In this document: positions 1 through 64,000 of the stretch, one piece after another | Numbering within the stretch: the stretch's first letter is position 1 | Layout: the number at the start of each line of letters is the position of its first letter | NCBI GenBank assembly: GCA_027490195.1 | Contig: JAIXYN010000072.1 | Coordinates: 1-64,000, forward strand | DNA: 64,000 bases | Direction: 5' to 3' | Source of the DNA: Verrucomicrobiaceae bacterium | GTDB lineage: Bacteria; Verrucomicrobiota; Verrucomicrobiia; Verrucomicrobiales; Verrucomicrobiaceae | Program-made: the position numbers and the translations under genes | The notes under the pieces: model-generated | The model's database searches: none | What the model was told of the DNA's origin: nothing | What the model saw: only the letters and a program-made list of their open reading frames with translations

Positions 1-758
1 CCCCAGTCCATGCATTCGACGACGTCCCCATACAAGCCCCGCGCCGATTTGCCCCGGAAGCGGTCGGAGACGTGCAACGGGATGTGCGGTGCGCTGTAGG
101 CGAGATAAAGGAAGAACGGTTGGTCGCGTTTCGTCCGCACAAACTTCACTGCCTCTTCCGTGAACTGCTCGGTGAGCGTCTTTTGGTCGGGGTGCGGCTC
201 GATGACCGTCTCGTCGCGGTGGAGGACAAAGGGTTTCATGTCGTTGGGGAACATCATCCCGTAAAACGCGTCGAAGCCATTTTGGCGCGGGGAGAATGGG
301 GCCAGGTGCCCGAGGTGCCACTTGCCGACGCAGGCGGTGGCGTAGCCGCGTTCCTTCAAGATCTCAGCCAGGGTGACCTCGTCGGGGTTCAGCCCCTCCA
401 CGTGCGCTTCGCTGAGCACGAGGCCGCCATTGCGTCCGAAGCTGGACATGCCCACCCGCACCGGGTAGCAGCCGGTCAAGAGTGCTGCGCGGGACGGGGT
501 GCAAACGGGGGCGGGAGAATAGAAATCGGTGAACCGGGCGCCCTCGGCGGCAAGCCGGTCGAGGTTCGGTGTCCGGATCTTCTCGAAGCCCGGGCGGTTG
601 TCCGGCGTCCAGTAGCACCCGACGTCGTCGTAGCCGAGGTCATCGGTGAGGATGACGAGAATGTTCGGTTTGGGCCCGGGCTTCGGCACATCGGCGGCGT
701 GCGATACGGCGAATGTGGCCAGTAACGATGCTGCTATGCGCATTAGTGAGTGCGTCAT
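1..758 (-). CDS. Sulfatase, partial (C-terminal part beyond window)
   Basis: Only the N-terminal ~252 residues are in the window; the gene is read leftwards and runs off base 1. Reverse translation gives a signal peptide (MRIAASLLATFAVSHAA), then PNILVILTDDLGYDD, the alkaline-phosphatase-fold metal-binding start typical of type I sulfatases. The signature C-T-P-S-R is at residues 86-90 counted from the ATG at 758; C86 would be converted to formylglycine. A GKWHLGH motif follows. A second in-frame ATG at 743 sits right at the signal peptide and may be the real start. The gene begins 5 bases after the stop of the SGNH-dehydrogenase fusion, so it is the last visible member of that operon. Substrate unknown; a sulfated polysaccharide is inferred. 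Confidence 0.9.
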   Translation of the reverse strand, partial: MTHSLMRIAASLLATFAVSHAADVPKPGPKPNILVILTDDLGYDDVGCYWTPDNRPGFEKIRTPNLDRLAAEGARFTDFYSPAPVCTPSRAALLTGCYPVRVGMSSFGRNGGLVLSEAHVEGLNPDEVTLAEILKERGYATACVGKWHLGHLAPFSPRQNGFDAFYGMMFPNDMKPFVLHRDETVIEPHPDQKTLTEQFTEEAVKFVRTKRDQPFFLYLAYSAPHIPLHVSDRFRGKSARGLYGDVVECMDW

Positions 759-763
759 GACGT

Positions 764-3700
764 TTAAGGAATGGTCACGAAGGTTACATCATCACACTGC
801 GCTTTCATGAGTGGGGCGCTTTTGATGGGGCGCACGGTGAGTTGGTGGTCACCAGCGGGGATGGCTGTGGTGCATTGGCCATCTTTGAGATCGAGAGGTT
901 TGCCATCAAGCCAGGCGGCTTCGATGCCGGTGAAGATGAGCGGCTTCGTAGTGGGTTTGGAGGCAGTGAAGCTGGCGATGGCGTAGGGCTTGTCGGGACG
1001 GTCTTCGGCGCGGAGGTCACCGCTGATGAGGGGCATGACATAGGCGGCAGAGTCCTGCGCTGGTGGTGCACCAAGAGCCAGGCTTGTGAACTTCCAAATG
1101 CGGGCGACGTTCAGCTTGCTGGCGTCAAACGGACCTGGGCGACCGATTTGGCTGAGGAAGGCAAAGAGGTTGCGCTTTTCGTTGGGTTTGAGCACGTCGA
1201 TCAGGCCCTGAGGCATGAGGCTGCCGATGTTTTCCTTTTTGATGAGGTTGGCTTTGGCCAGCGGCAGCTCAGCTCCTGGGCCGATCTTGATGATGACATC
1301 GGTCGCTGTTTCGCGTGAGGGGATGCCGCTCATGACGACACCGTCTTTCATGGTGAAGGCGAAGCCGTGGTAGCCTTCCTTCACTTTCGCTGCTGGATTA
1401 AGCGTGCTTTCGATGATGTAATCGAGCGGGGCGCTGGCACCGATGCTGGAGAAATCGGGGCCGTAGTTTCCGCCGACTCCGCCAATGGCGTGACAGGCGA
1501 CGCAGCCGACGCGGCGATAGACGAGTTCGCCATCGGCGCTGTTGCCGCCTTCAGGCACGGACTTCATGAGCGCTGCGATTTCAGCGGGGTAATCACGTGG
1601 CGCGGACTGCACTCCGACGAGGGGTTGCAGGGCTGCGACGAGCGCATTGCCGCCACGACCCATGCCTTTGGCGATTTGCAGGGCATCAGCATACGCCGAG
1701 GCTGGCAGGTCTTTTGGCACGGCGCTGGCGAACATATTGGCAAAGGGAGCGTGTTGAAAAAGCTGACGCCACAGGGCCTGCGCGGCGTTTTGATCCGTCG
1801 TTTGCTTCAACACGGATGGCAATGCAGCGAGCGCATCGGCGCGCCCATGCATGGCCAGTGGGATGAGTGCCCCACGACGCACATCTGCTGGCTGATTTTC
1901 AGCCACAAGCTTCTTGAGCGCCTTCACCGTTTCACCGCCGCCGATGAGGCGCAGCGCAGCCAGTGCTTCACCCCGCAAGGCACCGTCTTTTTCAGAGGTA
2001 GCGAACTCAGCGAGCGTGGCGATGACTTTTCCCTGCTGCCACTCACCCGCGAGACGGATGGCAGCGAACTGCATGTCACGCGCAGTCGATTTCAAAAGCG
2101 GGGCGATAACGCTGAGGTCACCCTGTGGACGAAGCCGACGTTGTTTCGCTGCCTCGGCAAGGGCACGCGCAGCGCGAAGGCGTGCGGCTGGCTGGAGCTT
2201 GCCTTCCTCGATGAAGGCGGTGTAAAGCGCGTTCACCTCAGCTTGGTCACCGGATTTGCCAATGAGTTCGATCCACGGACCGCTGCCAGCGGCGTCGATG
2301 TCGCGTCCGGCAAAGAGTCGCTGCATGTAAGGCGCGGCGATAACGGGATCGGCCATGTCTGCGAGTGTGGTGAGCTGTTTTTCACGACCTGCTACCTTCT
2401 CGGGATGTGCGGCGAGTTCTTCGAGCCATGGACGCGCGAGTTCGTTCACAGTCGTCCATGCAGCGAAGTCGAGGAAGCTGTCGCTGGCATCGGTGGGCAT
2501 GTTTTTGAGTACCAGATCGGCACTTTCAAAGGTGCTGATACGTCCCAGCGCACGGAAGGCCTCCAAGCGCGTGCGCGGATTGCGGCCCGCCTCCACCCAC
2601 GGAGCGATAGCGCTGATGTCAGTGATGCCGCGATTGCCGTAGGCCTTGCCAATCTCACGCAGCGCTACCTGAACGCTGGTGTCATCTTTACCCGACTTCA
2701 GCATGGCGAGAAGATGCGAGACATCGGCGCTGCGACCACTGAGCAACCACGCGGCGTGACGACGAGTGACTTCATCTTTGACCCAAACGGCAAGCGCCTT
2801 TTGCAAGTTAGCGAGTGGTGCCTTCGCGAGTTCACGGCGAGCTTGTTCAAACTCCCAACGATTTGGCGAGAGTAGTTTGTTGAGCAACGCATCCACCGGC
2901 AGACCTGCGATTGACTCCCAGGAAATCGGCTTGCTGCCCTGGGGTGCGATGCGCCAGATGCGGCCGCGTTGCTTGTCACGACGTGGATCGCGGAAATCGA
3001 CTTCACCGTGATTGATGATCGGATTGGTCCAGTCGGCGACAAACAAGCCGCCATCGGGCCCCATGGCGAGGGCGATAGGGCGGAAGGCTGCATCACTCGT
3101 GCGGGCGACATCGGCCTGCGTTTGCGTGATGTAGCCAGATTTCGAGGCTGCTTTATCTGCCGTGAAATCAGTGAAGTTAAACCGCACGATGCGGTGAGCG
3201 CGGAAGTCATTGGTGATCGCGCTGCCCTGCCACTCTGGGCCAAAAAGCGGGCTGTTGATGAGTTCGAGTCCGCAGAACTTCGGATACGATCCAGGGCTAA
3301 CGCTCTGGATGAAACGGCGTGCGCCTTCGCTCGGCGGCAACACGGCACCGGGGAAACTCCAACTCACTCCATTGCCATCCGCGCCAGAGGTGAGGAAAGT
3401 CTGTCCATTGGCGTCTTCCTGCTGACCCCAGCAGTTCACGAGGCCCTTGGAGTGGACTTCGAGCCGCTCGGTATTTGGGTCATATGCAAAAGCAACGCCG
3501 CTGTTGGCTCGCACCAGGCCCCACGGCGTCTCGATGTGCGAGTGGATGTAGATCGTCTGCTGAAAATAGAGTCGGCCATCAATGCCCCAATGCAGGCCGT
3601 GGATGATGTGATGTGTGTCCTCAGTGCCGAAGCCGCTGAGCACGATGCGGCGCTCGCTGAGCAAGCCATCCGCACCGGGTTGGCTGAGATGCACGAGTTC

Positions 3701-5077
3701 CGTGCTGGCTGCGATAAAACAGCCACCGTTGTTCTCCGGCGCGACACCCGCAGGGATAAGCAGCTTGTCAGCGACGATGCGTGAGACATCCGCCACGCCA
3801 TCGCGGTTTGTGTCTTCCATCACGATGATGCGGTCATTGCCGGTTGATGGGCCAAATTTGGCACTGTTGCCTTCCATCTGCGCGCCGAGGTCATCTGGGT
3901 TCACCTGCGGGTAAGTGTTTGATGTCGCGACCCACAAGCGACCAGCGGTATCCCAGTTCATGCCGACGGGTTTTTCGAGCAGCGGGTTCTCGGCGAAGAG
4001 TGTCATCGTGAGGCCATCGTCGAGCGTGAATTCAGGCTTTGGCAAAGAAGCAAGCACTGGCAGCTTCGTCTCGCTCGGCACCTCGGGCGGCAGTGTGCTC
4101 GGCCTACCCGCAGCGATGCCGATCACGTTCGCCTCGGCTTTCTCGATGAGAGGATCAAACTTCGGAATCTCCACTGCATTGCGCCCCTGCTCCTGTTTGC
4201 GGAAGCCGAAGATGTAGGTGTAGTTCGCCGGACGACTGCGATGGAAGAACAACGAGTTCTTGCGCAGGATTGCCTCCCGCAATGAGCGCTGTTCGGCGGT
4301 CTCAGTATCCCACTTGGCCGCATCCGTTTTCCAGCCGAGCTGCGCTGCAAAGCTCTCGCTCATCGCCTGAAGGCCACGCGGATTCAAATGAATGCCGTTG
4401 TCCGTGCCCTGCGCCAGATCAATGCCCGCCGCCTTCTGCCACTCACCCCGCACAAAGGGTGACTGCTTCTCCGCTGCGAGCTGCTCCATCACCTTTTCGT
4501 ACTCCATGAGCAACGCATTGTGCTCCGCCGGATCAGGCAAGCCGGGCCGTGTCGCACGCAGGTCCTCATGCTTGATAGGCCCCACGAATACGAAGCGCAC
4601 TTTGCCATCGAGACTCGCTGCCGTGATCAGATCCATCAGCGCCAGCAGCTCCGTGCGGAACTTTGCCGGACTGTGATCCAATCCATAGCGCACAGGGTCG
4701 GGATTGAGCACGGGATCGTTCTTTCGATAGGTCAGATCATCCAGACTCGCCGCCATGCCATAGCCGAGGATCGCCACCGTCGGCTTTACCACAGCGAGCT
4801 GTTCCTTCAGTGCATCCACACCCTTTGCCACCGGATCAAAACTCGCGCGCGAAGCTCCCAGCGGGCTGTCACCGCTGTAACCCAGATTGCGCACCGCAAA
4901 ACTCTTGCCCGCAAACTCCCGCCGCATCTTTGATTCGATGTAGCCATAGTTATTCTCGCGCTCGACGAGCACGTCGCCAATGAGCAACACCCGGTCGCCA
5001 TCGTTGATTTCGAGTTTGCGTTCAGCAGCCCCTGCGATGGAAGCGAGGACGAGTAGCGAGAAGAAGTGACGGAGCAT
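764..5077 (-). CDS. SGNH hydrolase - PVC dehydrogenase - HEAT - cytochrome c fusion
   Basis: Exported four-part protein of about 1437 residues. I start it at the ATG at 5077 (MLRHFFSLLVLASIAGAAE, a clean signal peptide); the open frame extends upstream to 5152 but that stretch has no signal character. Domains in order: an SGNH/GDSL-type hydrolase (about 20-260, beginning GDRVLLIGDVLVERENNYGY, although the catalytic Ser of the usual GDS block is not obvious), a PVC-type membrane-bound dehydrogenase beta-propeller (about 345-740, GMNWDTAGRLWVATSNTYPQ), helical HEAT-like repeats (about 750-1150), and a c-type heme domain with C-V-A-C-H at about 1192 followed by GPDFSSIG and a distal MP motif. 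A further ~110-residue beta-rich tail ends it. Family knowledge suggests sugar or alcohol oxidation linked to electron transfer; substrate unknown. It lies between sulfatase genes in one operon. Confidence 0.85.
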   Translation of the reverse strand: MLRHFFSLLVLASIAGAAERKLEINDGDRVLLIGDVLVERENNYGYIESKMRREFAGKSFAVRNLGYSGDSPLGASRASFDPVAKGVDALKEQLAVVKPTVAILGYGMAASLDDLTYRKNDPVLNPDPVRYGLDHSPAKFRTELLALMDLITAASLDGKVRFVFVGPIKHEDLRATRPGLPDPAEHNALLMEYEKVMEQLAAEKQSPFVRGEWQKAAGIDLAQGTDNGIHLNPRGLQAMSESFAAQLGWKTDAAKWDTETAEQRSLREAILRKNSLFFHRSRPANYTYIFGFRKQEQGRNAVEIPKFDPLIEKAEANVIGIAAGRPSTLPPEVPSETKLPVLASLPKPEFTLDDGLTMTLFAENPLLEKPVGMNWDTAGRLWVATSNTYPQVNPDDLGAQMEGNSAKFGPSTGNDRIIVMEDTNRDGVADVSRIVADKLLIPAGVAPENNGGCFIAASTELVHLSQPGADGLLSERRIVLSGFGTEDTHHIIHGLHWGIDGRLYFQQTIYIHSHIETPWGLVRANSGVAFAYDPNTERLEVHSKGLVNCWGQQEDANGQTFLTSGADGNGVSWSFPGAVLPPSEGARRFIQSVSPGSYPKFCGLELINSPLFGPEWQGSAITNDFRAHRIVRFNFTDFTADKAASKSGYITQTQADVARTSDAAFRPIALAMGPDGGLFVADWTNPIINHGEVDFRDPRRDKQRGRIWRIAPQGSKPISWESIAGLPVDALLNKLLSPNRWEFEQARRELAKAPLANLQKALAVWVKDEVTRRHAAWLLSGRSADVSHLLAMLKSGKDDTSVQVALREIGKAYGNRGITDISAIAPWVEAGRNPRTRLEAFRALGRISTFESADLVLKNMPTDASDSFLDFAAWTTVNELARPWLEELAAHPEKVAGREKQLTTLADMADPVIAAPYMQRLFAGRDIDAAGSGPWIELIGKSGDQAEVNALYTAFIEEGKLQPAARLRAARALAEAAKQRRLRPQGDLSVIAPLLKSTARDMQFAAIRLAGEWQQGKVIATLAEFATSEKDGALRGEALAALRLIGGGETVKALKKLVAENQPADVRRGALIPLAMHGRADALAALPSVLKQTTDQNAAQALWRQLFQHAPFANMFASAVPKDLPASAYADALQIAKGMGRGGNALVAALQPLVGVQSAPRDYPAEIAALMKSVPEGGNSADGELVYRRVGCVACHAIGGVGGNYGPDFSSIGASAPLDYIIESTLNPAAKVKEGYHGFAFTMKDGVVMSGIPSRETATDVIIKIGPGAELPLAKANLIKKENIGSLMPQGLIDVLKPNEKRNLFAFLSQIGRPGPFDASKLNVARIWKFTSLALGAPPAQDSAAYVMPLISGDLRAEDRPDKPYAIASFTASKPTTKPLIFTGIEAAWLDGKPLDLKDGQCTTAIPAGDHQLTVRPIKSAPLMKAQCDDVTFVTIP

Positions 5078-5127
5078 TGTGGTTGGGGTGGGGACTAACA
5101 GAAAGAAAAGCGTATGTGGGCGCGAAA

Positions 5128-5217
5128 TCACTCGGCAGCAGTTGTGTCGCATTCAGCAATCGAGTATGCCAGCGGCGCGAGCAGCAGGGAGGCGAGGAGT
5201 TTGAGAGTTTGTTTCAT
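5128..5217 (-). pseudogene. Orphan signal-peptide fragment
   Basis: A 29-codon reading frame starting at 5217 encodes a convincing signal peptide (MKQTLKLLASLLLAPLAYSIAE) and then stops at once (TGA, 5128-5130). It lies between a sulfatase gene and the SGNH-dehydrogenase fusion, in the same direction. The simplest reading is the 5' end of a lost exported protein. The DNA encoding LLLAP here is nearly the same as in the sulfatase gene at 8833 and the remnant at 14610, which may mark where recombination happened. Confidence 0.5.
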
Positions 5218-5230
5218 GATTATTTCTCTT

Positions 5231-7024
5231 TTATGGAACGCGATCAAGTCGGCGGACGCTGACGTAATAGGCACCGCAGATTTCCTTGCCCTGATCGTCG
5301 AGGAAGGTGCCGCGCAGCATGGTCTGCCCCTGCTTTAGGGGGACGGTAAACAAGGCAATCGTATCGGTTTGAGCCACTTCTTTTTCGCCCTTGAAATCCC
5401 CAACGGTCAGCCGCGCCCTCACAATGGGAAAGGCCTTGCCGAGGGGAAGCCGATTGTGACCGAGCACGGAATCCCAGGCGGGAACCGTGCCACAGATGGC
5501 GGCATTGGCCTCCTCAGGCCATCGTCGGAAAGCTATTTCGTAATTACCGTCGCGCGCCACTTGGATGAACCATTGATCCATCGTGTAGGTGCCTGCGCGC
5601 ACCATTGCCGGAGAGAGACCTTTCTGACCGTATTGGGTCGATGGCACAAGCGTGGACGGATTCTCATGGTCGTCGCCGACGATGATGGCGCTGCGCTTGG
5701 TCGTCCATGGCTCCACCTCTTTCCACCATTGGGCATAGGCTGTGCGCAGCTTCGCGACGATCTCCGGTTGTTTGGCGCTCACATCCTTCTGCTGGCCCGG
5801 GTCGGTGGCAAGGTCATACAAGGCGCTTTCCACCAGACGCCAGTGTTCCCACATGACGGCATACGGTCTTTGCGCGGGATCAATGCCTGGGGAGGCTTTC
5901 TGAGGGTAGCCGTGCTGAACAACCAAGATCCGGTCAGGCGGCTCCTGCCCGGCTTTTTGCAGCACTGGCGCGAGGTTGATGCCGTCAAATTTGGCCTCAA
6001 GCGTTTGCTTCAGTCCGCACAGCCCCACCAGCGTCGGCACGAGATCCTGCACCTGCGTTAGGCCCGGCACTTCGCCCGGCGGCCGCATTCCACCGGATGG
6101 CCAACGGACAAACAACGGTGAGCGATGGCCGCCCTCCCAAGGCGTTCCTTTGCTGCCGCGCATCCCGGCGTTGTAGAGATCCGACAGGTGGGCGCTGCCG
6201 TTATCATGGAGAAACATCAGGATCGTGTTATCGCGCAGACCTGACTGGCGGAGGAAGGCGTCCAGTCGCCCCATGTTCTCATCCACATTGGCCAGCATGC
6301 CGAGGATTTGCCGATGGTTCAGTTTCTGATCCTTGTAGGGCTCGCAATATTTTCCCGGCACAATCAGCGGAGTATGGACCAGGGGTAACGGCAGATAGCA
6401 GAAGAAGGGCTCGCCGCCTTGCCGCCGCTGCTCCATCCACGTCATGGCTTCGGTGAACAAGATATCATTCACGTAACCCTTGAACTGGACCGGCTTGCCG
6501 TCGGCGTGGCGGAGCCACGGATCGACATAATCGTTGCACCAAGTGTCATCGGACTCGCCGACAAACGCCGAGTTGAAATAGAGCACGTCCTCGAAGCCGC
6601 GGTCCTGTGGACGGAAGGGATAGTTGTCGCCCAGATGCCATTTTCCGAACTGCCCGGTGCGATAGCCGTTGGCGGTAAATAGATTGGCCGCAGTCGGCAG
6701 GTCGGGGCGGAGTAACATCCGACCGCCTGCGACAACGCTCGCACCGTTGCGGAAATTATCCACGCCGGTCAACAGTTGTGAGCGGGTGGGCGTGCAATAG
6801 GGAGTCACGTGGAAGTCGGAAAACCGCACGCTTTCGCCGTGAAGCTTGTCCACGTTGGGTGTCTTTGCCACCGGGTTGCCGTGGCATGAGTAGTCGCCAT
6901 AACCGGCATCGTCGACCAAGATGACGATGACGTTAGGTTTGGCACTGCTATCCGCAGCGGGTGATGAAGTCTGAACGCCGAGGGTCGAAAGCAGCAGGGC
7001 TGCGAGGAGGACGGTGATCTTCAT
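5231..7024 (-). CDS. Exported arylsulfatase with C-terminal beta domain
   Basis: Complete type I sulfatase of 597 residues. Signal peptide MKITVLLAALLLSTLGVQTSSPAA, then PNVIVILVDDAGYGDYSCHG with the metal-binding Asp pair at 38-39. The formylglycine signature is C-T-P-T-R (C77), a Thr variant of the usual C-x-P-S-R. GKWHLGDNYPFRPQDRGF and HDNGS motifs are present. After about residue 450 a beta-rich extension (GNYEIAFRRWPEEANAAICG onwards) resembles the carbohydrate-facing tail seen in many PVC sulfatases. The gene begins 18 bases after the preceding sulfatase stop, so the two are probably co-transcribed. Likely role: removal of sulfate esters from a glycan outside the cytoplasm; substrate not predictable from sequence. 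Confidence 0.93.
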   Translation of the reverse strand: MKITVLLAALLLSTLGVQTSSPAADSSAKPNVIVILVDDAGYGDYSCHGNPVAKTPNVDKLHGESVRFSDFHVTPYCTPTRSQLLTGVDNFRNGASVVAGGRMLLRPDLPTAANLFTANGYRTGQFGKWHLGDNYPFRPQDRGFEDVLYFNSAFVGESDDTWCNDYVDPWLRHADGKPVQFKGYVNDILFTEAMTWMEQRRQGGEPFFCYLPLPLVHTPLIVPGKYCEPYKDQKLNHRQILGMLANVDENMGRLDAFLRQSGLRDNTILMFLHDNGSAHLSDLYNAGMRGSKGTPWEGGHRSPLFVRWPSGGMRPPGEVPGLTQVQDLVPTLVGLCGLKQTLEAKFDGINLAPVLQKAGQEPPDRILVVQHGYPQKASPGIDPAQRPYAVMWEHWRLVESALYDLATDPGQQKDVSAKQPEIVAKLRTAYAQWWKEVEPWTTKRSAIIVGDDHENPSTLVPSTQYGQKGLSPAMVRAGTYTMDQWFIQVARDGNYEIAFRRWPEEANAAICGTVPAWDSVLGHNRLPLGKAFPIVRARLTVGDFKGEKEVAQTDTIALFTVPLKQGQTMLRGTFLDDQGKEICGAYYVSVRRLDRVP

Positions 7025-7042
7025 GCTGTTTTCTTTGGGTGA

Positions 7043-8884
7043 TTACTTCGTCGCCGATCCAATCCATGCCTTCACTACGTTGCCTTCAGCATCCTTGAGC
7101 ACGAATTGGGCAATGCGGGCGAGACCGGGGGCTGAGCTGGGATCAAGGCGCAGGTGTTTGAGTGAATCGGTCGGTAGTTTGAGCGTGTAGTTCTTCCACT
7201 CCTTGCCTTCGTGGTCGGGATCGAAGGTGATGCTCTGCTTCGGTGGAAAGTTGGGCTTCTCATCCATGCTCCAGAATACCTGCGCGGGCCCTTTGGCCGT
7301 GGACCGCATCTTCAGTTCCAAAGTGAACGGGCCGCGTGCGGCAGGGGCGGGGGTGAAGACGAGTTGGGTGTCATTGCCCGTGCAGGTGGTCGTTATCTCG
7401 GTGGCGACGACTTTGACCTTTGCCTGGGAACTGCTGCGCAGGATGGCTGACTCAGGCTTTGCAGCGGCGAGCGGCTCTGCTCCCCACCTTGGTTCCATGT
7501 TTTGCGCGTCCCATTGCTTGTAGGCAGCGGTCATCGCGACAACGCGTTCGGGTTGTTCGGCCGACAGGTCTTTAGTCTCGCCAATGTCGCTGACGAGATT
7601 GTAGAGACTCAAAGAGTCCCCGCCGATGCCTCTGACACGCAAAGACTCCTGACCGTTCTTCACGAGTTTCCAATCGCCTTGCCGCATGGCCCATCCTGCG
7701 CGTCCGGGGTTGGTAGGAGGAAGAGGCAAGCGGAAGCGCCAGAAGAGTGTGTCGTGCGGCGCTGCAGCGTCTTTGCCAGTGAGGAAAGGCAGGAGATTGG
7801 TGCCATCGAGCTTCCATTCGGACTGTGGGGTCACACCGGCGAGCGCGAGCGCTGTCGGCGCGATGTCGAGACTGATTACCGGCTTGTCATAGGTCTTGCC
7901 TGCGGGGATGCGGCCCTTCCATTGCACGAGGAACGGAACGCGGATGCCGCCTTCAAATAGGTCGCCTTTCACACCACGCAGGGGATCATTCTTCGAGGTG
8001 TTCCGGCCGTATTCAAAATCAGCGTCAGGCTGCGGACGCGCGTGGCCGGTCGGGCCGCCGTTGTCGCTGAGGAAAAAGACGAGGGTTTTGTCGTCGAGCT
8101 TCGTTTCGCGCAACTTCTTGAGGATGTGTCCAACATTCTCATCGAGCGACGCCATCATGCCCAACATCGTGCGCCGGTGCAGATCCGGGATGTGTGCAAA
8201 CTTTGCCAGATGCTCCGGCTTCGCCTGCATGGGCCAGTGCGGCGGGACGAAAGCGAGATAAAGGAAGAACGGCTCGCGCTGATGACTCTCAATGAATGCC
8301 ACTGCCTCGCGCCCAAACGCATCCGTGGAGTATTCCGGTTCATTGACTGGATTTTTCCCGCGATAAAGATTGGGAATGAATCCGGTCTTGGAATTGGGAA
8401 ACAAAACACCGCCATGTGGATGCCAGTAGGTGTCGTCAAAACCCCGATTGTAAGGCTTCAAGGGTTCCAAATGACCCAGATGCCATTTGCCAATCATCCC
8501 GGTGGCATATCCCGCCGCTTTCATCCGGTCCGCGAGGGTGCGCTCGCTCACGGGGAGGCCAACCTTGGCCTCAGCCGAAGGCGGTGGATTCGCCTCAAAG
8601 CCAAAGCGATTTTGATACCGGCCGGTTATGAGTCCCGCCCGCGAGGGGCAACACTGGGGAGCGGTCACGTAGCCCGCCGTGCATCGCACTCCGTTCGCCG
8701 CGATGGAGTCGATATTCGGAGATATGACTTCTTTTGATCCCTGGCACCCGAGGTCGGCATAACCGAGATCATCGGCAAGCAGAATGATGATATTGGGTTT
8801 GGATGGCACAGGACTGGCCGCGTGCAGCGTGACGAGCGGCGCGAGCAGCAGGGTGAAGAAGCAGAAGAAGCGCCGGGATTTCAT
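7043..8884 (-). CDS. Exported sulfatase, first gene of operon
   Basis: 613-residue sulfatase starting at the ATG at 8884 (MKSRRFFCFFTLLLAPLVTLHAA signal peptide); a more distal ATG at 8920 lies inside the conserved regulatory block and is rejected. PNIIILLADDLGYADLGCQG carries the metal-binding Asp pair; the signature is C-C-P-S-R (C78 would become formylglycine). GMIGKWHLGHL and FFLSDNGGPTGHA match the family. Residues after about 500 (VKVVATEITTTCTGNDTQLV onwards) form a beta-sandwich-like accessory domain, perhaps for carbohydrate binding. It is the promoter-proximal gene of the operon running to the left window edge. The MK(S/C)RRFF start is shared with the genes behind the other two copies of the regulatory block. 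Confidence 0.93.
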   Translation of the reverse strand: MKSRRFFCFFTLLLAPLVTLHAASPVPSKPNIIILLADDLGYADLGCQGSKEVISPNIDSIAANGVRCTAGYVTAPQCCPSRAGLITGRYQNRFGFEANPPPSAEAKVGLPVSERTLADRMKAAGYATGMIGKWHLGHLEPLKPYNRGFDDTYWHPHGGVLFPNSKTGFIPNLYRGKNPVNEPEYSTDAFGREAVAFIESHQREPFFLYLAFVPPHWPMQAKPEHLAKFAHIPDLHRRTMLGMMASLDENVGHILKKLRETKLDDKTLVFFLSDNGGPTGHARPQPDADFEYGRNTSKNDPLRGVKGDLFEGGIRVPFLVQWKGRIPAGKTYDKPVISLDIAPTALALAGVTPQSEWKLDGTNLLPFLTGKDAAAPHDTLFWRFRLPLPPTNPGRAGWAMRQGDWKLVKNGQESLRVRGIGGDSLSLYNLVSDIGETKDLSAEQPERVVAMTAAYKQWDAQNMEPRWGAEPLAAAKPESAILRSSSQAKVKVVATEITTTCTGNDTQLVFTPAPAARGPFTLELKMRSTAKGPAQVFWSMDEKPNFPPKQSITFDPDHEGKEWKNYTLKLPTDSLKHLRLDPSSAPGLARIAQFVLKDAEGNVVKAWIGSATK

Positions 8885-8900
8885 GCAGCCACTAAAACAC

Positions 8901-8958
8901 CTTTCGATTCGGGAATACATGGCCTAGTTCTGCCAAAAGTTGTCATCATCCTGCCATG
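8901..8958. promoter_or_regulatory. Divergent regulatory block, copy A
   Basis: Intergenic block between the sulfatase start (8884, minus) and the ATG of a broken AraC/PAS gene (8956, plus). It shares GAATACATGGCCTAG, then TCTGCCAAAAGTTGT and ATCATCCTGCCATG with copy B (16755-16813), and most of it with copy C (26995-27053). In all three cases a gene starting MK(S/C)RRFF lies on the minus side. Likely the promoter/operator of a divergent AraC-type regulator and its target; transcription start not determined. Confidence 0.7.
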
Positions 8959-9090
8959 GCTCCCAACTCACTCCAAAGCGCCTTTTTCGCCAACATGGCC
9001 GATCCGCAGGCATTCCGGCTTATGTTTGATCAGCTGCCTAATGTGTTCTTCTTTGTGAAGGATCGCGAGAGCCGCCTCATCGCTGCCAGC
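8956..9090 (+). pseudogene. Truncated AraC/PAS regulator (N-terminal 45 codons)
   Basis: The first 45 codons (MAPNSLQSAFFANMADPQ, then AFRLMFDQLPNVFFFVKDRE and SRLIAAS) are almost identical to the start of the intact AraC/PAS regulator at 33936. Homology stops abruptly at about 9088-9092, where the sequence continues as the antisense of an XRE helix-turn-helix gene. The PAS core and the DNA-binding domain are gone, so this copy cannot act as a regulator. The upstream divergent block is intact, so the adjacent sulfatase operon has lost its local regulator. Confidence 0.8.
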
Positions 9091-9245
9091 TTGCCGATGT
9101 ATTCCCGACTCAGCCCGCTCTCACGAACCAGCCCATACTTGCTCAGTCCACAGCGTTCCCGCAGCTCCAGAAGCCGACGTAGCAGCCTATCGCGGATGCG
9201 CTCTGCGTAGTCGTGGGCGTCGTGGTTGTCCGGCGCGGTGGGCAT
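9087..9245 (-). pseudogene. XRE helix-turn-helix fragment
   Basis: From the ATG at 9245 the reading frame gives about 52 residues with a standard XRE-type HTH (LLELRERCGLSKYGLVRESG, then LSREYIGKL). After that it runs into the antisense of the truncated AraC/PAS gene and stops at 9030 with meaningless residues (AAMRRLSRSFTKKNTLGS). Only the 5' part of the original gene is left. The junction is at about 9087-9092. A related, more decayed HTH remnant is at 14400-14580. It might still produce a small HTH peptide, but no conserved partner domain remains. Confidence 0.6.
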
Positions 9246-9290
9246 GGTGGTTCATCCCTGGAATGGCTGGGAGTTTCGGATGCGTGCGGC

Positions 9291-10586
9291 TTAAGCCACA
9301 ATCTCCTTCAGCACGCCCGTGCTATCGCCATGTCGCTCGGCGTTCACGCCAATGCCATGCAGCATCGTGAGCCAGGCATTGCACAACGGCGTGTCTTTGG
9401 AGACGACGAGGTGTTGGCCTAGTTTGATGCCGGCACCGCGCCCGGTCAGGAGCGTGGGGCAGTTGTCGAGATTGTGGACGCTACGCAGGTTGCTGCCGTA
9501 GGCGAGGCTAGTGTGGTCGAAGAGGGTGGTGCCGTCGGGCTCCTGGGTGGCTTTCAGCTTGTCGATGAGATGGGCGAGGAGTTCGCTTTGGGTGACGTCG
9601 CGCTTTTGCGATGCCTCCATGCGTTCGCCGGGGCTGTAGTGGCTCATGTCGTGCGCGGCTACTTTGATGCCGAGGCTGGTGAGCAGGGTGCTGATGGGCT
9701 GGCGGTAGGTGATGACGCGGGTGCTATCGGTTTGGAGCGCGGCGACCATGAGGTCATACATGAGTTTGACTTCCGCGACGCCCTGGAGTCCGGGTTTCGG
9801 CTCGGTGAGGGGCGCTTTGGGCTTGGCGACGGAGAGCCATTTTTCTTCTTTGCTGAGGCGGACTTCGATCTCGCGGATGCTTTGGAAGTATTCGTCGAGC
9901 TTGTCGGTGTCTCGCTTGCTCAGGCCGCGCTGAAGCTGGCTGGCGTCCTCCATCACGGCGTCGAGCACGCTGCCTTCCTTGGCGAGCATGGCTTGGCGTT
10001 GGGCGAGCGGCAGGGTCTCATCGGAAAAGAGGCGGTGAAAGGCGACGACAGGGTCGTTGAGGCCGGCGACTGGCTTGCCGCCTGCATCCCATGCGAGGGA
10101 GAGGCCGGGGCCGTGTCCGGGACCGTCGAGACTGGGATCGCCGCCATTGAGTTGGAGCGAGGTGAAGCGGGTGTCTTTGCCCAGCTCTCTCGCCGCGACC
10201 TGGTCGGCGGAGATGCTGTTGTGCATGCTCTGGCCCGGCTCGGCGTAGCGATTCGCGCCCGTGAGCCAGAAGGTGCTGCCCCAGTGTGCTTCCGCAGAGT
10301 GTTTGTTCGTGAGCCCCTGCACGATGGTGAAGTCTGCCTGATGCCGCGCGAGCGGTGCCAGTCCTGGCGGGAGGGTGTAGGCAGCGCCAGTCTGTTTCGC
10401 GTCCGGCAGCCAGCTTTCCTGAGTGACGCCGAATCCGAAGCCGAGGAAGACCATGCGCTTCGGGCGCGGAAGGGCAGGCGCTGCCGAGGCAAAGCGGCGG
10501 AAGCCGATGGACTCAAGGGCTGGTAGCGCGATGAGGGTGCCGGCGGAGCGGAGGAAGTGGCGGCGGGGAATGGCTGATGATTTCAA
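9291..10586 (-). CDS. DUF1552 family exported protein
   Basis: 431 residues, DUF1552 family, function not established. It begins with a twin-arginine-like leader (IPRRHFLRSAGTLIALPALE) and continues PKRMVFLGFGFGVTQESWLP. Conserved family blocks seen include EAHWGSTFWLTGANRYAEPG, SMHNSISADQVAA, ALQTDSTRVITYR and a C-terminal LTMLHGIGVNAERHGDSTG. It follows the DUF1592 cytochrome gene by 18 bases and is probably translated with it. DUF1552 and DUF1592 proteins occur as neighbours four times in this window, which suggests that they act as a pair outside the cytoplasm. Closest paralogue here is the gene at 53368-54642, which matches over its whole length. Confidence 0.9.
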   Translation of the reverse strand: MKSSAIPRRHFLRSAGTLIALPALESIGFRRFASAAPALPRPKRMVFLGFGFGVTQESWLPDAKQTGAAYTLPPGLAPLARHQADFTIVQGLTNKHSAEAHWGSTFWLTGANRYAEPGQSMHNSISADQVAARELGKDTRFTSLQLNGGDPSLDGPGHGPGLSLAWDAGGKPVAGLNDPVVAFHRLFSDETLPLAQRQAMLAKEGSVLDAVMEDASQLQRGLSKRDTDKLDEYFQSIREIEVRLSKEEKWLSVAKPKAPLTEPKPGLQGVAEVKLMYDLMVAALQTDSTRVITYRQPISTLLTSLGIKVAAHDMSHYSPGERMEASQKRDVTQSELLAHLIDKLKATQEPDGTTLFDHTSLAYGSNLRSVHNLDNCPTLLTGRGAGIKLGQHLVVSKDTPLCNAWLTMLHGIGVNAERHGDSTGVLKEIVA

Positions 10587-10604
10587 GGGTGATGTGGTGA
10601 AAGG

Positions 10605-13277
10605 CTATTTGCTGCGGAACTCTTTGCTGCTCACGAGTGCGTGGACGAACTCACGGATGGCGAAGTCCTTTGCCTGAGCGCGGCTCATCATGGCTTCAAT
10701 CAGATCCTCGTCCTGAAAACCGACTGAGCGGCCCAGGCCGTATTCAGTGAGCGCCTCAGCAAAGCCGCGGGCAAAGCGCTCGGGCTTGGCGGCGATCTGG
10801 TCGCGCAGCTCCGGGTAATCGCGGAAGGACGCGCCTTTGTAGAAGGCACCGCTGGGGTCGATGGCGCGGCGATTTTCCGGCACGCCGGGCCGGTCGTCCT
10901 CGGTGCGCCACTTGCCGGCGGCGCTGAAGTTCTCCAGGCCGAAGCCGATGGGGTCGATCTTGCGATGGCACTGCGCACACTGCGGCTCCTCCTGATGCGC
11001 GGCGATGAGTTCGCGCGTGGTCAGTGGTTTGCCTTCGAGCCGGGTGAGCATCGGCACATTCGGAGGCGCGGGCGGTGGCGGTGAGTGCATGAGCTTGCGC
11101 AGCACCCAGGCTCCACGCTCCACGGGGCTGGTGTGCTCGCCGTTGCCACCCATGGCGAGGATGCCAGCCATGCCGAGCAATCCACCACGTGGCGAGCCGG
11201 GCGGGAGCTTCACCTCGCGGAAAGCATCGCCTGCCACGCCGGGGATGTCGTAGTAGTTCGCCAGGATGCCGTTGATCACCACGGTATCGGACTTGAGCAG
11301 GCGCGACAGGCTGCCGCTGTGGTGCAGCAGATGGGCAAAGGTTTGATACACCTCCTGCCGCGCCGCCTCCTTCATCCCCAGATCAAAGTCGCGATGCATC
11401 TTGATGTTGAACTGGAAGAAATCGAGCCGGCTCAAGCCAAGCCATTGACCCACGAATGCCGCCACGAAGTCACTCGCACGCTCATCGGCCAGCAGGCGGT
11501 CGGTTTGCACGTCGAGCGCCTTTGGGTCAACCAATGCGCCCTGTTTGGCGAGCGACAGCAGTTCCCCATCCGGCGGTGCGCTCCATAGAAAATACGACAG
11601 GCGCGAGGCCAGCTCCGTGTCCGTCAAGAGGCGGGGTTTTCGATCCGTGCCCGGTTCAGCGAGATAGAGGAACGACGGCGAAGCCAGCACGACAGCGAGC
11701 GTGTCCTCCAGGCGGGGTTTCATGCCGTTGCGTGACTGCTCATCGTGGATCGTCGCCAGCCGCTCCAGAAAAGTCGGGGCCGGAGGGCGCCCGCGCAATG
11801 CCTTTGCCGCAAAGGCTTGGATGAACTGCAAGGTGGTCCACTCCTTTTTATCCAGGCGCTCCAGCCAGCCTTTCATCTCCTCCCGCGCCGCCATGCAGGA
11901 GGCGGCAACCATCGGCCCCTCCACCTCCAGCCAGTCCACCCACAGCACAGGATCACTCCCCACTCGGTTGCGGGATCTGGCCTCTTCAAAGTAATTGTTA
12001 GGCCTGCCTTCATAGCTGCCGCGTTCGCTCACGCGGAAGTAGCGGTTCCCGCCTGTCTCAACGTGCAGCGGCACCACCAGTTCCTGGGGGGCTGTGACTT
12101 TAGCCGTGACGTGGTGCGTGCTCAGCGGCGGCTCGGCACCTCCACTCGGTGCCACGTCGATGAAGCAGCGCTCGGCGTGAAATGGAATGCTCACCTTGGT
12201 ATCCGGCACCTCATTGGTGCGGCTCGAAAGCAGCACACGCTCTGGCTCGGTGCAGCCGAGGCGTATCCGCAGCCGGTAGTCACCCGGCGGCCAATCTCCA
12301 GGCACGCTGATGGCCACCGATCTCTTGTTGGGGCCGCCGCCGAGATAGACCCCGCTGCGCACCAGCGGCAGCGCGAGATAGTCCGCAATCTCGGGGACGA
12401 ACCTCTCCCACTGCCCTTCGTGATGCACCGCGTCTGTGGCATCGGGAAAACCGAATGCAGCAGGCGAGGGCGCATCCTTCAGCTTCTCCCACTCCAGGTA
12501 AAACTTGTGGAGGTTGTCGTTCGTTCGCTGCCGAATCTCAGCCACCACCCTGGCATTCTCCGGGAGTGCCGCCGCCGCATTCACCGCCTTCGTCCAAAGG
12601 CCGAAACGCTTGCGGATGCTCACCTGACGCTCCATTTCCCGCTCGACGCCCTTGTTGACAGATGTCTCCGGTTCCACCCGCAACGTCTTCACCGTCACCG
12701 GCGTCCTGGCCAGGTGGAACGCTTCACTCAATGCCTTGGCTCCCAGGCTGCGGTAGAGCTGGAACTGATCCGACGACATGAAGAGGGAAGCACCCGCCGT
12801 GTCGAAATTGCCTGCGCCACTGTCAGCAGGCAGGCTGCGCACATCGATCTCCACTCCCAGCAAATCGCGAATCGTGTTGGCATACTCGCGCCGGTTCAGC
12901 CGCCGCATCGTGATCACGCCCTGCGAATCGTTCAGAGTGCGGCGCGCCGCCACCATCACCTGCGAAAGGTCTTCGAGCAGATCAGCCTTCGCGTCCTTGG
13001 CCGGCTGTTTCTCATCTTCCGGCGGCATCTCGCCCGCATTGATCGCATTGAGCACCTTCTGCCACTTCTCGGCCACCTCGATGGTCGTGATCGTGAACGG
13101 CAGATCATCCACGCGAAACTTCCCCTTCTGCTTCTCAGCGCCGTGGCACGAAACGCAGTGCTCTTTGAAAAGCGCGCGGTGCTTTTCCGGCATCACCGCA
13201 CGATCCACCGCACCAACCTTGGCCGTGGCGATGGAAAGGACAGCAGCAATAAAGAAAACGAAACGGAGCAGGCGCAT
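10605..13277 (-). CDS. DUF1587/1592/1588/1585 cytochrome c-like protein
   Basis: 890 residues with signal peptide MRLLRFVFFIAAVLSIATA. An N-terminal planctomycete-cytochrome domain carries C-V-S-C-H (C41, C44, H45). DUF1587 follows (MRRLNRREYANTIRDLLGVE at about 125-145), then one beta-rich module (about 215-460, ending VLWVDWLEVEGP), DUF1595, DUF1592 (LASRLSYFLWSAPPDGELLS), DUF1588, a second heme site C-A-Q-C-H followed by RKIDPIGFGLENFSAAGKW, and DUF1585 at the end (IREFVHALVSSKEFRSK). Family role is presumed redox chemistry on carbohydrates in the cell envelope; substrate unknown. It faces the divergent AraC gene at 13370, a candidate regulator. The paralogue at 48562 has four copies of the middle module. 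Confidence 0.88.
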   Translation of the reverse strand: MRLLRFVFFIAAVLSIATAKVGAVDRAVMPEKHRALFKEHCVSCHGAEKQKGKFRVDDLPFTITTIEVAEKWQKVLNAINAGEMPPEDEKQPAKDAKADLLEDLSQVMVAARRTLNDSQGVITMRRLNRREYANTIRDLLGVEIDVRSLPADSGAGNFDTAGASLFMSSDQFQLYRSLGAKALSEAFHLARTPVTVKTLRVEPETSVNKGVEREMERQVSIRKRFGLWTKAVNAAAALPENARVVAEIRQRTNDNLHKFYLEWEKLKDAPSPAAFGFPDATDAVHHEGQWERFVPEIADYLALPLVRSGVYLGGGPNKRSVAISVPGDWPPGDYRLRIRLGCTEPERVLLSSRTNEVPDTKVSIPFHAERCFIDVAPSGGAEPPLSTHHVTAKVTAPQELVVPLHVETGGNRYFRVSERGSYEGRPNNYFEEARSRNRVGSDPVLWVDWLEVEGPMVAASCMAAREEMKGWLERLDKKEWTTLQFIQAFAAKALRGRPPAPTFLERLATIHDEQSRNGMKPRLEDTLAVVLASPSFLYLAEPGTDRKPRLLTDTELASRLSYFLWSAPPDGELLSLAKQGALVDPKALDVQTDRLLADERASDFVAAFVGQWLGLSRLDFFQFNIKMHRDFDLGMKEAARQEVYQTFAHLLHHSGSLSRLLKSDTVVINGILANYYDIPGVAGDAFREVKLPPGSPRGGLLGMAGILAMGGNGEHTSPVERGAWVLRKLMHSPPPPAPPNVPMLTRLEGKPLTTRELIAAHQEEPQCAQCHRKIDPIGFGLENFSAAGKWRTEDDRPGVPENRRAIDPSGAFYKGASFRDYPELRDQIAAKPERFARGFAEALTEYGLGRSVGFQDEDLIEAMMSRAQAKDFAIREFVHALVSSKEFRSK

Positions 13278-13337
13278 GAGTATTCATACGCCATGGCAGG
13301 GTAAACTTTAGTTCCAGCAGGTTGGACGAAGAGTGCC

Positions 13338-13364
13338 GTCTCTTGTAGATATTTAACAAGAGAC
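13338..13364. promoter_or_regulatory. Perfect 9-bp inverted repeat before AraC gene
   Basis: GTCTCTTGT (13338-13346), nine bases, then ACAAGAGAC (13356-13364): a perfect inverted repeat in the short region between the divergent DUF1592 and AraC genes, ending 5 bases before the AraC ATG at 13370. It is a good candidate operator. If the AraC protein actually starts at the later ATGs at 13451 or 13457, the repeat would sit at a usual promoter distance instead of over the ribosome binding site. Confidence 0.5.
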
Positions 13365-13369
13365 CTCGC

Positions 13370-14251
13370 ATGAAGACCCGGAACACCACCCGACCTTTCC
13401 CCTTTCGCCAGCATGAGACACTCACCAGTGAACCGTCCCTGGCAGTCCCCATGTCAATGGCCCGAGGCCTCCGCTTCGAGATCATCGGCCTGCACTACGC
13501 CGACGTAGGCCCCGAGTGGAGTTCCCAAGGCCGCGCAGAGTGCGATGCCCTGCATCATATCAACCTCGTCTGTAGCGGCACCGCCAGTGTCACCCTCGAC
13601 GGCAAAGAACTCAAGCTCCGCCCCGGCCATGCCTACTGGTTTCCTGGCAACACACCGATGATTCGCCAGTGCAGCCGCCGCTACGAGGTCCTCTACCTCA
13701 TGTTTCGCTGCGAATGGCATCCCGGCATTGACTTGCTGCAGGACTGGCCCAAACGACGGCCAGTTTGTCTCGGGGCCTGGAATCAAAAAGAATGGCAGAC
13801 CGCATGGCGGGCCGGAAAGCCACCCACCGCAAACACCTGTCTCCAGCTTCAGTCTCAACTCGGCCTGTGGATCTCCCAGGCCGTTCCCGATTTGGACAAA
13901 ATCATCAGCCGTCACCTTCAGATACACGCTCGCTTCAGGGATGCCATCAACCACATTGGGCAGCATCTCGGAGCCCGTCTGCTCATCGCCGATGTCGCAA
14001 AGGCTCACGGCACCACCCTCCACGCCTTCTCGCTCGCCTTTGCCCGCGCCCTGGGCCTCAGCCCCAAAGCCTATGTGAACAGGTGCCTCAATGAAGCCAT
14101 CATCCGGCAACTCATCAACACCGGGAACCCCCTGAAACAAATCGCCGCTGAACTCGGCTTCGCGGACGAGCAATACTTCAGCCGTTTCTTCACCAAAATG
14201 AACGGTGTCCCGCCCGCCCGCTACCGCCAGCGACTGCTCTCAGGTTATTGA
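13370..14251 (+). CDS. AraC family transcriptional regulator
   Basis: 293 residues. The N-terminal half (about 40-115) looks like an AraC cupin effector domain (LHHINLVCSGTASVTLDGKE, LKLRPGHAYWFPGNTPMI); the C-terminal half (about 190-290) holds two helix-turn-helix units, the second ending in the AraC signature (PLKQIAAELGFADEQYFSRF, then PARYRQRLL). It is transcribed away from the DUF1592/DUF1552 operon (93 bases between start codons) and is the obvious candidate to control it, probably in response to a sugar. ATGs at 13451 and 13457 are alternative starts; the first 27 residues have no clear fold. Confidence 0.9.
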   Translation: MKTRNTTRPFPFRQHETLTSEPSLAVPMSMARGLRFEIIGLHYADVGPEWSSQGRAECDALHHINLVCSGTASVTLDGKELKLRPGHAYWFPGNTPMIRQCSRRYEVLYLMFRCEWHPGIDLLQDWPKRRPVCLGAWNQKEWQTAWRAGKPPTANTCLQLQSQLGLWISQAVPDLDKIISRHLQIHARFRDAINHIGQHLGARLLIADVAKAHGTTLHAFSLAFARALGLSPKAYVNRCLNEAIIRQLINTGNPLKQIAAELGFADEQYFSRFFTKMNGVPPARYRQRLLSGY

Positions 14252-14399
14252 CGCAAACTATGAAGCGAATAGCGGATTCGCCAGCTTGGGGCGGCGGCGA
14301 GTTAGCTTCATGCACCACAGTTACACCTTGTGGAATGGTTTTACTCAATGTCGCGGCTTCCATTCCTGGATCGCCGCACCGAGTTTATTGGGTAGGCGC

Positions 14400-14657
14400 G
14401 TATTGGGCCATAGCCCTGTGGTTCGCCCGCCGTCAGGTAAATGAAGCCGCCTTTGATCCTGCCGATGGATTCCGGGCAGATGCCACTCTCACGAGCCAGG
14501 GTGGACGTTGCTCAAACCCATCGCTTCCCGGAGTTCCTGCAAGCGGCTCGGCAACCGGTCCGGGATATTTGGGCTGTGTTTTGACTCCAAGATCACGTGC
14601 TGATGTGGCCAGCGGCGCGAGCAACAGGGCGAAGAGGTGCCGAAAGGAGGATGTCAT
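14400..14657 (-). pseudogene. Signal peptide fused to decayed XRE gene remnant
   Basis: Minus-strand scar. From 14657 a signal peptide is encoded (MTSSFRHLFALLLAPLATSA) preceded by an AGGAGG-like site (AAAGGAGGATG on the plus strand overlaps it in antisense only). It then enters unrelated sequence. In the other two frames the same DNA encodes two parts of an XRE HTH: SRLQELREAMGLSN, then after a frame change STLARESGICPESIGRI. So an exported-protein 5' end has been joined to a frameshifted XRE fragment. The rest of the 14252-14699 gap (plus-strand coordinates) shows nothing else I can identify. Confidence 0.5.
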
Positions 14658-14699
14658 GGTTGGATCAAATGGAATGGGGCTGAACGCGCGGCGTCGATC

Positions 14700-16739
14700 T
14701 TAGCGCAGCACGACGCGCGGTGTGACCCACGTCGCCCAGTCGCCTGCGGGATCGGTGAGGGGATCAACGATGAAGGCGATGCTCACTTCGCGGCCACGGA
14801 AGCTGGCGAGATCGATCTCTGCCGGCACGCGCTCCGCGCCTTTGAGCTGGCGCGCGAAGACTTCGCGTCCGTCCATCTCGATGGCGAAGGCGGCACCGTT
14901 GCTCTTTGCGTTGTTCAGCAGCGCGTCAAAGGTGAGCAGGCAGCGCTTCGCATCCGCAGCGGGAATCGCGACGCGGTAGGTCAGCAGGGCGCGGCCTTTT
15001 GGCTTCGGATGCTGCTGCAGCGCATCCTCCGGCACTTCGTCCGGCGGGCCGATGCGCCGAAGCTGGACTGACTGCACATTCTCCTGCTGCGCCTTTGTTC
15101 GCTGTGCGACGAAGTCGAAGACCACGTGCCCCGTCTCGCGCTTCAATGCACTCGGCGGGTCGAACTTGGTCGCTACGACATCACTCCAATCCTTGCGCCC
15201 GACGATTGGCAGCGCAAAGGCGAACGCGGCATCTTCCTCCGGCGTGCCTGCCTTTTGCACGATGCCCCATATCTTCCGCGCGCGGCCGATGCCGTTGACG
15301 TTCGCACTGCCATCGTGCTCGCGGATGCCGAAGAGGAGACGATTCTCGTGAGGATGATCGACATGGCGATGATACAGGAAGGACTCAATGCCCGGCAGCG
15401 CCTGCACCTTCTTCCACGCGAGCGCGAAGGCTGCGGCTTGCAAAAGTTCACCGTCGGGGCCGGGCGGGCAGTCAAAGCCCTGTTCGGTCAGCACGATCCG
15501 GCGTGGCTTGCCTTCGAAGAGGAAGCGCGGCTGGCGCAGGAAGGCGGGCAGCACTTCGAGATTGTGAAACGTGATCCGCGGCGCATCGAACCGCAAGGGC
15601 GCGGAGCGGTCATTCCAAAAGCTTGGCTGTCTAAGGTTCTCTGGATACGGATGATGCGCGAGGTTCCATGGGAAATCGCCTTCCCGTCTCGCGCGCTCGT
15701 GGACTCCTTCCAGAACCTCCAGGCCGGTGAAGTCGTGCGTCCGATCCGTCGTGGCGGTAAGCGTCCAGTGATGGTCGAGCGAGATAAAAATCGGGAAGTC
15801 CGCATGCACACTGCGCGTGGCCAGATCAGCGATGCGCAGCGCGACGCTGTATTCGCGCAACAAAACCTCCGGCTCGACCGCGCCCATGTGATACCAGCCC
15901 CAGTGGTTCTGCACTTCGTTGCCGATCACGAGCCCGGCGATCTGGCCAAATTTTGCGTCTTCGCGCGTGTAGCGATCCACCAGCCAATGGAGGATCGCAC
16001 GGTAGAAGAAGACTCCTTCTTCCGTCGCCGTGTTGAACGCCGCCGGGCCCTCTGGAACCGTCGCCGGATCGGTGAGCGGATGCACGAGCGGCGATGTCCG
16101 CGGCATGGTCTTCTGAACGGTATTCCCGAGGATGCCCGTCACGCGCATCTTCGCCGCGTGGAGCGCCTGCAAGTCGCGATCAAGCGCCGCGACCGCAGCC
16201 GGACGAAGCCCGATCTTTCTCCCCTCAAACTCGAAGCTGAGCTTTGGCTCCGCGCTCTGCCAATCGATCAGCCAGCCGATGTTGATGTTCTGGTTCGACT
16301 GCCCGAAGCCGAGCGCCTTGCCATCCGCCACGTCGAGCAGGCAGGCGATTCCTTTTTTGCTCGCGAGCGAGCCGAGGGAGTTCTTCCGCTGCGGGAGCGC
16401 GGAGAAATCCGTGACATGCTGCGGCGGACCAAGCGCCTTCCCATCCAAGCGACGTTCAAACTTCGCGAACAGCCGGTCGCGTTTGCCATCGAAGCGAGGC
16501 ACCGTCGCACCCGGGCCTTCACCACTCCACAAAACGTGGCCCTCTCCCGCCGCCGAGGTATGCAGCGGCAATTCGCGAATCTCCGTCTTTCCCGCGCTGG
16601 GAGGCCACGCAAAGCGCAGCGAATCCGGCGTGATCGCCACACGTAGCGGCGGTTCGTCTGCGTGGACGAGATTGCTGAGAACGACGAGCGTGGCGAGCAG
16701 GCAAAGAGTGAGGAAATCGAAGAAGCGGCGGCATTTCAT
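14700..16739 (-). CDS. Exported DUF5722-like protein (putative glycoside hydrolase fold)
   Basis: 679 residues with signal peptide MKCRRFFDFLTLCLLATLVVLSNLVHA. After a beta-rich start (20-140) comes KGIACLLDVADGKALGFGQS and NQNINIGWLIDW, then a long alpha/beta part with IAGLVIGNEVQNHWGWYHMG and PRRIVLTEQGFDCP: an NE near one strand end and a later E in TEQGF recall the acid/base and nucleophile pair of clan GH-A TIM barrels. I assign DUF5722 by these blocks with moderate confidence; enzymatic activity is inferred. The C-terminal ~130 residues look like a beta-sandwich. It is alone behind copy B of the divergent regulatory block and shares the MK(S/C)RRFF start with the other genes behind that block. 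Confidence 0.7.
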   Translation of the reverse strand: MKCRRFFDFLTLCLLATLVVLSNLVHADEPPLRVAITPDSLRFAWPPSAGKTEIRELPLHTSAAGEGHVLWSGEGPGATVPRFDGKRDRLFAKFERRLDGKALGPPQHVTDFSALPQRKNSLGSLASKKGIACLLDVADGKALGFGQSNQNINIGWLIDWQSAEPKLSFEFEGRKIGLRPAAVAALDRDLQALHAAKMRVTGILGNTVQKTMPRTSPLVHPLTDPATVPEGPAAFNTATEEGVFFYRAILHWLVDRYTREDAKFGQIAGLVIGNEVQNHWGWYHMGAVEPEVLLREYSVALRIADLATRSVHADFPIFISLDHHWTLTATTDRTHDFTGLEVLEGVHERARREGDFPWNLAHHPYPENLRQPSFWNDRSAPLRFDAPRITFHNLEVLPAFLRQPRFLFEGKPRRIVLTEQGFDCPPGPDGELLQAAAFALAWKKVQALPGIESFLYHRHVDHPHENRLLFGIREHDGSANVNGIGRARKIWGIVQKAGTPEEDAAFAFALPIVGRKDWSDVVATKFDPPSALKRETGHVVFDFVAQRTKAQQENVQSVQLRRIGPPDEVPEDALQQHPKPKGRALLTYRVAIPAADAKRCLLTFDALLNNAKSNGAAFAIEMDGREVFARQLKGAERVPAEIDLASFRGREVSIAFIVDPLTDPAGDWATWVTPRVVLR

Positions 16740-16754
16740 GTTTCAAGTAAAACG

Positions 16755-16813
16755 CCTTTCGATTCGGGAATACATGGCCTAGGTCTGCCAAAAGTTGTTA
16801 TCATCCTGCCATG
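16755..16813. promoter_or_regulatory. Divergent regulatory block, copy B
   Basis: Nearly identical to copy A (8901-8958): CTTTCGATTCGGGAATACAT, GGCCTAGGTCTGCCAAAAGT, TGTTATCATCCTGCC, then the ATG of a lost AraC/PAS gene at 16811 (ATGTCACCC, the same first codons as the intact regulator at 33936). On the minus side lies the DUF5722-like gene. Probable operator and promoter region. Confidence 0.7.
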
Positions 16814-16935
16814 TCACCCGAGGTTCGGAAAGTAACGCCGCCCGTTCAGAATCATCTCGTTCAACTTCTGCCGCAGGGCCTCCATGTCGGGATCGGCAAA
16901 GCCGGTGTCCAGCAGGTGCCATCCGAGCATCTACC
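16811..16935. pseudogene. Scar: regulator start codons joined to an antisense gene tail
   Basis: On the plus strand only the first codons (M-S-P) of the AraC/PAS regulator remain. Directly after, the minus strand reads as the end of another protein (MLGWHLLDTGFADPDMEALR, then QKLNEMILNGRRYFPNLG and a stop). That tail looks like real protein but I cannot name the family. It points to a deletion that removed the regulator and the front of a neighbouring gene. No function is expected. Confidence 0.4.
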
Positions 16936-16949
16936 TGCATCCGTTTCTG

Positions 16950-17687
16950 TTAGGCCCCTTTCTCAGCTTCCGCCTTCGCCTTCTCTTCGTGAAACCATTC
17001 GCAAAGTTTCTGACCTAGCCGTGACCAATGATAACTATAGAGGCCCTTTGATGGAGCTACATCGTAACCGATGAGGCCCAAATCGATCAAGCGGTCGGTT
17101 GCGTGTGGTAACTCATCGAACGCGAAATTGGACTGCTGACCAAATTTATCGATGATCGCGCCACAATCGCGTGTCAGTCGCCGCTTCGCTCTCTCTAATG
17201 CGTGATGTTTCGCTGCGAGCGCGACAGCGATGAATTTTTTGATGTCCTTGGAAAATTTGCCTTTCGATTCTTCGCTTTCGGAGTCGTAGACAACCGGGAA
17301 ACGACGGTGTCGAAGGTCAAATGGTAGATCTTCGGGCTTTCCGCCATAGCCTTTGTTGAATACGAGGATGATTCTATCCCAGCCAATCGCTTCCGAGGCG
17401 AATCCAAGTTCAAGAAGAACATTGGGATTCTGGAGCGGACGATCTCCCTCAGTCTTACCAACATGAGTAACATCAAAGACGGCTACCGAGGCATGCGTTA
17501 TCTTATCGAAAATGGTAGCTGGAATGTCTGGTGTCCCCGCCACTCCAAGCGTTGCCTCATCGTATCGTAACGATTCCTCCAGATCAGTTGAATCGTTTAG
17601 CGCTGCCTTGAGGGCATTTCGTAGCCAATACCGGTTCTTGGCCTCATCAAGGTCTGAGTGCCACGAATAGAATAATGTGTCATTCAT
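16950..17687 (-). CDS. TIR-like (CAP12/PF10137-type) domain protein
   Basis: 245 residues from the ATG at 17687 (MNDTLFYSWHSD); the open frame extends upstream without credible protein features. The N-terminal ~155 residues look like a TIR-like nucleotide-base hydrolase domain: LFYSWHSD strand, ASVAVFDVTHV, then N-P-N-V-x-x-E-L-G (88-95) with candidate catalytic Glu93, and ILVFNKGYG...LPFDLRHRRFP. The C-terminal ~90 residues are helical and look winged-helix-like (ATDRLIDLGLIGYDVAPSKG). Such domains degrade NAD+ or act as sensors or effectors in anti-phage systems. It lies 166 bases downstream of the ABC-3C ATPase on the same strand in the same lower-GC island, so it may be an extra effector of that system or an independent defence gene. 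Confidence 0.72.
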   Translation of the reverse strand: MNDTLFYSWHSDLDEAKNRYWLRNALKAALNDSTDLEESLRYDEATLGVAGTPDIPATIFDKITHASVAVFDVTHVGKTEGDRPLQNPNVLLELGFASEAIGWDRIILVFNKGYGGKPEDLPFDLRHRRFPVVYDSESEESKGKFSKDIKKFIAVALAAKHHALERAKRRLTRDCGAIIDKFGQQSNFAFDELPHATDRLIDLGLIGYDVAPSKGLYSYHWSRLGQKLCEWFHEEKAKAEAEKGA

Positions 17688-17853
17688 TGGGATAACGTTA
17701 AGAGAAAAAATGGCGGGCGGAACGCATCGGCCCAGCGTTTGCGTGAATGCCGGACAAACGAAACACAGGTCAGACAGGGCAAGCGGAGTAACCAAGCATG
17801 GCAAGCTAAGTCAAGGCTTGAGGAGAATGGCAGTCACATTATGTGAGGCCACG

Positions 17854-19695
17854 CTAAGCAGGAAAGAAGCCAGTTCTTGGCTGTCTTGGATTGCCTGAAA
17901 ACGTAATGTGATTGATCTTCGAAATAAGAGGCGAGGGTACCTCAGTATTTTCGATGATCACATACTGCTCGTTGGCTGGTCTATTCGCAAGATCTGCATA
18001 GAAAGCATCTTGAACTTCGTGGCTGACTCGGGCCTCTCCGTTCTCATTTTCGGTGATTCCCTTGAAAGGATTCAACGGTGAGTCCAATACAACAAAACCG
18101 GGATGTGGCAGTCCGGCTGCAATGCAGTAGCGCATGATGCTGATCGTAAAAGCAGCATGAGTCAGAGCACGATGTCCCTTGCCGAGCCCACCTCGATCTT
18201 GACCGTTCACGATCATGTCGAAGGTCTTCTCATCGAAACCCACATCGGACGAAATATCAAAACGCCATGCTCGAAGTGTATCGGTGACCGTTTTGCAAAA
18301 TTCTGTGATGGAGCCAGATGGCACCTTTTCAGGCTGAGGAGGTTTAGGAACTGACCGCTTCTTCTGCTTCTCCAGTTCCATTTGCTCAATTCGCAACCTG
18401 TCCAACGATGACTGGGCATCCTTGGCCCTTACCATTTCGGCTCGCGCATTCATCATGTGTTTAAGTTGGTCGGCAGAAGTGGTGACCTGAGGCTTGAGAA
18501 GCTCCGCGATTTCCCGGTCTATTTGTTGGAGAGATACAGATAGCGACTCAATCTCGCCTTCCTGTTCCGTTTGTTCACTCCGGAGCGAAGCGAGCGTGTC
18601 GTCCAGGTCCGTTTTCAATCGTTCCAGTTTTGCAAGTTCACTTCGGGCAGCCGCCTCATAGGTCTCGATGGAATCATCGGCATGGGCAGTGGCATGATCT
18701 GGCATCATGCCACACACGGCACAGTGACCTCCAGGCAAGCGTTCAAATGCATGTCCTGCTTCCAGGGTTGCCTCGATCCGTTCGGTGTCGGTGTCATAGA
18801 ATGACCTTAAAATGCCGAACTGTTTGATCCGTTCACCAATGCTCTTCAGCCGGTCAGAAGTTGCAATCACCGACTGACGAGTCGTCAGTCGCTTTGCCTC
18901 AAGTTCTATCACTCGCCCCTTGGCTACAGTTACAACTGATGTGGCATCCTCAATGGCGAGGTCGATAGCTGCAATTTTCGAATCTGGAGTTTGACCTTGA
19001 TCATTGAACGGACTCAAAGCCGCCTGAAGGCGGGCAACCTCTTTCTCAATCCAGTCGATCTTTCCGTCGATCTGAAGGTCGCGGTTCTTTTTGTTTGGAG
19101 CGACGACGATGTTGGTTTCGTCACCTAGCCCTGTGACCATGACGTTGAAGGCACGCTGGTCCGAGGGGATCGAATCACGCTGTCCAAGCGTTGCAGGTGA
19201 ATGTTCAGCAATGATCCGATTCTCGTCCACCATTGTAAGGTGCGCGACATTCCTAAAGGTGAATGCCTTGCGTTCCAGATATTGGTTCTTGAATAGTTTC
19301 AAGCCTGCCATGCCCGTGAGACTCAATAGCCAAGCTGACAGTGATTTTTTGTCGTCATGGGACTCAAGCAGCTCCTCTGCTCCAAGAAACTGAGCGACCC
19401 CGGAGACATATGGGCTAACAGTGATCTTGCCGCCGTCCAGTCTTCTGGAGAGTGCATATTCGTTGCCGTCATCGACGGCCAGAAGGAGCTGTGCTGTCTT
19501 ATAGCCTTCGGCCTGCTTCGGACGTTTGTGAAGCTTCCCTGCACCCAAGCAAAAGTCGATGGCTTGGAAAATGTAGCTCTTTCCAGTGCCTGTGGCTCCG
19601 ATTATTGCATTCAGTCCAGGTTGCAAAGGAACACTCGCGGGCAATTTGCCAGGACCTTCAACCGTCAGACCACGAAGTGATAGATGAGATGCCAT
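17854..19695 (-). CDS. ABC-3C system ATPase (SMC/Rad50-like)
   Basis: 613 residues. Walker A GATGTGKS (33-40), long coiled coils (about 205-320 and 340-450) separated by a Rad50-like hook C-A-V-C (325-328), a signature-like GGLGKGHRAL (502-511) and Walker B FVVLDSP (534-540). This is the ATPase layout of ABC-three-component conflict systems. Its ATG (19693-19695) follows the stop of the MC2 gene by one base (TGATATG on the coding strand), so translation is probably coupled. Expected role: sensing of DNA or invading-element structures and ATP-driven activation of the nuclease partner. It is cytoplasmic, with no signal peptide. Confidence 0.85.
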   Translation of the reverse strand: MASHLSLRGLTVEGPGKLPASVPLQPGLNAIIGATGTGKSYIFQAIDFCLGAGKLHKRPKQAEGYKTAQLLLAVDDGNEYALSRRLDGGKITVSPYVSGVAQFLGAEELLESHDDKKSLSAWLLSLTGMAGLKLFKNQYLERKAFTFRNVAHLTMVDENRIIAEHSPATLGQRDSIPSDQRAFNVMVTGLGDETNIVVAPNKKNRDLQIDGKIDWIEKEVARLQAALSPFNDQGQTPDSKIAAIDLAIEDATSVVTVAKGRVIELEAKRLTTRQSVIATSDRLKSIGERIKQFGILRSFYDTDTERIEATLEAGHAFERLPGGHCAVCGMMPDHATAHADDSIETYEAAARSELAKLERLKTDLDDTLASLRSEQTEQEGEIESLSVSLQQIDREIAELLKPQVTTSADQLKHMMNARAEMVRAKDAQSSLDRLRIEQMELEKQKKRSVPKPPQPEKVPSGSITEFCKTVTDTLRAWRFDISSDVGFDEKTFDMIVNGQDRGGLGKGHRALTHAAFTISIMRYCIAAGLPHPGFVVLDSPLNPFKGITENENGEARVSHEVQDAFYADLANRPANEQYVIIENTEVPSPLISKINHITFSGNPRQPRTGFFPA

Positions 19696-19696
19696 A

Positions 19697-20221
19697 TCAA
19701 TGGGATTCGGTTAGGGCCAATGTGGTTGGGCTGAACTCCGCACCCCATTGCTGAAATTGGCTTTTCAGCTTGGAGGCCAATTCTTGCGTCGGCATCAGTG
19801 CATACTTTGATGCAATCCACTTTGCAGAAAGTTTCAGATGTTGCGTGTAAGCAGACTGAAGATCGTTCAGGAAAGCCAAAGACCAAGTGCCAGCTCGGTA
19901 AACAATGCCGCTTGGCGTTACCGAACACTCCACGATAGATTTGCTCAGCATCATAGCCAAACCTTGCTCTACCAGCGGACGCCTCAGATGCAACTCGCTG
20001 GCCCGGTAAGGATGTTGAGGGTGGACGCTTGGTGGCCCGTCATCCATGTCACTAGAGTGAACAAGAAGGTAATCGAGTTGAATCAATTGCTGGAGATCGC
20101 GCTCTTCAGGATAGATCTCACTCAATATGATAGCAATGCGAAGGCCACACTCGATTGGCGAGTTGAAAACTCGCTTCCAAGCCTCGGGGTTAGATGACCA
20201 GATGGGGGCTACAGCTTCCAT
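19697..20221 (-). CDS. ABC-3C system middle component 2 (MC2)
   Basis: 174 residues. I recognise the middle component 2 family of ABC-three-component systems from FNSPIECGLRIAIILSEIYP, LQQLIQLDYLLVHSSDMDDG, the SVHPQHPYRASELHLRRPLV block and the SAKWIASKYALMPTQEL end. The fold is predicted to be winged-helix-like and to bridge the ATPase and the effector-carrying C-terminal protein. Its start overlaps the end of the REase-CTD gene by 13 bases and its stop is one base from the ATPase start, so the three genes are clearly one unit. Confidence 0.85.
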   Translation of the reverse strand: MEAVAPIWSSNPEAWKRVFNSPIECGLRIAIILSEIYPEERDLQQLIQLDYLLVHSSDMDDGPPSVHPQHPYRASELHLRRPLVEQGLAMMLSKSIVECSVTPSGIVYRAGTWSLAFLNDLQSAYTQHLKLSAKWIASKYALMPTQELASKLKSQFQQWGAEFSPTTLALTESH

Positions 20222-21261
20222 GTCAGTTGATCTTCATTTGCTAGGTGATGACATGTTCCTTTACGGTCTGCGGGACCGGGCCCGATTCGACTCGCTATAG
20301 CACTCAGCTGAATTTGGACTGCTCTGTCAGTTGTGGCTGTGAGCCTATCCATCGCCGAAGGATGTGCTGAACCACAAATATCTTCCACCCCGACCAAGAT
20401 GTCGTTCTTGAATGATTCAAAAGCACCTGGAAGACACTCCCTGGTAAACCGCTGGAGGCCCTCGGCAGTGTAGAAGTGCTCCCTCGCCCTTTTGAAGTGG
20501 CGGTAACGGACTGGGAACTTCTCAAGTGAGTTACGATCAACTATTTCCCCCTCAGCTTCCGAATAAACGCCAAACAACTGCTCTACGTATCGCTGCTCTT
20601 CTGGCGTCGGTTTGTCAGGCGGGATGGGGGCAGGCGGGCGATCAGGTAGTGGCAGTTCAAACTCGGCGTAGAACTGACGGCTGTTTACAAATTCGTTTAT
20701 GAGCTGATTCGACGGGACCCAGCCTACTCTGGACAAATCCAGGGATTCAACGTGTTCAAGAAGCATCCCCTCAAGAGGCACTTCATGCGTCGTAGTTATA
20801 CGGCGTCGGCAGTGTTTGTCCCAGTTCGCAATCAACTCCTTCTTCAACTCGTCAGGCCGAAGGATCAGTCTGTTAAGCTTCGGGCTAACATCCTGTGGGG
20901 CAGCGAACCTATAGCGGCGCGGCACAGAATATGTTCCATTCCAAGTGTAAAAACACAGTTTGCCGAGCTCTTCCCAAATTTGACTGGGCAAGAGAGGGCC
21001 GCCGTGGTGTTTGCACTGGTAGGCATCCCAAGGAACGGCGGATTCACTAGGCTCACCAAGATAGGCTGCGACATCGACGCCATGGTCGCCTGCCCCACTG
21101 ATGTTATGAATGACTTTGTAGCCCTCAGCCTCTTTCTTGATTTCTGCCCAAGTGGTCACGAACTTCTCCCACCTTTTATCGTCGTAGGTGCGGATGATGT
21201 CGTGAAGGGTAGGTCCCCTTGGACGAACTGTGTGTGAAGCTGAATCAGGACTGGACATCAT
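20209..21261 (-). CDS. ABC-3C effector: Mrr-like REase fused to C-terminal component
   Basis: 350 residues. Residues about 20-150 look like a PD-(D/E)xK nuclease: an acidic helix (WEKFVTTWAEIKKEAEGYK), then GAGDHGVDVAAYL with Asp63 and Y-Q-C-K-H with Gln82 and Lys84, the D...QxK arrangement of Mrr-like enzymes. The C-terminal ~200 residues would be the ABC-3C C-terminal component that carries the effector. The start overlaps the vapC stop as ATGA (21258-21261), and the end overlaps the MC2 start by 13 bases. Likely role: DNA cleavage on activation by the ATPase/MC2 part. Confidence 0.8.
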   Translation of the reverse strand: MMSSPDSASHTVRPRGPTLHDIIRTYDDKRWEKFVTTWAEIKKEAEGYKVIHNISGAGDHGVDVAAYLGEPSESAVPWDAYQCKHHGGPLLPSQIWEELGKLCFYTWNGTYSVPRRYRFAAPQDVSPKLNRLILRPDELKKELIANWDKHCRRRITTTHEVPLEGMLLEHVESLDLSRVGWVPSNQLINEFVNSRQFYAEFELPLPDRPPAPIPPDKPTPEEQRYVEQLFGVYSEAEGEIVDRNSLEKFPVRYRHFKRAREHFYTAEGLQRFTRECLPGAFESFKNDILVGVEDICGSAHPSAMDRLTATTDRAVQIQLSAIASRIGPGPADRKGTCHHLANEDQLTWKL

Positions 21262-21701
21262 TTCGCTGTTAGAGGATTCCAGACAATCTGAAATTCAAAG
21301 CCCCCAAAGTGCTTCTCATTCGCGGTGGCGAGGTGGGTGACGCCGTGGTGGCGGAGGGTGAAGGCGAGGCGGGCGTCGATGATGTGGCGGAAGCCGGTGG
21401 TCGTTTTGGCGGCCCAGTTCCAGAGGGGTTTGGCGACTTCGGGTTCGTAGTCGCCGAACTCCCAGGCGGGATTGACGCGGAGGGCATCGCAGAAGGCGGT
21501 GGCTTCCTTGGCGGTCTTGGGCTTTTTGAAGACGGACGGATTGCGAAGCTGCATGTAAAGCTCCACCAGCACGAGGCCGCAGAGCAGGAAGCGCTGCTTT
21601 CCCGATGCCTCCTCCTCAAAGAACCGCTGGGCGGACTCATGATAGGGCGAATCAGGGTTCGCCGCGTAGAGGAAGAGGTTCGTGTCAGCGGAGAGGATCA
21701 T
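21258..21701 (-). CDS. vapC: VapC-like PIN-domain toxin
   Basis: 147-residue PIN ribonuclease. It starts MILSADTNLFLYAANPDSPY, the PIN first acidic residue in a D-T-N-x-x motif; further acidic residues lie at LVLVELYMQL, IDARLAFTLRHHGVTHLATA and NEKHF. Toxins of this family cleave RNA (often tRNA or rRNA) and need Mg2+. Its ATG overlaps the antitoxin stop by 4 bases (ATGA, 21698-21701), and its own stop overlaps the start of the ABC-3C REase gene in the same ATGA manner, so it is translationally linked to both. Confidence 0.88.
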   Translation of the reverse strand: MILSADTNLFLYAANPDSPYHESAQRFFEEEASGKQRFLLCGLVLVELYMQLRNPSVFKKPKTAKEATAFCDALRVNPAWEFGDYEPEVAKPLWNWAAKTTTGFRHIIDARLAFTLRHHGVTHLATANEKHFGGFEFQIVWNPLTAK

Positions 21702-21949
21702 GAGCCGGAGCGCTGAAGGATGGCGTCGGCTTCAGGCCGCAGGCTGGCGGGATCCGTGAGGAAATCACCGCCGCAGTCGAGGGTGGGGAACCGCCAGACG
21801 GCCTTGGGCTTTGGGTTCTCGGGGAAGCGGGTGATGAAGTGCTCTGCCGCCTTGCGCATGACCTCCGAGAGCGACCAGTCCTGCTGCTCGGCGATCGCTT
21901 TGAGCCGCTGATAAAGCGGGTCGGGGAACTGGATTTGGGTCCGTGTCAT
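21698..21949 (-). CDS. vapB: VapB-like ribbon-helix-helix antitoxin
   Basis: 83 residues. The N-terminal half is a ribbon-helix-helix DNA-binding fold (TRTQIQFPDPLYQRLKAIAE, then WSLSEVMRKAAEHFI), the C-terminal half (LDCGGDFLTDPASLRPEADA) a flexible toxin-binding tail. It sits upstream of and overlaps vapC. It should bind the palindrome covering its own start codon and repress the whole downstream cluster, which includes the ABC-3C genes. No Shine-Dalgarno is visible; the promoter position suggests a leaderless message. Confidence 0.88.
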   Translation of the reverse strand: MTRTQIQFPDPLYQRLKAIAEQQDWSLSEVMRKAAEHFITRFPENPKPKAVWRFPTLDCGGDFLTDPASLRPEADAILQRSGS

Positions 21950-21985
21950 GATGTCTTTTATACATCATGACAACGATGCCGTCAA
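21944..21985 (-). promoter_or_regulatory. vapB promoter with overlapping palindromic operator
   Basis: Read on the minus strand: -35 TTGACG (21980-21985), 17-base spacer, -10 TATAAA (21957-21962). Seven bases after the -10 comes the vapB ATG, so the transcript should begin at or next to the start codon. A perfect inverted repeat with 11-base arms (TGTCATGATGT at 21944-21954 and ACATCATGACA at 21962-21972, 7-base spacer) covers the -10 and the start codon. This is the layout of a self-repressed toxin-antitoxin operon. Confidence 0.8.
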
Positions 21986-22028
21986 ACTGTCGGCAGCAGG
22001 CTGCTTGCGCAGAGTGCGCCTCACGGCA

Positions 22029-22958
22029 TCACGGCTTCGGAAGCGGAACCCGGGCTTTTGGAGCGGGTTTGGGGTCAAGGTTCTGTTTCAAATCTTCCTC
22101 GGTGACCACGGACTCCACGCCATTGGCGGGGACGGCTGCTTTCGCGGTCCAAAGGATCGCGTTGAGCACCAGCTTGCGCTGATCGTTGTTGGCCCAGCCC
22201 TTGTGAAAATGGCCGCCGGTGAAGCCAAAGCCTCTGCCTCCGCCGGTCCGCTCTGCCGCCCACGCGACGTGTTGGGGGACCTTGTTTGCTACATCCTTTC
22301 GGACATCGGGATTGCCAGAGCGCATGCCATCAGGACGGCTCATGGTGGAGTCCGGTGGCACGGCGGTTAAGATCGGCCTCACGGACGCCAGGCCCTCGCG
22401 GAAACGCATGTGGAAATACCACTCGTCATTGGTTGAAAAGGGATGCACGCCGCTGGTGATCGGGTGCTCGGGCAACGTCTTGAAGTCCGCCTGCCAGTGC
22501 GGATTCACACTCCAACTCGGGTCACAGTATCCACCCATCCAATCCAGAAACTCAGCCTCGCCCTTGTTCTTGGGCACCTCAGTGGCCCAGTGCAATGCCA
22601 TAAAACCACAGCCACGCTTCATCTCCACGGAGAGCTGCTGAAGGTGATCCCCCTGCAAGGCCGGATGCATGGTGAATCCATCCGCATAAATCAAAATGGT
22701 GTCGGCGGATTTGATCTCTTCTTCCGCTGGCCATTCGGCGTTCAAATGCACTTTCACCTCCACCAAATCCGGCACCCCGGCCCGGAGACATTTCGCCAAC
22801 AACTGGACGCCTGCGTTGTGTTCGTGAGCTCCGGGACCGTGGCTCTGCTTTCCAGCGATGAGCACGATGTTCTTTTTTTCAGCGGCAGGCGCGGAGAGCT
22901 GAAAGAGCGCTAATCCAAAGGTGATCGAGAGCAGGGAGGTACAAAATGAATGATTCAT
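22029..22958 (-). CDS. ThuA-domain exported protein
   Basis: 309 residues, signal peptide MNHSFCTSLLSITFGLALFQ...APA. The body is a ThuA (trehalose-utilisation, class I glutamine-amidotransferase-like) domain: KKNIVLIAGKQSHGPGAHEH, AEEEIKSADTILIYADG, GFMALHWATEVPK, HPITSGVHPFSTNDEWYFHM and GRGFGFTGGHFHKGWANNDQ. ThuA proteins in PVC bacteria accompany PVC dehydrogenases and probably act on sugars. It lies 222 bases downstream of the PmoA-dehydrogenase fusion. Its last codons (VPLPKP) and the DNA just past the stop nearly match the end of that fusion gene. Enzymatic function uncertain. Confidence 0.85.
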   Translation of the reverse strand: MNHSFCTSLLSITFGLALFQLSAPAAEKKNIVLIAGKQSHGPGAHEHNAGVQLLAKCLRAGVPDLVEVKVHLNAEWPAEEEIKSADTILIYADGFTMHPALQGDHLQQLSVEMKRGCGFMALHWATEVPKNKGEAEFLDWMGGYCDPSWSVNPHWQADFKTLPEHPITSGVHPFSTNDEWYFHMRFREGLASVRPILTAVPPDSTMSRPDGMRSGNPDVRKDVANKVPQHVAWAAERTGGGRGFGFTGGHFHKGWANNDQRKLVLNAILWTAKAAVPANGVESVVTEEDLKQNLDPKPAPKARVPLPKP

Positions 22959-23041
22959 GGGCGTTAGTGTGGTGTTTCAGGAGGTCCTGTATTGGTGAGG
23001 ATGAGGTTGGGCTGCGACGCCCCTAGAGTGAGTAAGCCTCA

Positions 23042-23100
23042 CTCCTTCCAGCCTTCACGTGCGGTTTGGCTGAGGAAGTGACGACGGCTGATCACTGAAA
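23042..23100 (-). pseudogene. Short Tat-leader fragment
   Basis: Between the ThuA gene and the PmoA fusion the minus strand reads VISRRHFLSQTAREGWKE and then stops. R-R-H-F-L-x-x-x-A is the start of the twin-arginine leaders of DUF1501/DUF1552 proteins in this window. Probably a remnant of such a gene. The rest of 22959-23180 shows nothing else recognisable. Confidence 0.35.
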
Positions 23101-23180
23101 GAGGGCGTTGCCGGCTTTGAGCCAGAGGTTGCGCGTAGAGCACGGGATTGATGCAATCCTGAAGCAGCAATTCCAAGGCA

Positions 23181-26100
23181 TCACGGCTTCGGCAGCGGCA
23201 CCTGCGCGGTGGTGCGGAGGTAGGCGATGAGGTCGCGGACTTCGTCCTCTTTGAGGGTTTTGAGGAGGCCTTCGGGCATCATGGAGATGGGTGATTTTTC
23301 GCGGGAGAGGATTTCGGATTTGGTGACGACGCTGTCCTGACCGACGAGGCGGAGGGTGAGCTGCTGATTGTCTTCCGCTGCGACCATGCCGGCGAGGGTG
23401 CGGCCATCGCGAGTGGTGACGGTGACAAGCTGATAGCTCTCCTGCATGACTTCGCTGGGATTGAGGATCTGGGCGAGGATGTAGTCGAGATTGGCGCGAT
23501 TGGAGCCGGTAAGATCAGGGCCGACATTGCCACCGGCGCCGTAGAGCATGTGGCAGGCGATGCAGGTGCGCTCAAAGACGGCGCGGCCACGGCCCACACT
23601 GGCTTTGGCAAGCACGGCATCGGTGAGCATGGCTTTGTACTTGGCCATCTCCGCCTGCTTGTCGCTGGCGAGCTGGGTGATGGGGCCCCAGAACTCCACG
23701 AAGGAGGGGCCGATCACGCGGTAGAGCTGGCGTGCGTCAAAGGCGCTGACATCGGTCTTCGGAATGGTGTTCTTCTTCAACTCAGCGACGAGGGCCTGCG
23801 CGGTGCTGCGGCGTGCGGAGAGCGTGAGGATGACTTCGGTTTTCTCGGCAGCGGGAAGCTTGGCGTAGAGCTTGATCAATGCTGGCGCGATCTGCGGGGC
23901 ATCGAATGAAGCGAGGGCGCGGATGGCATTGCGGCGCAGCGCGGGTTCATCCAGCAGGGACAGCACCACGGGCAGCGCTGCGGCATAGGCATCGCGGGCA
24001 AAGGCGGTGAGGATTTGCTGGCGGCGCTCGATGGGGGCGGCTGTGTCCTTGAGCACGGCAAGCTGGGCGGCGGCGGCCTTGGCATCGCCAAAGAGCTGGC
24101 CTATCTGCGCGGCGAAGTCGCTGAGCTTCGCATCCTGGGTGGCAGAGAGCGCGGTCATGGCGGCGTCCCAGTTCGCGGGCTTCGTGACCACATTGCGGCC
24201 CAGCGATTTGAGGCCATCACGCACGCCTTCCACTAGGCTGAGTCGCAGGGCGGTGTCGCTGCTGCTCTGCAGCGCGGCGGCCACGGGCTCAAGCTGTTTG
24301 GCGGCGATGGCGCGGCGGGCGATGTATTGTGCGAGCATGGGCATCTTGCTGTGAGATGCGAGTGCCATGGCACGCGTGGCATCGGCTTCCACCAGCGGCT
24401 CGATGCCGAACCAGATCATCTTTGGCATATTGTGATCCGCCACATCCTCGGCGTGATTGACGAGATGCTGCGCGATGGCCCAGCGATCTGCCAGCGGCAT
24501 GCGCTGAAGGACCGATGCCAGGTAGAGGCGCACGATGGGAGAGCTGTCCTTCTCCGCCATGGTGGCAAACTTGGCCAAAGCTGCGGTGCTGCAGGCGCGG
24601 TCTTCGCCAAGAAGCTGAATGGCCCAGCCGCGAATGTAGGGCTCGGCATGATCCAGCAGAGGGAGGAGGCGATCTGCCGGGAGGTTTTGCGTGATGTGCA
24701 ATGCCCAGAGTGCGCGGAGCTGATGCGCGGAGGTTTTTGACTGTGCGAAGAGCTCCCAGAGCTTGGCAGGCACGGCGGCATCGAGGCGGCCAGCGGCGGC
24801 GCGCTGCTGCAGAAGCACGCGGGCACGGCGGCTGTACCAGTCATTGCGATGCGTCAGCAGGCCGACGAGTTCGAGGTCCGACTGCGAGGCGAGATTGATG
24901 CCGGTTTTTCCAGGAAGGCCCTTCGGCGCGAGGCGGTAGATGCGGCCGGTGTCTTTGTCGTGCGTGGCATTGCCGCAGATTTCGGTGTCATGCCAGTCGA
25001 GCACGTAGGCTGCGCCATCGGGACCGATCTCCATGCTGAAACCCACCCAGGCATTGTCATTGGCAAAGAGCGGCTCATTGCCGTGGTGGCCGATGAAGCC
25101 CGAGCCGCTGGGTTTGAGGATGTCGGTGATGACATCGTGCTCATGGAGATTGGCCATGAGGATGCGGTCGCGGTATTCCTTGGGGAATTCATCCGCCAGA
25201 TACACGCGTGCGCCGCCATGAGCGGAGCGATGGCGATGATCGGCGATGGTCTTGATGTCATCAAAGACATAAGGATTGATGTGGCTGCCGCCCTGGCGGT
25301 GGTAGATGCCGCCTGGTATGACGTGCCAGAGATGCGGTATGACGCAGGCGGTGATGAAGCACTGGCCGTGGTCATCGAAGTCGAGTCCCCATGGATTGCT
25401 GAAACCGTGGGAGACGATTTCGAAGCGATCCTTGGTGGGATGGTAACGCCACACGCCGCCATCGATGTACTGGCCATCCTTTACGGGCATCTCGATGGGG
25501 AAGGGGTCGCCTTTGCGGAGGATCTTGCCGCCATCGGCGGGCTTGCCCACGGTGGAGCGGGTGGCGAAACCCTGACAGCCATAGAGCCAGCCATCCGGGC
25601 CCCAGGTGAAGCTGTTGAAGACTTCATGGCGATCCTGAATGCCCCAGCCGGTGAGGCGTATTTCGAGGGGGCCATCGGCTTTGTCGTCTTGATTTTTGTC
25701 GGGCACGTACAGCAGATTGGGCGGTGCGCCGAGCCAGAGGCCATCAAAGCCCACCGCGATGGCGGAGGGGAAGGGGATGTCTTCGAGGAAGACTTTGCGC
25801 GTGTCAAATTTTCCATCGCCATTGGTGTCTTCGAGAATGAGGATGCGGCTGTTGCCATCGGCGGAGAAGCCGGCGCTGCGGGTTTCATAGTCACGATTTT
25901 CCGCGACCCAAAGTCGGCCACGGTCATCCCAGCAGAACGCCATCGGCTGCGTGATCATGGGTTCGGTGGCGGCCAGTTTGGCTTCGAAGCCTTCAGGCAC
26001 CGTCATCTTTGCCACGGCTTGCTCACCGGTGAGGAAGGCGGCCTGCTTGCCCTCGGCCTTGGCGATGCCCCACATCACGGCGTCCGAGCCTTGGCCGGTG

Positions 26101-26981
26101 TAGGCCTTCCATGAATCGGTGAGGGAGACGTCATTGAGCTTGCCCGTGTAAACGAGGAACTGATGCCGCACCGTCTCAGTCTTTCCCTTCGCAATCTTCC
26201 AGTCTCCAGCAATCGCGCGGCAGGGGCCCACGCCCATCTGGCCGTCCACACGCCAAGGCTGCGGGTAGCCTGCATTCTTTGGATGATCAAAGATGGCGAT
26301 GTGTGCGAGATCGTTGCGGCCTTCCACTTGCAGGCCCACATCCATCCAGATGGAGCGCTGGGCGTTGGCGCGCGCATTGGCCTGACGCACGCTGTTCATC
26401 ACGCCGCCTTCCATGCCGGGCTTCCACGGCATGCGGAGGAAGAGGCCGCCGTAGTCCTGCTTGGCCATGGTTAGGTCCACGAGGCCCTCGCCCTGCCATT
26501 CGAGATCGAGAAAGTAACGGCCATCGTTGTCGCGCATGGTCCACACTTGGGTCTCTTTCATCACCGGCTTGCCTGCGGCATCGAGCAGTTCATAAACCGT
26601 CTTCCACTTCACGGACTCGCCTTTGGCGACGAGTACTGCGCTGGAAACCTTGCGCCAGAAGGCAGCGCCCGGCTTGTGAAAATAGTCGCGGCCATTCACC
26701 TGCTTCAGCCCCCAATAGAGTCCGGTCTGGTGCTTGTGATGTCCGGGGCTGTACTCCGTCAGCACGCCTTTGCCATCGGGTGCGACGATGGGGTGAATGT
26801 AAGGGCGAAAGTCAGGCCGCGCATTCTGCGTGAGGATGGGCTCCGCGACATTTTCACGATACACGGAGATCGTGTTGGCAGCTTCATCCTGGCGCAGCGT
26901 GAGGGTTTCATCATGAGCCGAAGCTGCGGTGCAGGCGAGCAGGGCAATAATGAGGGAGGAAAAGAAACGGCGGGATTTCAT
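23181..26981 (-). CDS. PmoA (DUF6807) - PVC dehydrogenase - HEAT - cytochrome c fusion
   Basis: 1266 residues from the ATG at 26981 (MKSRRFFSSLIIALLACTAASA signal peptide; the ATG at 27017 lies in the regulatory block). Domains: PmoA/DUF6807 (about 25-310; DFRPYIHPIVAPDGKGVLTE, SPGHHKHQTGLYWG), PVC-type dehydrogenase propeller (about 330-700; AFCWDDRGRLWVAENRDYET), HEAT-like helices (about 720-1080), c-type heme domain C-I-A-C-H (C1140) with GPDLTGSNR and a C-terminal DLIAYLRTT. PmoA domains are usually separate proteins; here all modules are one exported chain, suggesting binding and oxidation of a sugar with electrons passed to the heme. It is the first gene behind copy C of the divergent block. 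Confidence 0.87.
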   Translation of the reverse strand: MKSRRFFSSLIIALLACTAASAHDETLTLRQDEAANTISVYRENVAEPILTQNARPDFRPYIHPIVAPDGKGVLTEYSPGHHKHQTGLYWGLKQVNGRDYFHKPGAAFWRKVSSAVLVAKGESVKWKTVYELLDAAGKPVMKETQVWTMRDNDGRYFLDLEWQGEGLVDLTMAKQDYGGLFLRMPWKPGMEGGVMNSVRQANARANAQRSIWMDVGLQVEGRNDLAHIAIFDHPKNAGYPQPWRVDGQMGVGPCRAIAGDWKIAKGKTETVRHQFLVYTGKLNDVSLTDSWKAYTGQGSDAVMWGIAKAEGKQAAFLTGEQAVAKMTVPEGFEAKLAATEPMITQPMAFCWDDRGRLWVAENRDYETRSAGFSADGNSRILILEDTNGDGKFDTRKVFLEDIPFPSAIAVGFDGLWLGAPPNLLYVPDKNQDDKADGPLEIRLTGWGIQDRHEVFNSFTWGPDGWLYGCQGFATRSTVGKPADGGKILRKGDPFPIEMPVKDGQYIDGGVWRYHPTKDRFEIVSHGFSNPWGLDFDDHGQCFITACVIPHLWHVIPGGIYHRQGGSHINPYVFDDIKTIADHRHRSAHGGARVYLADEFPKEYRDRILMANLHEHDVITDILKPSGSGFIGHHGNEPLFANDNAWVGFSMEIGPDGAAYVLDWHDTEICGNATHDKDTGRIYRLAPKGLPGKTGINLASQSDLELVGLLTHRNDWYSRRARVLLQQRAAAGRLDAAVPAKLWELFAQSKTSAHQLRALWALHITQNLPADRLLPLLDHAEPYIRGWAIQLLGEDRACSTAALAKFATMAEKDSSPIVRLYLASVLQRMPLADRWAIAQHLVNHAEDVADHNMPKMIWFGIEPLVEADATRAMALASHSKMPMLAQYIARRAIAAKQLEPVAAALQSSSDTALRLSLVEGVRDGLKSLGRNVVTKPANWDAAMTALSATQDAKLSDFAAQIGQLFGDAKAAAAQLAVLKDTAAPIERRQQILTAFARDAYAAALPVVLSLLDEPALRRNAIRALASFDAPQIAPALIKLYAKLPAAEKTEVILTLSARRSTAQALVAELKKNTIPKTDVSAFDARQLYRVIGPSFVEFWGPITQLASDKQAEMAKYKAMLTDAVLAKASVGRGRAVFERTCIACHMLYGAGGNVGPDLTGSNRANLDYILAQILNPSEVMQESYQLVTVTTRDGRTLAGMVAAEDNQQLTLRLVGQDSVVTKSEILSREKSPISMMPEGLLKTLKEDEVRDLIAYLRTTAQVPLPKP

Positions 26982-26994
26982 GGTGAGAGTAATA

Positions 26995-27053
26995 CGCCTA
27001 TCCATTCTCAAATACATGGCCTAGATCTGCCAAAAGTTGTTATGATCCTGCCA
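26995..27053. promoter_or_regulatory. Divergent regulatory block, copy C
   Basis: Matches copies A and B over AATACATGGCCTAG, TCTGCCAAAAGTTGTTAT and ATCCTGCCA, but the regulator start codon is lost (ccacctccatg). No AraC/PAS sequence follows on the plus strand; the next feature is the end of the PSD1 gene. So the block is kept only on the target-gene side (PmoA fusion starting at 26981). Confidence 0.68.
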
Positions 27054-27104
27054 CCTCCATGAGGCAGTCACGTGCTCGAATCGAGCCGCAAGCGGCGGGA
27101 AGCG

Positions 27105-30100
27105 CTACTCCATCACCGCAAACTCTGGCGACAACAAAATGGCCTGGCAGAGTTCCTCCCAAGCGGTGAGTGGCTTGGCGGGCGCGTTGGGATTGGCGAA
27201 ATCAACGCGAGCGTCCCAACGCTGGTTCATGCCGGGCATCGCGGGCATGTCGGCGGTGGGCATGACGATGCTGGGGCTCCACTGATAGGGGCCGGCATCC
27301 TTGTCGGTCTGGCTGCTGACAATGAAGTCGAGGGTGTCGCCCTTTTTGACCGGCACCTTCGTGAGGTCGGTGCAGAGAGATTGCGCTTTGGCTTTCCATT
27401 CGCCGAGTTCGCCGGTGCGGCTGCTGATGATGCGGGCGATGACGCCTTCGGTCTTGGCATCGGTGTGCGTGAGTTCGGCGGTGATGTTGATCTCGCCATT
27501 GAGCGGGGAGATCCAGCGGCGGATGCTGCACATGGAGGAGGTGACGCCGGAATCGCCGCCCATGGCATCGACTTTGACTTCGCTGGGTTTGCCGTCGGTG
27601 GTTTTGAGTGTGCCTTTGAAGGCTTTGCCATCGAAGGCCGTGAGGCTGGCGAACTTCGCGGTCTGCTTTGAGGCGGGATCAAAGGTGCCGTAACCGTATT
27701 GCCAGTCCTGCGACTCAGGATGCACGAGATCGTTCTTTGGATACGCGGCGAGGTAGTCGTGCGCGCGCTGCATTTCCTTGTCCGTGGGCTGACGCTGGAA
27801 CACACGGCGATACAGGTCCTCGATGCGGCTGTTGTCGTCCGGCATGTCTTTGGTGAGCGAGGCGGCGAGTTGTTTGGCGCTGTCCGTGAGCAGCGGGCTG
27901 TTCATCAAAATAAGCGCACGCGGCGTGAGCGCGGTGCGGCTGCGTTTTGGGGCGCTGAAGTTGGGATCGGGGAAATCAAAGCTGCGGTAAATCGAGGGCA
28001 GTGTTTTGCGATCGACGAAGGCATAGACGGTGCGGCGCGTGGTGTCGGCGATCTTCTCGGCCTTGCCGCCGAGATCGGGTTTCAGGCGTCCGGTGACGGC
28101 GAGCAGGGTGTCGCGGAACGGTTCCAGATCGAGCGGGCGCATGGGGAAATCGGCGCGCTGATAGGCGGCGGTGAGCATGAGGTGCTTGTGCAGTTTCTTG
28201 AAGCTCCAGCCATTCTCCATGAACCACGCAGCGAGGTGATCGAGAAGCGGTTGGTTGGTCGGTTTGTCGCCACGGAAGCCGAAGTCACTCGGTGTGGCGA
28301 CGATGCCGTCGCCGAAGTGCCAACCCCAGACGCGATTGACGATAACGCGGGCGGTGAGCGGATTGTTTTTGCTGGCAATGGCCTGGGCGAGCTGGAGTCG
28401 GCCGCTTTTGTCTTTGGGGAAAGGCTCGGGCGCGATGTGATGCAACGCGGTGATGAATTGACGCGGCGCGGCAGGGCCTGGTGTGTTGGGATTGCCGCGG
28501 ATGAAGACTTTGCCGTCATGCATCTTTTCGGCATCGACGAAGGTCATGGCGCGGGCGGGTGCGCCAGGATGATTTTGCAGATCGGTGAGCGGCTTGGCGG
28601 TGTTGCGGCGCAGGCCATTGGCGACATCGCGGTTGGCGAAGAGCCGGTTGCTGAGGAAGTCTTTGCCCGTGAGCACGAAGGGTGAGTTGTCGTCGAGGAA
28701 GAGGGCGCGGAGTTGCTGGCCTTCGGCATCGGGCAACGGGTTGATTTTCTGTGCGGCGAGGGCGCGGTCGATGCTTGATTTTTCGAGTTCGGCGATGGGC
28801 AGGTTGAGTTCGTCGGCCGTGGGAATGCAGAGAACGCGCAGGTGCTCGCGCCAGTTCTCGGCCCACAGCGCATCGACCTCGCTGGCGTAGAGTTGATTGT
28901 AGATGTCGGCGATGTCGCGCAGGGATTTGGGCTTGGTTTTGCCGAAGCTGCGGGCGACGGAGGGAATGAGCTTTTTGTCGGCGTTCTTGCCGTAGGCTTC
29001 GCAGAGCGCGGGTGCTTTCGCGGCGAACTCGGCCTCGGGCAGCGCGGAGAGTTCGAGCCATGGGGTGAAGAACTCGAGATGGCCTTTGACCCATTTGTCC
29101 CAATTGGCGATGAAGCGGTTGTGGATGCCGACGTTGAGTTTGCGCGGATCGAGGATGTCAGGCGTGATCTTTTTTTCTTTGTAACTGTTGGTCAGTTTGG
29201 AGTCGTGCGCGGCCAGGAGGTGGTCGCCGACACGGGAGCGCAGGGCGCTGAAGCTGCGATCTGCCTCGAAGGCGACGACGCGGATGTATTCGCTGCGGGC
29301 GGCTTTGTTTTTCTCGGCGTATTCGCGGACTTGCGGTGTGTCTTCCTGCGGCAGCGCGGGCTGGATTTCGGGCTCTTTGCTGCTCTTGAGGATGGAGTAG
29401 AGGCCGTAGTAATCCTTGGTCGTGATCGGCTCCAGTTTGTGATCGTGGCAGCGCGCGCAGCCGATGCTCAGTCCGAGGAGTCCGCGACCCATGACGTCGA
29501 TGGTGTCGTCGAGCGTGTCATCATCGAGACGGCGGTCTTTACGCCGTCCGAGGCCGAGGAAGCCCATGCCCGCGAGTGTGCGCGTGTCCTTCGCGGTGTC
29601 GAGCTGGTCAGCGGCGATTTGTTCGAGGATGAAGCGGTCGTAGGGCTTGTCGTCGTTGAACGCCTTGATCACATAGTCGCGATAAGTGAATCCATTCGGG
29701 TAGGTGTCATCGCCATTGAAGATGGCCCCCATGTTGTCGGCATAGCGTGCCACATCAAGCCAGTGGCGGCCCCAGCGCTCGCCATAGCGCGGGTCGGTGA
29801 GGAGTTTGTCGATGAGTTTTTCAAAAGCCTGCGGAGAGTTGTCGGCGGCGAAGGCATTGACCTCCGCATACGTCGGCGCGATGCCGATGAGGTCGAGGTA
29901 GGCGCGGCGGATGAGCGTGCGCTGGTCGGCGGAAGGTTTGCCCTTGGTGCCAATCAAATCATCAAGCGACGCAGGCTTGGGATCGACCACGGGCTGGAAG
30001 GACCAGTGCTTCTTCGAGTCTTCGAGATGCTGCTCTATCTTGGTGAGTGTACGAGGTCCGCTGCGGGGATCGGGAGCGCCCGCTTTGATCCAGGCTTCGA

Positions 30101-30452
30101 GATCGGCGATCTGGGCGTCGCTGAGTTTCGTTTTCGGCGGCATCTGGAGGTCTTTGTCCTCCCACTTCACGGCTTTGAGGAGAAGGGACTTGGATGGATC
30201 TCCGGGGACGAGTGCGGGGCCGGTGTCGCCGCCTTTGAGAGTGGCGTCTTTGGAGTCAAGGAGGAGGTTGCCTTTCTGCTTCTTTTCCGTGCTGTGGCAC
30301 TCGTAGCAGTGCTCGACGAGGATGGGGCGGATTTTGGATTCGAAGTCGGAATCGGTGAAGGCAAAAAGATGAGTAGGCAGAAAAATGGCTGAGCACAAAG
30401 TCAGCACACACTTGGATATATCTTTTTGCCTGTTCATCTTTTTGTCTTTCAT
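27105..30452 (-). CDS. PSD1 / DUF1549-DUF1553 cytochrome protein
   Basis: 1115 residues. Planctomycete cytochrome domain with C-Y-E-C-H (C49, C52, H53) and KGNLLLDSKDATLKGGDTGP; DUF1549 (about 150-390; ADQRTLIRRAYLDLIGIAPT, YGERWGRHWLDVARYADNMG, IGCARCHDHKLEPITTKDYY, a second CxxCH); DUF1553 (about 680-960; SKNNPLTARVIVNRVWGWHF). The C-terminal block (about 975-1080) is beta-rich, followed by LCQAILLSPEFAVME. The first 31 residues, which include the hydrophobic signal segment (CVLTLCSAIFLPTHLFA), are encoded by the terminal repeat of the adjacent GxxExxY cassette. Its ATG is 3 bases after the GxxExxY stop. Presumed envelope redox protein paired with the DUF1501 protein upstream. Confidence 0.87.
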   Translation of the reverse strand: MKDKKMNRQKDISKCVLTLCSAIFLPTHLFAFTDSDFESKIRPILVEHCYECHSTEKKQKGNLLLDSKDATLKGGDTGPALVPGDPSKSLLLKAVKWEDKDLQMPPKTKLSDAQIADLEAWIKAGAPDPRSGPRTLTKIEQHLEDSKKHWSFQPVVDPKPASLDDLIGTKGKPSADQRTLIRRAYLDLIGIAPTYAEVNAFAADNSPQAFEKLIDKLLTDPRYGERWGRHWLDVARYADNMGAIFNGDDTYPNGFTYRDYVIKAFNDDKPYDRFILEQIAADQLDTAKDTRTLAGMGFLGLGRRKDRRLDDDTLDDTIDVMGRGLLGLSIGCARCHDHKLEPITTKDYYGLYSILKSSKEPEIQPALPQEDTPQVREYAEKNKAARSEYIRVVAFEADRSFSALRSRVGDHLLAAHDSKLTNSYKEKKITPDILDPRKLNVGIHNRFIANWDKWVKGHLEFFTPWLELSALPEAEFAAKAPALCEAYGKNADKKLIPSVARSFGKTKPKSLRDIADIYNQLYASEVDALWAENWREHLRVLCIPTADELNLPIAELEKSSIDRALAAQKINPLPDAEGQQLRALFLDDNSPFVLTGKDFLSNRLFANRDVANGLRRNTAKPLTDLQNHPGAPARAMTFVDAEKMHDGKVFIRGNPNTPGPAAPRQFITALHHIAPEPFPKDKSGRLQLAQAIASKNNPLTARVIVNRVWGWHFGDGIVATPSDFGFRGDKPTNQPLLDHLAAWFMENGWSFKKLHKHLMLTAAYQRADFPMRPLDLEPFRDTLLAVTGRLKPDLGGKAEKIADTTRRTVYAFVDRKTLPSIYRSFDFPDPNFSAPKRSRTALTPRALILMNSPLLTDSAKQLAASLTKDMPDDNSRIEDLYRRVFQRQPTDKEMQRAHDYLAAYPKNDLVHPESQDWQYGYGTFDPASKQTAKFASLTAFDGKAFKGTLKTTDGKPSEVKVDAMGGDSGVTSSMCSIRRWISPLNGEINITAELTHTDAKTEGVIARIISSRTGELGEWKAKAQSLCTDLTKVPVKKGDTLDFIVSSQTDKDAGPYQWSPSIVMPTADMPAMPGMNQRWDARVDFANPNAPAKPLTAWEELCQAILLSPEFAVME

Positions 30453-31318
30453 ATCTTAACGAAGAGTTGTGAAGGTGACACCTCGCGTCGTGATATTCGC
30501 CCAGTGAATCGCCTTTAAAGTAGTGTGCTGGAGAAATCGCCGCACATGTGACTCGAAGTTGTTATTCTCATCGGCAAGCGCCGTCAGTTTGAATGCCACA
30601 TCAGGAGCCAACATGCGCATTTTTTGATCATGGAGATGTCCTTTGCTGCCAATGACGGGAACCGCTTGAACCACCTTGTGCTCACCTCCGAGAAAGTGAG
30701 TGAGTGCCTCGTCGTAAAGGCCGATTTCTAGTCCAGCACCCCAATCGTGAACGAGTGAGGAGAGGGTATCTCTGAAAAACTCGGCTCCTGGAATCAAGGA
30801 ATCAAAAGTGGTGTCGGCGATCGTTGGATTCCGGAGATCCTCGAGCCGCTGGAGGCAGTTCACGAACTCGGAATCGACGCGCTCGGGGCGGACGTTGATG
30901 ATCTTGCCATGCGGCAAATCAAAGAGGAGCAGGTAGTTGAAAGCCTGGCTACGGTGCCTGGAAACGATGGCCTCGGCTGCTTTGAACTCGAACAGACCAC
31001 TGCGGTGGACAAGCACGTCGAGGTAATAGGTCTTTGAAAAGGTGCCGAACGCGACGGTGACGGGCACTTCTAGTTCGATGTCTGGCATTCCGTCAGCGAG
31101 TTCGCGCTTATAGACGCGCTCGTCAAAGAAGCGCCCAAACTCGTTATGGATGTCGATGACATGTCCCATCACCTCGTAGGCAAGCGCTCCGAACTCATCT
31201 TGGGAGATGCGCGTGGTTTGGACTTGGCGGGTGATGGGCATAAGCTTGCAGTTGGAAGGAAAAAAGATGGATGGGCAAAAATATAAAATCCATTTTTCTG
31301 CCTGAACCTCTTTTTGCC
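30360..31318. mobile_element. GxxExxY cassette with imperfect terminal inverted repeats
   Basis: The left end (30360-30388) reads GGCAAAAAGA, six bases, GGCAGAAAAATGG. The right end (31290-31318) read in reverse is GGCAAAAAGA, six different bases, GGCAGAAAAATGG: 23 fixed positions match with a variable centre. Each end is also paired with an inner complementary copy (TATATCTTTTTGCC near 30417-30430; GGGCAAAAATATA near 31273-31285), so each end can fold as a hairpin. Only the GxxExxY gene lies inside. The right end touches the DUF1501 stop codon and the left end lies in the PSD1 reading frame. No transposase is present; mobility is inferred from structure only. Confidence 0.6.
30456..31241 (-). 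CDS. GxxExxY-type PD-(D/E)xK-like protein
   Basis: 261 residues from the ATG at 31241 (MPITRQVQTTRISQDEFG). The first half matches the GxxExxY family: AYEVMGHVIDIHNEFGRFFD, then ERVYKREL (the inner Gly is replaced by Phe) and the nuclease-like core YYLDVLVHRSGLFEFKAAEA (Asp ... Glu-x-Lys). The second half contains WGAGLEIGLYDEAL, which looks like a degenerate second copy of the same motif, so this may be a tandem duplication; usual family members are only 120-130 residues. Function of the family is not known; a nuclease role is inferred. It lies inside the inverted-repeat cassette between DUF1501 and PSD1. Confidence 0.7.
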   Translation of the reverse strand: MPITRQVQTTRISQDEFGALAYEVMGHVIDIHNEFGRFFDERVYKRELADGMPDIELEVPVTVAFGTFSKTYYLDVLVHRSGLFEFKAAEAIVSRHRSQAFNYLLLFDLPHGKIINVRPERVDSEFVNCLQRLEDLRNPTIADTTFDSLIPGAEFFRDTLSSLVHDWGAGLEIGLYDEALTHFLGGEHKVVQAVPVIGSKGHLHDQKMRMLAPDVAFKLTALADENNNFESHVRRFLQHTTLKAIHWANITTRGVTFTTLR

Positions 31319-32776
31319 TCAACTCAGGACACCCTTGACGACGTGCCCATACACATCGGTCAGCCTGAAATCCCTGCCCGCATACCGGTACGTCAGCCTC
31401 TCATGATCGAAGCCCAGTAGATGGAGAATGGTCGCGTGCAGGTCATGCACATCGACTTTGTTTTCGACTGCCAGTGCTCCGAAGTCATCGGTAGAACCGT
31501 AAACGGTGCCTGGCTTCGAGCCGCCTCCGGCCATCCACATGGTGAAGCCACCGGCATTGTGATCGCGGCCGATGCCTTTCTTCTTCGACACGTCGTTGTT
31601 GTCACTCGTCGGAGTGCGGCCAAACTCGCCGCCCCAGACGATGAGCGTGTCCTTGAGCATGTCGCGCTGCTTGAGATCGGTGAGCAGCGCATGCAGGGGT
31701 TGGTCAGCGGCAGAGCAGAGTTCGCGATGGCGCTCGTCATTCAAATCATGCGTGTCCCAGTTGTTGTGATAAACCTGCACGAAGCGCACACCACGCTCGA
31801 CGAGACGGCGTGCGAGCATGAGCTGGCGGCCCATCTCGGTGTCGCCGTAGAGATCGCGCATGGTTTTCGGCTCGCGGGTGAGGTCGAAGGCATCGGTGGC
31901 CTCCACCTGCATGCGGAAGGCGGTTTCAAAGGCGCTCACACGACCTTCGAGCAAGGCATCGCCCGGATGCTTCTGCGCGAACTCCTCGTGCATCTGGCGC
32001 ATGAGGTCGAGCTGGCGGCGCTGCTCACGCAGGGAGGTGGTGCCGCTGCGGATGTGTTCGATCATCTTTGTCACCGTCGGGTCTTTGGTTGGAATGCCCG
32101 TGCCGCCGCACCACGCGGGCAGGAAGGCATTGCCCCACTGCTTGTCCCCGCTGCTCGTCGTCCCATTCGGCGATAGCGACACGAACCCCGGCAGGTTTTG
32201 ATTTTCCGTGCCAAGGCCATACACAGCCCACGATCCCACGCTGGGCCGCACGCTGGCAAATTCGCCGGTGTTCATCACGAGCTGCGCTGGCTCATGCACG
32301 CTCGTCTTCGTATGCATGGAGCGAATGACACAAAGCTCGTCGGCATGAGTCGCCAGCTTCGGGAACAGCTCGCTGATCTCCATGCCGCTCTGGCCGTGCT
32401 TCGCGAACTTGAAGGGCGAGCGCTGCAGCTTCCCGCTGAGCCGCCCCATGCCAGCCGCCACGTCGCCCGCAGCCTTTTGGTAATCCTTCATCACCTCATC
32501 GGCCATCTTGCCATGGTACTTCTCCAGCGCGGGCTTGGGATCAAAGGTGTCCACCTGCGACGGACCACCCTCGCAGAAGATGTGAATGACCCGCTTCGCC
32601 TTTGGCGCGAAAGGCGGCTTCTTCGGTGCCAGAGGTGACAGCGGAGCCTCCGCCGCCATGCCAAGTTCCTGCATCAACGACGCCAAACCAAGTCCACCGA
32701 TGCCTAAGGCGCTGCGCGTGAGGAAAGCGCGACGGGTGCTGATGGGATGTGAGTTGGAGCAAAGACGGGGATTCAT
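31319..32776 (-). CDS. DUF1501 exported protein
   Basis: 485 residues of the DUF1501 family, related in fold to alkaline-phosphatase/sulfatase-type proteins but of unknown function. Twin-arginine leader STRRAFLTRSALGIGGLGLA. Family blocks seen: KRVIHIFCEGGPSQVDTFDP KP, MGRLSGKLQRSPFKFAKHGQ, ISELFPKLATHADELCVIRS, NLPGFVSLSPNG, LVERGVRFVQVYHNNWDTHD and IVWGGEFGRTPTSDNNDVS. DUF1501 and PSD1 genes are normally direct neighbours in PVC genomes; here a GxxExxY cassette separates them. The gene faces the LysR gene at 32862, a candidate regulator. Confidence 0.92.
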   Translation of the reverse strand: MNPRLCSNSHPISTRRAFLTRSALGIGGLGLASLMQELGMAAEAPLSPLAPKKPPFAPKAKRVIHIFCEGGPSQVDTFDPKPALEKYHGKMADEVMKDYQKAAGDVAAGMGRLSGKLQRSPFKFAKHGQSGMEISELFPKLATHADELCVIRSMHTKTSVHEPAQLVMNTGEFASVRPSVGSWAVYGLGTENQNLPGFVSLSPNGTTSSGDKQWGNAFLPAWCGGTGIPTKDPTVTKMIEHIRSGTTSLREQRRQLDLMRQMHEEFAQKHPGDALLEGRVSAFETAFRMQVEATDAFDLTREPKTMRDLYGDTEMGRQLMLARRLVERGVRFVQVYHNNWDTHDLNDERHRELCSAADQPLHALLTDLKQRDMLKDTLIVWGGEFGRTPTSDNNDVSKKKGIGRDHNAGGFTMWMAGGGSKPGTVYGSTDDFGALAVENKVDVHDLHATILHLLGFDHERLTYRYAGRDFRLTDVYGHVVKGVLS

Positions 32777-32861
32777 GATCCAACAATACGCTTCTGCGGG
32801 CCATGATTTTCGTGACCTTGTGCCAAATCTTCCTAAAGTTCTTTAATCTCTGCCTAAAATC

Positions 32862-33815
32862 ATGATGGCCACTGAACCACGCCGCTACTTCAAAGAACTC
32901 CGGTTCCGCCAGCTCCGCGCGCTGGTGGAACTGGCCCGCAAAGGCAGCTTCACCGCCGTGGCTGAGACTTTGCAGATGTCCGTGCCCTCTGTGTGGCAGC
33001 AGATCAAGGCGCTGGAGGATGAGTTTGGTGCTGCGATGGTGCAGCAGTCCGGCAAAACCGCCGTGCTCACTCCGCAGGGCGAGCTGCTGGTGCAATTGTC
33101 GCAGCCGCTCGTCGAAAGCTTCGACCGCATCCGCGAGCTCTTCGCCGTTCAAAACCAAAAACTCGCCCGTCGCATCACCGTGGCCACCACGGCGAGCCTG
33201 CTCCTGCACGAGCTGCAAAAGCCGCTCGAGATTTACCGCAAACGCTTTCCAGAGGTGGAGTTGTCCTTCATTGACCGTCCGTCTGCGATGGCACGCAAAC
33301 ATCTCGAAGATGGCGAGGCCGATGTCGCCATCGTTGGTCAGATCAGTGCGCCGAAGCAGCCGCGCATCGAGGTCACACCCGTCACGGCCTATCCCTTCGT
33401 GCTCGTCTGCCCGGAAGGCCATCCCCTGCTCAAAGCCAAGACCCTGAAACTTGCCGACCTCATCAAGCAGCCACTAGTTCTGCCCGGTACAGGTTCCAAC
33501 TCACGCCGCCACGTTCAAGAAGTCTTTGAAACCGCTGCACTCTGGCAAAAAGCCAACGTGGCACTCACCGCCAGCACCTTCGACATCGTGGTCGGCTACG
33601 TGCGCATGGGCTTCGGCATCAGCGTCACCTCCGTGAGCCCGATGATTCTCAAAGAAGCCGCCCAAGGCCACAGCAGCTATCGCGGCGTCGCTTTCCGCGA
33701 TCTCTCCAAACTCTTTGGCAGCGAAGAAGTGATGGTGCTCCATCGCAAGGCCAAGGTCGAGCTGCCGCATCACCTGGCGTTTCGTGAGATCCTGGTGAAG
33801 GCTTTGAGGCACTAA
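32862..33815 (+). CDS. LysR family transcriptional regulator
   Basis: 317 residues. N-terminal winged helix-turn-helix (about 17-75: LRFRQLRALVELARKGSFTA, AETLQMSVPSVWQQIKALED) and a substrate-binding domain of two lobes (about 100-310; ITVATTASLLLHELQKPLEI, FVLVCPEGHPLLKAKTLKLA). It is divergent from the DUF1501/PSD1 operon with 85 bases between the starts, the classic LysR arrangement, so it probably controls that operon. Start chosen at the first ATG; MATEP two codons... a second ATG follows immediately and would differ by one residue only. Confidence 0.92.
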   Translation: MMATEPRRYFKELRFRQLRALVELARKGSFTAVAETLQMSVPSVWQQIKALEDEFGAAMVQQSGKTAVLTPQGELLVQLSQPLVESFDRIRELFAVQNQKLARRITVATTASLLLHELQKPLEIYRKRFPEVELSFIDRPSAMARKHLEDGEADVAIVGQISAPKQPRIEVTPVTAYPFVLVCPEGHPLLKAKTLKLADLIKQPLVLPGTGSNSRRHVQEVFETAALWQKANVALTASTFDIVVGYVRMGFGISVTSVSPMILKEAAQGHSSYRGVAFRDLSKLFGSEEVMVLHRKAKVELPHHLAFREILVKALRH

Positions 33816-33935
33816 CTCGGAGCCTGGAGAACCCAACTTGAGCCAGAGGTGGGCGGAGATATTGGGCATTTAGGCTCAAGGCACTTCGCCATACTTGAAG
33901 GATGCCATGCCGCTAACCCCTGTTATCATCCTGCC

Positions 33936-34676
33936 ATGTCACCCAAGTCTATCCAAAGCGCCTTTTTTGCCAGCATGGCTGATCCGCAAGCGTTCCGGCT
34001 CATGTTTGATCAGCAGCCCAACGTGTTCTTTTTTGTGAAGGACCGCGAGAGCCGCCTCGTGGCCGCGAGCGAGCCGATGTGGACGCGGCTGGGTTACGAA
34101 TGCGAAGCGGACCTCATTGGCCGCCTTGATGAAGACTTCTACCCTGAGCAAGCCGCCAAGGCCTACCGTGCCGATGATGCGCTGGTCTTCCGCACGGGCA
34201 AGCCGCAGATCAACCGCCTCGAAGTCTGGTATGATGAGCAGCGCACGCTGACATGGTTTCTCACCACCAAGGTGCCGCTGCGGGGCAAGAACGGGAAAAT
34301 CATCGGCCTCATGGGCCTGACGCGGCGGGATGAAGGCCGCAGCCGCCATCAGCCGAGCAGTGAGGTCACGCTGATCATCACCCACATTCAAAAGAATACT
34401 GGGCGCATCCTCAGCACCACGGAGCTGGCGCGCGAATGCGGCCTCTCGGAGCGCTCGCTGTATCGCAAGATCCATCAAGCCCTCGGCATCACGCCGTATG
34501 AACTCATGCTGCGCATCCGCATTGAGTCAGCGGCCGAGGCGCTGATCCAGACGCGAAACAAAGTGATCGATATTGCCACGGCCCACGGCTTCTGCGATCA
34601 AAGCGCCTTCACCCAGCACTTCCGCAAACGCATTGGCATGACGCCGAAGCAGTTCCGCATGCGGCATCAAGGGTAG
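33936..34676 (+). CDS. PAS-domain AraC family regulator (intact copy)
   Basis: 246 residues starting at 33936 (MSPKSIQSAFFASMADPQAF). Residues about 20-135 form a PAS sensor (FDQQPNVFFFVKDRESRLVA, GLMGLTRRDEG); about 145-246 are two AraC helix-turn-helix units (STTELARECGLSERSLYRKI and IATAHGFCDQSAFTQHFRKR, ending IGMTPKQFRMRHQG). The start region TGTTATCATCCTGCCATG matches the regulator side of blocks A and B, but the longer block is absent upstream and no target gene lies on the minus side. It may therefore be the surviving regulator for operons A-C acting at a distance; the signal sensed by PAS is unknown. Confidence 0.9.
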   Translation: MSPKSIQSAFFASMADPQAFRLMFDQQPNVFFFVKDRESRLVAASEPMWTRLGYECEADLIGRLDEDFYPEQAAKAYRADDALVFRTGKPQINRLEVWYDEQRTLTWFLTTKVPLRGKNGKIIGLMGLTRRDEGRSRHQPSSEVTLIITHIQKNTGRILSTTELARECGLSERSLYRKIHQALGITPYELMLRIRIESAAEALIQTRNKVIDIATAHGFCDQSAFTQHFRKRIGMTPKQFRMRHQG

Positions 34677-34781
34677 GGGCTTGGGGCGTGGATGTCGATG
34701 GAGGCGACGCTTGGATGAAAAGTGTCAAGAATTTGCACACTGACCCCCTTTTGAGGCGTGGCGGGTGGCGGAAAATTTTGG

Positions 34782-36041
34782 CTAAACTTCGCTCACGATG
34801 CCGTTGCTGGCACCGAAGGTCTGGGACTCGATGCCCATGTGGTGGAGCATGCGGACGTAGAGATTCGAGAGGAGCTTGTTGTTCTTGGTGTCGAAGGCGA
34901 GGTGGCCCTGGTGCTTGAAACCGCCGCCAGCGAGGAGGATGGGGAGGTTGTTGTTGTCGTGGGAGGACGAGTTCCCGAGGTTGCTGGTGTAGAGCACGGC
35001 GGTGTGATCGAGCAGGGACTGGCCGCCGTCCTGGCTGAGCTTCATTTTTTCGAGGAACTCGCCGAAGAGCTTGATCTCGGCTTCTTCGATGAGGGCGAGC
35101 TGTTCGAGCTTGGCGGGGTCCTGACCGTGATGGGAGGCATCGTGGTGGCCGATGTTTACGCCGGTGATCTCCGGACGCTCCTGCGAGCCGATCCAGAGTG
35201 AGACGACGCGGGTGGAGTCTGTCTGCAGGGCGAGGTGCACGATGTCATACCAGAGGCGTGAGCGCTCCAAAAGCTGCGGGCCGCTGAACTCGGTGGTGGG
35301 TGTGGCGAAGTCCACGTGGGGCTTGGGCGTGGTGCTCCAGTGTTCGTCCTGCTGGAGGGTGTGCTCGGCCTCGCGCACGGAGGAGAGGAAGAGATCAAGG
35401 CGGTCGCGGTCGGTGCTGCTGACGCGGCGGTTGAGGGCTTTGATTTGCTCGCCCACGTCATCGAGGATGCTTTGACCGTCCTTCACGCGTTGGAGCTCGC
35501 GGGCTTCTTCCTCCGGCGTGCCGGCGATGAAAAGTTTTTTGAAGACGGTGGTGGCGCGCTGCTCGGATGGGATGCGCACGCCGCGCTTATTCCACGCGAC
35601 ATCGCCGCCGCCGAGGATGAGGGAGGGGAAGCGCGTCTGATTGCCGAGGTGGGAAGCGACTTCCTGATCGAGCGAGATGCCGTTCTTGATGTCTTTGTCG
35701 CGGATGAATTCGGGGGCGACGCCGGTGAAGATTCCCACTTCGGCGAAATGGCCTGCGGCATAGCGGTGGGACATGCCGGAGAAGACGGTGAACTGATCGC
35801 GATGCGCCTGCAGGTTCTTCAAGTAGCGGCTGGGGGTGTAGTCTTTGCCTGCGTGCTCGGGGAAGAAGTTGGGCCCATACATGCCGAGTGGCTGGCCGAC
35901 GAGGACCATGCGCGGTGGGCGTTTGAGCGCTTTCTTCGCTTCATTGGCAGAGGCGGGGATCATGGCCTCCAGAAAGGGCAGGCCGATGGCGATGCCGGAG
36001 GAGCGCAGGAAGGTGCGGCGGTCGAGTCGTGGGGCGGGCAT
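34782..36041 (-). CDS. DUF1552 family exported protein
   Basis: 419 residues with Tat-like leader LDRRTFLRSSGIAIGLPFLE. It belongs to the DUF1552 subgroup with PRMVLVGQPLGMYGPNFFPE, YTPSRYLKNLQAHRDQFTVF, SGMSHRYAAGHFAEVGIFTG and LQTDSTRVVSLWIG, and ends YVRMLHHMGIESQTFGASNG. Sequence differs clearly from the 9291 and 53368 paralogues. It follows the DUF1592 gene by 18 bases, as in two other pairs in this window. Function not established; envelope location inferred from the leader. Confidence 0.9.
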   Translation of the reverse strand: MPAPRLDRRTFLRSSGIAIGLPFLEAMIPASANEAKKALKRPPRMVLVGQPLGMYGPNFFPEHAGKDYTPSRYLKNLQAHRDQFTVFSGMSHRYAAGHFAEVGIFTGVAPEFIRDKDIKNGISLDQEVASHLGNQTRFPSLILGGGDVAWNKRGVRIPSEQRATTVFKKLFIAGTPEEEARELQRVKDGQSILDDVGEQIKALNRRVSSTDRDRLDLFLSSVREAEHTLQQDEHWSTTPKPHVDFATPTTEFSGPQLLERSRLWYDIVHLALQTDSTRVVSLWIGSQERPEITGVNIGHHDASHHGQDPAKLEQLALIEEAEIKLFGEFLEKMKLSQDGGQSLLDHTAVLYTSNLGNSSSHDNNNLPILLAGGGFKHQGHLAFDTKNNKLLSNLYVRMLHHMGIESQTFGASNGIVSEV

Positions 36042-36059
36042 GGCGGTGGGCGGTTGTGG

Positions 36060-38555
36060 TTACTTGTTCAAGAAGACGCGGCTTTGTACGATTTCATGCA
36101 CGAGGGTGCGCAGGCCGTTGTTTTTGGTGCGCAGGGTGGCGACGATTTGTTCGATGACTTCGCGGTCGGCGAATTGGATGTCGGCACCAGTTGCGTAGAT
36201 GATGAGCTTTTGGGTAAGGCTGCGGGCGAGCTGGTCTTTGTCTTCCAGCAGCAGCTTCTTGTAGTCGGAGATGTCTTTGAAAGGCTTGCCCTCCGGGGTG
36301 ATGCCGCCCTGCTCCACATCGGCACCGCGATAGACGCCGCGCCCGTTGGTGGGAAAGAGGGGCATGGGGTAGGCTTTGGTGCGCTCGGTGCCACGGTAGA
36401 AGTCGCGGTAGTTGCCGATGGGATCGAAATTCTCCAGCGCAAAGCCGGGCGGGTCGATGTGATTGTGACAACTGGCGCAGGCGGGGGTGTTGCGGTGTTT
36501 ATCAAGCTGCTGGCGGATGGTGGTGGCGCCACGGATGTCTGGCTCGATGGCGGGCACATCGGGCGGTGGTGGTGCGGGCGGCTTGCCGAGGATACGATTC
36601 AAAATCCAGGTGCCGCGCAGCACGGGGGAGGTGCGTGTGCCGTCTGCGGTGACTTTCAAGACGCTGCCTTGCGTCATCACACCGCCACGGTGTGCCTCGG
36701 GTGGGAGCTTTACTTTGCGAAAGTCCGCGCCTTGTACGTCGGGGATGCCATACAGTTTGGCGAGGCGCTCATTGAGCATGGACCAGTCGGAGTCGATGAA
36801 GTTGAGCAGGGAGAGATCGTGGCGCAGGACTTCTTCAAAGAAGAGCTGCGTCTCGCGTGGCATGGCATCGAGCAGAAGGTAATCAAAGTCGCTATAGAGC
36901 TGCGGGTCGGGGATGGTGAAGTCGATCTTGCGCAGGTCGAGCCACTGGCCGGTGAAGTTGGTGGTGAAGCGGCTAGCGCGTGGGGCATTCAACATTCGCT
37001 CCACCTGCGCGCGCAGCACTGCGGGCTGGTGCAGCGTGTTCTTGGTGGCGAGAGCGATGAGTTCTTCATCCGGTGCGGAAGACCAGAGGAAGTAGGAAAG
37101 GCGCTCGGCGAGGGAGAAGTCATCGAGTTTTGTGGAGACGAGATCGCCCTGCGCGGTGGCCTGGGCGCTTGCTGAGTCCATGAGGAAGAGGAAGTCCGGT
37201 GAGGAGAGGATGAGCTTGAAGCCGTACGTCAGCGCATCATTGAAGCTGTACTTCTGCTCCAGACGCTGCAGCACTTTGCCCACGTAATGCTGCTGCACCT
37301 CCGCGCTGACGGGGCGGCGAAAGGCACGTGGCAGGAAGGCGCGGATGATGCGCTCGGCATCGGCCTGCGGATTCGTCGAGGCGGGAACGAGAGGATCGGC
37401 GAGCCACTGGGACTCGGTGCGCTTGTCATTGATGACGGGCACGCGTGTGCCTGCCAGCTCAGCTTTGACGACGGAGCGCGCCTTGAGCGGGACCTCGCCA
37501 TAGAGGGTCTTGTAGGCGGGAGGCGGGAAGGCATCCAGCGGGCCGTCGATCTGCATCCACTCCACCATGAGGCCGGGGCCGGTGTATTCCTCGATGGGCT
37601 TTTTGAAAATGCGGATGTCCCAGGTGGTGAGGAGATTGACGACGAAGGCTTGATCGCGGCCGAGGTCCACCTCGTATTCGATGACGCGTGGTTTGCCATG
37701 GGGGATCTCGCGCACCTCGCGCAGCACGGGGCCTTCGCGGCCGCTTTGATTCACCACCATGAAGCCCACGGGCAGGGGCTTGGCCTCTGCGCCGACGGCA
37801 CAGGCGGACATGGTGACGCGGTAGCGCCCGGCCATCTTCACCGCCGAGGTGGCGCACAGGCCGTAGCGCGGCAGCTTGCTGTAAAAGATGAGCGCGCCGT
37901 CCTGCATGCGTGCGCTGCGTGTGAGGGTCTGCTGGAAGTTTGAGCCTTTCTTCACGATCATCTCCGCCGTGCGGCGGTCGCTGAAGGGGATGGGCGGATT
38001 GATGGGGATGACGGACTGCACGGCCTTGGCTGCGGCCTCTTGATAGCGCAGAAAATGCGTGGCGGAGAGATCTAGGCCAGTGCTGACATTGTCAAAGCCG
38101 GCGGTGGTGCTGTCTTCGGGCAGGAGTTCTTTGAGCGCGACGTTGGTGCCAAGGAGATCGCGCAGGGTGTTCTCGAACTCGGTGCCATTGAGGCGGCGCA
38201 CCATGACGCGGCCTTGTTTCTGCTGATGGTCCAGGGATGCGGCGTGAAGGTGCTGGCGAAGAAAGGCTGTGGCGGCATCGAGTTCACCCTGAGGTGGGCG
38301 TTCGCGCTTTTTGGGAGGCATCTCGCCGGAGACGATTTTGTCGAACACCGCAGTCCATTTTTTCATGGCGGCGGCATCGTGAAGATCGGTGGAAAGGGTG
38401 TCGAGTCGCAGGCCGCTTTTTTGCGTGTCCTCGCCGTGGCAGTCGATGCAGTGCTCATCCAGCAAGGGCCTGACCTTGGCGGTGAAATCCGGTGCCGCGC
38501 CGGCAGGGCTCAAGGCGAGAACGAAGAAGGCGGAGATGAAGCGGAGCGGCGGCAT
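36060..38555 (-). CDS. DUF1587/1592/1588/1585 cytochrome c-like protein
   Basis: 831 residues from the ATG at 38555 (MPPLRFISAFFVLALSPAGA signal peptide; the longer frame up to 38672 lacks one). Heme site C-I-D-C-H (C36, C39, H40), DUF1587 (MVRRLNGTEFENTLRDLLGT), middle beta region, DUF1595/DUF1592 (LAERLSYFLWSSAPDEELIA), DUF1588 with GGVMTQGSVLKVTADGTRTS, second heme-like site C-A-S-C-H followed by NHIDPPGFALENFDPIGNY, then DUF1585. It lacks the WIDWxExEGP-ending module of the 10605 and 48562 proteins in the same form. Translated ahead of the DUF1552 gene. Presumed envelope redox enzyme for sugars. Confidence 0.88.
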   Translation of the reverse strand: MPPLRFISAFFVLALSPAGAAPDFTAKVRPLLDEHCIDCHGEDTQKSGLRLDTLSTDLHDAAAMKKWTAVFDKIVSGEMPPKKRERPPQGELDAATAFLRQHLHAASLDHQQKQGRVMVRRLNGTEFENTLRDLLGTNVALKELLPEDSTTAGFDNVSTGLDLSATHFLRYQEAAAKAVQSVIPINPPIPFSDRRTAEMIVKKGSNFQQTLTRSARMQDGALIFYSKLPRYGLCATSAVKMAGRYRVTMSACAVGAEAKPLPVGFMVVNQSGREGPVLREVREIPHGKPRVIEYEVDLGRDQAFVVNLLTTWDIRIFKKPIEEYTGPGLMVEWMQIDGPLDAFPPPAYKTLYGEVPLKARSVVKAELAGTRVPVINDKRTESQWLADPLVPASTNPQADAERIIRAFLPRAFRRPVSAEVQQHYVGKVLQRLEQKYSFNDALTYGFKLILSSPDFLFLMDSASAQATAQGDLVSTKLDDFSLAERLSYFLWSSAPDEELIALATKNTLHQPAVLRAQVERMLNAPRASRFTTNFTGQWLDLRKIDFTIPDPQLYSDFDYLLLDAMPRETQLFFEEVLRHDLSLLNFIDSDWSMLNERLAKLYGIPDVQGADFRKVKLPPEAHRGGVMTQGSVLKVTADGTRTSPVLRGTWILNRILGKPPAPPPPDVPAIEPDIRGATTIRQQLDKHRNTPACASCHNHIDPPGFALENFDPIGNYRDFYRGTERTKAYPMPLFPTNGRGVYRGADVEQGGITPEGKPFKDISDYKKLLLEDKDQLARSLTQKLIIYATGADIQFADREVIEQIVATLRTKNNGLRTLVHEIVQSRVFLNK

Positions 38556-38908
38556 GGGGTTGGGGATGATGTGAACGCATCTGCCGCGCTGCCTTTTTCT
38601 TTTGGCTGCAGGAGAATGGCGGCGCGAAGAACATTCGCATCTCACAAAATCGCTTGGAGCACTGCGCTGCACAGATCGCGGTGGGGGGAGCCCATGACGT
38701 ATGAACTTTGTTCTACCTCACTGTGAGCTTGGATGAGTCGTGGTGCTGGCTGGCGTGCTTGATGAGTTCACGGTGGGTGCTGCCGCCCATGGGGGCACTC
38801 GACCGATGGGCCATGCGTTTTGAGAACCGGTCTGGCACAGAGACTGCGACGTCATTTCCAAGACCATGGAACTTGACCCGGTGGCAGAAAGGCTCTCTCC
38901 CTCACCGC
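38556..38908. other. 353-bp intergenic region
   Basis: Gap between the divergent DUF1592 and MFS genes. A minus-strand frame reads MAHRSSAPMGGSTHRELIKH, which has a natural look but no start, no continuation and no family I know. I see no clear hairpin or sigma-70 promoter. Confidence 0.3.
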
Positions 38909-40468
38909 ATGCCTGATACTCTGACTGCACCTTCTTCATTTAAGCAGACCGTCCTCCGGGGCGGCGTGCTCGCGCTGTTTTGCTGGGCGGTGGGATGGAT
39001 GGCGATGACGAAGCTGGCGCTGGGTGCGGTGGCGGGCTGTGTCATCGGCGGGGCCACGTTTGGGATCGGGCTGTATGCCATCGCCAATCTCAAAGACGCG
39101 CCCCCCGGGCTGTGGGTGACGTTTGCGCTGAAGCTGCTGAGCGTGACCGGCTACAAAATCATGATGGTGGTCATGGTGTCCTACCTCATGAAGGACTGCG
39201 GCATGAGCGATGCGGAGGCCCAGCATGGCTACCTGCTGCTGGGGCTGATGATGTCTTGCTGCACGCTGCTGGCGGGCTCCATCACGGATGCCATCGGGCT
39301 GCGGCGCACGCTGACCATCGGCGTCACGCTGGCGGTGCTGGCGCGCCTCATCATGATCTCGGTATCGCAGCCATGGCTGGTGCTGACGGTGGGCCTCATC
39401 CCCGTGGCCGTGGGCGAGGCGCTGTGTACGCCCGTGCTCGTGGCGGCGACGCGGAAATTCAGCACGCCGGAGCAGCGCAGCGTGGCCTTCTCCGTCTTTT
39501 ATTCGCTGCTGAATCTGGGATTCATGGCCGGGTACTTCATCTTTGACGGCATCAAGCAGATGGGCGGTGGCGGCCCCACGATCCACACCTGGGTGGGCGA
39601 CCACAGCATCCAGCACGTGCTCTTTGTCGTGAGCGCCGGCATCGAGATCTTCATGCTGCCCGTGCTGCTGCTGCTGCGTGAACGCGATGCCCCTGGCGAG
39701 GACAGAGACGCGCCGGTGCGAAAGATGACCGTGGGCGGAGCCGTCAAGGAGTCGGCGCGGTTGTTTGGCATGCTGCTCAAGCATCCGGGCTTTCACCGCC
39801 TGCTCATGTTCCTGGCCGTGATCGGGCTTCTCAAAATCGTGTTCAGCATCATGGACGGCGTGCTGCCCACCTTCCTGGAGCGCGAGCTGGGCGTGGAAGG
39901 CGGCAAGCGCGCAGGCCGTGCGAACGCGGTGAACAGCGTGCTCATCCTCATCCTCGCGCCCATCGCGGGCATCCTCACTCGCAAGATCCCGGCGTATCCC
40001 ATGGTCATTTTCGGCGGCTTCATCACGGCTTCGTCATTCATCTTTCTGGCACTGCCCCAGTCGGTGTTCCAAGGCCTGGCCAACGGGACGCTCGGCCAGT
40101 GGATCATTCGCGGCTACTTCGACTGGCAGGGCGCGGCGAATCCGCTCTTTCTCACCGTGGTGCTGTGGCAGGTGGTCTTCTCCATTGGCGAGGCCTTTTA
40201 CTCGCCGCGTGTGTATGAGTATGCCGTGTCCATTGCGCCGAAGGGGCAGGAGGCTAGCTACGCGGCGCTCTCCGCCGTGCCGCTGCTGATGGGAAAGATC
40301 ACCACCGGTGCTGTGTTCGGCTGGCTGCTCGCCCGCTACTGCCCTGCCGTGGGCCCGCATGATCCCGTGACCATGTGGAGCATCGTGGGTGGACTGGTGC
40401 TGATGGCTCCGCTGCTGCTGCTGGTACTGCGGCCGTTTATTCGGATGAAGGAGGAGGGGAAGGAGTAG
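38909..40468 (+). CDS. MFS transporter
   Basis: 519 residues from the ATG at 38909 (MPDTLTAPSSFKQTVLRGGV); the 67 upstream codons of the open frame lack membrane or family features. About 12-14 hydrophobic segments, for example VLALFCWAVGWMAMTKLALG, GYLLLGLMMSCCTLLAGSIT, LMFLAVIGLLKIVFSIM and VLILILAPIAGILTRKIPAY. The loop DAIGLRRTL after the third segment resembles the MFS loop 2-3 motif. Substrate cannot be read from the sequence; the layout with long extra-loop hydrophobics recalls POT/peptide-type members. It is one of the few plus-strand genes here and stands alone. Confidence 0.85.
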   Translation: MPDTLTAPSSFKQTVLRGGVLALFCWAVGWMAMTKLALGAVAGCVIGGATFGIGLYAIANLKDAPPGLWVTFALKLLSVTGYKIMMVVMVSYLMKDCGMSDAEAQHGYLLLGLMMSCCTLLAGSITDAIGLRRTLTIGVTLAVLARLIMISVSQPWLVLTVGLIPVAVGEALCTPVLVAATRKFSTPEQRSVAFSVFYSLLNLGFMAGYFIFDGIKQMGGGGPTIHTWVGDHSIQHVLFVVSAGIEIFMLPVLLLLRERDAPGEDRDAPVRKMTVGGAVKESARLFGMLLKHPGFHRLLMFLAVIGLLKIVFSIMDGVLPTFLERELGVEGGKRAGRANAVNSVLILILAPIAGILTRKIPAYPMVIFGGFITASSFIFLALPQSVFQGLANGTLGQWIIRGYFDWQGAANPLFLTVVLWQVVFSIGEAFYSPRVYEYAVSIAPKGQEASYAALSAVPLLMGKITTGAVFGWLLARYCPAVGPHDPVTMWSIVGGLVLMAPLLLLVLRPFIRMKEEGKE

Positions 40469-40543
40469 TGTCTTTTTAAACCTGAAGGAACTTCTTCGCT
40501 GCCTCCTCTAAGTCATGTGACCTGACATTCCATCGAACGACGC

Positions 40544-41137
40544 ATGAAGATCGCTCCGCATCCAGACCAGCACGCCCTTATGGCGAGGCTCACTGCGGTG
40601 GGGGCCGATCTTGATGTCGCATTCAACGGGACGCTTTATCGTTTTATCAATCCAAGCTACTCCAAACGTGCACACATCGTGGATGGAGCGGGAGCGCTGC
40701 ACGCGGCAGGCAGGTGGCACTCACAAGGAGCCATTCGGCTGAGTTATACTGCCATCTCTCCTCAGACGGCTCTAACTGAAGCGCTGGCGCAGGCGAATTA
40801 TTACAACCTGCCGCTGACCAGAGCGCTGCCGCGTGTGCTTGTGGCTCTGCAATTGCAGGCCAGCCGCGTGCTGGACCTGCGCCTTGGTGAGGTGCGCCGG
40901 ACCTTGCGGCTCTCCGCTGCCACCATGCAAAAAACCGACTGGCGCGCGGAGAATCGGCATGGGCGCGAAGCCATCACCCAGGCATGGGGCCGGGGATTTG
41001 CCGCAGCAGGCTTTGAGGCCGTGATCGTTCCCAGTGCAGCGGATGCGGCGGGTGCCAATGTGCTGGTGTTTCCTGATAATTTGCGCTCTGGCACTCGTTT
41101 CGAGGTGGAGAATGATGTCATATGGCCCGCTCTGTGA
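40544..41137 (+). CDS. RES-domain toxin
   Basis: 197 residues. RES domain signs: LYRF (Arg33), GALHAAGRWHSQG with Arg57, ISYTAISPQTALTEAL-type segment (observed LSYTAISPQTALTEAL) with Glu79, and a late conserved Asn/Phe block (GANVLVFPDN). RES toxins degrade NAD+. The following Xre/MbcA-type gene overlaps its end. Toxin-first order is the reverse of the common Xre-RES layout. No promoter was assigned. Confidence 0.82.
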   Translation: MKIAPHPDQHALMARLTAVGADLDVAFNGTLYRFINPSYSKRAHIVDGAGALHAAGRWHSQGAIRLSYTAISPQTALTEALAQANYYNLPLTRALPRVLVALQLQASRVLDLRLGEVRRTLRLSAATMQKTDWRAENRHGREAITQAWGRGFAAAGFEAVIVPSAADAAGANVLVFPDNLRSGTRFEVENDVIWPAL

Positions 41138-41570
41138 TCCTGCAATTTTGCAGGATTGCCTTGCGCTGGTGGTGGGGATGCATGACAATGGAGGCATGGG
41201 AGCCCCCGTGATCCAGAAACCCGCCACCTGGCAACGTGCGAAAGACAGCGGCATCGCCCTGTACTCCTGGCGGCGCTCCATCGGGTTGAACCGTGGCACC
41301 TTTGCGCGCATGGCAAACTTCTCCGAGCGCACGCTGGCCACCTATGAGAAGCAGGCCAAATTTCCAATCACGGTGCGCCCCCAGGTCACCGAGGCTGTCC
41401 GGCTCGTGCAGGCCTTGCTGGAGATGATCCCCGCCGAGGAACTGCCGCAATGGCTGCAGAAGCCCAATCGCGGCTTTGGCGGACGAACGCCATGGGCGCT
41501 CATCCAGGCTGGAGAGCGGGATTTGATCTGGGCTATGATTCACCAGACGCAGCAGGGCACCTTTGCCTGA
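41112..41570 (+). CDS. Xre/MbcA/ParS-type antitoxin (DUF2384)
   Basis: 152 residues from the ATG at 41112, which follows an AGGTGGAG site and overlaps the RES gene by 26 bases; ATGs at 41115 and 41178 are alternatives. The middle holds a helix-turn-helix (SWRRSIGLNRGTFARMANFS, ERTLATYEKQ), the C-terminus the toxin-binding MbcA/ParS-like domain (VRLVQALLEMIPAEELPQWL, FGGRTPWALIQAGERDLI). The domain should bind and block the RES toxin and repress the operon. The overlap implies translational coupling with toxin made first, which would make antitoxin supply depend on toxin translation. Confidence 0.8.
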   Translation: MMSYGPLCDPAILQDCLALVVGMHDNGGMGAPVIQKPATWQRAKDSGIALYSWRRSIGLNRGTFARMANFSERTLATYEKQAKFPITVRPQVTEAVRLVQALLEMIPAEELPQWLQKPNRGFGGRTPWALIQAGERDLIWAMIHQTQQGTFA

Positions 41571-41615
41571 TTCCACTTCCCCGGCGGTGAGAACTCCCGT
41601 TGCGGCGCAACTGGT

Positions 41616-42893
41616 CTACTTTGCTGGCAGCGCGTAATACGCGCACTCGGCGAAGAAGAATTCGGCCATGTTGAGCTTGGAGTAGTCGTAGTGGCGGAGG
41701 GCGTGCTCGATGAGTTCGCGGTTGGAGCCGTCGTGGAGGAGGGAGACGATGGCGGCGGCGGCGAGTGGGTTTCGCATCAGGCTTGACTCATAGTGTTTGC
41801 GCTGGCCGCGCTTGGCGACGTCGGCGATTTTGGCGAGCCTGGCGGCGTCCTCCTGGGTGGGCTGGGGGAACCAGGTGGAGTAAACGGCGCGCCAGTTGGC
41901 GTTGCCAAAAACTTTGGTGTCGGCGTTGTCGAAGGTCTCGTGGGCCTTGATGGCGGGGAGGGCGTTGGTGGCGTTGACGGTGAGGCCGGTGCGGTAGAGT
42001 GCGCGGAGTGTTTCATCCTTTTCCATGGCGATGAGCTGGGAGAGGGAGTACTGACTGCCGACGTAGATCCAAAGCTGGGCTGTATCGATGTTGGCGATGG
42101 CTTCGCGATCATGGGGATAACCTTCGGCGCAGATTTCGGCGCGTGTTTTGCCGGCGGGTGTGGGGCGCTCGGCGCGGGCGGTGTGGTAGCGCTCCAGCCA
42201 GATGGGATCTCCTGTGATTTCATGGGTGGCACGGAGGAGGTGGAGGTAGCGGACGGCATCGCGGAAGAGGTGGCCGGTGAAGCCGCCGCGGAAAGTGCCT
42301 TTGAAGTCGCCTTCGCAGGGGATGTGCCACTGGGTGGCCTCCAGAGCAGTGGCGACTTCTTTGACCTTGGTGACGATTTGCTGGCGCTCCGCAGCGGTGG
42401 GGATGCCGCTTTTCAAATAGGCGTGCAGGCCGAGGAACCAAGGGTGGGTTTGATCGTCTGAGCTGAGCGGGTAATGGCAGACTCCATCCGTGCCGATGCC
42501 GCGTGCGATGAAGCCGGGGACATCAGAAACTGAGGCGCATTTGATGAGGCCCTGCGCGAGACGGCGGCACTGCTCCGCATCGGCGGAGGCACCGCTGCGG
42601 CGGGCGCGCTCGCACATGGCGGGGAGGTACATGCCGGTGAACATGGGGCCGTTTTCAATGGGGCTCCACCAGCCGATGGCATTGGGCCTGCCGAGCTTGC
42701 AGTCTTCGGGAGTGGGGAGTTCGCCCACGAAGTCGCGGATGATGCCGTGAGGATCGACGAAGCGGCGCCAGAGTTCGGAGTGGGCTTGGTCAAGGGCCTG
42801 CGGCAGAGTGGTCTCGGCAGCAGGCAGAGAAGCGTCTGTCAGCAGCAGCACGGTGAGCAGCGAGACGGTGCGTGAAACGACTTTTGAAAGCAT
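41616..42893 (-). CDS. Exported hypothetical protein, likely alpha/alpha-barrel
   Basis: 425 residues with signal peptide MLSKVVSRTVSLLTVLLLTDASLPAA. No family recognised with certainty. The helical pattern with aromatic and charged clusters (AIGWWSPIENGPMFTGMYLP, GFTGHLFRDAVRYLHLLRAT, TAQLWIYVGSQYSLSQLIAM) resembles (alpha/alpha)6 toroid enzymes such as unsaturated glucuronyl hydrolases and related glycoside hydrolases. It lies 41 bases downstream of a ThuA gene on the same strand. A role in sugar breakdown is inferred from neighbours and fold appearance. Confidence 0.7.
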   Translation of the reverse strand: MLSKVVSRTVSLLTVLLLTDASLPAAETTLPQALDQAHSELWRRFVDPHGIIRDFVGELPTPEDCKLGRPNAIGWWSPIENGPMFTGMYLPAMCERARRSGASADAEQCRRLAQGLIKCASVSDVPGFIARGIGTDGVCHYPLSSDDQTHPWFLGLHAYLKSGIPTAAERQQIVTKVKEVATALEATQWHIPCEGDFKGTFRGGFTGHLFRDAVRYLHLLRATHEITGDPIWLERYHTARAERPTPAGKTRAEICAEGYPHDREAIANIDTAQLWIYVGSQYSLSQLIAMEKDETLRALYRTGLTVNATNALPAIKAHETFDNADTKVFGNANWRAVYSTWFPQPTQEDAARLAKIADVAKRGQRKHYESSLMRNPLAAAAIVSLLHDGSNRELIEHALRHYDYSKLNMAEFFFAECAYYALPAK

Positions 42894-42934
42894 GCTGGGA
42901 AATGTGAAGGTGTGTTAGTGGCGGAGAGTGTGCA

Positions 42935-43828
42935 TCAGCGTGAGGAGGTGGCCGCACCCAGAAAGCGCGCGGCGTTTTCCACCACGCGGAGAGGCTCGGC
43001 CTGCTTGAAGACGGGGTAGGTCTCGTGGCCGGGGCGGAAGTAGAAGACGCGGCCTTTGCCGACCTGCCACACGCAGCCGCTGCGGAAGTGCTCGCCTTTG
43101 TCCCACTTTTCTTCAAACACGACTTCATCAGGCGCGGGCACGTGGAAGGGCTCGCCGTACATCTCGGTCTGCGGGATGTCCCACTGCGCGGGCAGTCCGG
43201 CGGCGATGGGGTGCTGCGGCAGCAGCGTGGTGAGATGGCCCGGCGCGCCATCGGCACGATACACGGGAAACACGCACTGCGGCAGCGTGAGCTTCAAGAC
43301 GCCGCCTTCCAAGGGCTCGACAAACGGGGTGATGCGCGCGGCACGGCCGAGGCCTTTGTAATAGGGCTGATCATTGACGAACTCCCACTTGGCCGTGGCG
43401 CGCTGGGCCTCGGGGAGCTGCGCCAGCGCATCGGCCTTGGAGCGCTCCTGCATGAGGCGGACAAAGGGCTTGGCCCAATGCGACGAATGCAGGGCGATGA
43501 GCGAGAGCCTGCCCGCGAGCACGCGCTGCACCACGGCCTCCATGCGTGCGTCGTTCTGCTCCTTCACGCGGCGGTGGCTCCAGAAGACGAGGACGTCGGT
43601 GGCATCGAGCGTGGCATCGCTGAGGCCCTGATCGGTGTCATCGAGCCGTGCGGTCTTCACGGCAAGGCCGGGCTGTTTTCCCAAATGTGCCGCGATGGTT
43701 TCGCCGAGGAATTTTTCGCCATAGGCTTTCTTTTGCTCCGGCTGCTGCTCGTCCCAGACGAGGACGCGGATGTCTGCGGCGGATAAAGTGGCGGTGAGGG
43801 TGAGGAAGAGGAGAAGGAGAGACTTCAT
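42935..43828 (-). CDS. ThuA-domain exported protein
   Basis: 297 residues with signal peptide MKSLLLLFLTLTATLSAADI. ThuA fold signs: IRVLVWDEQQPEQKKAYGEK, ATDVLVFWSHRRVKEQ, RLSLIALHSSHWAKPFVRLM, HPIAAGLPAQWDIPQTEMYG, GRVFYFRPGHETYPVFKQ. It is the subgroup with the trehalose-utilisation-like H-P-I-x-x-G-L-P block and differs in length and sequence from the ThuA protein at 22029. It probably forms a two-gene unit with the alpha-barrel-like gene downstream. Function presumed sugar-related. Confidence 0.87.
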   Translation of the reverse strand: MKSLLLLFLTLTATLSAADIRVLVWDEQQPEQKKAYGEKFLGETIAAHLGKQPGLAVKTARLDDTDQGLSDATLDATDVLVFWSHRRVKEQNDARMEAVVQRVLAGRLSLIALHSSHWAKPFVRLMQERSKADALAQLPEAQRATAKWEFVNDQPYYKGLGRAARITPFVEPLEGGVLKLTLPQCVFPVYRADGAPGHLTTLLPQHPIAAGLPAQWDIPQTEMYGEPFHVPAPDEVVFEEKWDKGEHFRSGCVWQVGKGRVFYFRPGHETYPVFKQAEPLRVVENAARFLGAATSSR

Positions 43829-43940
43829 GGGGAAGTCATGGGAGGTGAATGCGTGGAGTTCAATTTGAAAGATGGTGTGATTGGTTTGGCGAACTCGTCT
43901 GCACCGTGCATGGCCGCATTCCCCGCATCACACGTTCTCC

Positions 43941-44072
43941 CGCGCCCATTCAGGGCGCGACCTTGAACAAGGTGGTCGGCGTGCGTGGATCCCAGGGCAG
44001 CACTCGCCAAGGCTCGGCCCGCCCTGGGCTGAGTCCTTCGCGCCGTTGGCGCGTCAGCAGATTCGCGCGAAT
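43941..44072. repeat. Cluster of inverted repeats (REP-like region)
   Basis: The 43829-44373 gap has no gene I can support. It holds several perfect inverted repeats: CGCGCCC/GGGCGCG (43941-43959), ACCTTG/CAAGGT (43960-43973), CCCAGGGC/GCCCTGGG (43991-44028), GCGCC/GGCGC (44040-44052) and the self-complementary ATTCGCGCGAAT (44061-44072). This density looks like a REP-type intergenic element or a structured RNA. The rest of the gap is GC-rich without further symmetry that I noticed. Confidence 0.5.
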
Positions 44073-44373
44073 GAATGATAGATCTTTTGTTAGCGATGAA
44101 CTGCGTTGTACTGCCGCGCATCACACACTTTCAAAAGAAACCGTCTCGAACTGAGTGGGTGCGGTGCTCCCGTCTATCGGCCACGACAAGGACGGCGGAC
44201 CTTTTGGGTAGCCTGCGATGCGACAGACCCGATATCACGGACCCGCGCAGCGGTTCCCTACCAGCCCTGAGGCAACGCGCCACGAAGGGCGGGTAGTGAT
44301 GCTCAGGGGGGCGGCGTTTGAGACGGAGTAGGATGTGGAGAGATCAGGGCCGCTTTATTTGGGGGCAGCCATG

Positions 44374-46170
44374 CTATTTTTTGAGGAGCTTCTGCCAGTC
44401 GGAGTGCTTTTGTTTGAAGGCCTGAAACTCGCGGTATTCATCTGCTGAGACCTTGCCGTTCTGGTCTTTGTCCACGGCTGTGAAGAGCCATTCGTAGCCG
44501 GGCTTGTCGTCATTCCATTCTTCTTGGGAATCCCATCCGCTTTGCTGTGTGGCGTCGTAATCCAGCACCTGGCCGGCATCGAGCAGGGCGCGGCGGTAGC
44601 GTGGGAAGTCGATGGCCTGCACAGCTGATTTTTCTGCGAGCGCGTGTGCGGCGGCGATGCCTGCGGAAAGGCCGAGGGTGATCCACACAGGCTCCATGCG
44701 GATGCTTGTCATGGCGATGTGGCTGGCGGAGCAGCACACGGGCACGAGGAGATTTTCGCACTCGCTCTGCTTCGGCGTGATGGCGCGGTAGGGGATGCTG
44801 TGCACGCCGTTGTGCTGTGGGTTTGCCTTCAGGATGCTGAACTCGCCACCGCTGAGTGCGACGCCGCCTTCATGCGCGATGGTGGCGTAGGACCAGTCGT
44901 CCACGCCATAGCTGCCGAGGCCGATGGCGTCTTCGGGATGCGCCTGGCCTTCGAGATCTTTTTGCGTGACTATGTAGGCGGACTTCATGCGCCGGGCCTC
45001 GCGCACGTAAAGCTGGTGCGGCCAGCCACCGGTCTCGTCAAAGACGCCGCGCTTGAAGCCGACGGCCTCCGCCTTTTCCCGAAACTCCGGTGGCACGGAG
45101 GGATCGGTGCGAAGGAAGTAGTACATGCCGCGCACGAAGTTCATCTCATCGCGCCAGATGCGCGAGCGCGTGGCCCAGTCGCCATCGGGATAGGCGGCAT
45201 TGGCACCGGCGATGGACTGCGCCCAGAGCGCGCGGCTGGAGTTTCCGCCGAAGATGCCAGAGCCGGGATTGTCCGAGAATTCGCCGAGCACGTGCATCTT
45301 GCGCCCGGCGCGCATGTTCACGCCTTTTTGAAAACCACGGCGGAAGATCTCATACGTGTGTGGGTCGTAGTGGTCCGGCTTCTCCACGCGGATGGGGTCG
45401 TTCTTGCTGAGCACCCAGCGGAAGCAGTACATCATGGTCAGCTTGTCCGCGCTGCCGGGCGGGCCGATCTGGATGTTTTGCAGCAGGGGAAGCAGCCCGC
45501 TCTTGGGATCACCGGGCGTCACATACGGATCGATGTCGTAACGCATGAGGATGGGCCGCACGCCGCCGAGGGATTCGCCGTATTCATCGCTCGATTCGCG
45601 GCCCCAGGTGTAGCTGACGCCGGACTTGGCCATGAGATCGCCTTCATAAGAGCAGTCGATGAACATGCGCGCGGCCACGGTCTTCGCGTTTGCCTTCACG
45701 GGCTGTTCGATGGGGCAGCCGTACTTGTCCGGTGGCGCGTGATCGAGCGTGATGCTGCGGATGCGCGCGCCATCCTTCATGACACTGGAAAGCCGGTGCT
45801 CATAGATGACGGGGATGCCGCGCTGGGCGAGTTCGTGCTTGTAGAGCTTGCGCATGGCGACGTCGTCTTTTTCGATGAGAAGCTTTCGCGCCATTGTGCC
45901 GACGGTGCGTTTGTTGCCCCAGTCGATGGCATTCAAGCCGCCGCCGCTCATGCCGCCGAGCCAGCGCGAGGGCTCAACGACGATCACCTTGGCACCGCCA
46001 TCCGCCGCGCCCATGGCTGCAGCGATGCCGCTGGCCGTGGCACCATAGACGCAAACATCGAAGACGCCGGATTCATCGGCACCGACGCTTTCTGGGAGCA
46101 GGTTGCCGAGCAGCGCAGCGCTTGAGGTGTGGATGAAATCTCGGCGGGTGGCTTTGATGAGGGGTGTCAT
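44374..46170 (-). CDS. FAD-dependent oxidoreductase with C-terminal EF-hand
   Basis: 598 residues with a Tat-like leader ATRRDFIHTSSAALLGNLLP. A Rossmann dinucleotide-binding start (VFDVCVYGATASGIAAAMGA, GGAKVIVVEPSRWLGGMSGG) identifies the FAD_oxidored (PF12831) family; FIDCSYEGDLMAKSGVSYTW and CENLLVPVCCSASHIAMTSI are other family blocks. The last ~50 residues add an EF-hand-like loop (VDKDQNGKVSADEYREF), which is unusual for the family and suggests calcium binding outside the cytoplasm. It follows the large beta-rich protein gene by 24 bases. Sugar oxidation is likely but substrate is unknown. Confidence 0.87.
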   Translation of the reverse strand: MTPLIKATRRDFIHTSSAALLGNLLPESVGADESGVFDVCVYGATASGIAAAMGAADGGAKVIVVEPSRWLGGMSGGGLNAIDWGNKRTVGTMARKLLIEKDDVAMRKLYKHELAQRGIPVIYEHRLSSVMKDGARIRSITLDHAPPDKYGCPIEQPVKANAKTVAARMFIDCSYEGDLMAKSGVSYTWGRESSDEYGESLGGVRPILMRYDIDPYVTPGDPKSGLLPLLQNIQIGPPGSADKLTMMYCFRWVLSKNDPIRVEKPDHYDPHTYEIFRRGFQKGVNMRAGRKMHVLGEFSDNPGSGIFGGNSSRALWAQSIAGANAAYPDGDWATRSRIWRDEMNFVRGMYYFLRTDPSVPPEFREKAEAVGFKRGVFDETGGWPHQLYVREARRMKSAYIVTQKDLEGQAHPEDAIGLGSYGVDDWSYATIAHEGGVALSGGEFSILKANPQHNGVHSIPYRAITPKQSECENLLVPVCCSASHIAMTSIRMEPVWITLGLSAGIAAAHALAEKSAVQAIDFPRYRRALLDAGQVLDYDATQQSGWDSQEEWNDDKPGYEWLFTAVDKDQNGKVSADEYREFQAFKQKHSDWQKLLKK

Positions 46171-46194
46171 TGGGAAAGGGGATGTGCGGGCGAT

Positions 46195-48429
46195 TTATTT
46201 CAAGGTTTCGCATTCGATTTCGATCCGGCGATTGGCGAGGGCTTCGACATTGCAGGTGATCTGCCAGCGCTGCGTGGCGGCATTCCAATCCGTCTGCCAA
46301 TGCTCGATGGCTTTGCCATTAACGAGGAGGCGCTGGCCGCGTGGCTGGGTGAGGCCGGTGAAGGTGATGGGGATGTGGCCGATGCCGCCGGTGAGGCTGA
46401 AATGTGCGCGCTGCACATCATCCACAGCAATCACGAGGGGATACGGCTTCACGAGGGTGCCGTGCTTGAATTCGGGCCTGAGCGCATTGCCTGCAGCCTC
46501 GCGCTGCACGGGCTTCCAGGTGTCGGCATCGTGGGAGAGCATTTCGCGCAGCTTGGCATCCGGTCCGTAGTAGGCGGCGGCATCGGCGGGAAAGATGACG
46601 AGCTCCAGATCGGCCTCCACAAAGTCGCCTGGCTGCAGGGCATCAATGCCGGGCGGTGGGGCGAGTTCGAGGCTGTTGTGGTTATTGCCTTTGCCCCACT
46701 CGGTGCAGAAGGAGGAGAGGTGCGGTGCGGCAGGCTTGCCGCCGAGCACGGCGCGCCAGGAGCGCAGGATGAGCCCGCGGCTGGCGGCTGCATGGCCCTT
46801 GGTCAGCAGCGCGCGCTCCACACCATGCACTGAGATCCATGCGCCTGCACCTGTGAGGGGCAGGGAAGTGCGGTCATACTCGTCCTTGGCGCGGCGCGGC
46901 TCCCATTCTTCGCGCAGGCCTGTGACATCGCCGATGGCGACGCGGCGTGCGGGGACGGTGTTGTAAAAATCTGCGCCGAGCTGGAAGAACGCGAGCCGTT
47001 TCCACTTCACCGGCTGGTGTACCTCGTAGCGCAGGCGGATGAAGGTGCGCAGGTGATCGTTTGCTGCGGGCACGGAGACATCCATTTGCGCGGTGATCTC
47101 TCCGCCGCTGGTTTCTTCGCTATAGCTCACATCCGTGAGGCAGGGTCCGTGGGAGTGGTAGATTGTGCGGGTGGCTTTCATCGGCTGGTAGCGGCCTTCG
47201 GCATCCATCCACATGAGGAAGTCGCCGCCGCCGCAGTTTTCCGCCCAGCCCCAGGGCTTGGCAGCGGGCTCATGCGGCAGTGTCATGAGCGGACGCACAT
47301 CCGTGATGAAGCAGCGCCGCTGCACGCGCCCGGGCTCAAAGCAGATGCTTTCGCCAAAGCTGCCCACGGCCGCCTGATCCCAGAACTGATTGTGCCCCCA
47401 GCCGATGAGGCTTAGCTGCGCATGCGATGCCGCGCACACGCCGCCGTAGCGCGCATGCACCATCTGGAAGACGAAGTCGCGCTTCGACTTCGGCGGCACT
47501 CGCACATACGCGAAGCCATGAAACCACGGCCCCTCGTGCTGCAGCACGCCTTTCTCCGGGCGCTGGTGCCAGTTCTTGGAAAGCTGCACGGGCAGACCGG
47601 TGGGCGTGCCATCCGGATCGCAGAGCATGGGCTGGAAGCCGGTGATGGTCAGGTGCTTCTGCTGCGTGAACATCAGGCGCGCCACCGTGGGCGTATCGGC
47701 ATCATTGCGCAGCGTCACGCGGTGGCGGTCCACGCGGTCAAGGTGCTCCTCAGGGTAATACGTGCGTGAGGCATTGCTCCACGGTTTCTCTGGCAGCGCG
47801 AGACGGTGGCAGCCGAGCGCTGCATTCAACTCCACTGGAAGCTCCGACTCCACCACGGCGGTGGAGGTCGCGCTCGCTGCTTCCAGCAGCACCGACTTGC
47901 TGCCTGTGAGCTTCTTCTCGCCGTAGCGCAGCTCCAGTGTTTCATCGCCATCGCACTCCAGACGAAAGGCTAGGCGATCCGGCCATGTGGTGATCTCCAG
48001 CCGCGCATGCCCGCTCCATTCGTGGCCTTCTGCATCGGCGAATTTCAGATCGTCGATGACGACACGCTGGAAAAAGCGCCCGCATTCCACGAAGCGCACC
48101 GGCTGGAAAAACTCATCCTTGGGTGCCGCGTGTCCAGTGCAGGTGTAGCGTCGTCCTGCGGAAACAAGGGCGCAGTCCCAACCGCCAGTGAGCGGACGCA
48201 CGTGCTGGGTGTCGAAGAGCAGCTTCTCGCTGCCAAACTGGAAGCACAGGGTTTCGCTTTTGGGACGCAGGCTGCTGTTAAACACCTTGGGCGCGCCATC
48301 CACCCACCATAGCTGCACGCCATCCGCAGTGCGTGGCATCCAGTCCGCCGGTGCTGTCTGTGCGGCGGTGTGCAGGGCCATCACTGACAGCAGGGTAAAT
48401 AGAGTGACGGTGAACGGGGTGTGATTCAT
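46195..48429 (-). CDS. Large exported beta-rich hypothetical protein
   Basis: 744 residues from the ATG at 48429 (MNHTPFTVTLFTLLSVMALHTAA signal peptide; the longer frame up to 48471 lacks one). I do not recognise the family. Predicted mostly beta strands with many Trp, His and Tyr residues (VQLWWVDGAPKVFNSS, GWGHNQFWDQAAVGSFGESI, WGWAENCGGGDFLMWMDAEG), which fits a sugar-active or sugar-binding protein. A final segment (HFSLTGGIGHIPITFTGLTQ) resembles a small beta-sandwich. It shares strand and close spacing with the FAD oxidoreductase, so they probably act together. Confidence 0.7.
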   Translation of the reverse strand: MNHTPFTVTLFTLLSVMALHTAAQTAPADWMPRTADGVQLWWVDGAPKVFNSSLRPKSETLCFQFGSEKLLFDTQHVRPLTGGWDCALVSAGRRYTCTGHAAPKDEFFQPVRFVECGRFFQRVVIDDLKFADAEGHEWSGHARLEITTWPDRLAFRLECDGDETLELRYGEKKLTGSKSVLLEAASATSTAVVESELPVELNAALGCHRLALPEKPWSNASRTYYPEEHLDRVDRHRVTLRNDADTPTVARLMFTQQKHLTITGFQPMLCDPDGTPTGLPVQLSKNWHQRPEKGVLQHEGPWFHGFAYVRVPPKSKRDFVFQMVHARYGGVCAASHAQLSLIGWGHNQFWDQAAVGSFGESICFEPGRVQRRCFITDVRPLMTLPHEPAAKPWGWAENCGGGDFLMWMDAEGRYQPMKATRTIYHSHGPCLTDVSYSEETSGGEITAQMDVSVPAANDHLRTFIRLRYEVHQPVKWKRLAFFQLGADFYNTVPARRVAIGDVTGLREEWEPRRAKDEYDRTSLPLTGAGAWISVHGVERALLTKGHAAASRGLILRSWRAVLGGKPAAPHLSSFCTEWGKGNNHNSLELAPPPGIDALQPGDFVEADLELVIFPADAAAYYGPDAKLREMLSHDADTWKPVQREAAGNALRPEFKHGTLVKPYPLVIAVDDVQRAHFSLTGGIGHIPITFTGLTQPRGQRLLVNGKAIEHWQTDWNAATQRWQITCNVEALANRRIEIECETLK

Positions 48430-48561
48430 GGGAATGGATGAGTCCACGCCATAGCGCAGGATGAGGCGCACTCAAATCATTGAGCACGACGGAGGGGCAT
48501 TCCATGGCTGCTTTGATCAAGCATGGTTGTGCCAATGGCGCGGTGGTGAGCTTGGGGTGAT

Positions 48562-51500
48562 TTACTTCCGCTGAAACTGCGGACTGCTGACCAAGGCCAC
48601 GATGAATTCACGGATGGTAAAATTCTTTGCACCGGCCTGCTTGACGATGGTGGTGGCGAGTTCTGCGTCGGTGAAGCCGTAGGGACGGCCGAGGGCGTAT
48701 TCGATGAGTGACTCGGTGAAGCCTTGGGCGAAGTTTTCGCTGCGTGCGGCGATCAGGTCGCGGAGATCGAAGTAGGTCTTGAAGGCGGGGCCGTTGAAGA
48801 GCTGGCCGGCGGGGTCGATGGGCCAGTCTTTTTTCGTTTTGAGGTCGTGATCAATGTCGCGCCATTTGCCGGCGGCGTTGAAGTTTTCGAGGCCGAAGCC
48901 GATGGGGTCGATCTTGCGGTGGCACTGGAGGCACTGCGGCTGCTCCTGATGCACGAGGAGGCGGTCGCGCGGGCTGATGGGCTTGGTGGCGAGGCGTTCG
49001 AGCTGCGGCACATTGGGCGGTGCGGGCGGCGGCGGGTTGTGCAGGAGCTTGCGCAGCACCCAGGCACCGCGCTCCACGGGGCTGGTGCGTTCGCCATTGC
49101 TGCCCATGGCGAGGATGGCGGCCATGCCGAGCAATCCGCCGCGTGGTGAATCATTGGGCAGCGTGACTTTTTGAAACGCATCGCCGCTCACGCCATCGAT
49201 GCCGTAGTAGGTGGCGAGGAGGCCGTTGATGTGGATTTCATCGCTCTTGAGCAGTTTCGAAAGACTGCCGCGCTGGCGCAGGAGGTGAGCGAAGGTCTCA
49301 TACACTTCGCGGCGTGCGGCGGCCTTGGCGCTTTCGTCGAAGTCGCGGAATTGTTTCGTGTCGAACTGGAAGAATTCGAGGCGCTCCATGCCGAGCCACT
49401 GGTGCACAAATCCGCTGACGAATTCATCGGCCTTGGGGCTGGCGATCATGCGATCCACCTCGCGGGTGAGGATGCCTGGCTTGGTGAGGTCTGCGGCGAG
49501 GAGTTGCTCGTCCGGTGGTGCGCTCCAGAGGAAGTAGGAAAGGCGGGAGGCGAACTCTACAGGAGATAGGGATCTCTGCCTTTCATCTTTTACCCCCGAT
49601 CTTTTACCAGCTTCTTCTTTTGGTAAAAGATTTGGGGTGAAAGATGGGGAACCGATTTCCTGAAGATACAAAAACCCTGGAGAGGCCAGAATCACGCTCA
49701 GCGGTTCTTTGAGCGCTGCTTCGTGGGCATCGCCTGCTTTGCGCCGCACTTCGTATAGAGCGGTGAGTTTGTCCACAAAAGCTGCTGAGGGCTTTTTGCC
49801 GCGAAAAGCTCGTTCGGCGAAGTTTTCGAGCACGGTGCGCGCATTCGCGTCTCCGGTGGCAATCACGGGCTTCACCTGCGAATTGGCTTCCGCTTTGTTC
49901 AGCGGGCCTTCGTATTCGATCCAGTCGATCCACAGCACGGGATCGCGTTGTTTGGCGTCGGAGATCAGCCGTGTGCGGCCAGGGAGGCTGATGGCTTCCT
50001 TTTTCAGCGGGCGCTTTTCCATGAGGATGAATTTGCGCGGACCGCCGGGACGGATTTGGAAGGGCAGCTCAATGGTCTCGGGCTTTTCGAGCGTGCCGGT
50101 GATCTGCTTGCTGGTGAGGAAGGTGCGGTCATCTTTGTCGATGGGGCTGGCCTCGACGAAATTGAGGAAGGCGCGCTCCGCAGGCATGCCCGGCAGGCAG
50201 CCGATCTTCACGCGCATGACGTAGTCGCCGGTGGCGAGGTCGGCGGGCATGTCGATGGCGTATTCGCAGGTCTCCTGCACGGTGTTGTCGAGAAAGAGGC
50301 CGGTCTTTGACAAAGGCCGGTCCAGGTATTGCTGGAACCATCGGTTGTTTTGATCCCACACGACCTTGGCGAACTCCGCGTGCGATTTGTCCGTGAAATC
50401 GAACTCCTTCAGCCGCTTCTCATCACCGCCTGCGGCCTTCCACTTGGCGTATTGCTCGTTGAGATACTTGAAGCGCAGATGACCGCGCTCCACTTCCGCA
50501 CGGCGCTTTTCCGGCTCTATGTGTTCGGTCTTGGCAAGAGGGGCTTGTTTCACCAGCGGGCCTTCCCATTCCACCCAGTCGATCCACAGCGCGGACGGCG
50601 GGCCGACACCCGTGGCTTTTTGGGCATTGATGAAGAGATCGTGATCCAGTTTCACATCGCGCTTCTCGCGTAACACAAAAGTGCGCGGGCCGTTCGCGGT
50701 GATGCTCACTGGCACTTCGATGACCTGCGGCGAGTCCGTGGTGCCGCTGATTTGAAACGTCTGCATCAAGTTGAAGTCCTCGCGCTCTTCAGGTTTCATC
50801 CGACTGCCAAGAGCGACGAAGAGCCGCTCCTTCGGTGTGCCTTTCACCGCACCGATGCGAAAGCGCAGCTTGTATTCGCCCGGCCCGGCCTTCTCGACTT
50901 CATGCTTGGTTTTCAACCAGCCGGATGGCTGATCCGGCGGCAGCGTGATGACCTCCTCGGAGTGGACGTTGTAGATCGTCAAAAAAGCGCCGGTTTTAGA
51001 CAGCGGATCATTCAGGTAGCGCTCAAAGGTCGGCCCCTGCTGCTCAAAGCCACGGATGCGAAACTTCGCCTCCTGCTCATCGGGAATGCCCTTCTGCGGC
51101 TGCTTGGTCTCCATGAACTTCTTCGCGGCTTCGTAGCCCCCTTTGAAGTAGCCATTGTAAGTGCCGCCGACCATCGCGTTGGCATGCAGCTCCACCTCGC
51201 GACGCTCTTTGATGGTCTTCGTCAAAGCAAGAGCTGGTGGTGCTGCTGCGGGCGCTTCGAGTTCGACATAGTCCACCCAGATACACGGACGCGGGCCTGT
51301 GCCGGTTTTGTCCCAAGCCTCGCGGAACAAGCCATACTCGGCTTCGCGCGTGTTTGGTCGCTTGTCGCGAATGGCAAAGTTGCGATCACCGCTCGCGTTG
51401 ATCTCAATGGGTATCTCCAGCGTCTGCGGATTCGCGAGCGTGCCGGTGACTTGATGCGAACTGAGCACATTGAAATCCGCCGCGTCAGCCTTGCCCGTGC

Positions 51501-53349
51501 CGATCTCGATGAAGCGCCGCTCCTTCGGCGATTCATCGCTGGCGGCGAGACGCACCCGCAGCGTGTATTTGCCCGCAGGCCAGTTCGTCGGCGCAGTGAT
51601 GCCCGTGTAACGACCTAGCGAATAAAGCATGAGCCAAGTGCCGGTGTCGCGCTGCGGCAGCTTTGGATAGTCGGCGTAGTATTGATGGTGATAGCTGTAT
51701 TCGCTGCGTGCGAACTGCGCGTCGTCCACGTCCTTGAAGCCAAACTGCGTCGGTGGCGGCGCACCCGCGATCTCGGCGAAGTGATTGTAAAACACATGCG
51801 GCGACTGCTTCACCTTCGGGCCGTCGCGCAGCTTCTTCGCGATGTCCACGTTCTCCGGCTTCTTCGCGGCTTCATCAATTGCCGCGCACCATTTCTGAAA
51901 GCGCGAATGCTTTTCTACATAACCTTCGGCATAGATGGGCATGTATTTGTTTGCCCACTGCTCGGGGTCTTTGCGTAGCTTCAGCGGCTTCGACGGTTCC
52001 GCCTTCGCGACCGGAGCCGACGCTGCGCTGACGACCTCAATCCAGTCAATCCACAGCGCGAACTCCGGGCCGATGCCGTTGGCTTTTTGTCCTTCGCTGA
52101 ACAAACGATGCGCGACATCTTCAGACTCATACGTGCCCTTTTCCTGGAAAAAGAAGCCGTAACCTTTTGAGGGGGAAAACTTCAGCGGAATCTCCAGCAC
52201 CTGGGGCTTTTCCAGGGTGCCGGTGATCTGATGACTGCTGGCCACGGCACGCACGCCGGTGTCGTGCTGGGAGCCAAACTCCACGAAGTGCCGTGTGGCA
52301 GGCGTGTTGCTTGTCGCGGCGATGCGCACGCGCACGATATAATCTCCCGCAGGCCAGTCGCCGGGGATGCGGAAGGGCTGGTAGGGATTCACAAACACGT
52401 CCTCAATGGTGAGGAAGGTGCCGGTCTTCGTCGCGGGATTCTCCACGTAGGCTTTCTGATAGGGGACGTAGTGAACCCAGTTGCGGCGGCCTTGTTCATC
52501 GGCGTTGATCTCATCGACAAAGCCGAAGTCCTTGGGGGAAGGTGCACCTTGGATGCGCTGCCACTGCGCATAGAAGTGACGATCATCTCCCTTCTTCTCG
52601 GTGCGGATCTTTGCCACGATGGCTGCATTCTCGGGCTTCTGTGCGGCGGCTTCCACCGCATTGGTCCACTTCACATAGCGATCATGGGCATCCGTGCGGT
52701 CCGCCAGCGACTTGGCGATCTTGGCATTCTTTGCCTCGACCTCCACATGCATGCTTCGTGGCTTGGCTGCCGAAGGTGCGACGAAGCGCGCGAAGTGCTC
52801 GTCCAGCGCCTGACGCCCTAGAGCGAGGTATTGATCGAACTGGTCTGACGACATGAAGAGGGAGGAGCCGACTGTGTCGAACGTTCCTGCGCCGCCATCT
52901 GCGGGCAGTTCGCGCACATTGATGTCCACGCCGAGGAGGTCGCGGAGGGTGTTTTTGTACTCACGCCGGTTCAGGCGGCGCATGGCGATGTTTCCGCCCG
53001 AGTCGCCCAGACGGCCGCGAGCGGCGACGAGCGTGCGGGAGAGGTCGTCGAGGAAAGCGGTCTTTGCGTCGGGTGCAGGCTGCTTTTCATCCTCGGGCGG
53101 CATGTCGCCTGAGTTGATGGAGTTGAGCACCTTCTGCCAGAGATCAGCGCGCTCGACTGAGTCCAAGGTGAAGGCGATGTCATCGAGACGGACCTTGCCT
53201 TTCTGCTTCTCGGCATTGTGGCAGGTGAGGCAGTAGTCTTTGAAGAAAGCACGGTGCTTGGAGTCGAGCTCAGCGTGGGGTGCGTCGGCGGCGTGAGAGG
53301 GCAGGGCGCTCAGCAATGACACTGCGAGTGGGGCGAAGGATCGCTTCAT
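48562..53349 (-). CDS. Giant DUF1592-type cytochrome protein with four tandem modules
   Basis: 1595 residues, roughly 700 longer than its paralogue at 10605. Signal peptide MKRSFAPLAVSLLSALPSHA, heme site C-L-T-C-H (C40, C43, H44), DUF1587 (MRRLNRREYKNTLRDLLGVD, 123-142), then four related beta-rich modules at about 205-440, 465-700, 712-932 and 945-1150, each closing with W(I/V)D(W/Y)(I/V)E. DUF1595/DUF1592 follow (LASPGFLYLQEIG; FASRLSYFLWSAPPDEQLLA), then DUF1588, C-L-Q-C-H with RKIDPIGFGLENFNAAGKW, and DUF1585. Residues about 1233-1258 (between YLQEIG and SLSPVEFASRL) come from an inserted palindrome. The modules look carbohydrate-binding, so the protein may hold long glycans. It lies 18 bases after its DUF1552 partner. 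Confidence 0.88.
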   Translation of the reverse strand: MKRSFAPLAVSLLSALPSHAADAPHAELDSKHRAFFKDYCLTCHNAEKQKGKVRLDDIAFTLDSVERADLWQKVLNSINSGDMPPEDEKQPAPDAKTAFLDDLSRTLVAARGRLGDSGGNIAMRRLNRREYKNTLRDLLGVDINVRELPADGGAGTFDTVGSSLFMSSDQFDQYLALGRQALDEHFARFVAPSAAKPRSMHVEVEAKNAKIAKSLADRTDAHDRYVKWTNAVEAAAQKPENAAIVAKIRTEKKGDDRHFYAQWQRIQGAPSPKDFGFVDEINADEQGRRNWVHYVPYQKAYVENPATKTGTFLTIEDVFVNPYQPFRIPGDWPAGDYIVRVRIAATSNTPATRHFVEFGSQHDTGVRAVASSHQITGTLEKPQVLEIPLKFSPSKGYGFFFQEKGTYESEDVAHRLFSEGQKANGIGPEFALWIDWIEVVSAASAPVAKAEPSKPLKLRKDPEQWANKYMPIYAEGYVEKHSRFQKWCAAIDEAAKKPENVDIAKKLRDGPKVKQSPHVFYNHFAEIAGAPPPTQFGFKDVDDAQFARSEYSYHHQYYADYPKLPQRDTGTWLMLYSLGRYTGITAPTNWPAGKYTLRVRLAASDESPKERRFIEIGTGKADAADFNVLSSHQVTGTLANPQTLEIPIEINASGDRNFAIRDKRPNTREAEYGLFREAWDKTGTGPRPCIWVDYVELEAPAAAPPALALTKTIKERREVELHANAMVGGTYNGYFKGGYEAAKKFMETKQPQKGIPDEQEAKFRIRGFEQQGPTFERYLNDPLSKTGAFLTIYNVHSEEVITLPPDQPSGWLKTKHEVEKAGPGEYKLRFRIGAVKGTPKERLFVALGSRMKPEEREDFNLMQTFQISGTTDSPQVIEVPVSITANGPRTFVLREKRDVKLDHDLFINAQKATGVGPPSALWIDWVEWEGPLVKQAPLAKTEHIEPEKRRAEVERGHLRFKYLNEQYAKWKAAGGDEKRLKEFDFTDKSHAEFAKVVWDQNNRWFQQYLDRPLSKTGLFLDNTVQETCEYAIDMPADLATGDYVMRVKIGCLPGMPAERAFLNFVEASPIDKDDRTFLTSKQITGTLEKPETIELPFQIRPGGPRKFILMEKRPLKKEAISLPGRTRLISDAKQRDPVLWIDWIEYEGPLNKAEANSQVKPVIATGDANARTVLENFAERAFRGKKPSAAFVDKLTALYEVRRKAGDAHEAALKEPLSVILASPGFLYLQEIGSPSFTPNLLPKEEAGKRSGVKDERQRSLSPVEFASRLSYFLWSAPPDEQLLAADLTKPGILTREVDRMIASPKADEFVSGFVHQWLGMERLEFFQFDTKQFRDFDESAKAAARREVYETFAHLLRQRGSLSKLLKSDEIHINGLLATYYGIDGVSGDAFQKVTLPNDSPRGGLLGMAAILAMGSNGERTSPVERGAWVLRKLLHNPPPPAPPNVPQLERLATKPISPRDRLLVHQEQPQCLQCHRKIDPIGFGLENFNAAGKWRDIDHDLKTKKDWPIDPAGQLFNGPAFKTYFDLRDLIAARSENFAQGFTESLIEYALGRPYGFTDAELATTIVKQAGAKNFTIREFIVALVSSPQFQRK
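49584..49646. repeat. Palindromic element inserted in frame in coding sequence
   Basis: Two 25-base arms (49584-49608 and 49622-49646) pair in 22 of 25 positions around a 13-base loop. The arms contain CATCTTT, ACCCC and ATCTTTTACC, a style close to the repeat ends of the GxxExxY cassette (CATCTTTTTGCC). It lies inside the giant cytochrome gene and is translated as about 21-26 extra residues (SPSFTPNLLPKEEAGKRSGV, then KDERQR) that the paralogues lack at that position. Confidence 0.7.
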
Positions 53350-53367
53350 CAGGGCAGGAGAGATGCG

Positions 53368-54642
53368 TTAAGCGATGAGTTGCTTCACCACGCCGGAGCT
53401 GTCGCCGTGGCGTTCTGTGTTGATGCCCATGCCGTTGAGCAGAGTGAGCCACACGTTGGCGAGCGGGGTGTCTTTGGGCAGGACGAGGTGGTGGCCGAGC
53501 TTGATGCTGGCGGCGCCGCCGGTGAGGAGGGTGGGGCAGTTGTCTAGGAAGTGGATGGAGCGGATGTTGCTGCCATAGGCGAGGCAGGTGTGGTCAAAGA
53601 GGCTGTGGCCATCGGCTTCTTTGGTGGCTTTCAGTTTGTCGATGAGGCCGGCGAGGAGCTCGCTCTGCGTGGTGTCGCGCTTCTGTGAGGCCGCCATGCG
53701 GTCGCCGGGCGAATAGTGACTCATGTCATGTGGGGCGACTTTGAGGGTGAGGCTCTGCAGCAGCGTGCCAACGGGCTGCCGATAGGTCAGCACGCGAGTG
53801 CTGTCTGTCTGCAAGGCGGCGACGATGAGGTCATACATCACTTTGATTTCTTCTTTGCCTGCGAGGCCTTCTTTGGGTTCACTCATCGGTGGCTTGGTCT
53901 TTGGCACGCTGAGCCATTGCTCGTCCTTGCCGAGGCGTACCTCGATGTCGCGGATGCTTTGATAGTATTCGTCGAGCTTGTCGATGTCGGTTTTCGTGAG
54001 GCCTTGCTGTACGCGTTTGGCATCCTCCTGCACGGCATCGAGCACGCTGCGCTTTTGCGCGAGCATGGCCTGGCGTTCGCTCAGTGGTGTGGTGTCATTG
54101 GAAAAGAGGCGGTGAAAAGCAGCGACGGGATTTTCCAGGCCTGCCAGCGGTTTGCCGCGCACATCCCACGCCATGGAAAGACCGGGACCATGGCCCGAGT
54201 TTGCCACATCGGGCGAGTTGAGCTGGATGGAGGCATAGCGGGTGTCTTGGCCGAGATGCGCCGCCGCGACCTGATCCGCACTGATGCTGTTGTGAAAGCT
54301 CTGCCCGGGCTCGGCATAACGGTTTGCGCCCGTGAGCCAGAAGGTGCTGCCCCAGTGCGCTTCATTGGCATATTTGTTGGAGCAGCCCTGCACCACGGTG
54401 ATGTCCTTCTGATGCCTGGCCAGCGGCTTGAGCCCTTCGGAAAGCTCCCATGCGGTGCCGGTCTTTTTCACATCGGGAAACCAGGTCTCATTCGTGACGC
54501 CCCAGCCGAAGCCGAGGAAGACCATGCGCTTGGGCGGTGTGACAGTCTTGGGCGCGGCAAAAGCCTTGAAGCCGATGGATTCGAGCGCGGGCAGCGTGAT
54601 GAGCGCGGAGGAACTGCGGAGAAAGTGGCGGCGATTTTTCAT
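53368..54642 (-). CDS. DUF1552 family exported protein
   Basis: 424 residues, close paralogue of the 9291-10586 protein over the whole length (shared blocks EAHWGSTFWLTGANRYAEPG, HNSISADQVAA, ALQTDSTRVLTYRQPVGTLL, HDMSHYSPGDRM and the end NTERHGDSSGVVKQLIA). Leader MKNRRHFLRSSSALITLPAL with the Tat-like R-R. It is translated before the giant cytochrome gene, whereas in the 9291/10605 pair the cytochrome gene comes first, so the duplicated pair has been rearranged. Function not established. Confidence 0.9.
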   Translation of the reverse strand: MKNRRHFLRSSSALITLPALESIGFKAFAAPKTVTPPKRMVFLGFGWGVTNETWFPDVKKTGTAWELSEGLKPLARHQKDITVVQGCSNKYANEAHWGSTFWLTGANRYAEPGQSFHNSISADQVAAAHLGQDTRYASIQLNSPDVANSGHGPGLSMAWDVRGKPLAGLENPVAAFHRLFSNDTTPLSERQAMLAQKRSVLDAVQEDAKRVQQGLTKTDIDKLDEYYQSIRDIEVRLGKDEQWLSVPKTKPPMSEPKEGLAGKEEIKVMYDLIVAALQTDSTRVLTYRQPVGTLLQSLTLKVAPHDMSHYSPGDRMAASQKRDTTQSELLAGLIDKLKATKEADGHSLFDHTCLAYGSNIRSIHFLDNCPTLLTGGAASIKLGHHLVLPKDTPLANVWLTLLNGMGINTERHGDSSGVVKQLIA

Positions 54643-54751
54643 GGGGGGGAGTCATACGCAGCCAAATGACTGGTTTGAACAGCAGAAGCTGGTCGGTACA
54701 CGCTTATTTGAGATGTAAAAACGCTGCGATTTTTGGCGCGGTGAAAATGCG

Positions 54752-55999
54752 TCAAGCTTCGAGGCCGCGCAGGGCCCCGGTGCTGCTGGCAAATTTGTCC
54801 GCCTCAATGCCGAGGCCTTGCAGCATGCTCACGAAGAGGTTTGCCAGCGGCGTGTTGTTCGTGGTGTCAAAGGCCAGATGTTTGCCGTGCTTGAAGCCGC
54901 CACCGGCGAGGATGACGGGGAGGTTCTGGTTTGAGTGGGAATTCGCGCTGCCGAGGCAGCTACCGTAGAGCACCTGGGTTTGGTCGAGCAACGACGCGCC
55001 TGCTTCCTTCGTATCGCGCAAGGATTGAAGCAGGTGCGCCAGCGCGCTGAGCTGCGCTTCCTCGATCTTGCGCAGTTCAGCGATCTTTTCCGGCTCGTTG
55101 CCGTGATGCGTGAGGCCGTGCGTTTCGTTCTTCACGCCGGGCACGTGCGGCACGACGGAGAAGGTGCTGAGTGAAAGCGTGACCACGCGCGTGCTGTCGG
55201 TCTGAAACGCGAGGCGGATGAGATCAAACATGAGCTTCGACTTCGCGATGACTTCGTTCGCATCAGCGATGTCTTTCGGCTCGGGGTAGTCCACCTTCGG
55301 CTTTGGCCGGTTTTCCCATTCGATGGAGCGCTGCAGGCGGATTTCGAGTTCGCGCACGCTTTGAAAATACTGGTCAAGCCGCGCACGATCCTCGGGTGCG
55401 ACGGATTTCTCAAGGCGCGCGGCCTTCGCGAGCACGAGGTCGAGCACGCTGCCGCCGGCCTCGATGCGGCGCATGGTCGCGGCCTTTTCCTCCGGCGTTC
55501 CCGCGACAAAGAGGCTGCGGTAAAGCCGCTGCGGACTTGCCTCTGGAGGGATGGCAACGCCTGAACGCGACACCGTGAGCGAGTCCCCGTAGTGGTCGCC
55601 ATTTTTCACCGTGAGCGCGAGCGACTGGAAGCGGTTCTCCAGCCCGATTTTCTCCGCGACGAGTTGATCGAGCGAAAGCGAATTGCGGAACGTCGGCTGC
55701 CCCGGATGCGGCGCGCCCGTGAGGAAGCACTGCCCCGCATGGTGATTTCCATCCACGCCCGGATGCGACAGCCCGGAGAAAACGGTGTACTGCTCGCGAT
55801 GCGCCGCGAGCAGATCGAGATACGGGCTCGAAGCCTCGCCCGCCTTCGGAAAGAAGAACTGCGGCATCATCCCGAGCGGAACGTGAATGGCGAGCAAGCG
55901 GCGTGGCGCGGGTGCAGCCGCTGCGCGCCCGAGGCACGGAAGGGCAACGTAAGCGCCAACGGCGCGGAGGAACTGGCGGCGTGAAAGGTGAAGATTCAT
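54752..55999 (-). CDS. DUF1552 family exported protein
   Basis: 415 residues from the ATG at 55999 (MNLHLSRRQFLRAVGAYVAL, Tat-like leader). The open frame continues upstream to 56482 but that part is arginine-rich shadow sequence inside the sulfatase gene. Family blocks: RRLLAIHVPLGMMPQFFFPK, YLDLLAAHREQYTVFSGLSH, HAGQCFLTGAPHPGQPTFRN, FQTDSTRVVTLSLSTFSVVP, and the end FVSMLQGLGIEADKFASSTG. Third gene of an operon with a DUF1592 protein and a sulfatase (17 bases after the sulfatase stop). Confidence 0.9.
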   Translation of the reverse strand: MNLHLSRRQFLRAVGAYVALPCLGRAAAAPAPRRLLAIHVPLGMMPQFFFPKAGEASSPYLDLLAAHREQYTVFSGLSHPGVDGNHHAGQCFLTGAPHPGQPTFRNSLSLDQLVAEKIGLENRFQSLALTVKNGDHYGDSLTVSRSGVAIPPEASPQRLYRSLFVAGTPEEKAATMRRIEAGGSVLDLVLAKAARLEKSVAPEDRARLDQYFQSVRELEIRLQRSIEWENRPKPKVDYPEPKDIADANEVIAKSKLMFDLIRLAFQTDSTRVVTLSLSTFSVVPHVPGVKNETHGLTHHGNEPEKIAELRKIEEAQLSALAHLLQSLRDTKEAGASLLDQTQVLYGSCLGSANSHSNQNLPVILAGGGFKHGKHLAFDTTNNTPLANLFVSMLQGLGIEADKFASSTGALRGLEA

Positions 56000-56016
56000 T
56001 GGAATGCTGTTTGTGC

Positions 56017-57417
56017 TCAATTCTCGTTTGATTGCCTGGCCTGCTTCGCCTTGCCGGGTGCGGCTTTCCTCAGCGGGCCGAACTCGTTGTCGAGCATCGT
56101 GTGCAGCCGATTCACAAGTGGCGCGTGCCCGGGGTTTGCGATGACGTTGTGATATTCCAGTGTGTCGTTCGAGTGGTCGTAGAGTTCGCTGGAGCCGTCG
56201 CTGCGCTCGGTGAGCCGCCAGCGCAGTGTGCGCACGGTGCGCCCGTTGCCCCACTGGCAGAAGGCTCCGGGTTTGCCATCGGCTTTCGGATCCCGGACGA
56301 GCGGAAGGAAACTTTTTCCGTCGAGCGTGTCGGGCGCGGGAAGTCCGGCGATGTCGCAAAAGCCTGGGAACAGATCGAGCAGCTCGACGATGCCGTTGGC
56401 CTTTGCGTCTTTCGCGCCCTGCGGATGTCTCACGATGAGCGGCACGCGCATGACTTGCTCGTCGATGCTGTGTTTGCACCACTGGCCGCGCCAGCCGAGG
56501 TGATAGCCGTGGTCACTGGTGAAGACGACGGTGGTGTTGTCGAGCAATCCTTTGGCGCGGAGATGATCGAGCAGCCGGCCAACCTGCTGGTCAAGGAAGG
56601 TGACGGCGGCGTAGTAGCCGCGCTGGCCTTCGCGCTGATGGGCCACGCTCATTTCCATGCCGGGCTCTTGCAGCATGGAGCCGGGCGGCAAGGGGGTGGC
56701 ATCGGCGGGCGTGACTTCGAGGGTGAAGCTCGCCAGCTCATGCTTGTCGAAATCCTGCTTCAGCGCATTCCACGGCACATGCGGCGCATGGAAGCCGATG
56801 GCTGCGAAGAAGGGTTTGCCCGCATCCCGCTCGGTGTCAAAGAACTGGATCGCTCGCGTAGCGCGGATGGAATCCTCGACCGCTTCAGGCGTGTCCGCGA
56901 TGCCGATGAACGAGACGTTTTTCCGCTTCGCCCCGAGGTCTTCATCGAAGGATGAGCGCTGGAGTCGCGCGGTGGGCACCATGTCCTCGCGCTTCACTCG
57001 TACATCCCAGGCCTTGGGGTCCACGTAGCCGTCCTTCGGGTCATCGTGGTCGATCTTGCCGATGGAGCACGTCTGGTAACCATGCTCGCGAAACCAGCGT
57101 CCCATCGTCATTGTGTCCGGGTGGTCGATGAAGTGATTCGCGCGCGCATGCCTGGTGTTCAGCCCGAGCATGAACGACGTGCGGCTCGGTGTGCAGACCG
57201 CGCCCTGGGCATAGGCATGATTGAAAACCACGCCTTCTTTCGCGAGCTGGTCAAGGTTCGGCGTGATGGCCGCCTTGTCGCCGTAACAGCCAAGCCGCGT
57301 GGCGAGGTCGTCGGCGATGATGAAGAGGATGTTGGGTTTCGCCGGGCGCGGGTCGGCGGCATTTGCGCCGACGGCGAAGATCGTTAGCGCTGCAAGAGTG
57401 GTGAGAATCGTTTTCAT
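56017..57417 (-). CDS. Exported sulfatase, iduronate-2-sulfatase-like
   Basis: 466 residues with signal peptide MKTILTTLAALTIFAVGANA. PNILFIIADDLATRLGCYGD has the metal-binding Asp pair (36-37); the signature C-T-P-S-R has C75 as the formylglycine site. The blocks SIGKIDHDDPKDGY, AIGFHAPHVPWNALK and VVFTSDHGYHLGWRGQWCKH (the H-x-W-C/K type) fit the iduronate-2-sulfatase-like subfamily rather than the arylsulfatases at the left end. It is placed between a DUF1592 and a DUF1552 gene with gaps of 5 and 17 bases, so sulfate removal and the cytochrome pair are co-expressed. Confidence 0.92.
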   Translation of the reverse strand: MKTILTTLAALTIFAVGANAADPRPAKPNILFIIADDLATRLGCYGDKAAITPNLDQLAKEGVVFNHAYAQGAVCTPSRTSFMLGLNTRHARANHFIDHPDTMTMGRWFREHGYQTCSIGKIDHDDPKDGYVDPKAWDVRVKREDMVPTARLQRSSFDEDLGAKRKNVSFIGIADTPEAVEDSIRATRAIQFFDTERDAGKPFFAAIGFHAPHVPWNALKQDFDKHELASFTLEVTPADATPLPPGSMLQEPGMEMSVAHQREGQRGYYAAVTFLDQQVGRLLDHLRAKGLLDNTTVVFTSDHGYHLGWRGQWCKHSIDEQVMRVPLIVRHPQGAKDAKANGIVELLDLFPGFCDIAGLPAPDTLDGKSFLPLVRDPKADGKPGAFCQWGNGRTVRTLRWRLTERSDGSSELYDHSNDTLEYHNVIANPGHAPLVNRLHTMLDNEFGPLRKAAPGKAKQARQSNEN

Positions 57418-57422
57418 GCAGG

Positions 57423-60095
57423 CTATTTCGTATCCGAATTGAACATCCGACTTCCCGCCAGCGCGTGGATGAGCCTGCGCACGCCGTGCCCATTGCTTTT
57501 GGTGCTCTCAACGATGCGGCGTATTTCGGCGCGGTCAGCATAGGTCACCTCCGCACCGGTGGCGTAGCGGCTCAGATGCGCGATGAAGGCGCTGGCGAGT
57601 CGTTCGGGGTCCTGAGCGAGCAGTGCGCTGAGATCGTTCACGTCTTTGAATGGGCGGCCGTCGGGCAGGGCACCGCTCGCGTCCACGGCGGGGCCGAGCT
57701 TGTAGTTCACTTTCCACGCGGTATGGCCTTTCTCCGGTGGCTCATCGCCTTTGCCGGTGGAGCGGTAGCGCGTGCGGAAGCCGCCGATGGGATCGAAGCT
57801 CTCCAGCGCGAAACCCGCCGGATCAATCTTCGCGTGGCAGGCGGCGCAACTGGCGTCGTTGCGATGTTTGTCGAGCTGCTCGCGCACGGTCGTCGCGCCG
57901 CGCGTGTCGGGGTCGATCGCACCCACACTCGGCGGGGGTGGCGGCGCGGGTTCGTTGAGCAGGCGGTCCATCACCCACACGCCGCGTTTCACGGGAGAGG
58001 TCGTGGTGCCGTTCGCGGTCAGCTTCAAAATCGCGGCCTGTCCGAGGAGTCCGCCGCGCGGACTTCCAGCAGGCAGGGGCACGCGCCGCACCTCCACGCC
58101 GCTGACTTCCGCGATTCCGTAGTGCTCCGCCAGGCGCTGCGTGAGCATGGCAAACTCCGGCCGCACCAGCGCGCGGATGGGGGCATCGCGGGCGATGAGT
58201 TCACGCAGGAACGCGCGCGTCTCCGCCACCATGCCTTCGTGCAGCAGGAAGCGGTAATCGGGATAGAGCTGCGGATCGGGCGTGGTCTCGGTCACGCGGC
58301 GGAGATCGAGCCACTGGTCGGCAAAGCTGTGGATGAAGCGCTCGCTGCGCGGGTCGGCGAGCAGGCGGTCCACCTCGCGCCGCAGCACCTCAGGGCGCTG
58401 CAGCGAGCCATCGCTGGCGGTGGCGAGCAGCGCAGCGTCTGGCGGGCCATTCCAGAGCCAGTAGGAAAGGCGCGAGGCCAGCGTGAGAAGCTTTGCATTT
58501 GCCACCGGTGAAGGCTCGCGGGACACATCGGCGGGATGGAACAAAAACTCTGGCGACGTGAGCACCGCGATGTAGGCGCGCCGCATCGCGTCTTCGAAGC
58601 AATCCTTCGCTGCGAGCCGCTTCGTCACGAGAGCTAGGTAAGGCTCGGCTTCATGGTCAGCCACCGGACGGCGAAACGCCTTTGGCAAAAATCCAGCGAG
58701 CAGGCGGCGCGCGTCCTCGACGGGCTGCGCCGACTGCACCGTCTCCAGCGGTGGTTTGCGATCAGCGGGCGGGATGTCGCTGTGATAGTTCGGCAGATAA
58801 CCGCCGATGCCGCGCACGGCGTCGCGCTGCGGCGGGATAACGTCTGCGCCGGCGGGAATCTTGGCGATGGGCAGGCTGCCAAAAAGCCGCTGGTGGCTCT
58901 CCGGTGGCCAGATTGGATTCAGCGGTCCCTCGATCTCGAACCAATCCAGCGCCACACCGGGACCGACATGCTTCGCGGCGCGTCCCGCGATTTGCCCGAT
59001 GCGCAGTCCATTCCACGGCACCGATACGGGATCAAACACGATGCTCTCATGGGCATCCAGCCATGCGGTGATTTCCGCTTCGTTTGACTTCATCGACGGC
59101 GCGGTGAAGGCGCTGAGCAGCCGCCCGCCTTCCTGCTGCTTGCCTTCCTCGTGCGCACGCAGCACGGCGGCCTGGGGTGCCGCGCAGGGTTCTGGTTTGC
59201 CCTGGTTCCACTGAAAGCCCCAAAGCGAAAGCTTCATGCGGTAATTCCCCGCGTAGATGGTCGATACATTCATCGCCGCCTCGTAGCCCGCGAGATTCGG
59301 ATTCAGCAAACCGACGGCACTCTGACTCGCTGCGATTTTGTTTTCTTTGAAGGCGCGCTTCCGCTCCTCCAGATCCGGCCCCGCATCGCCCACGTGTCCC
59401 GTTTTATCCTCGAAGCCTCCGCGCACCGGCAGCGCGGGGTCAGGCTGCTTGTCCTTCAGCAGCACGAATTGCCCGAGGTTCAGGTTGAACTCGAACTTGA
59501 ACAAACCCGCCGGATAGATGCGGCGCTTGAACACCGGCGGCGGCGTGCTGCGCGTGGCTATCGCGAGGTCCATGGCTTTCTCAGCCGCCTCAGCGTAGGC
59601 CGCGAGATGCGCGGGCGAGAGGTCCAGCCCGTCTGCGATTTTGTCGAAGCCCGCGACGCTGCCATCGGCAGGCAGCAGCGCCTGGATGTCCAGCCGTGGC
59701 AGTGCGAGCAAATCCGCGAGGGTGTTCTCAAATTCAGCGCGCGTCATCCGCCGCATGCGCACGCGCCCTTCCTGCGCGACTCGTGCCGCATCTGCTGCTG
59801 TGAGCCAGGCATCAAGGTCGCCGAGTAAAACGCGCGTCGCGTCCGCCGGTGGCTGCGCTTTCTTTTTGGGCGGCATCTCGCCGCTGGCAATGCGATCATG
59901 CACCTTCTCCCACATCGCGAAGTTCGCGCGGTTATCGAGCTTCAGCGTGAGCGAGGTCAAATCGAGCCCGCCCTTTTTAGCATCCGTGTCGTGGCAGTCG
60001 TAGCAGTGCTGTTCCAGGAAGGCGGCGGGATCAGCCGCTGCAAGGATGCAGCGGAGAGAGAGGAAAAAGGCAGAGATCAGAAAATGGCGGGGCAT
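57423..60095 (-). CDS. DUF1587/1592/1588/1585 cytochrome c-like protein
   Basis: 890 residues from the ATG at 60095 (MPRHFLISAFFLSLRCILAA signal peptide); an ATG nine codons upstream (60122) is possible. Heme site C-Y-D-C-H (C31, C34, H35), DUF1587 (MRRMTRAEFENTLADLLALP), a middle region with GNYRMKLSLWGFQWNQGKPE and ALDWFEIEGPLNPIWPPESH, DUF1592 (LASRLSYWLWNGPPDAALLA), DUF1588 (GGLLGQAAILKLTANGTTTS), C-A-A-C-H with AKIDPAGFALESFDPIGGF, and DUF1585. First gene of an operon with a sulfatase and a DUF1552 gene, which supports a role on sulfated glycans. Confidence 0.88.
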   Translation of the reverse strand: MPRHFLISAFFLSLRCILAAADPAAFLEQHCYDCHDTDAKKGGLDLTSLTLKLDNRANFAMWEKVHDRIASGEMPPKKKAQPPADATRVLLGDLDAWLTAADAARVAQEGRVRMRRMTRAEFENTLADLLALPRLDIQALLPADGSVAGFDKIADGLDLSPAHLAAYAEAAEKAMDLAIATRSTPPPVFKRRIYPAGLFKFEFNLNLGQFVLLKDKQPDPALPVRGGFEDKTGHVGDAGPDLEERKRAFKENKIAASQSAVGLLNPNLAGYEAAMNVSTIYAGNYRMKLSLWGFQWNQGKPEPCAAPQAAVLRAHEEGKQQEGGRLLSAFTAPSMKSNEAEITAWLDAHESIVFDPVSVPWNGLRIGQIAGRAAKHVGPGVALDWFEIEGPLNPIWPPESHQRLFGSLPIAKIPAGADVIPPQRDAVRGIGGYLPNYHSDIPPADRKPPLETVQSAQPVEDARRLLAGFLPKAFRRPVADHEAEPYLALVTKRLAAKDCFEDAMRRAYIAVLTSPEFLFHPADVSREPSPVANAKLLTLASRLSYWLWNGPPDAALLATASDGSLQRPEVLRREVDRLLADPRSERFIHSFADQWLDLRRVTETTPDPQLYPDYRFLLHEGMVAETRAFLRELIARDAPIRALVRPEFAMLTQRLAEHYGIAEVSGVEVRRVPLPAGSPRGGLLGQAAILKLTANGTTTSPVKRGVWVMDRLLNEPAPPPPPSVGAIDPDTRGATTVREQLDKHRNDASCAACHAKIDPAGFALESFDPIGGFRTRYRSTGKGDEPPEKGHTAWKVNYKLGPAVDASGALPDGRPFKDVNDLSALLAQDPERLASAFIAHLSRYATGAEVTYADRAEIRRIVESTKSNGHGVRRLIHALAGSRMFNSDTK

Positions 60096-60568
60096 GGGAA
60101 AGCAATCAGCAGGGGCTTTCATAGACTACGCAGAGCCTGCTGAAAACTCGACATGGGAGAGATGCGAAACAACAACAGATGCAGTCAGGGCTGCCATCTG
60201 GGGGCGTGATTTGAATGGAATCTGTTTTCAGCATCAAAGTCTCCACAACCCCATTCACACCCATAAACACCCATATCCTGTGAGAGGGGAGGTCGGATGG
60301 GGGATCATCTTGATCTCCGTTTTGAAGCGGTATGCGCAGACGCAGCGTGATGGATCAGGATGATCCCTCTCCTGTATGCGGCGCGTGGCGACGCTCGACG
60401 CCGCTTGGAGGACCAAGTGCCCTACCTCGCGCCGGGCATGCGCAGGCCCAGCGCTGGTAGGGCTGGCTGTCCCCAGCCAGCCGCCGTCGGAGCCCATGAT
60501 TTTCGAGCTAGCAGCAGACTGCTAAACAAGAATGAGTTTTGCAGACCGTTGTGCCGCTCTATGCGCCG
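60096..60568. repeat. Intergenic region with hairpins
   Basis: No supported gene in this gap. Hairpins: GGCTGGCTG/CAGCCAGCC (60461-60482, loop TCCC), followed by GCCGTCGG, resembling interspersed repeats common in PVC genomes, and GGATCA/TGATCC (near 60353-60367). A CA-rich tract (cacccataaacacccat) lies at about 60256-60275. The first hairpin may serve as a terminator for neither strand in particular, because no T-run follows it. Confidence 0.4.
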
Positions 60569-63451
60569 TCACTTCTTAAACGCAGCACCCTCAGGTTTCC
60601 CTGCGGCTTGGAAGTAGGCGAGGAGGTCGAGGATTTCTTCTTTGGTGAGATTGTTGAGGAGGCCGGGCATCATGGGGGAGAGCTTGGAGGTTTCCTGGGT
60701 CTTGATTTCCGCTTTGCTGATCTCCATGGTGTCGGGGGCGAGCATGCTGGGACGGAGGATGATTTTGTCATCGGTGTCGCCCACAATGCGGCCGGTGAAG
60801 AAGTTGCCGTTTTTGAGGGTGATGTCGGTGTTGGCGTATTGCTCGGAGATGACTTTCGAGGGCTCGATGAGGGCTTCGAGAATGACCTGCGGCGAGTAGC
60901 GGCTGGCCACGGCGGTGAGATCCGGGCCGACGGCGCCGCCTTCATCGCCGATGCGATGGCACATGAGGCAGAGGGTGCCGTTCACGGCGTCCTGACCTTG
61001 GGCGAAGTTGCGGCCTTTGCTGAGTTTGTCGAGATCGCTGATGAGGTCGGACATCTGCCAGTTCTTCACGAAGGTGCGCTCCTTCTTGGGCTTCTTGAGC
61101 TTGGGGGCGGGCTCGATCCAGGAGTCGAGCACGGGCTGCAGCGCGGCGAGTTCCTGCGGCGGCACGTTGGCCATGGCGGTGCGGCGGATTTTGACGAGGA
61201 AGTTGCTGAAGCTGGCGCCATCGCTGAAGTCGCGGCCTGCATCGGTGAACCACTTGAGGGTGGTTTCGGGATGCTGGGTGGTGTTGCGCTTCTGGGCCCA
61301 CCAGGCGAAGTACTGGCGGCGCATTTCCGGGGTCCAGCCATTGGTGATGGTGCGCAGGGCGACGACGTAGTTGAGCTGCTCTTCCTGCGTGGGGGCGGCG
61401 TCGAGGAGCTTGAGCGTGCGGGCAATGGTGTCGGGTGCATCGAGCGCGAGGAGCGTCTGGCACAGCTCGCGATTGAGCGCGACACTCTGCGCGGGGTAGA
61501 GCGGGCTGAGCAGCGCGATGATAGGTGCGGCGACTTCAGCGGCGGGTTTGCCCATGCGGCTGATGGCGACTTCGATGACGCGGATGAGTTCAAGCTGCTG
61601 GGCTTCGCTCTTGAGCTGCGCGAGGGGAAGCTTGGCGATGGCTTTGAAGAGATCGCCCTGGGCCTCGGTGCCGCCGAGGCGTGCGACGGAGAGAAGGATG
61701 GTCAGCGCTGCGGTGGGGTTTGTTTCTGCCAGGGCGCGTGCTTTCCATGAGTTGATGGGCTGGCTCTCAATGGCGATGCGTGCGGCGTAGCGGATGAAGC
61801 GGTCTTCGCTGGCGAGGTGAGGCCATGCGGTGTCCACGGCGGCGGCGTCTTCGTGGCCGTGGAAGGCTTCGAGCTTGTGGCGCAGCGTGCGGGATTCAGC
61901 GCCAGCGACTTCGTGAAGTTCTGCGGGTGCGGTGGATTCGGTGCCCTCGTAGGTCACGCGAAATAGCGCGCCCTGGGTGTGGCGGCCGCCGATGGTGAAG
62001 TACATCGCGCCGTCGTCGCCGATGGTGAGACCGGTCAAATTGAGCGGGGTCTTGCCGGATTTTTCATTGAGTGATTTTGGGGCGACGAAGTTTTCCCAAG
62101 TGCCGCCGTAGCTGGCGCCCTGCGGCGTGAGATGCACGGCGATGAGGCGGCCATAGGTCCAGTCCTGGATGAAGAAGGCGCGCTGGTACTTGGCGGGGAA
62201 TTTGGCACCCGTGCCGAAGCCGACGCCGGTAGGGCAGCCGATGCCGATGGTCACGGTGGCGGGCAGGCTGTCGTGGTAATACTCAGGCCACTTGCTGGCG
62301 CCTTCGCGGAAGCCATGGTCTGCGCCGCTGGTCACATGATAGACGCGCACCGGGCGATACCACGGTGTGCCCCAGTCCCACTCCATGTCGCTGTCAAAGC
62401 CGAAGAGCTCGCCATCGTGATTGAAGGCGACGCCGTAGGTGTTGCGCTCGCCGCTGGCGATGAGTTCGCAGTTCTTGCCGTCGGGGTCCATGCGGACGAC
62501 GAAGCCGCCCGGGGGCTTGCGGCCTGCGCCGAAGCCGTTGCCATCTTCGGCGCGCGGCAGCACGAGATCGTCGGCGTAGTTTTTGTGCGGCGAGGTGGGC
62601 AGCACATCGGCCGGCACGTCCACGAAATTTCCGCAGAGCACATTGAGGTGCTTTTTGTCGGGATTGAGCAGGATGGTGTGCGCGCCGTGGTCGCCGCCGC
62701 CGCCCTTCCATTCGCGGAGGAACTCGACCTTGTCGAAGGCCTCCTCCGCAGTGGTGGAGGTGCAGCGCCAGAGGCCATAGACACTCTTGCCATCGGGGCC
62801 ATTGCCACGGCCATTGATGTAGAGGCTGTCAAAGGCGAAGAGCATGCCCATGACTTCGCTGAGCGGGATTTTGAGGATCTCGGCCTTGGTGACTTTGCCG
62901 TCCTTGAGCGTGAGGCGTGAGATGGGTTCTTTCGGTTCCGCGCCGAGGAGAAGGCGGCCCTTGGGATCTTTCGTGATGGAGATCCACGAGCCTTCCGTGG
63001 CGGCGTCCGCCTTGCGTACAAGCTCGACCTTGAAACCCGGCAGCGTGGCCAGCACCTCGCCGGGGTTTTCCGTGACGACGGCCACCGTCTTCGGCTTCGA
63101 GCCATCCGCAGGCCCATAGACGGCCTTGGTGATGACGAGTTTTTTGCCCGCAGGCGCTGCGATTTCCAGCTTGCGGTTCTCGCCCACATCGCGCGAGAGC
63201 TTCTCGTCGCCGAGGGTGTACTCGATGTGCAGTTTCTTCGGCACGCCCGAGGCGGTGTCGCCAAAGAGATCATTGCCAGCGGTGATCGAGAGCTTGTCAT
63301 CCTTCACCGCGCCCGCGACGACGGCCGTCACGTCCGTGGGGTCCTTGGCACCATAGGCCAACTCAGCCTGAGCCAGGCACGCAAGGGCGAGCGCGAGCAG
63401 GGCGGACTTCAATCGAAAACGAGGCTGACTGCGGGAGGCTGGGTAGTTCAT
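60569..63451 (-). CDS. PVC-type dehydrogenase - HEAT - cytochrome c protein
   Basis: 960 residues from the ATG at 63451 (MNYPASRSQPRFRLKSALLA... signal peptide ending AELAYG); the frame upstream to 63505 lacks features. N-terminal ~120 residues form an unfamiliar beta domain (VVAGAVKDDKLSITAGNDLF). Then the dehydrogenase beta-propeller (about 130-510; GSWISITKDPKGRLLLGAEP, LYINGRGNGPDGKSVYGL, GERNTYGVAFNHDGELFGFD), HEAT-like helices (about 530-770), and a c-type heme domain C-L-M-C-H (C828) with GPDLTAVASRY and the MMPGLLNNLTKEEILDLLAY tail shared with the other two fusions. Expected envelope redox enzyme; substrate unknown. It stands alone. Confidence 0.87.
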   Translation of the reverse strand: MNYPASRSQPRFRLKSALLALALACLAQAELAYGAKDPTDVTAVVAGAVKDDKLSITAGNDLFGDTASGVPKKLHIEYTLGDEKLSRDVGENRKLEIAAPAGKKLVITKAVYGPADGSKPKTVAVVTENPGEVLATLPGFKVELVRKADAATEGSWISITKDPKGRLLLGAEPKEPISRLTLKDGKVTKAEILKIPLSEVMGMLFAFDSLYINGRGNGPDGKSVYGLWRCTSTTAEEAFDKVEFLREWKGGGGDHGAHTILLNPDKKHLNVLCGNFVDVPADVLPTSPHKNYADDLVLPRAEDGNGFGAGRKPPGGFVVRMDPDGKNCELIASGERNTYGVAFNHDGELFGFDSDMEWDWGTPWYRPVRVYHVTSGADHGFREGASKWPEYYHDSLPATVTIGIGCPTGVGFGTGAKFPAKYQRAFFIQDWTYGRLIAVHLTPQGASYGGTWENFVAPKSLNEKSGKTPLNLTGLTIGDDGAMYFTIGGRHTQGALFRVTYEGTESTAPAELHEVAGAESRTLRHKLEAFHGHEDAAAVDTAWPHLASEDRFIRYAARIAIESQPINSWKARALAETNPTAALTILLSVARLGGTEAQGDLFKAIAKLPLAQLKSEAQQLELIRVIEVAISRMGKPAAEVAAPIIALLSPLYPAQSVALNRELCQTLLALDAPDTIARTLKLLDAAPTQEEQLNYVVALRTITNGWTPEMRRQYFAWWAQKRNTTQHPETTLKWFTDAGRDFSDGASFSNFLVKIRRTAMANVPPQELAALQPVLDSWIEPAPKLKKPKKERTFVKNWQMSDLISDLDKLSKGRNFAQGQDAVNGTLCLMCHRIGDEGGAVGPDLTAVASRYSPQVILEALIEPSKVISEQYANTDITLKNGNFFTGRIVGDTDDKIILRPSMLAPDTMEISKAEIKTQETSKLSPMMPGLLNNLTKEEILDLLAYFQAAGKPEGAAFKK

Positions 63452-63648
63452 GGTTGGATCAGGACGAAGGCGAAGGTGGATTCTCGGGGGAAAGCGGTGG
63501 CGCACCTGCCGCAGGAGGCGGGTGGGTTCAAATGATTTACGCGGGGAGGGCGGGGGAGCTTGCAGGGGGGAGTTTAAGAAATGCCAGGCAACTTTGACAG
63601 CCTGTATATCAATCCGAGGTGGTCTGTAGAAAGGTTTTGAGTTCGCGC

Positions 63649-63966
63649 CTATCCCATAGCCTCCGACCGCGTGCGTATTGTTGACCTCTTATTGGTATTG
63701 TGTCCCGTCAGTATCAGTCCAGCTAGGACATGTGAACGAGGTCGATTTTGTGATGAATTCTGCGATACAATCCATTCCTTGATTGCTTGTGAGCTTCGGT
63801 CAATCCTAACGATCATTTGTGTTCTATGTCCGTACTCTATGGCTTGTTGTAGACGTTCACTAACTTCATCAAAGGTTAATTCGATTGATACTTCTCCAAG
63901 CAGAGAAACTGTTCCGTTACAACTATCAAGTGATACTCCAAGCCATTGAATGCTAGTCATTTGCAC
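63649..63966 (-). CDS. Hypothetical protein, low-GC region
   Basis: 105 residues (MQMTSIQWLGVSLDSCNGTV...; MTSIQW at 63960 is an alternative start). No family recognised. The composition is ordinary for a soluble protein, and the DNA from about 63600 to the window end is clearly lower in GC than the rest, so it may be the edge of an acquired segment. The overlapping plus-strand frame (63671-63949) is cysteine-rich and less convincing. Confidence 0.4.
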   Translation of the reverse strand: MQMTSIQWLGVSLDSCNGTVSLLGEVSIELTFDEVSERLQQAIEYGHRTQMIVRIDRSSQAIKEWIVSQNSSQNRPRSHVLAGLILTGHNTNKRSTIRTRSEAMG

Positions 63967-64000
63967 TTGAATGTTTAGCAGGCGACACCCCCACTGAAAT

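Follow-up and report, generated by a model that had tools for sequence, protein, structure and literature searches.

How does a near-perfect palindrome come to be read, in frame, as part of a cytochrome-type protein? The question is raised by a gene at 48562..53349 (minus strand) of the window, as we term the whole 64-kb stretch of DNA that was analysed, which belongs to a genome of 6.98 Mb, probably that of a member of the Verrucomicrobiaceae (G000; other G numbers denote the genomes of relatives and L numbers fetched loci). The gene encodes a PSCyt1/PSCyt3/PSD2-5 protein (DUF1585/1587/1588/1592/1595) of 1595 aa, and Pfam places the insert between PSD5/DUF1595, ending at residue 1231, and PSD4/DUF1592, starting at residue 1261. 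The preliminary description of this DNA had reported some 21–26 added residues relative to the paralogue at 10605 of the window; the insertion holds, with a measured size of about 20 residues (linker segments of 53 versus 33 aa). The element itself spans 63 nt (49584..49646, minus strand) and consists of two ATCTTTTACC-type half-sites, an 11-nt loop and two GGTAAAAGAT-type half-sites. Its inverted repeat (49584-49609 / 49621-49646) has 26-nt arms with 23 of 26 positions paired (88% complementary), the same structure that had been described with 22/25 arm matches and a 13-base loop. On the plus strand, the left arm (49585..49608) reads as the tandem half-sites ATCTTTTACC-CCCG-ATCTTTTACC and the right arm (49622..49645) as GGTAAAAGAT-TTGG-GGTGAAAGAT, each arm comprising two head-to-tail GGTAAAAGAT copies at 14-nt spacing in the layout ATCTTTTACC-NNNN-ATCTTTTACC or its complement, with a single change in one half-site. 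Inspection of the sequence of 49584-49646 revealed no GTAG or CGTC tag at the element ends.

Only two hairpins of score ≥16 occur in the window, nine of score ≥17 in 400 kb of G000 and none in a block-shuffled version thereof, and none of 200 linker shuffles reached the palindrome score of the element (p = 0.005). The nine strong hairpins in this arbitrarily chosen 400 kb include a REP-like TGAGCTTTAGCTCA type, resembling the type-3 linker palindromes described below, and a AATGACGAA type (L210:5147-5221, L218:4956-5037, L226:16430-16529). As had been claimed, the frame stays open throughout the ORF, and the element is read as the peptide SPSFTPNLLPKEEAGKRSGVKDE between DUF1595 and DUF1592. 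One of three frames per strand is open through the whole element, so that an insertion could survive only if it lay in the right frame and its length was divisible by three. The idea of a half-site with five open frames out of six was dropped, as the whole element leaves a single open frame on each strand.

Our answer, which we consider probable, is that the element is a palindromic repeat of a GxxExxY-linked kind, copied in frame into a tolerant loop and neutral there. The dispersed family of palindromic repeats to which it belongs also forms the ends of GxxExxY cassettes, comprising a roughly 260-aa gene with a hairpin at each end, and the GxxExxY nuclease, or host repair after its cuts, may spread these hairpins. 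One unit would have entered the DUF1595-DUF1592 linker, where it would read as a spacer without its own function; it is now eroding, and the same linker has received three other palindrome types in relatives.

The window contains one such cassette. A long-form GxxExxY gene (30456..31241, minus strand; 261 aa; TIGR04256, PF13366 PD-(D/E)XK) is bounded at its 3' end by a hairpin of GGCAAAAAGAT/GGCAGAAAAAT flavour (30358..30451) and at its 5' end by matching inverted repeats (31253..31319; I1 and I2 of L035), and its product is 63% and 60% identical to the nucleases of the GGTAAAAGAT cassettes of G007 and G002, respectively. In these two relatives, GGTAAAAGAT hairpins lie on both sides of a long-form GxxExxY gene directly upstream of the orthologous cytochrome gene (L207, 922-977 and 1807-1882; L228, 1048-1121 and 2098-2169), and L300 and L302 display the same arrangement. 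Cassette hairpin arms are built from two 10–12-nt half-sites placed 14–15 nt apart, and the palindromic layout of two head-to-tail half-sites per arm with a 14–15-nt period is shared by the element and seen in other long-form loci. Comparing the element arms with the cassette ends of 94 loci yielded the highest scores for G007 (27) and G002 (24), at a median of 9.75. The preliminary description had likened the arms to GxxExxY cassette ends, which is correct for the G007 and G002 cassettes; the window's own cassette end scores 12 and is of the related but different flavour GGCAAAAAGAT. A GxxExxY gene with the flavour of the element at both ends was found in these two relatives and not in the window itself. 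Across the 94 loci, in-gene palindromes best match cassette ends of their own flavour, those of G000, G007 and G002 pointing to L207/L228 and those of G021 and G005, which are of another flavour, to L290 (from G021 itself) and L285. The in-gene GGTAAAAGAT units are oriented inside-out (ATC..ACC, loop, GGT..GAT), opposite to most of the cassette-end hairpins viewed, the upstream hairpin of L302 not being opposite.

To quantify the association, 94 of 107 GxxExxY matches were tabulated; the 13 left out were both domains of G014 C420 (L098) and G023 C487, the second domains of five double genes, and five partial, contig-edge or unfetched cases. Inverted-repeat flanks of score ≥19 were present at 64 of the 92 genus loci tested (L104 and L299 were dropped for short flanks), compared to 2.3% of 1090 mismatched pairs, 1/92 with the downstream flank reversed only, and 1/208 ordinary ORFs (120–330 aa, 400 kb of G000). 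Direct-orientation flank alignments reached this score in 35/92 loci, as expected if each end is itself palindromic. These mismatched-pair and ordinary-ORF controls supersede an earlier null that included syntenic orthologues and was therefore too high (99th percentile 178), under which 0/35 loci fell below 0.01. The remaining 28 of 92 loci score below 19 and include a syntenic group of 130–160 aa; syntenic orthologues of 130–163 aa without inverted-repeat flanks are found at L031, L114, L115, L260, L261, L263, L269, L270, L273 and L275, and this group is perhaps domesticated. Many short-form GxxExxY genes (about 125–180 aa; L095-L123, L240-L259) are bounded by the same layout with other half-sites, of the flavours ACAGGATT, CACAGATT, ACGGAATAC, CACGAATG, CGCTGAT and CACTGACTGA.

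A separate search retrieved 37 long-form relatives from bins labelled Verrucomicrobiota, Planctomycetota, Kiritimatiellales and KSB1. Leaving out the partial loci L335 and L336, inverted-repeat flanks were found in 30 of 35, most with a GG-Y-A-rich-GAT half-site layout; at least four of these loci (L301, L317, L322, L325) are also part of the 92-locus set, and the mismatched null is high here (11.8%) because flavours are shared between loci. Moreover, protein similarity tracks flank similarity, with a Mantel rho of 0.58 for 31 long forms (0/1000 permutations) and of 0.23 over 91 loci (0/500 permutations; L100, with a stop inside, also dropped), values that leftover synteny may inflate, only pairs with a flank score ≥60 having been left out.

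The window's GxxExxY protein is likely to be a DNA nuclease, as judged from its predicted structure and conserved residues. It matches TIGR04256 with 51.3 bits (cut-off 35) and PF13366 with 54.8 bits (cut-off 22), and its structure model has a pLDDT of 94.9. The best match among solved structures is SSO0001 (4ic1; Z 9.5, rmsd 2.1 over 91 residues), which we take to be a Cas4 protein, and the next matches, including Cas4 Pcal_0546 and restriction enzymes, reach a Z of 7 or less, the usual background. Residues D75, E85, K87, H96, Q99 and Y103 are invariant in 17 of 17 long forms (E85xK87, Q99xxxY103), presumably constituting the D/ExK/QxxxY motif of RecB/Cas4-type catalytic sites. Such a nuclease may cut the hairpins.

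We analysed the DUF1595-DUF1592 linkers of 110 distinct homologues, counting identical linkers once (L171, L205, L395 and L396 gave none; G047 and G048 are G032 and G021 again). Significant palindromes (p < 0.01, 200 shuffles) were detected in 14 of these, where about one is expected by chance; the homologues were sampled by similarity to the window's protein, and in part from records with a long-form GxxExxY, so that 14/110 is not a genome-wide rate. All 14 fall among the 47 linkers longer than 36 aa and none among the 63 shorter or equal ones. They represent four unrelated palindrome types in frame: GGTAAAAGAT in G000, G002, G007, G038 and a G032 paralogue; GGACAGGGGAAT in G005, G021, G041 and G046; the REP-like type 3, GAAAGTGGCTTGAGCTTTAGC, in G037, G042 and G043; and GACAATCAGACA in paralogues of G038 and G043. 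Two further linkers carry decayed GGTAAAAGAT palindromes (G020, p = 0.015; G013, p = 0.109). The preliminary description had allowed for orthologues sharing the segment without its palindrome; the weaker palindromes of G020 and G013 look instead like decay. The extended linker of G006 contains no significant palindrome (p = 0.26). At a score threshold of ≥13, none was found in 59 extra PSD regions, the G032 paralogue (score 11) having been found by the shuffle test. In G038 (L367, L391) and G043 (L369, L383), different members of one cytochrome family harbour different palindrome types. Four palindrome types at one linker of related genes indicate a tolerant hotspot, apparently a place where selfish palindromic DNA can land and be tolerated.

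A second in-frame site is the amino terminus, where the GGTAAAAGAT unit occurs in G002, G007, G032 (two tandem copies) and L300, reading AGKRLGVK...FYQ, and is absent from G000, G020, G001 and G021. Palindromes at amino termini often reflect mis-annotation, according to the available part of PMC3733652; the hairpin of G002, G007 and L300 contains the last start codon available, a TTG, and hence at least the remainder of the hairpin is translated. The second arm of a TGGAGTGAT-type hairpin contains the beginning of the signal peptide, MALL(H/R)YSI, in G006 and G013, and the hairpin of L302 is located just before the likely ATG, outside the protein.

The junction upstream of the cytochrome gene is occupied differently among relatives. 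In the window, a DUF1552 gene (PF07586; 53368..54642, minus strand) precedes it, and in G000, G001 and G021 the junction is empty, with 18 nt separating the stop codon of DUF1552 from the ATG of the cytochrome gene. At this junction, G002 and G007 have a GxxExxY cassette, G006 and G013 a different hairpin of TGGAGTGAT type, and G032 two GGTAAAAGAT hairpins at a contig end; G008 and G016 have other sequence upstream of the cytochrome gene. GxxExxY cassettes are thus present or absent at an orthologous place. GxxExxY genes also recur next to PSD/DUF1592 cytochrome genes elsewhere, in G000 (C63:100747-101085) as well as in G002, G006, G007, G010 and G018.

Gains and losses of the insert are at odds with the gene tree: it is not monophyletic, G007 (with) grouping with G008 (without) at 100/99 support, and G001 (without) standing beside G000/G020. 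Empty and filled sites are too diverged at their junctions for a target-site duplication to be discerned, and none was identified; nor was any transposition event observed. The arrangement may also stem from one old insertion, inherited vertically, exchanged among orthologues and paralogues through recombination at the linker and lost repeatedly, with no recent mobile insertion, an account that we regard as the main competitor though with less than even chances. In all seven GGTAAAAGAT-type copies, that of the 59%-identical G032 paralogue included, the 11-nt loop, the boundaries and the frame are nearly the same, and the exact tight form with the 11-nt loop was found only in this cytochrome gene, in 4 of the 24 genus genomes; for the GGTAAAAGAT type, recombination between gene copies is therefore a serious rival. 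Against a single old event, the three other types in this linker must each have arrived independently, and the GGTAAAAGAT unit has a second, amino-terminal position in some of these genes and not in others.

Alternatively, RAYT (Y1) transposases could act in trans on the hairpins, which would then be REP-type repeats with GxxExxY as a passenger; this appears unlikely. Such transposases are at hand, as PF01797 matched 16 times in G000 and also in all 24 congeners; on C24, one element is found 2.8 kb away from a PF01797 gene, and the type-3 linker palindromes look REP-like. However, the element lacks the tags at its ends, none of the eight G000 PF01797 loci viewed (of 16) is flanked by the unit, and the hairpins near them differ (GC-rich at L128, L131, L134 and L136; GACAGGATT type at L130) or are missing (L129, L132, L133), whereas hairpin flavour follows the GxxExxY protein. 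At L134:356-2077, a CTGGGAGCGCCGGTTTTTAACCGGCTCTGG hairpin array surrounds a Y1_Tnp (PF01797) gene.

The preliminary description anticipated further copies in the genome, and these exist. Allowing at most one mismatch, the pattern GGTAAAARATNNNNGGTAAAARAT gave 36 arm matches at 17 places in G000, several of them arrays with a 150–240 bp period, compared to a single match of the reversed pattern. Matches occur in 12 of the 24 genus genomes (G000 36, G007 26, G022 13, G020 9, G002 7, and 1–5 in seven others), with the reversed-pattern control totalling five across all 24, and looser searches of G000 returned further weak copies outside the 17 places, on C16, C44, C60, C63 and C74. Patterns and ungapped hairpin scoring were used rather than a covariance model, as loops vary from 11 to about 85 nt. 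Scanning the 22 other ORFs overlapping G000 copies with Pfam, we found no second in-frame copy in a recognisable gene: 20 had no Pfam match, and in two the domains begin only past the copies (an FAD-dependent oxidoreductase with DAO_C, and a class II tRNA synthetase D/K/N). These in-gene counts derive from pattern searches and fetched stretches, with a few nested ORFs outside the scan, and an ORF without a Pfam match may still be a gene.

This bears on the suggested resemblance to the Rickettsia family of protein-coding palindromic elements (RPE), which the data do not bear out. As far as the accessible portion of PMC2229807 shows, RPEs measure 105–146 bp, were reported in 19 reading frames and also have intergenic copies. 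The likeness consists in an in-frame palindromic insert being tolerated in a conserved protein, with intergenic copies and, in relatives, a second in-frame site at the amino terminus. The element differs in its 63 nt and in being in frame at 1 of 17 G000 places instead of in many genes, and we deem its membership of a Rickettsia-type family very improbable.

The hairpin in the gene is eroding. Of the 26 pairs, 15 vary among the seven inserts of GGTAAAAGAT type and 12 are broken in at least one copy, with one double-sided change, and the G013 insert retains only 16 of 26 Watson–Crick pairs. Of 10 species pairs, 7 show a higher dN/dS in the 28-codon insert than in the 200 codons that follow (1.0 versus 0.08 for G002/G038; 0.27 versus 0.11 for G000/G002) and three an equal or lower one (G000/G020, 0.11 versus 0.11; G000/G007; G020/G007). 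The insert has a pLDDT of about 35 within a whole-cytochrome model that is itself weak (66.8). Together, these values fit a tolerated spacer, presumably drifting neutrally. Rfam gave no match at gathering score in six sources holding such hairpins, and sub-threshold matches to micro-RNA and small-RNA hairpin models were taken as chance hits of any long perfect hairpin. That the hairpin is instead retained for a function, as mRNA structure (processing, translational pausing) or as a needed protein segment, is the least credible of the alternatives, since the strong folding predicted for the linker region of G000 (−39.8 kcal/mol) and the presence of the hairpin in seven gene copies stand against the broken pairs, the poor pairing in G013, the absence of an Rfam match and the existence of orthologues without the insert.

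Our favoured reading, a neutral copy of a GxxExxY-linked repeat, can be set beside several known systems. MITEs and REPINs are non-autonomous copies sharing their ends with a gene-bearing element. The ends of the element likewise recur in a gene-bearing unit, the GxxExxY cassette, which may be autonomous; the difference is that no transposase of a known class and no target-site duplication was found. In-frame palindromes have precedent closer to the present organism: the part of PMC3733652 available describes GTAG/CGTC REPs, some wholly inside ORFs, also in the verrucomicrobium O. terrae, so that, if such elements are taken broadly, the preliminary description, which knew of none in PVC bacteria, overlooked cases already in print. 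The same source reports different REPs at about the same site of recB in two Xanthomonas species, and its authors suggest that REPs are tolerated in flexible linkers or loops. In contrast to these REPs, the element has no tag, its arms are tandem half-sites, four types occur at one linker, and the link is to a PD-(D/E)XK GxxExxY gene rather than to a tyrosine transposase. Lacking the tag and following GxxExxY genes, it represents a variant apart from the in-frame palindromes of both Rickettsia and O. terrae. The 23S rRNA intervening sequence with its S23 protein is likewise described, in the accessible text of PMC4990558, as a small selfish element with one small ORF; unlike our case, it resides in rRNA and its protein is named differently.

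GxxExxY itself is only named in passing in the available parts of PMC8934634 and PMC12085832, which make no link there to repeats or mobility. Our literature search, carried out without most subscription papers and all preprints, found no GxxExxY-repeat link, no multi-type hotspot and no report of this palindrome. We tentatively propose, at somewhat less than even confidence, that GxxExxY genes and tandem half-site hairpins may form a class of mobile element, as yet undescribed, that occurs in Verrucomicrobiota, Planctomycetota and their neighbours. A Cas4-like PD-(D/E)XK nuclease would stand in for the transposase, each flavour of nuclease would be matched to its own hairpin ends, and solo hairpins would seed coding sequence, including linkers and signal peptides. 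GxxExxY, a widespread nuclease family with no role described in the papers found, would thereby gain a substrate hypothesis, namely its own tandem half-site hairpins. The homologous cytochrome genes, whose linker bears palindromes of four unrelated types and whose amino terminus bears two, in various stages of decay, offer a natural experiment on how selfish palindromes turn into protein.
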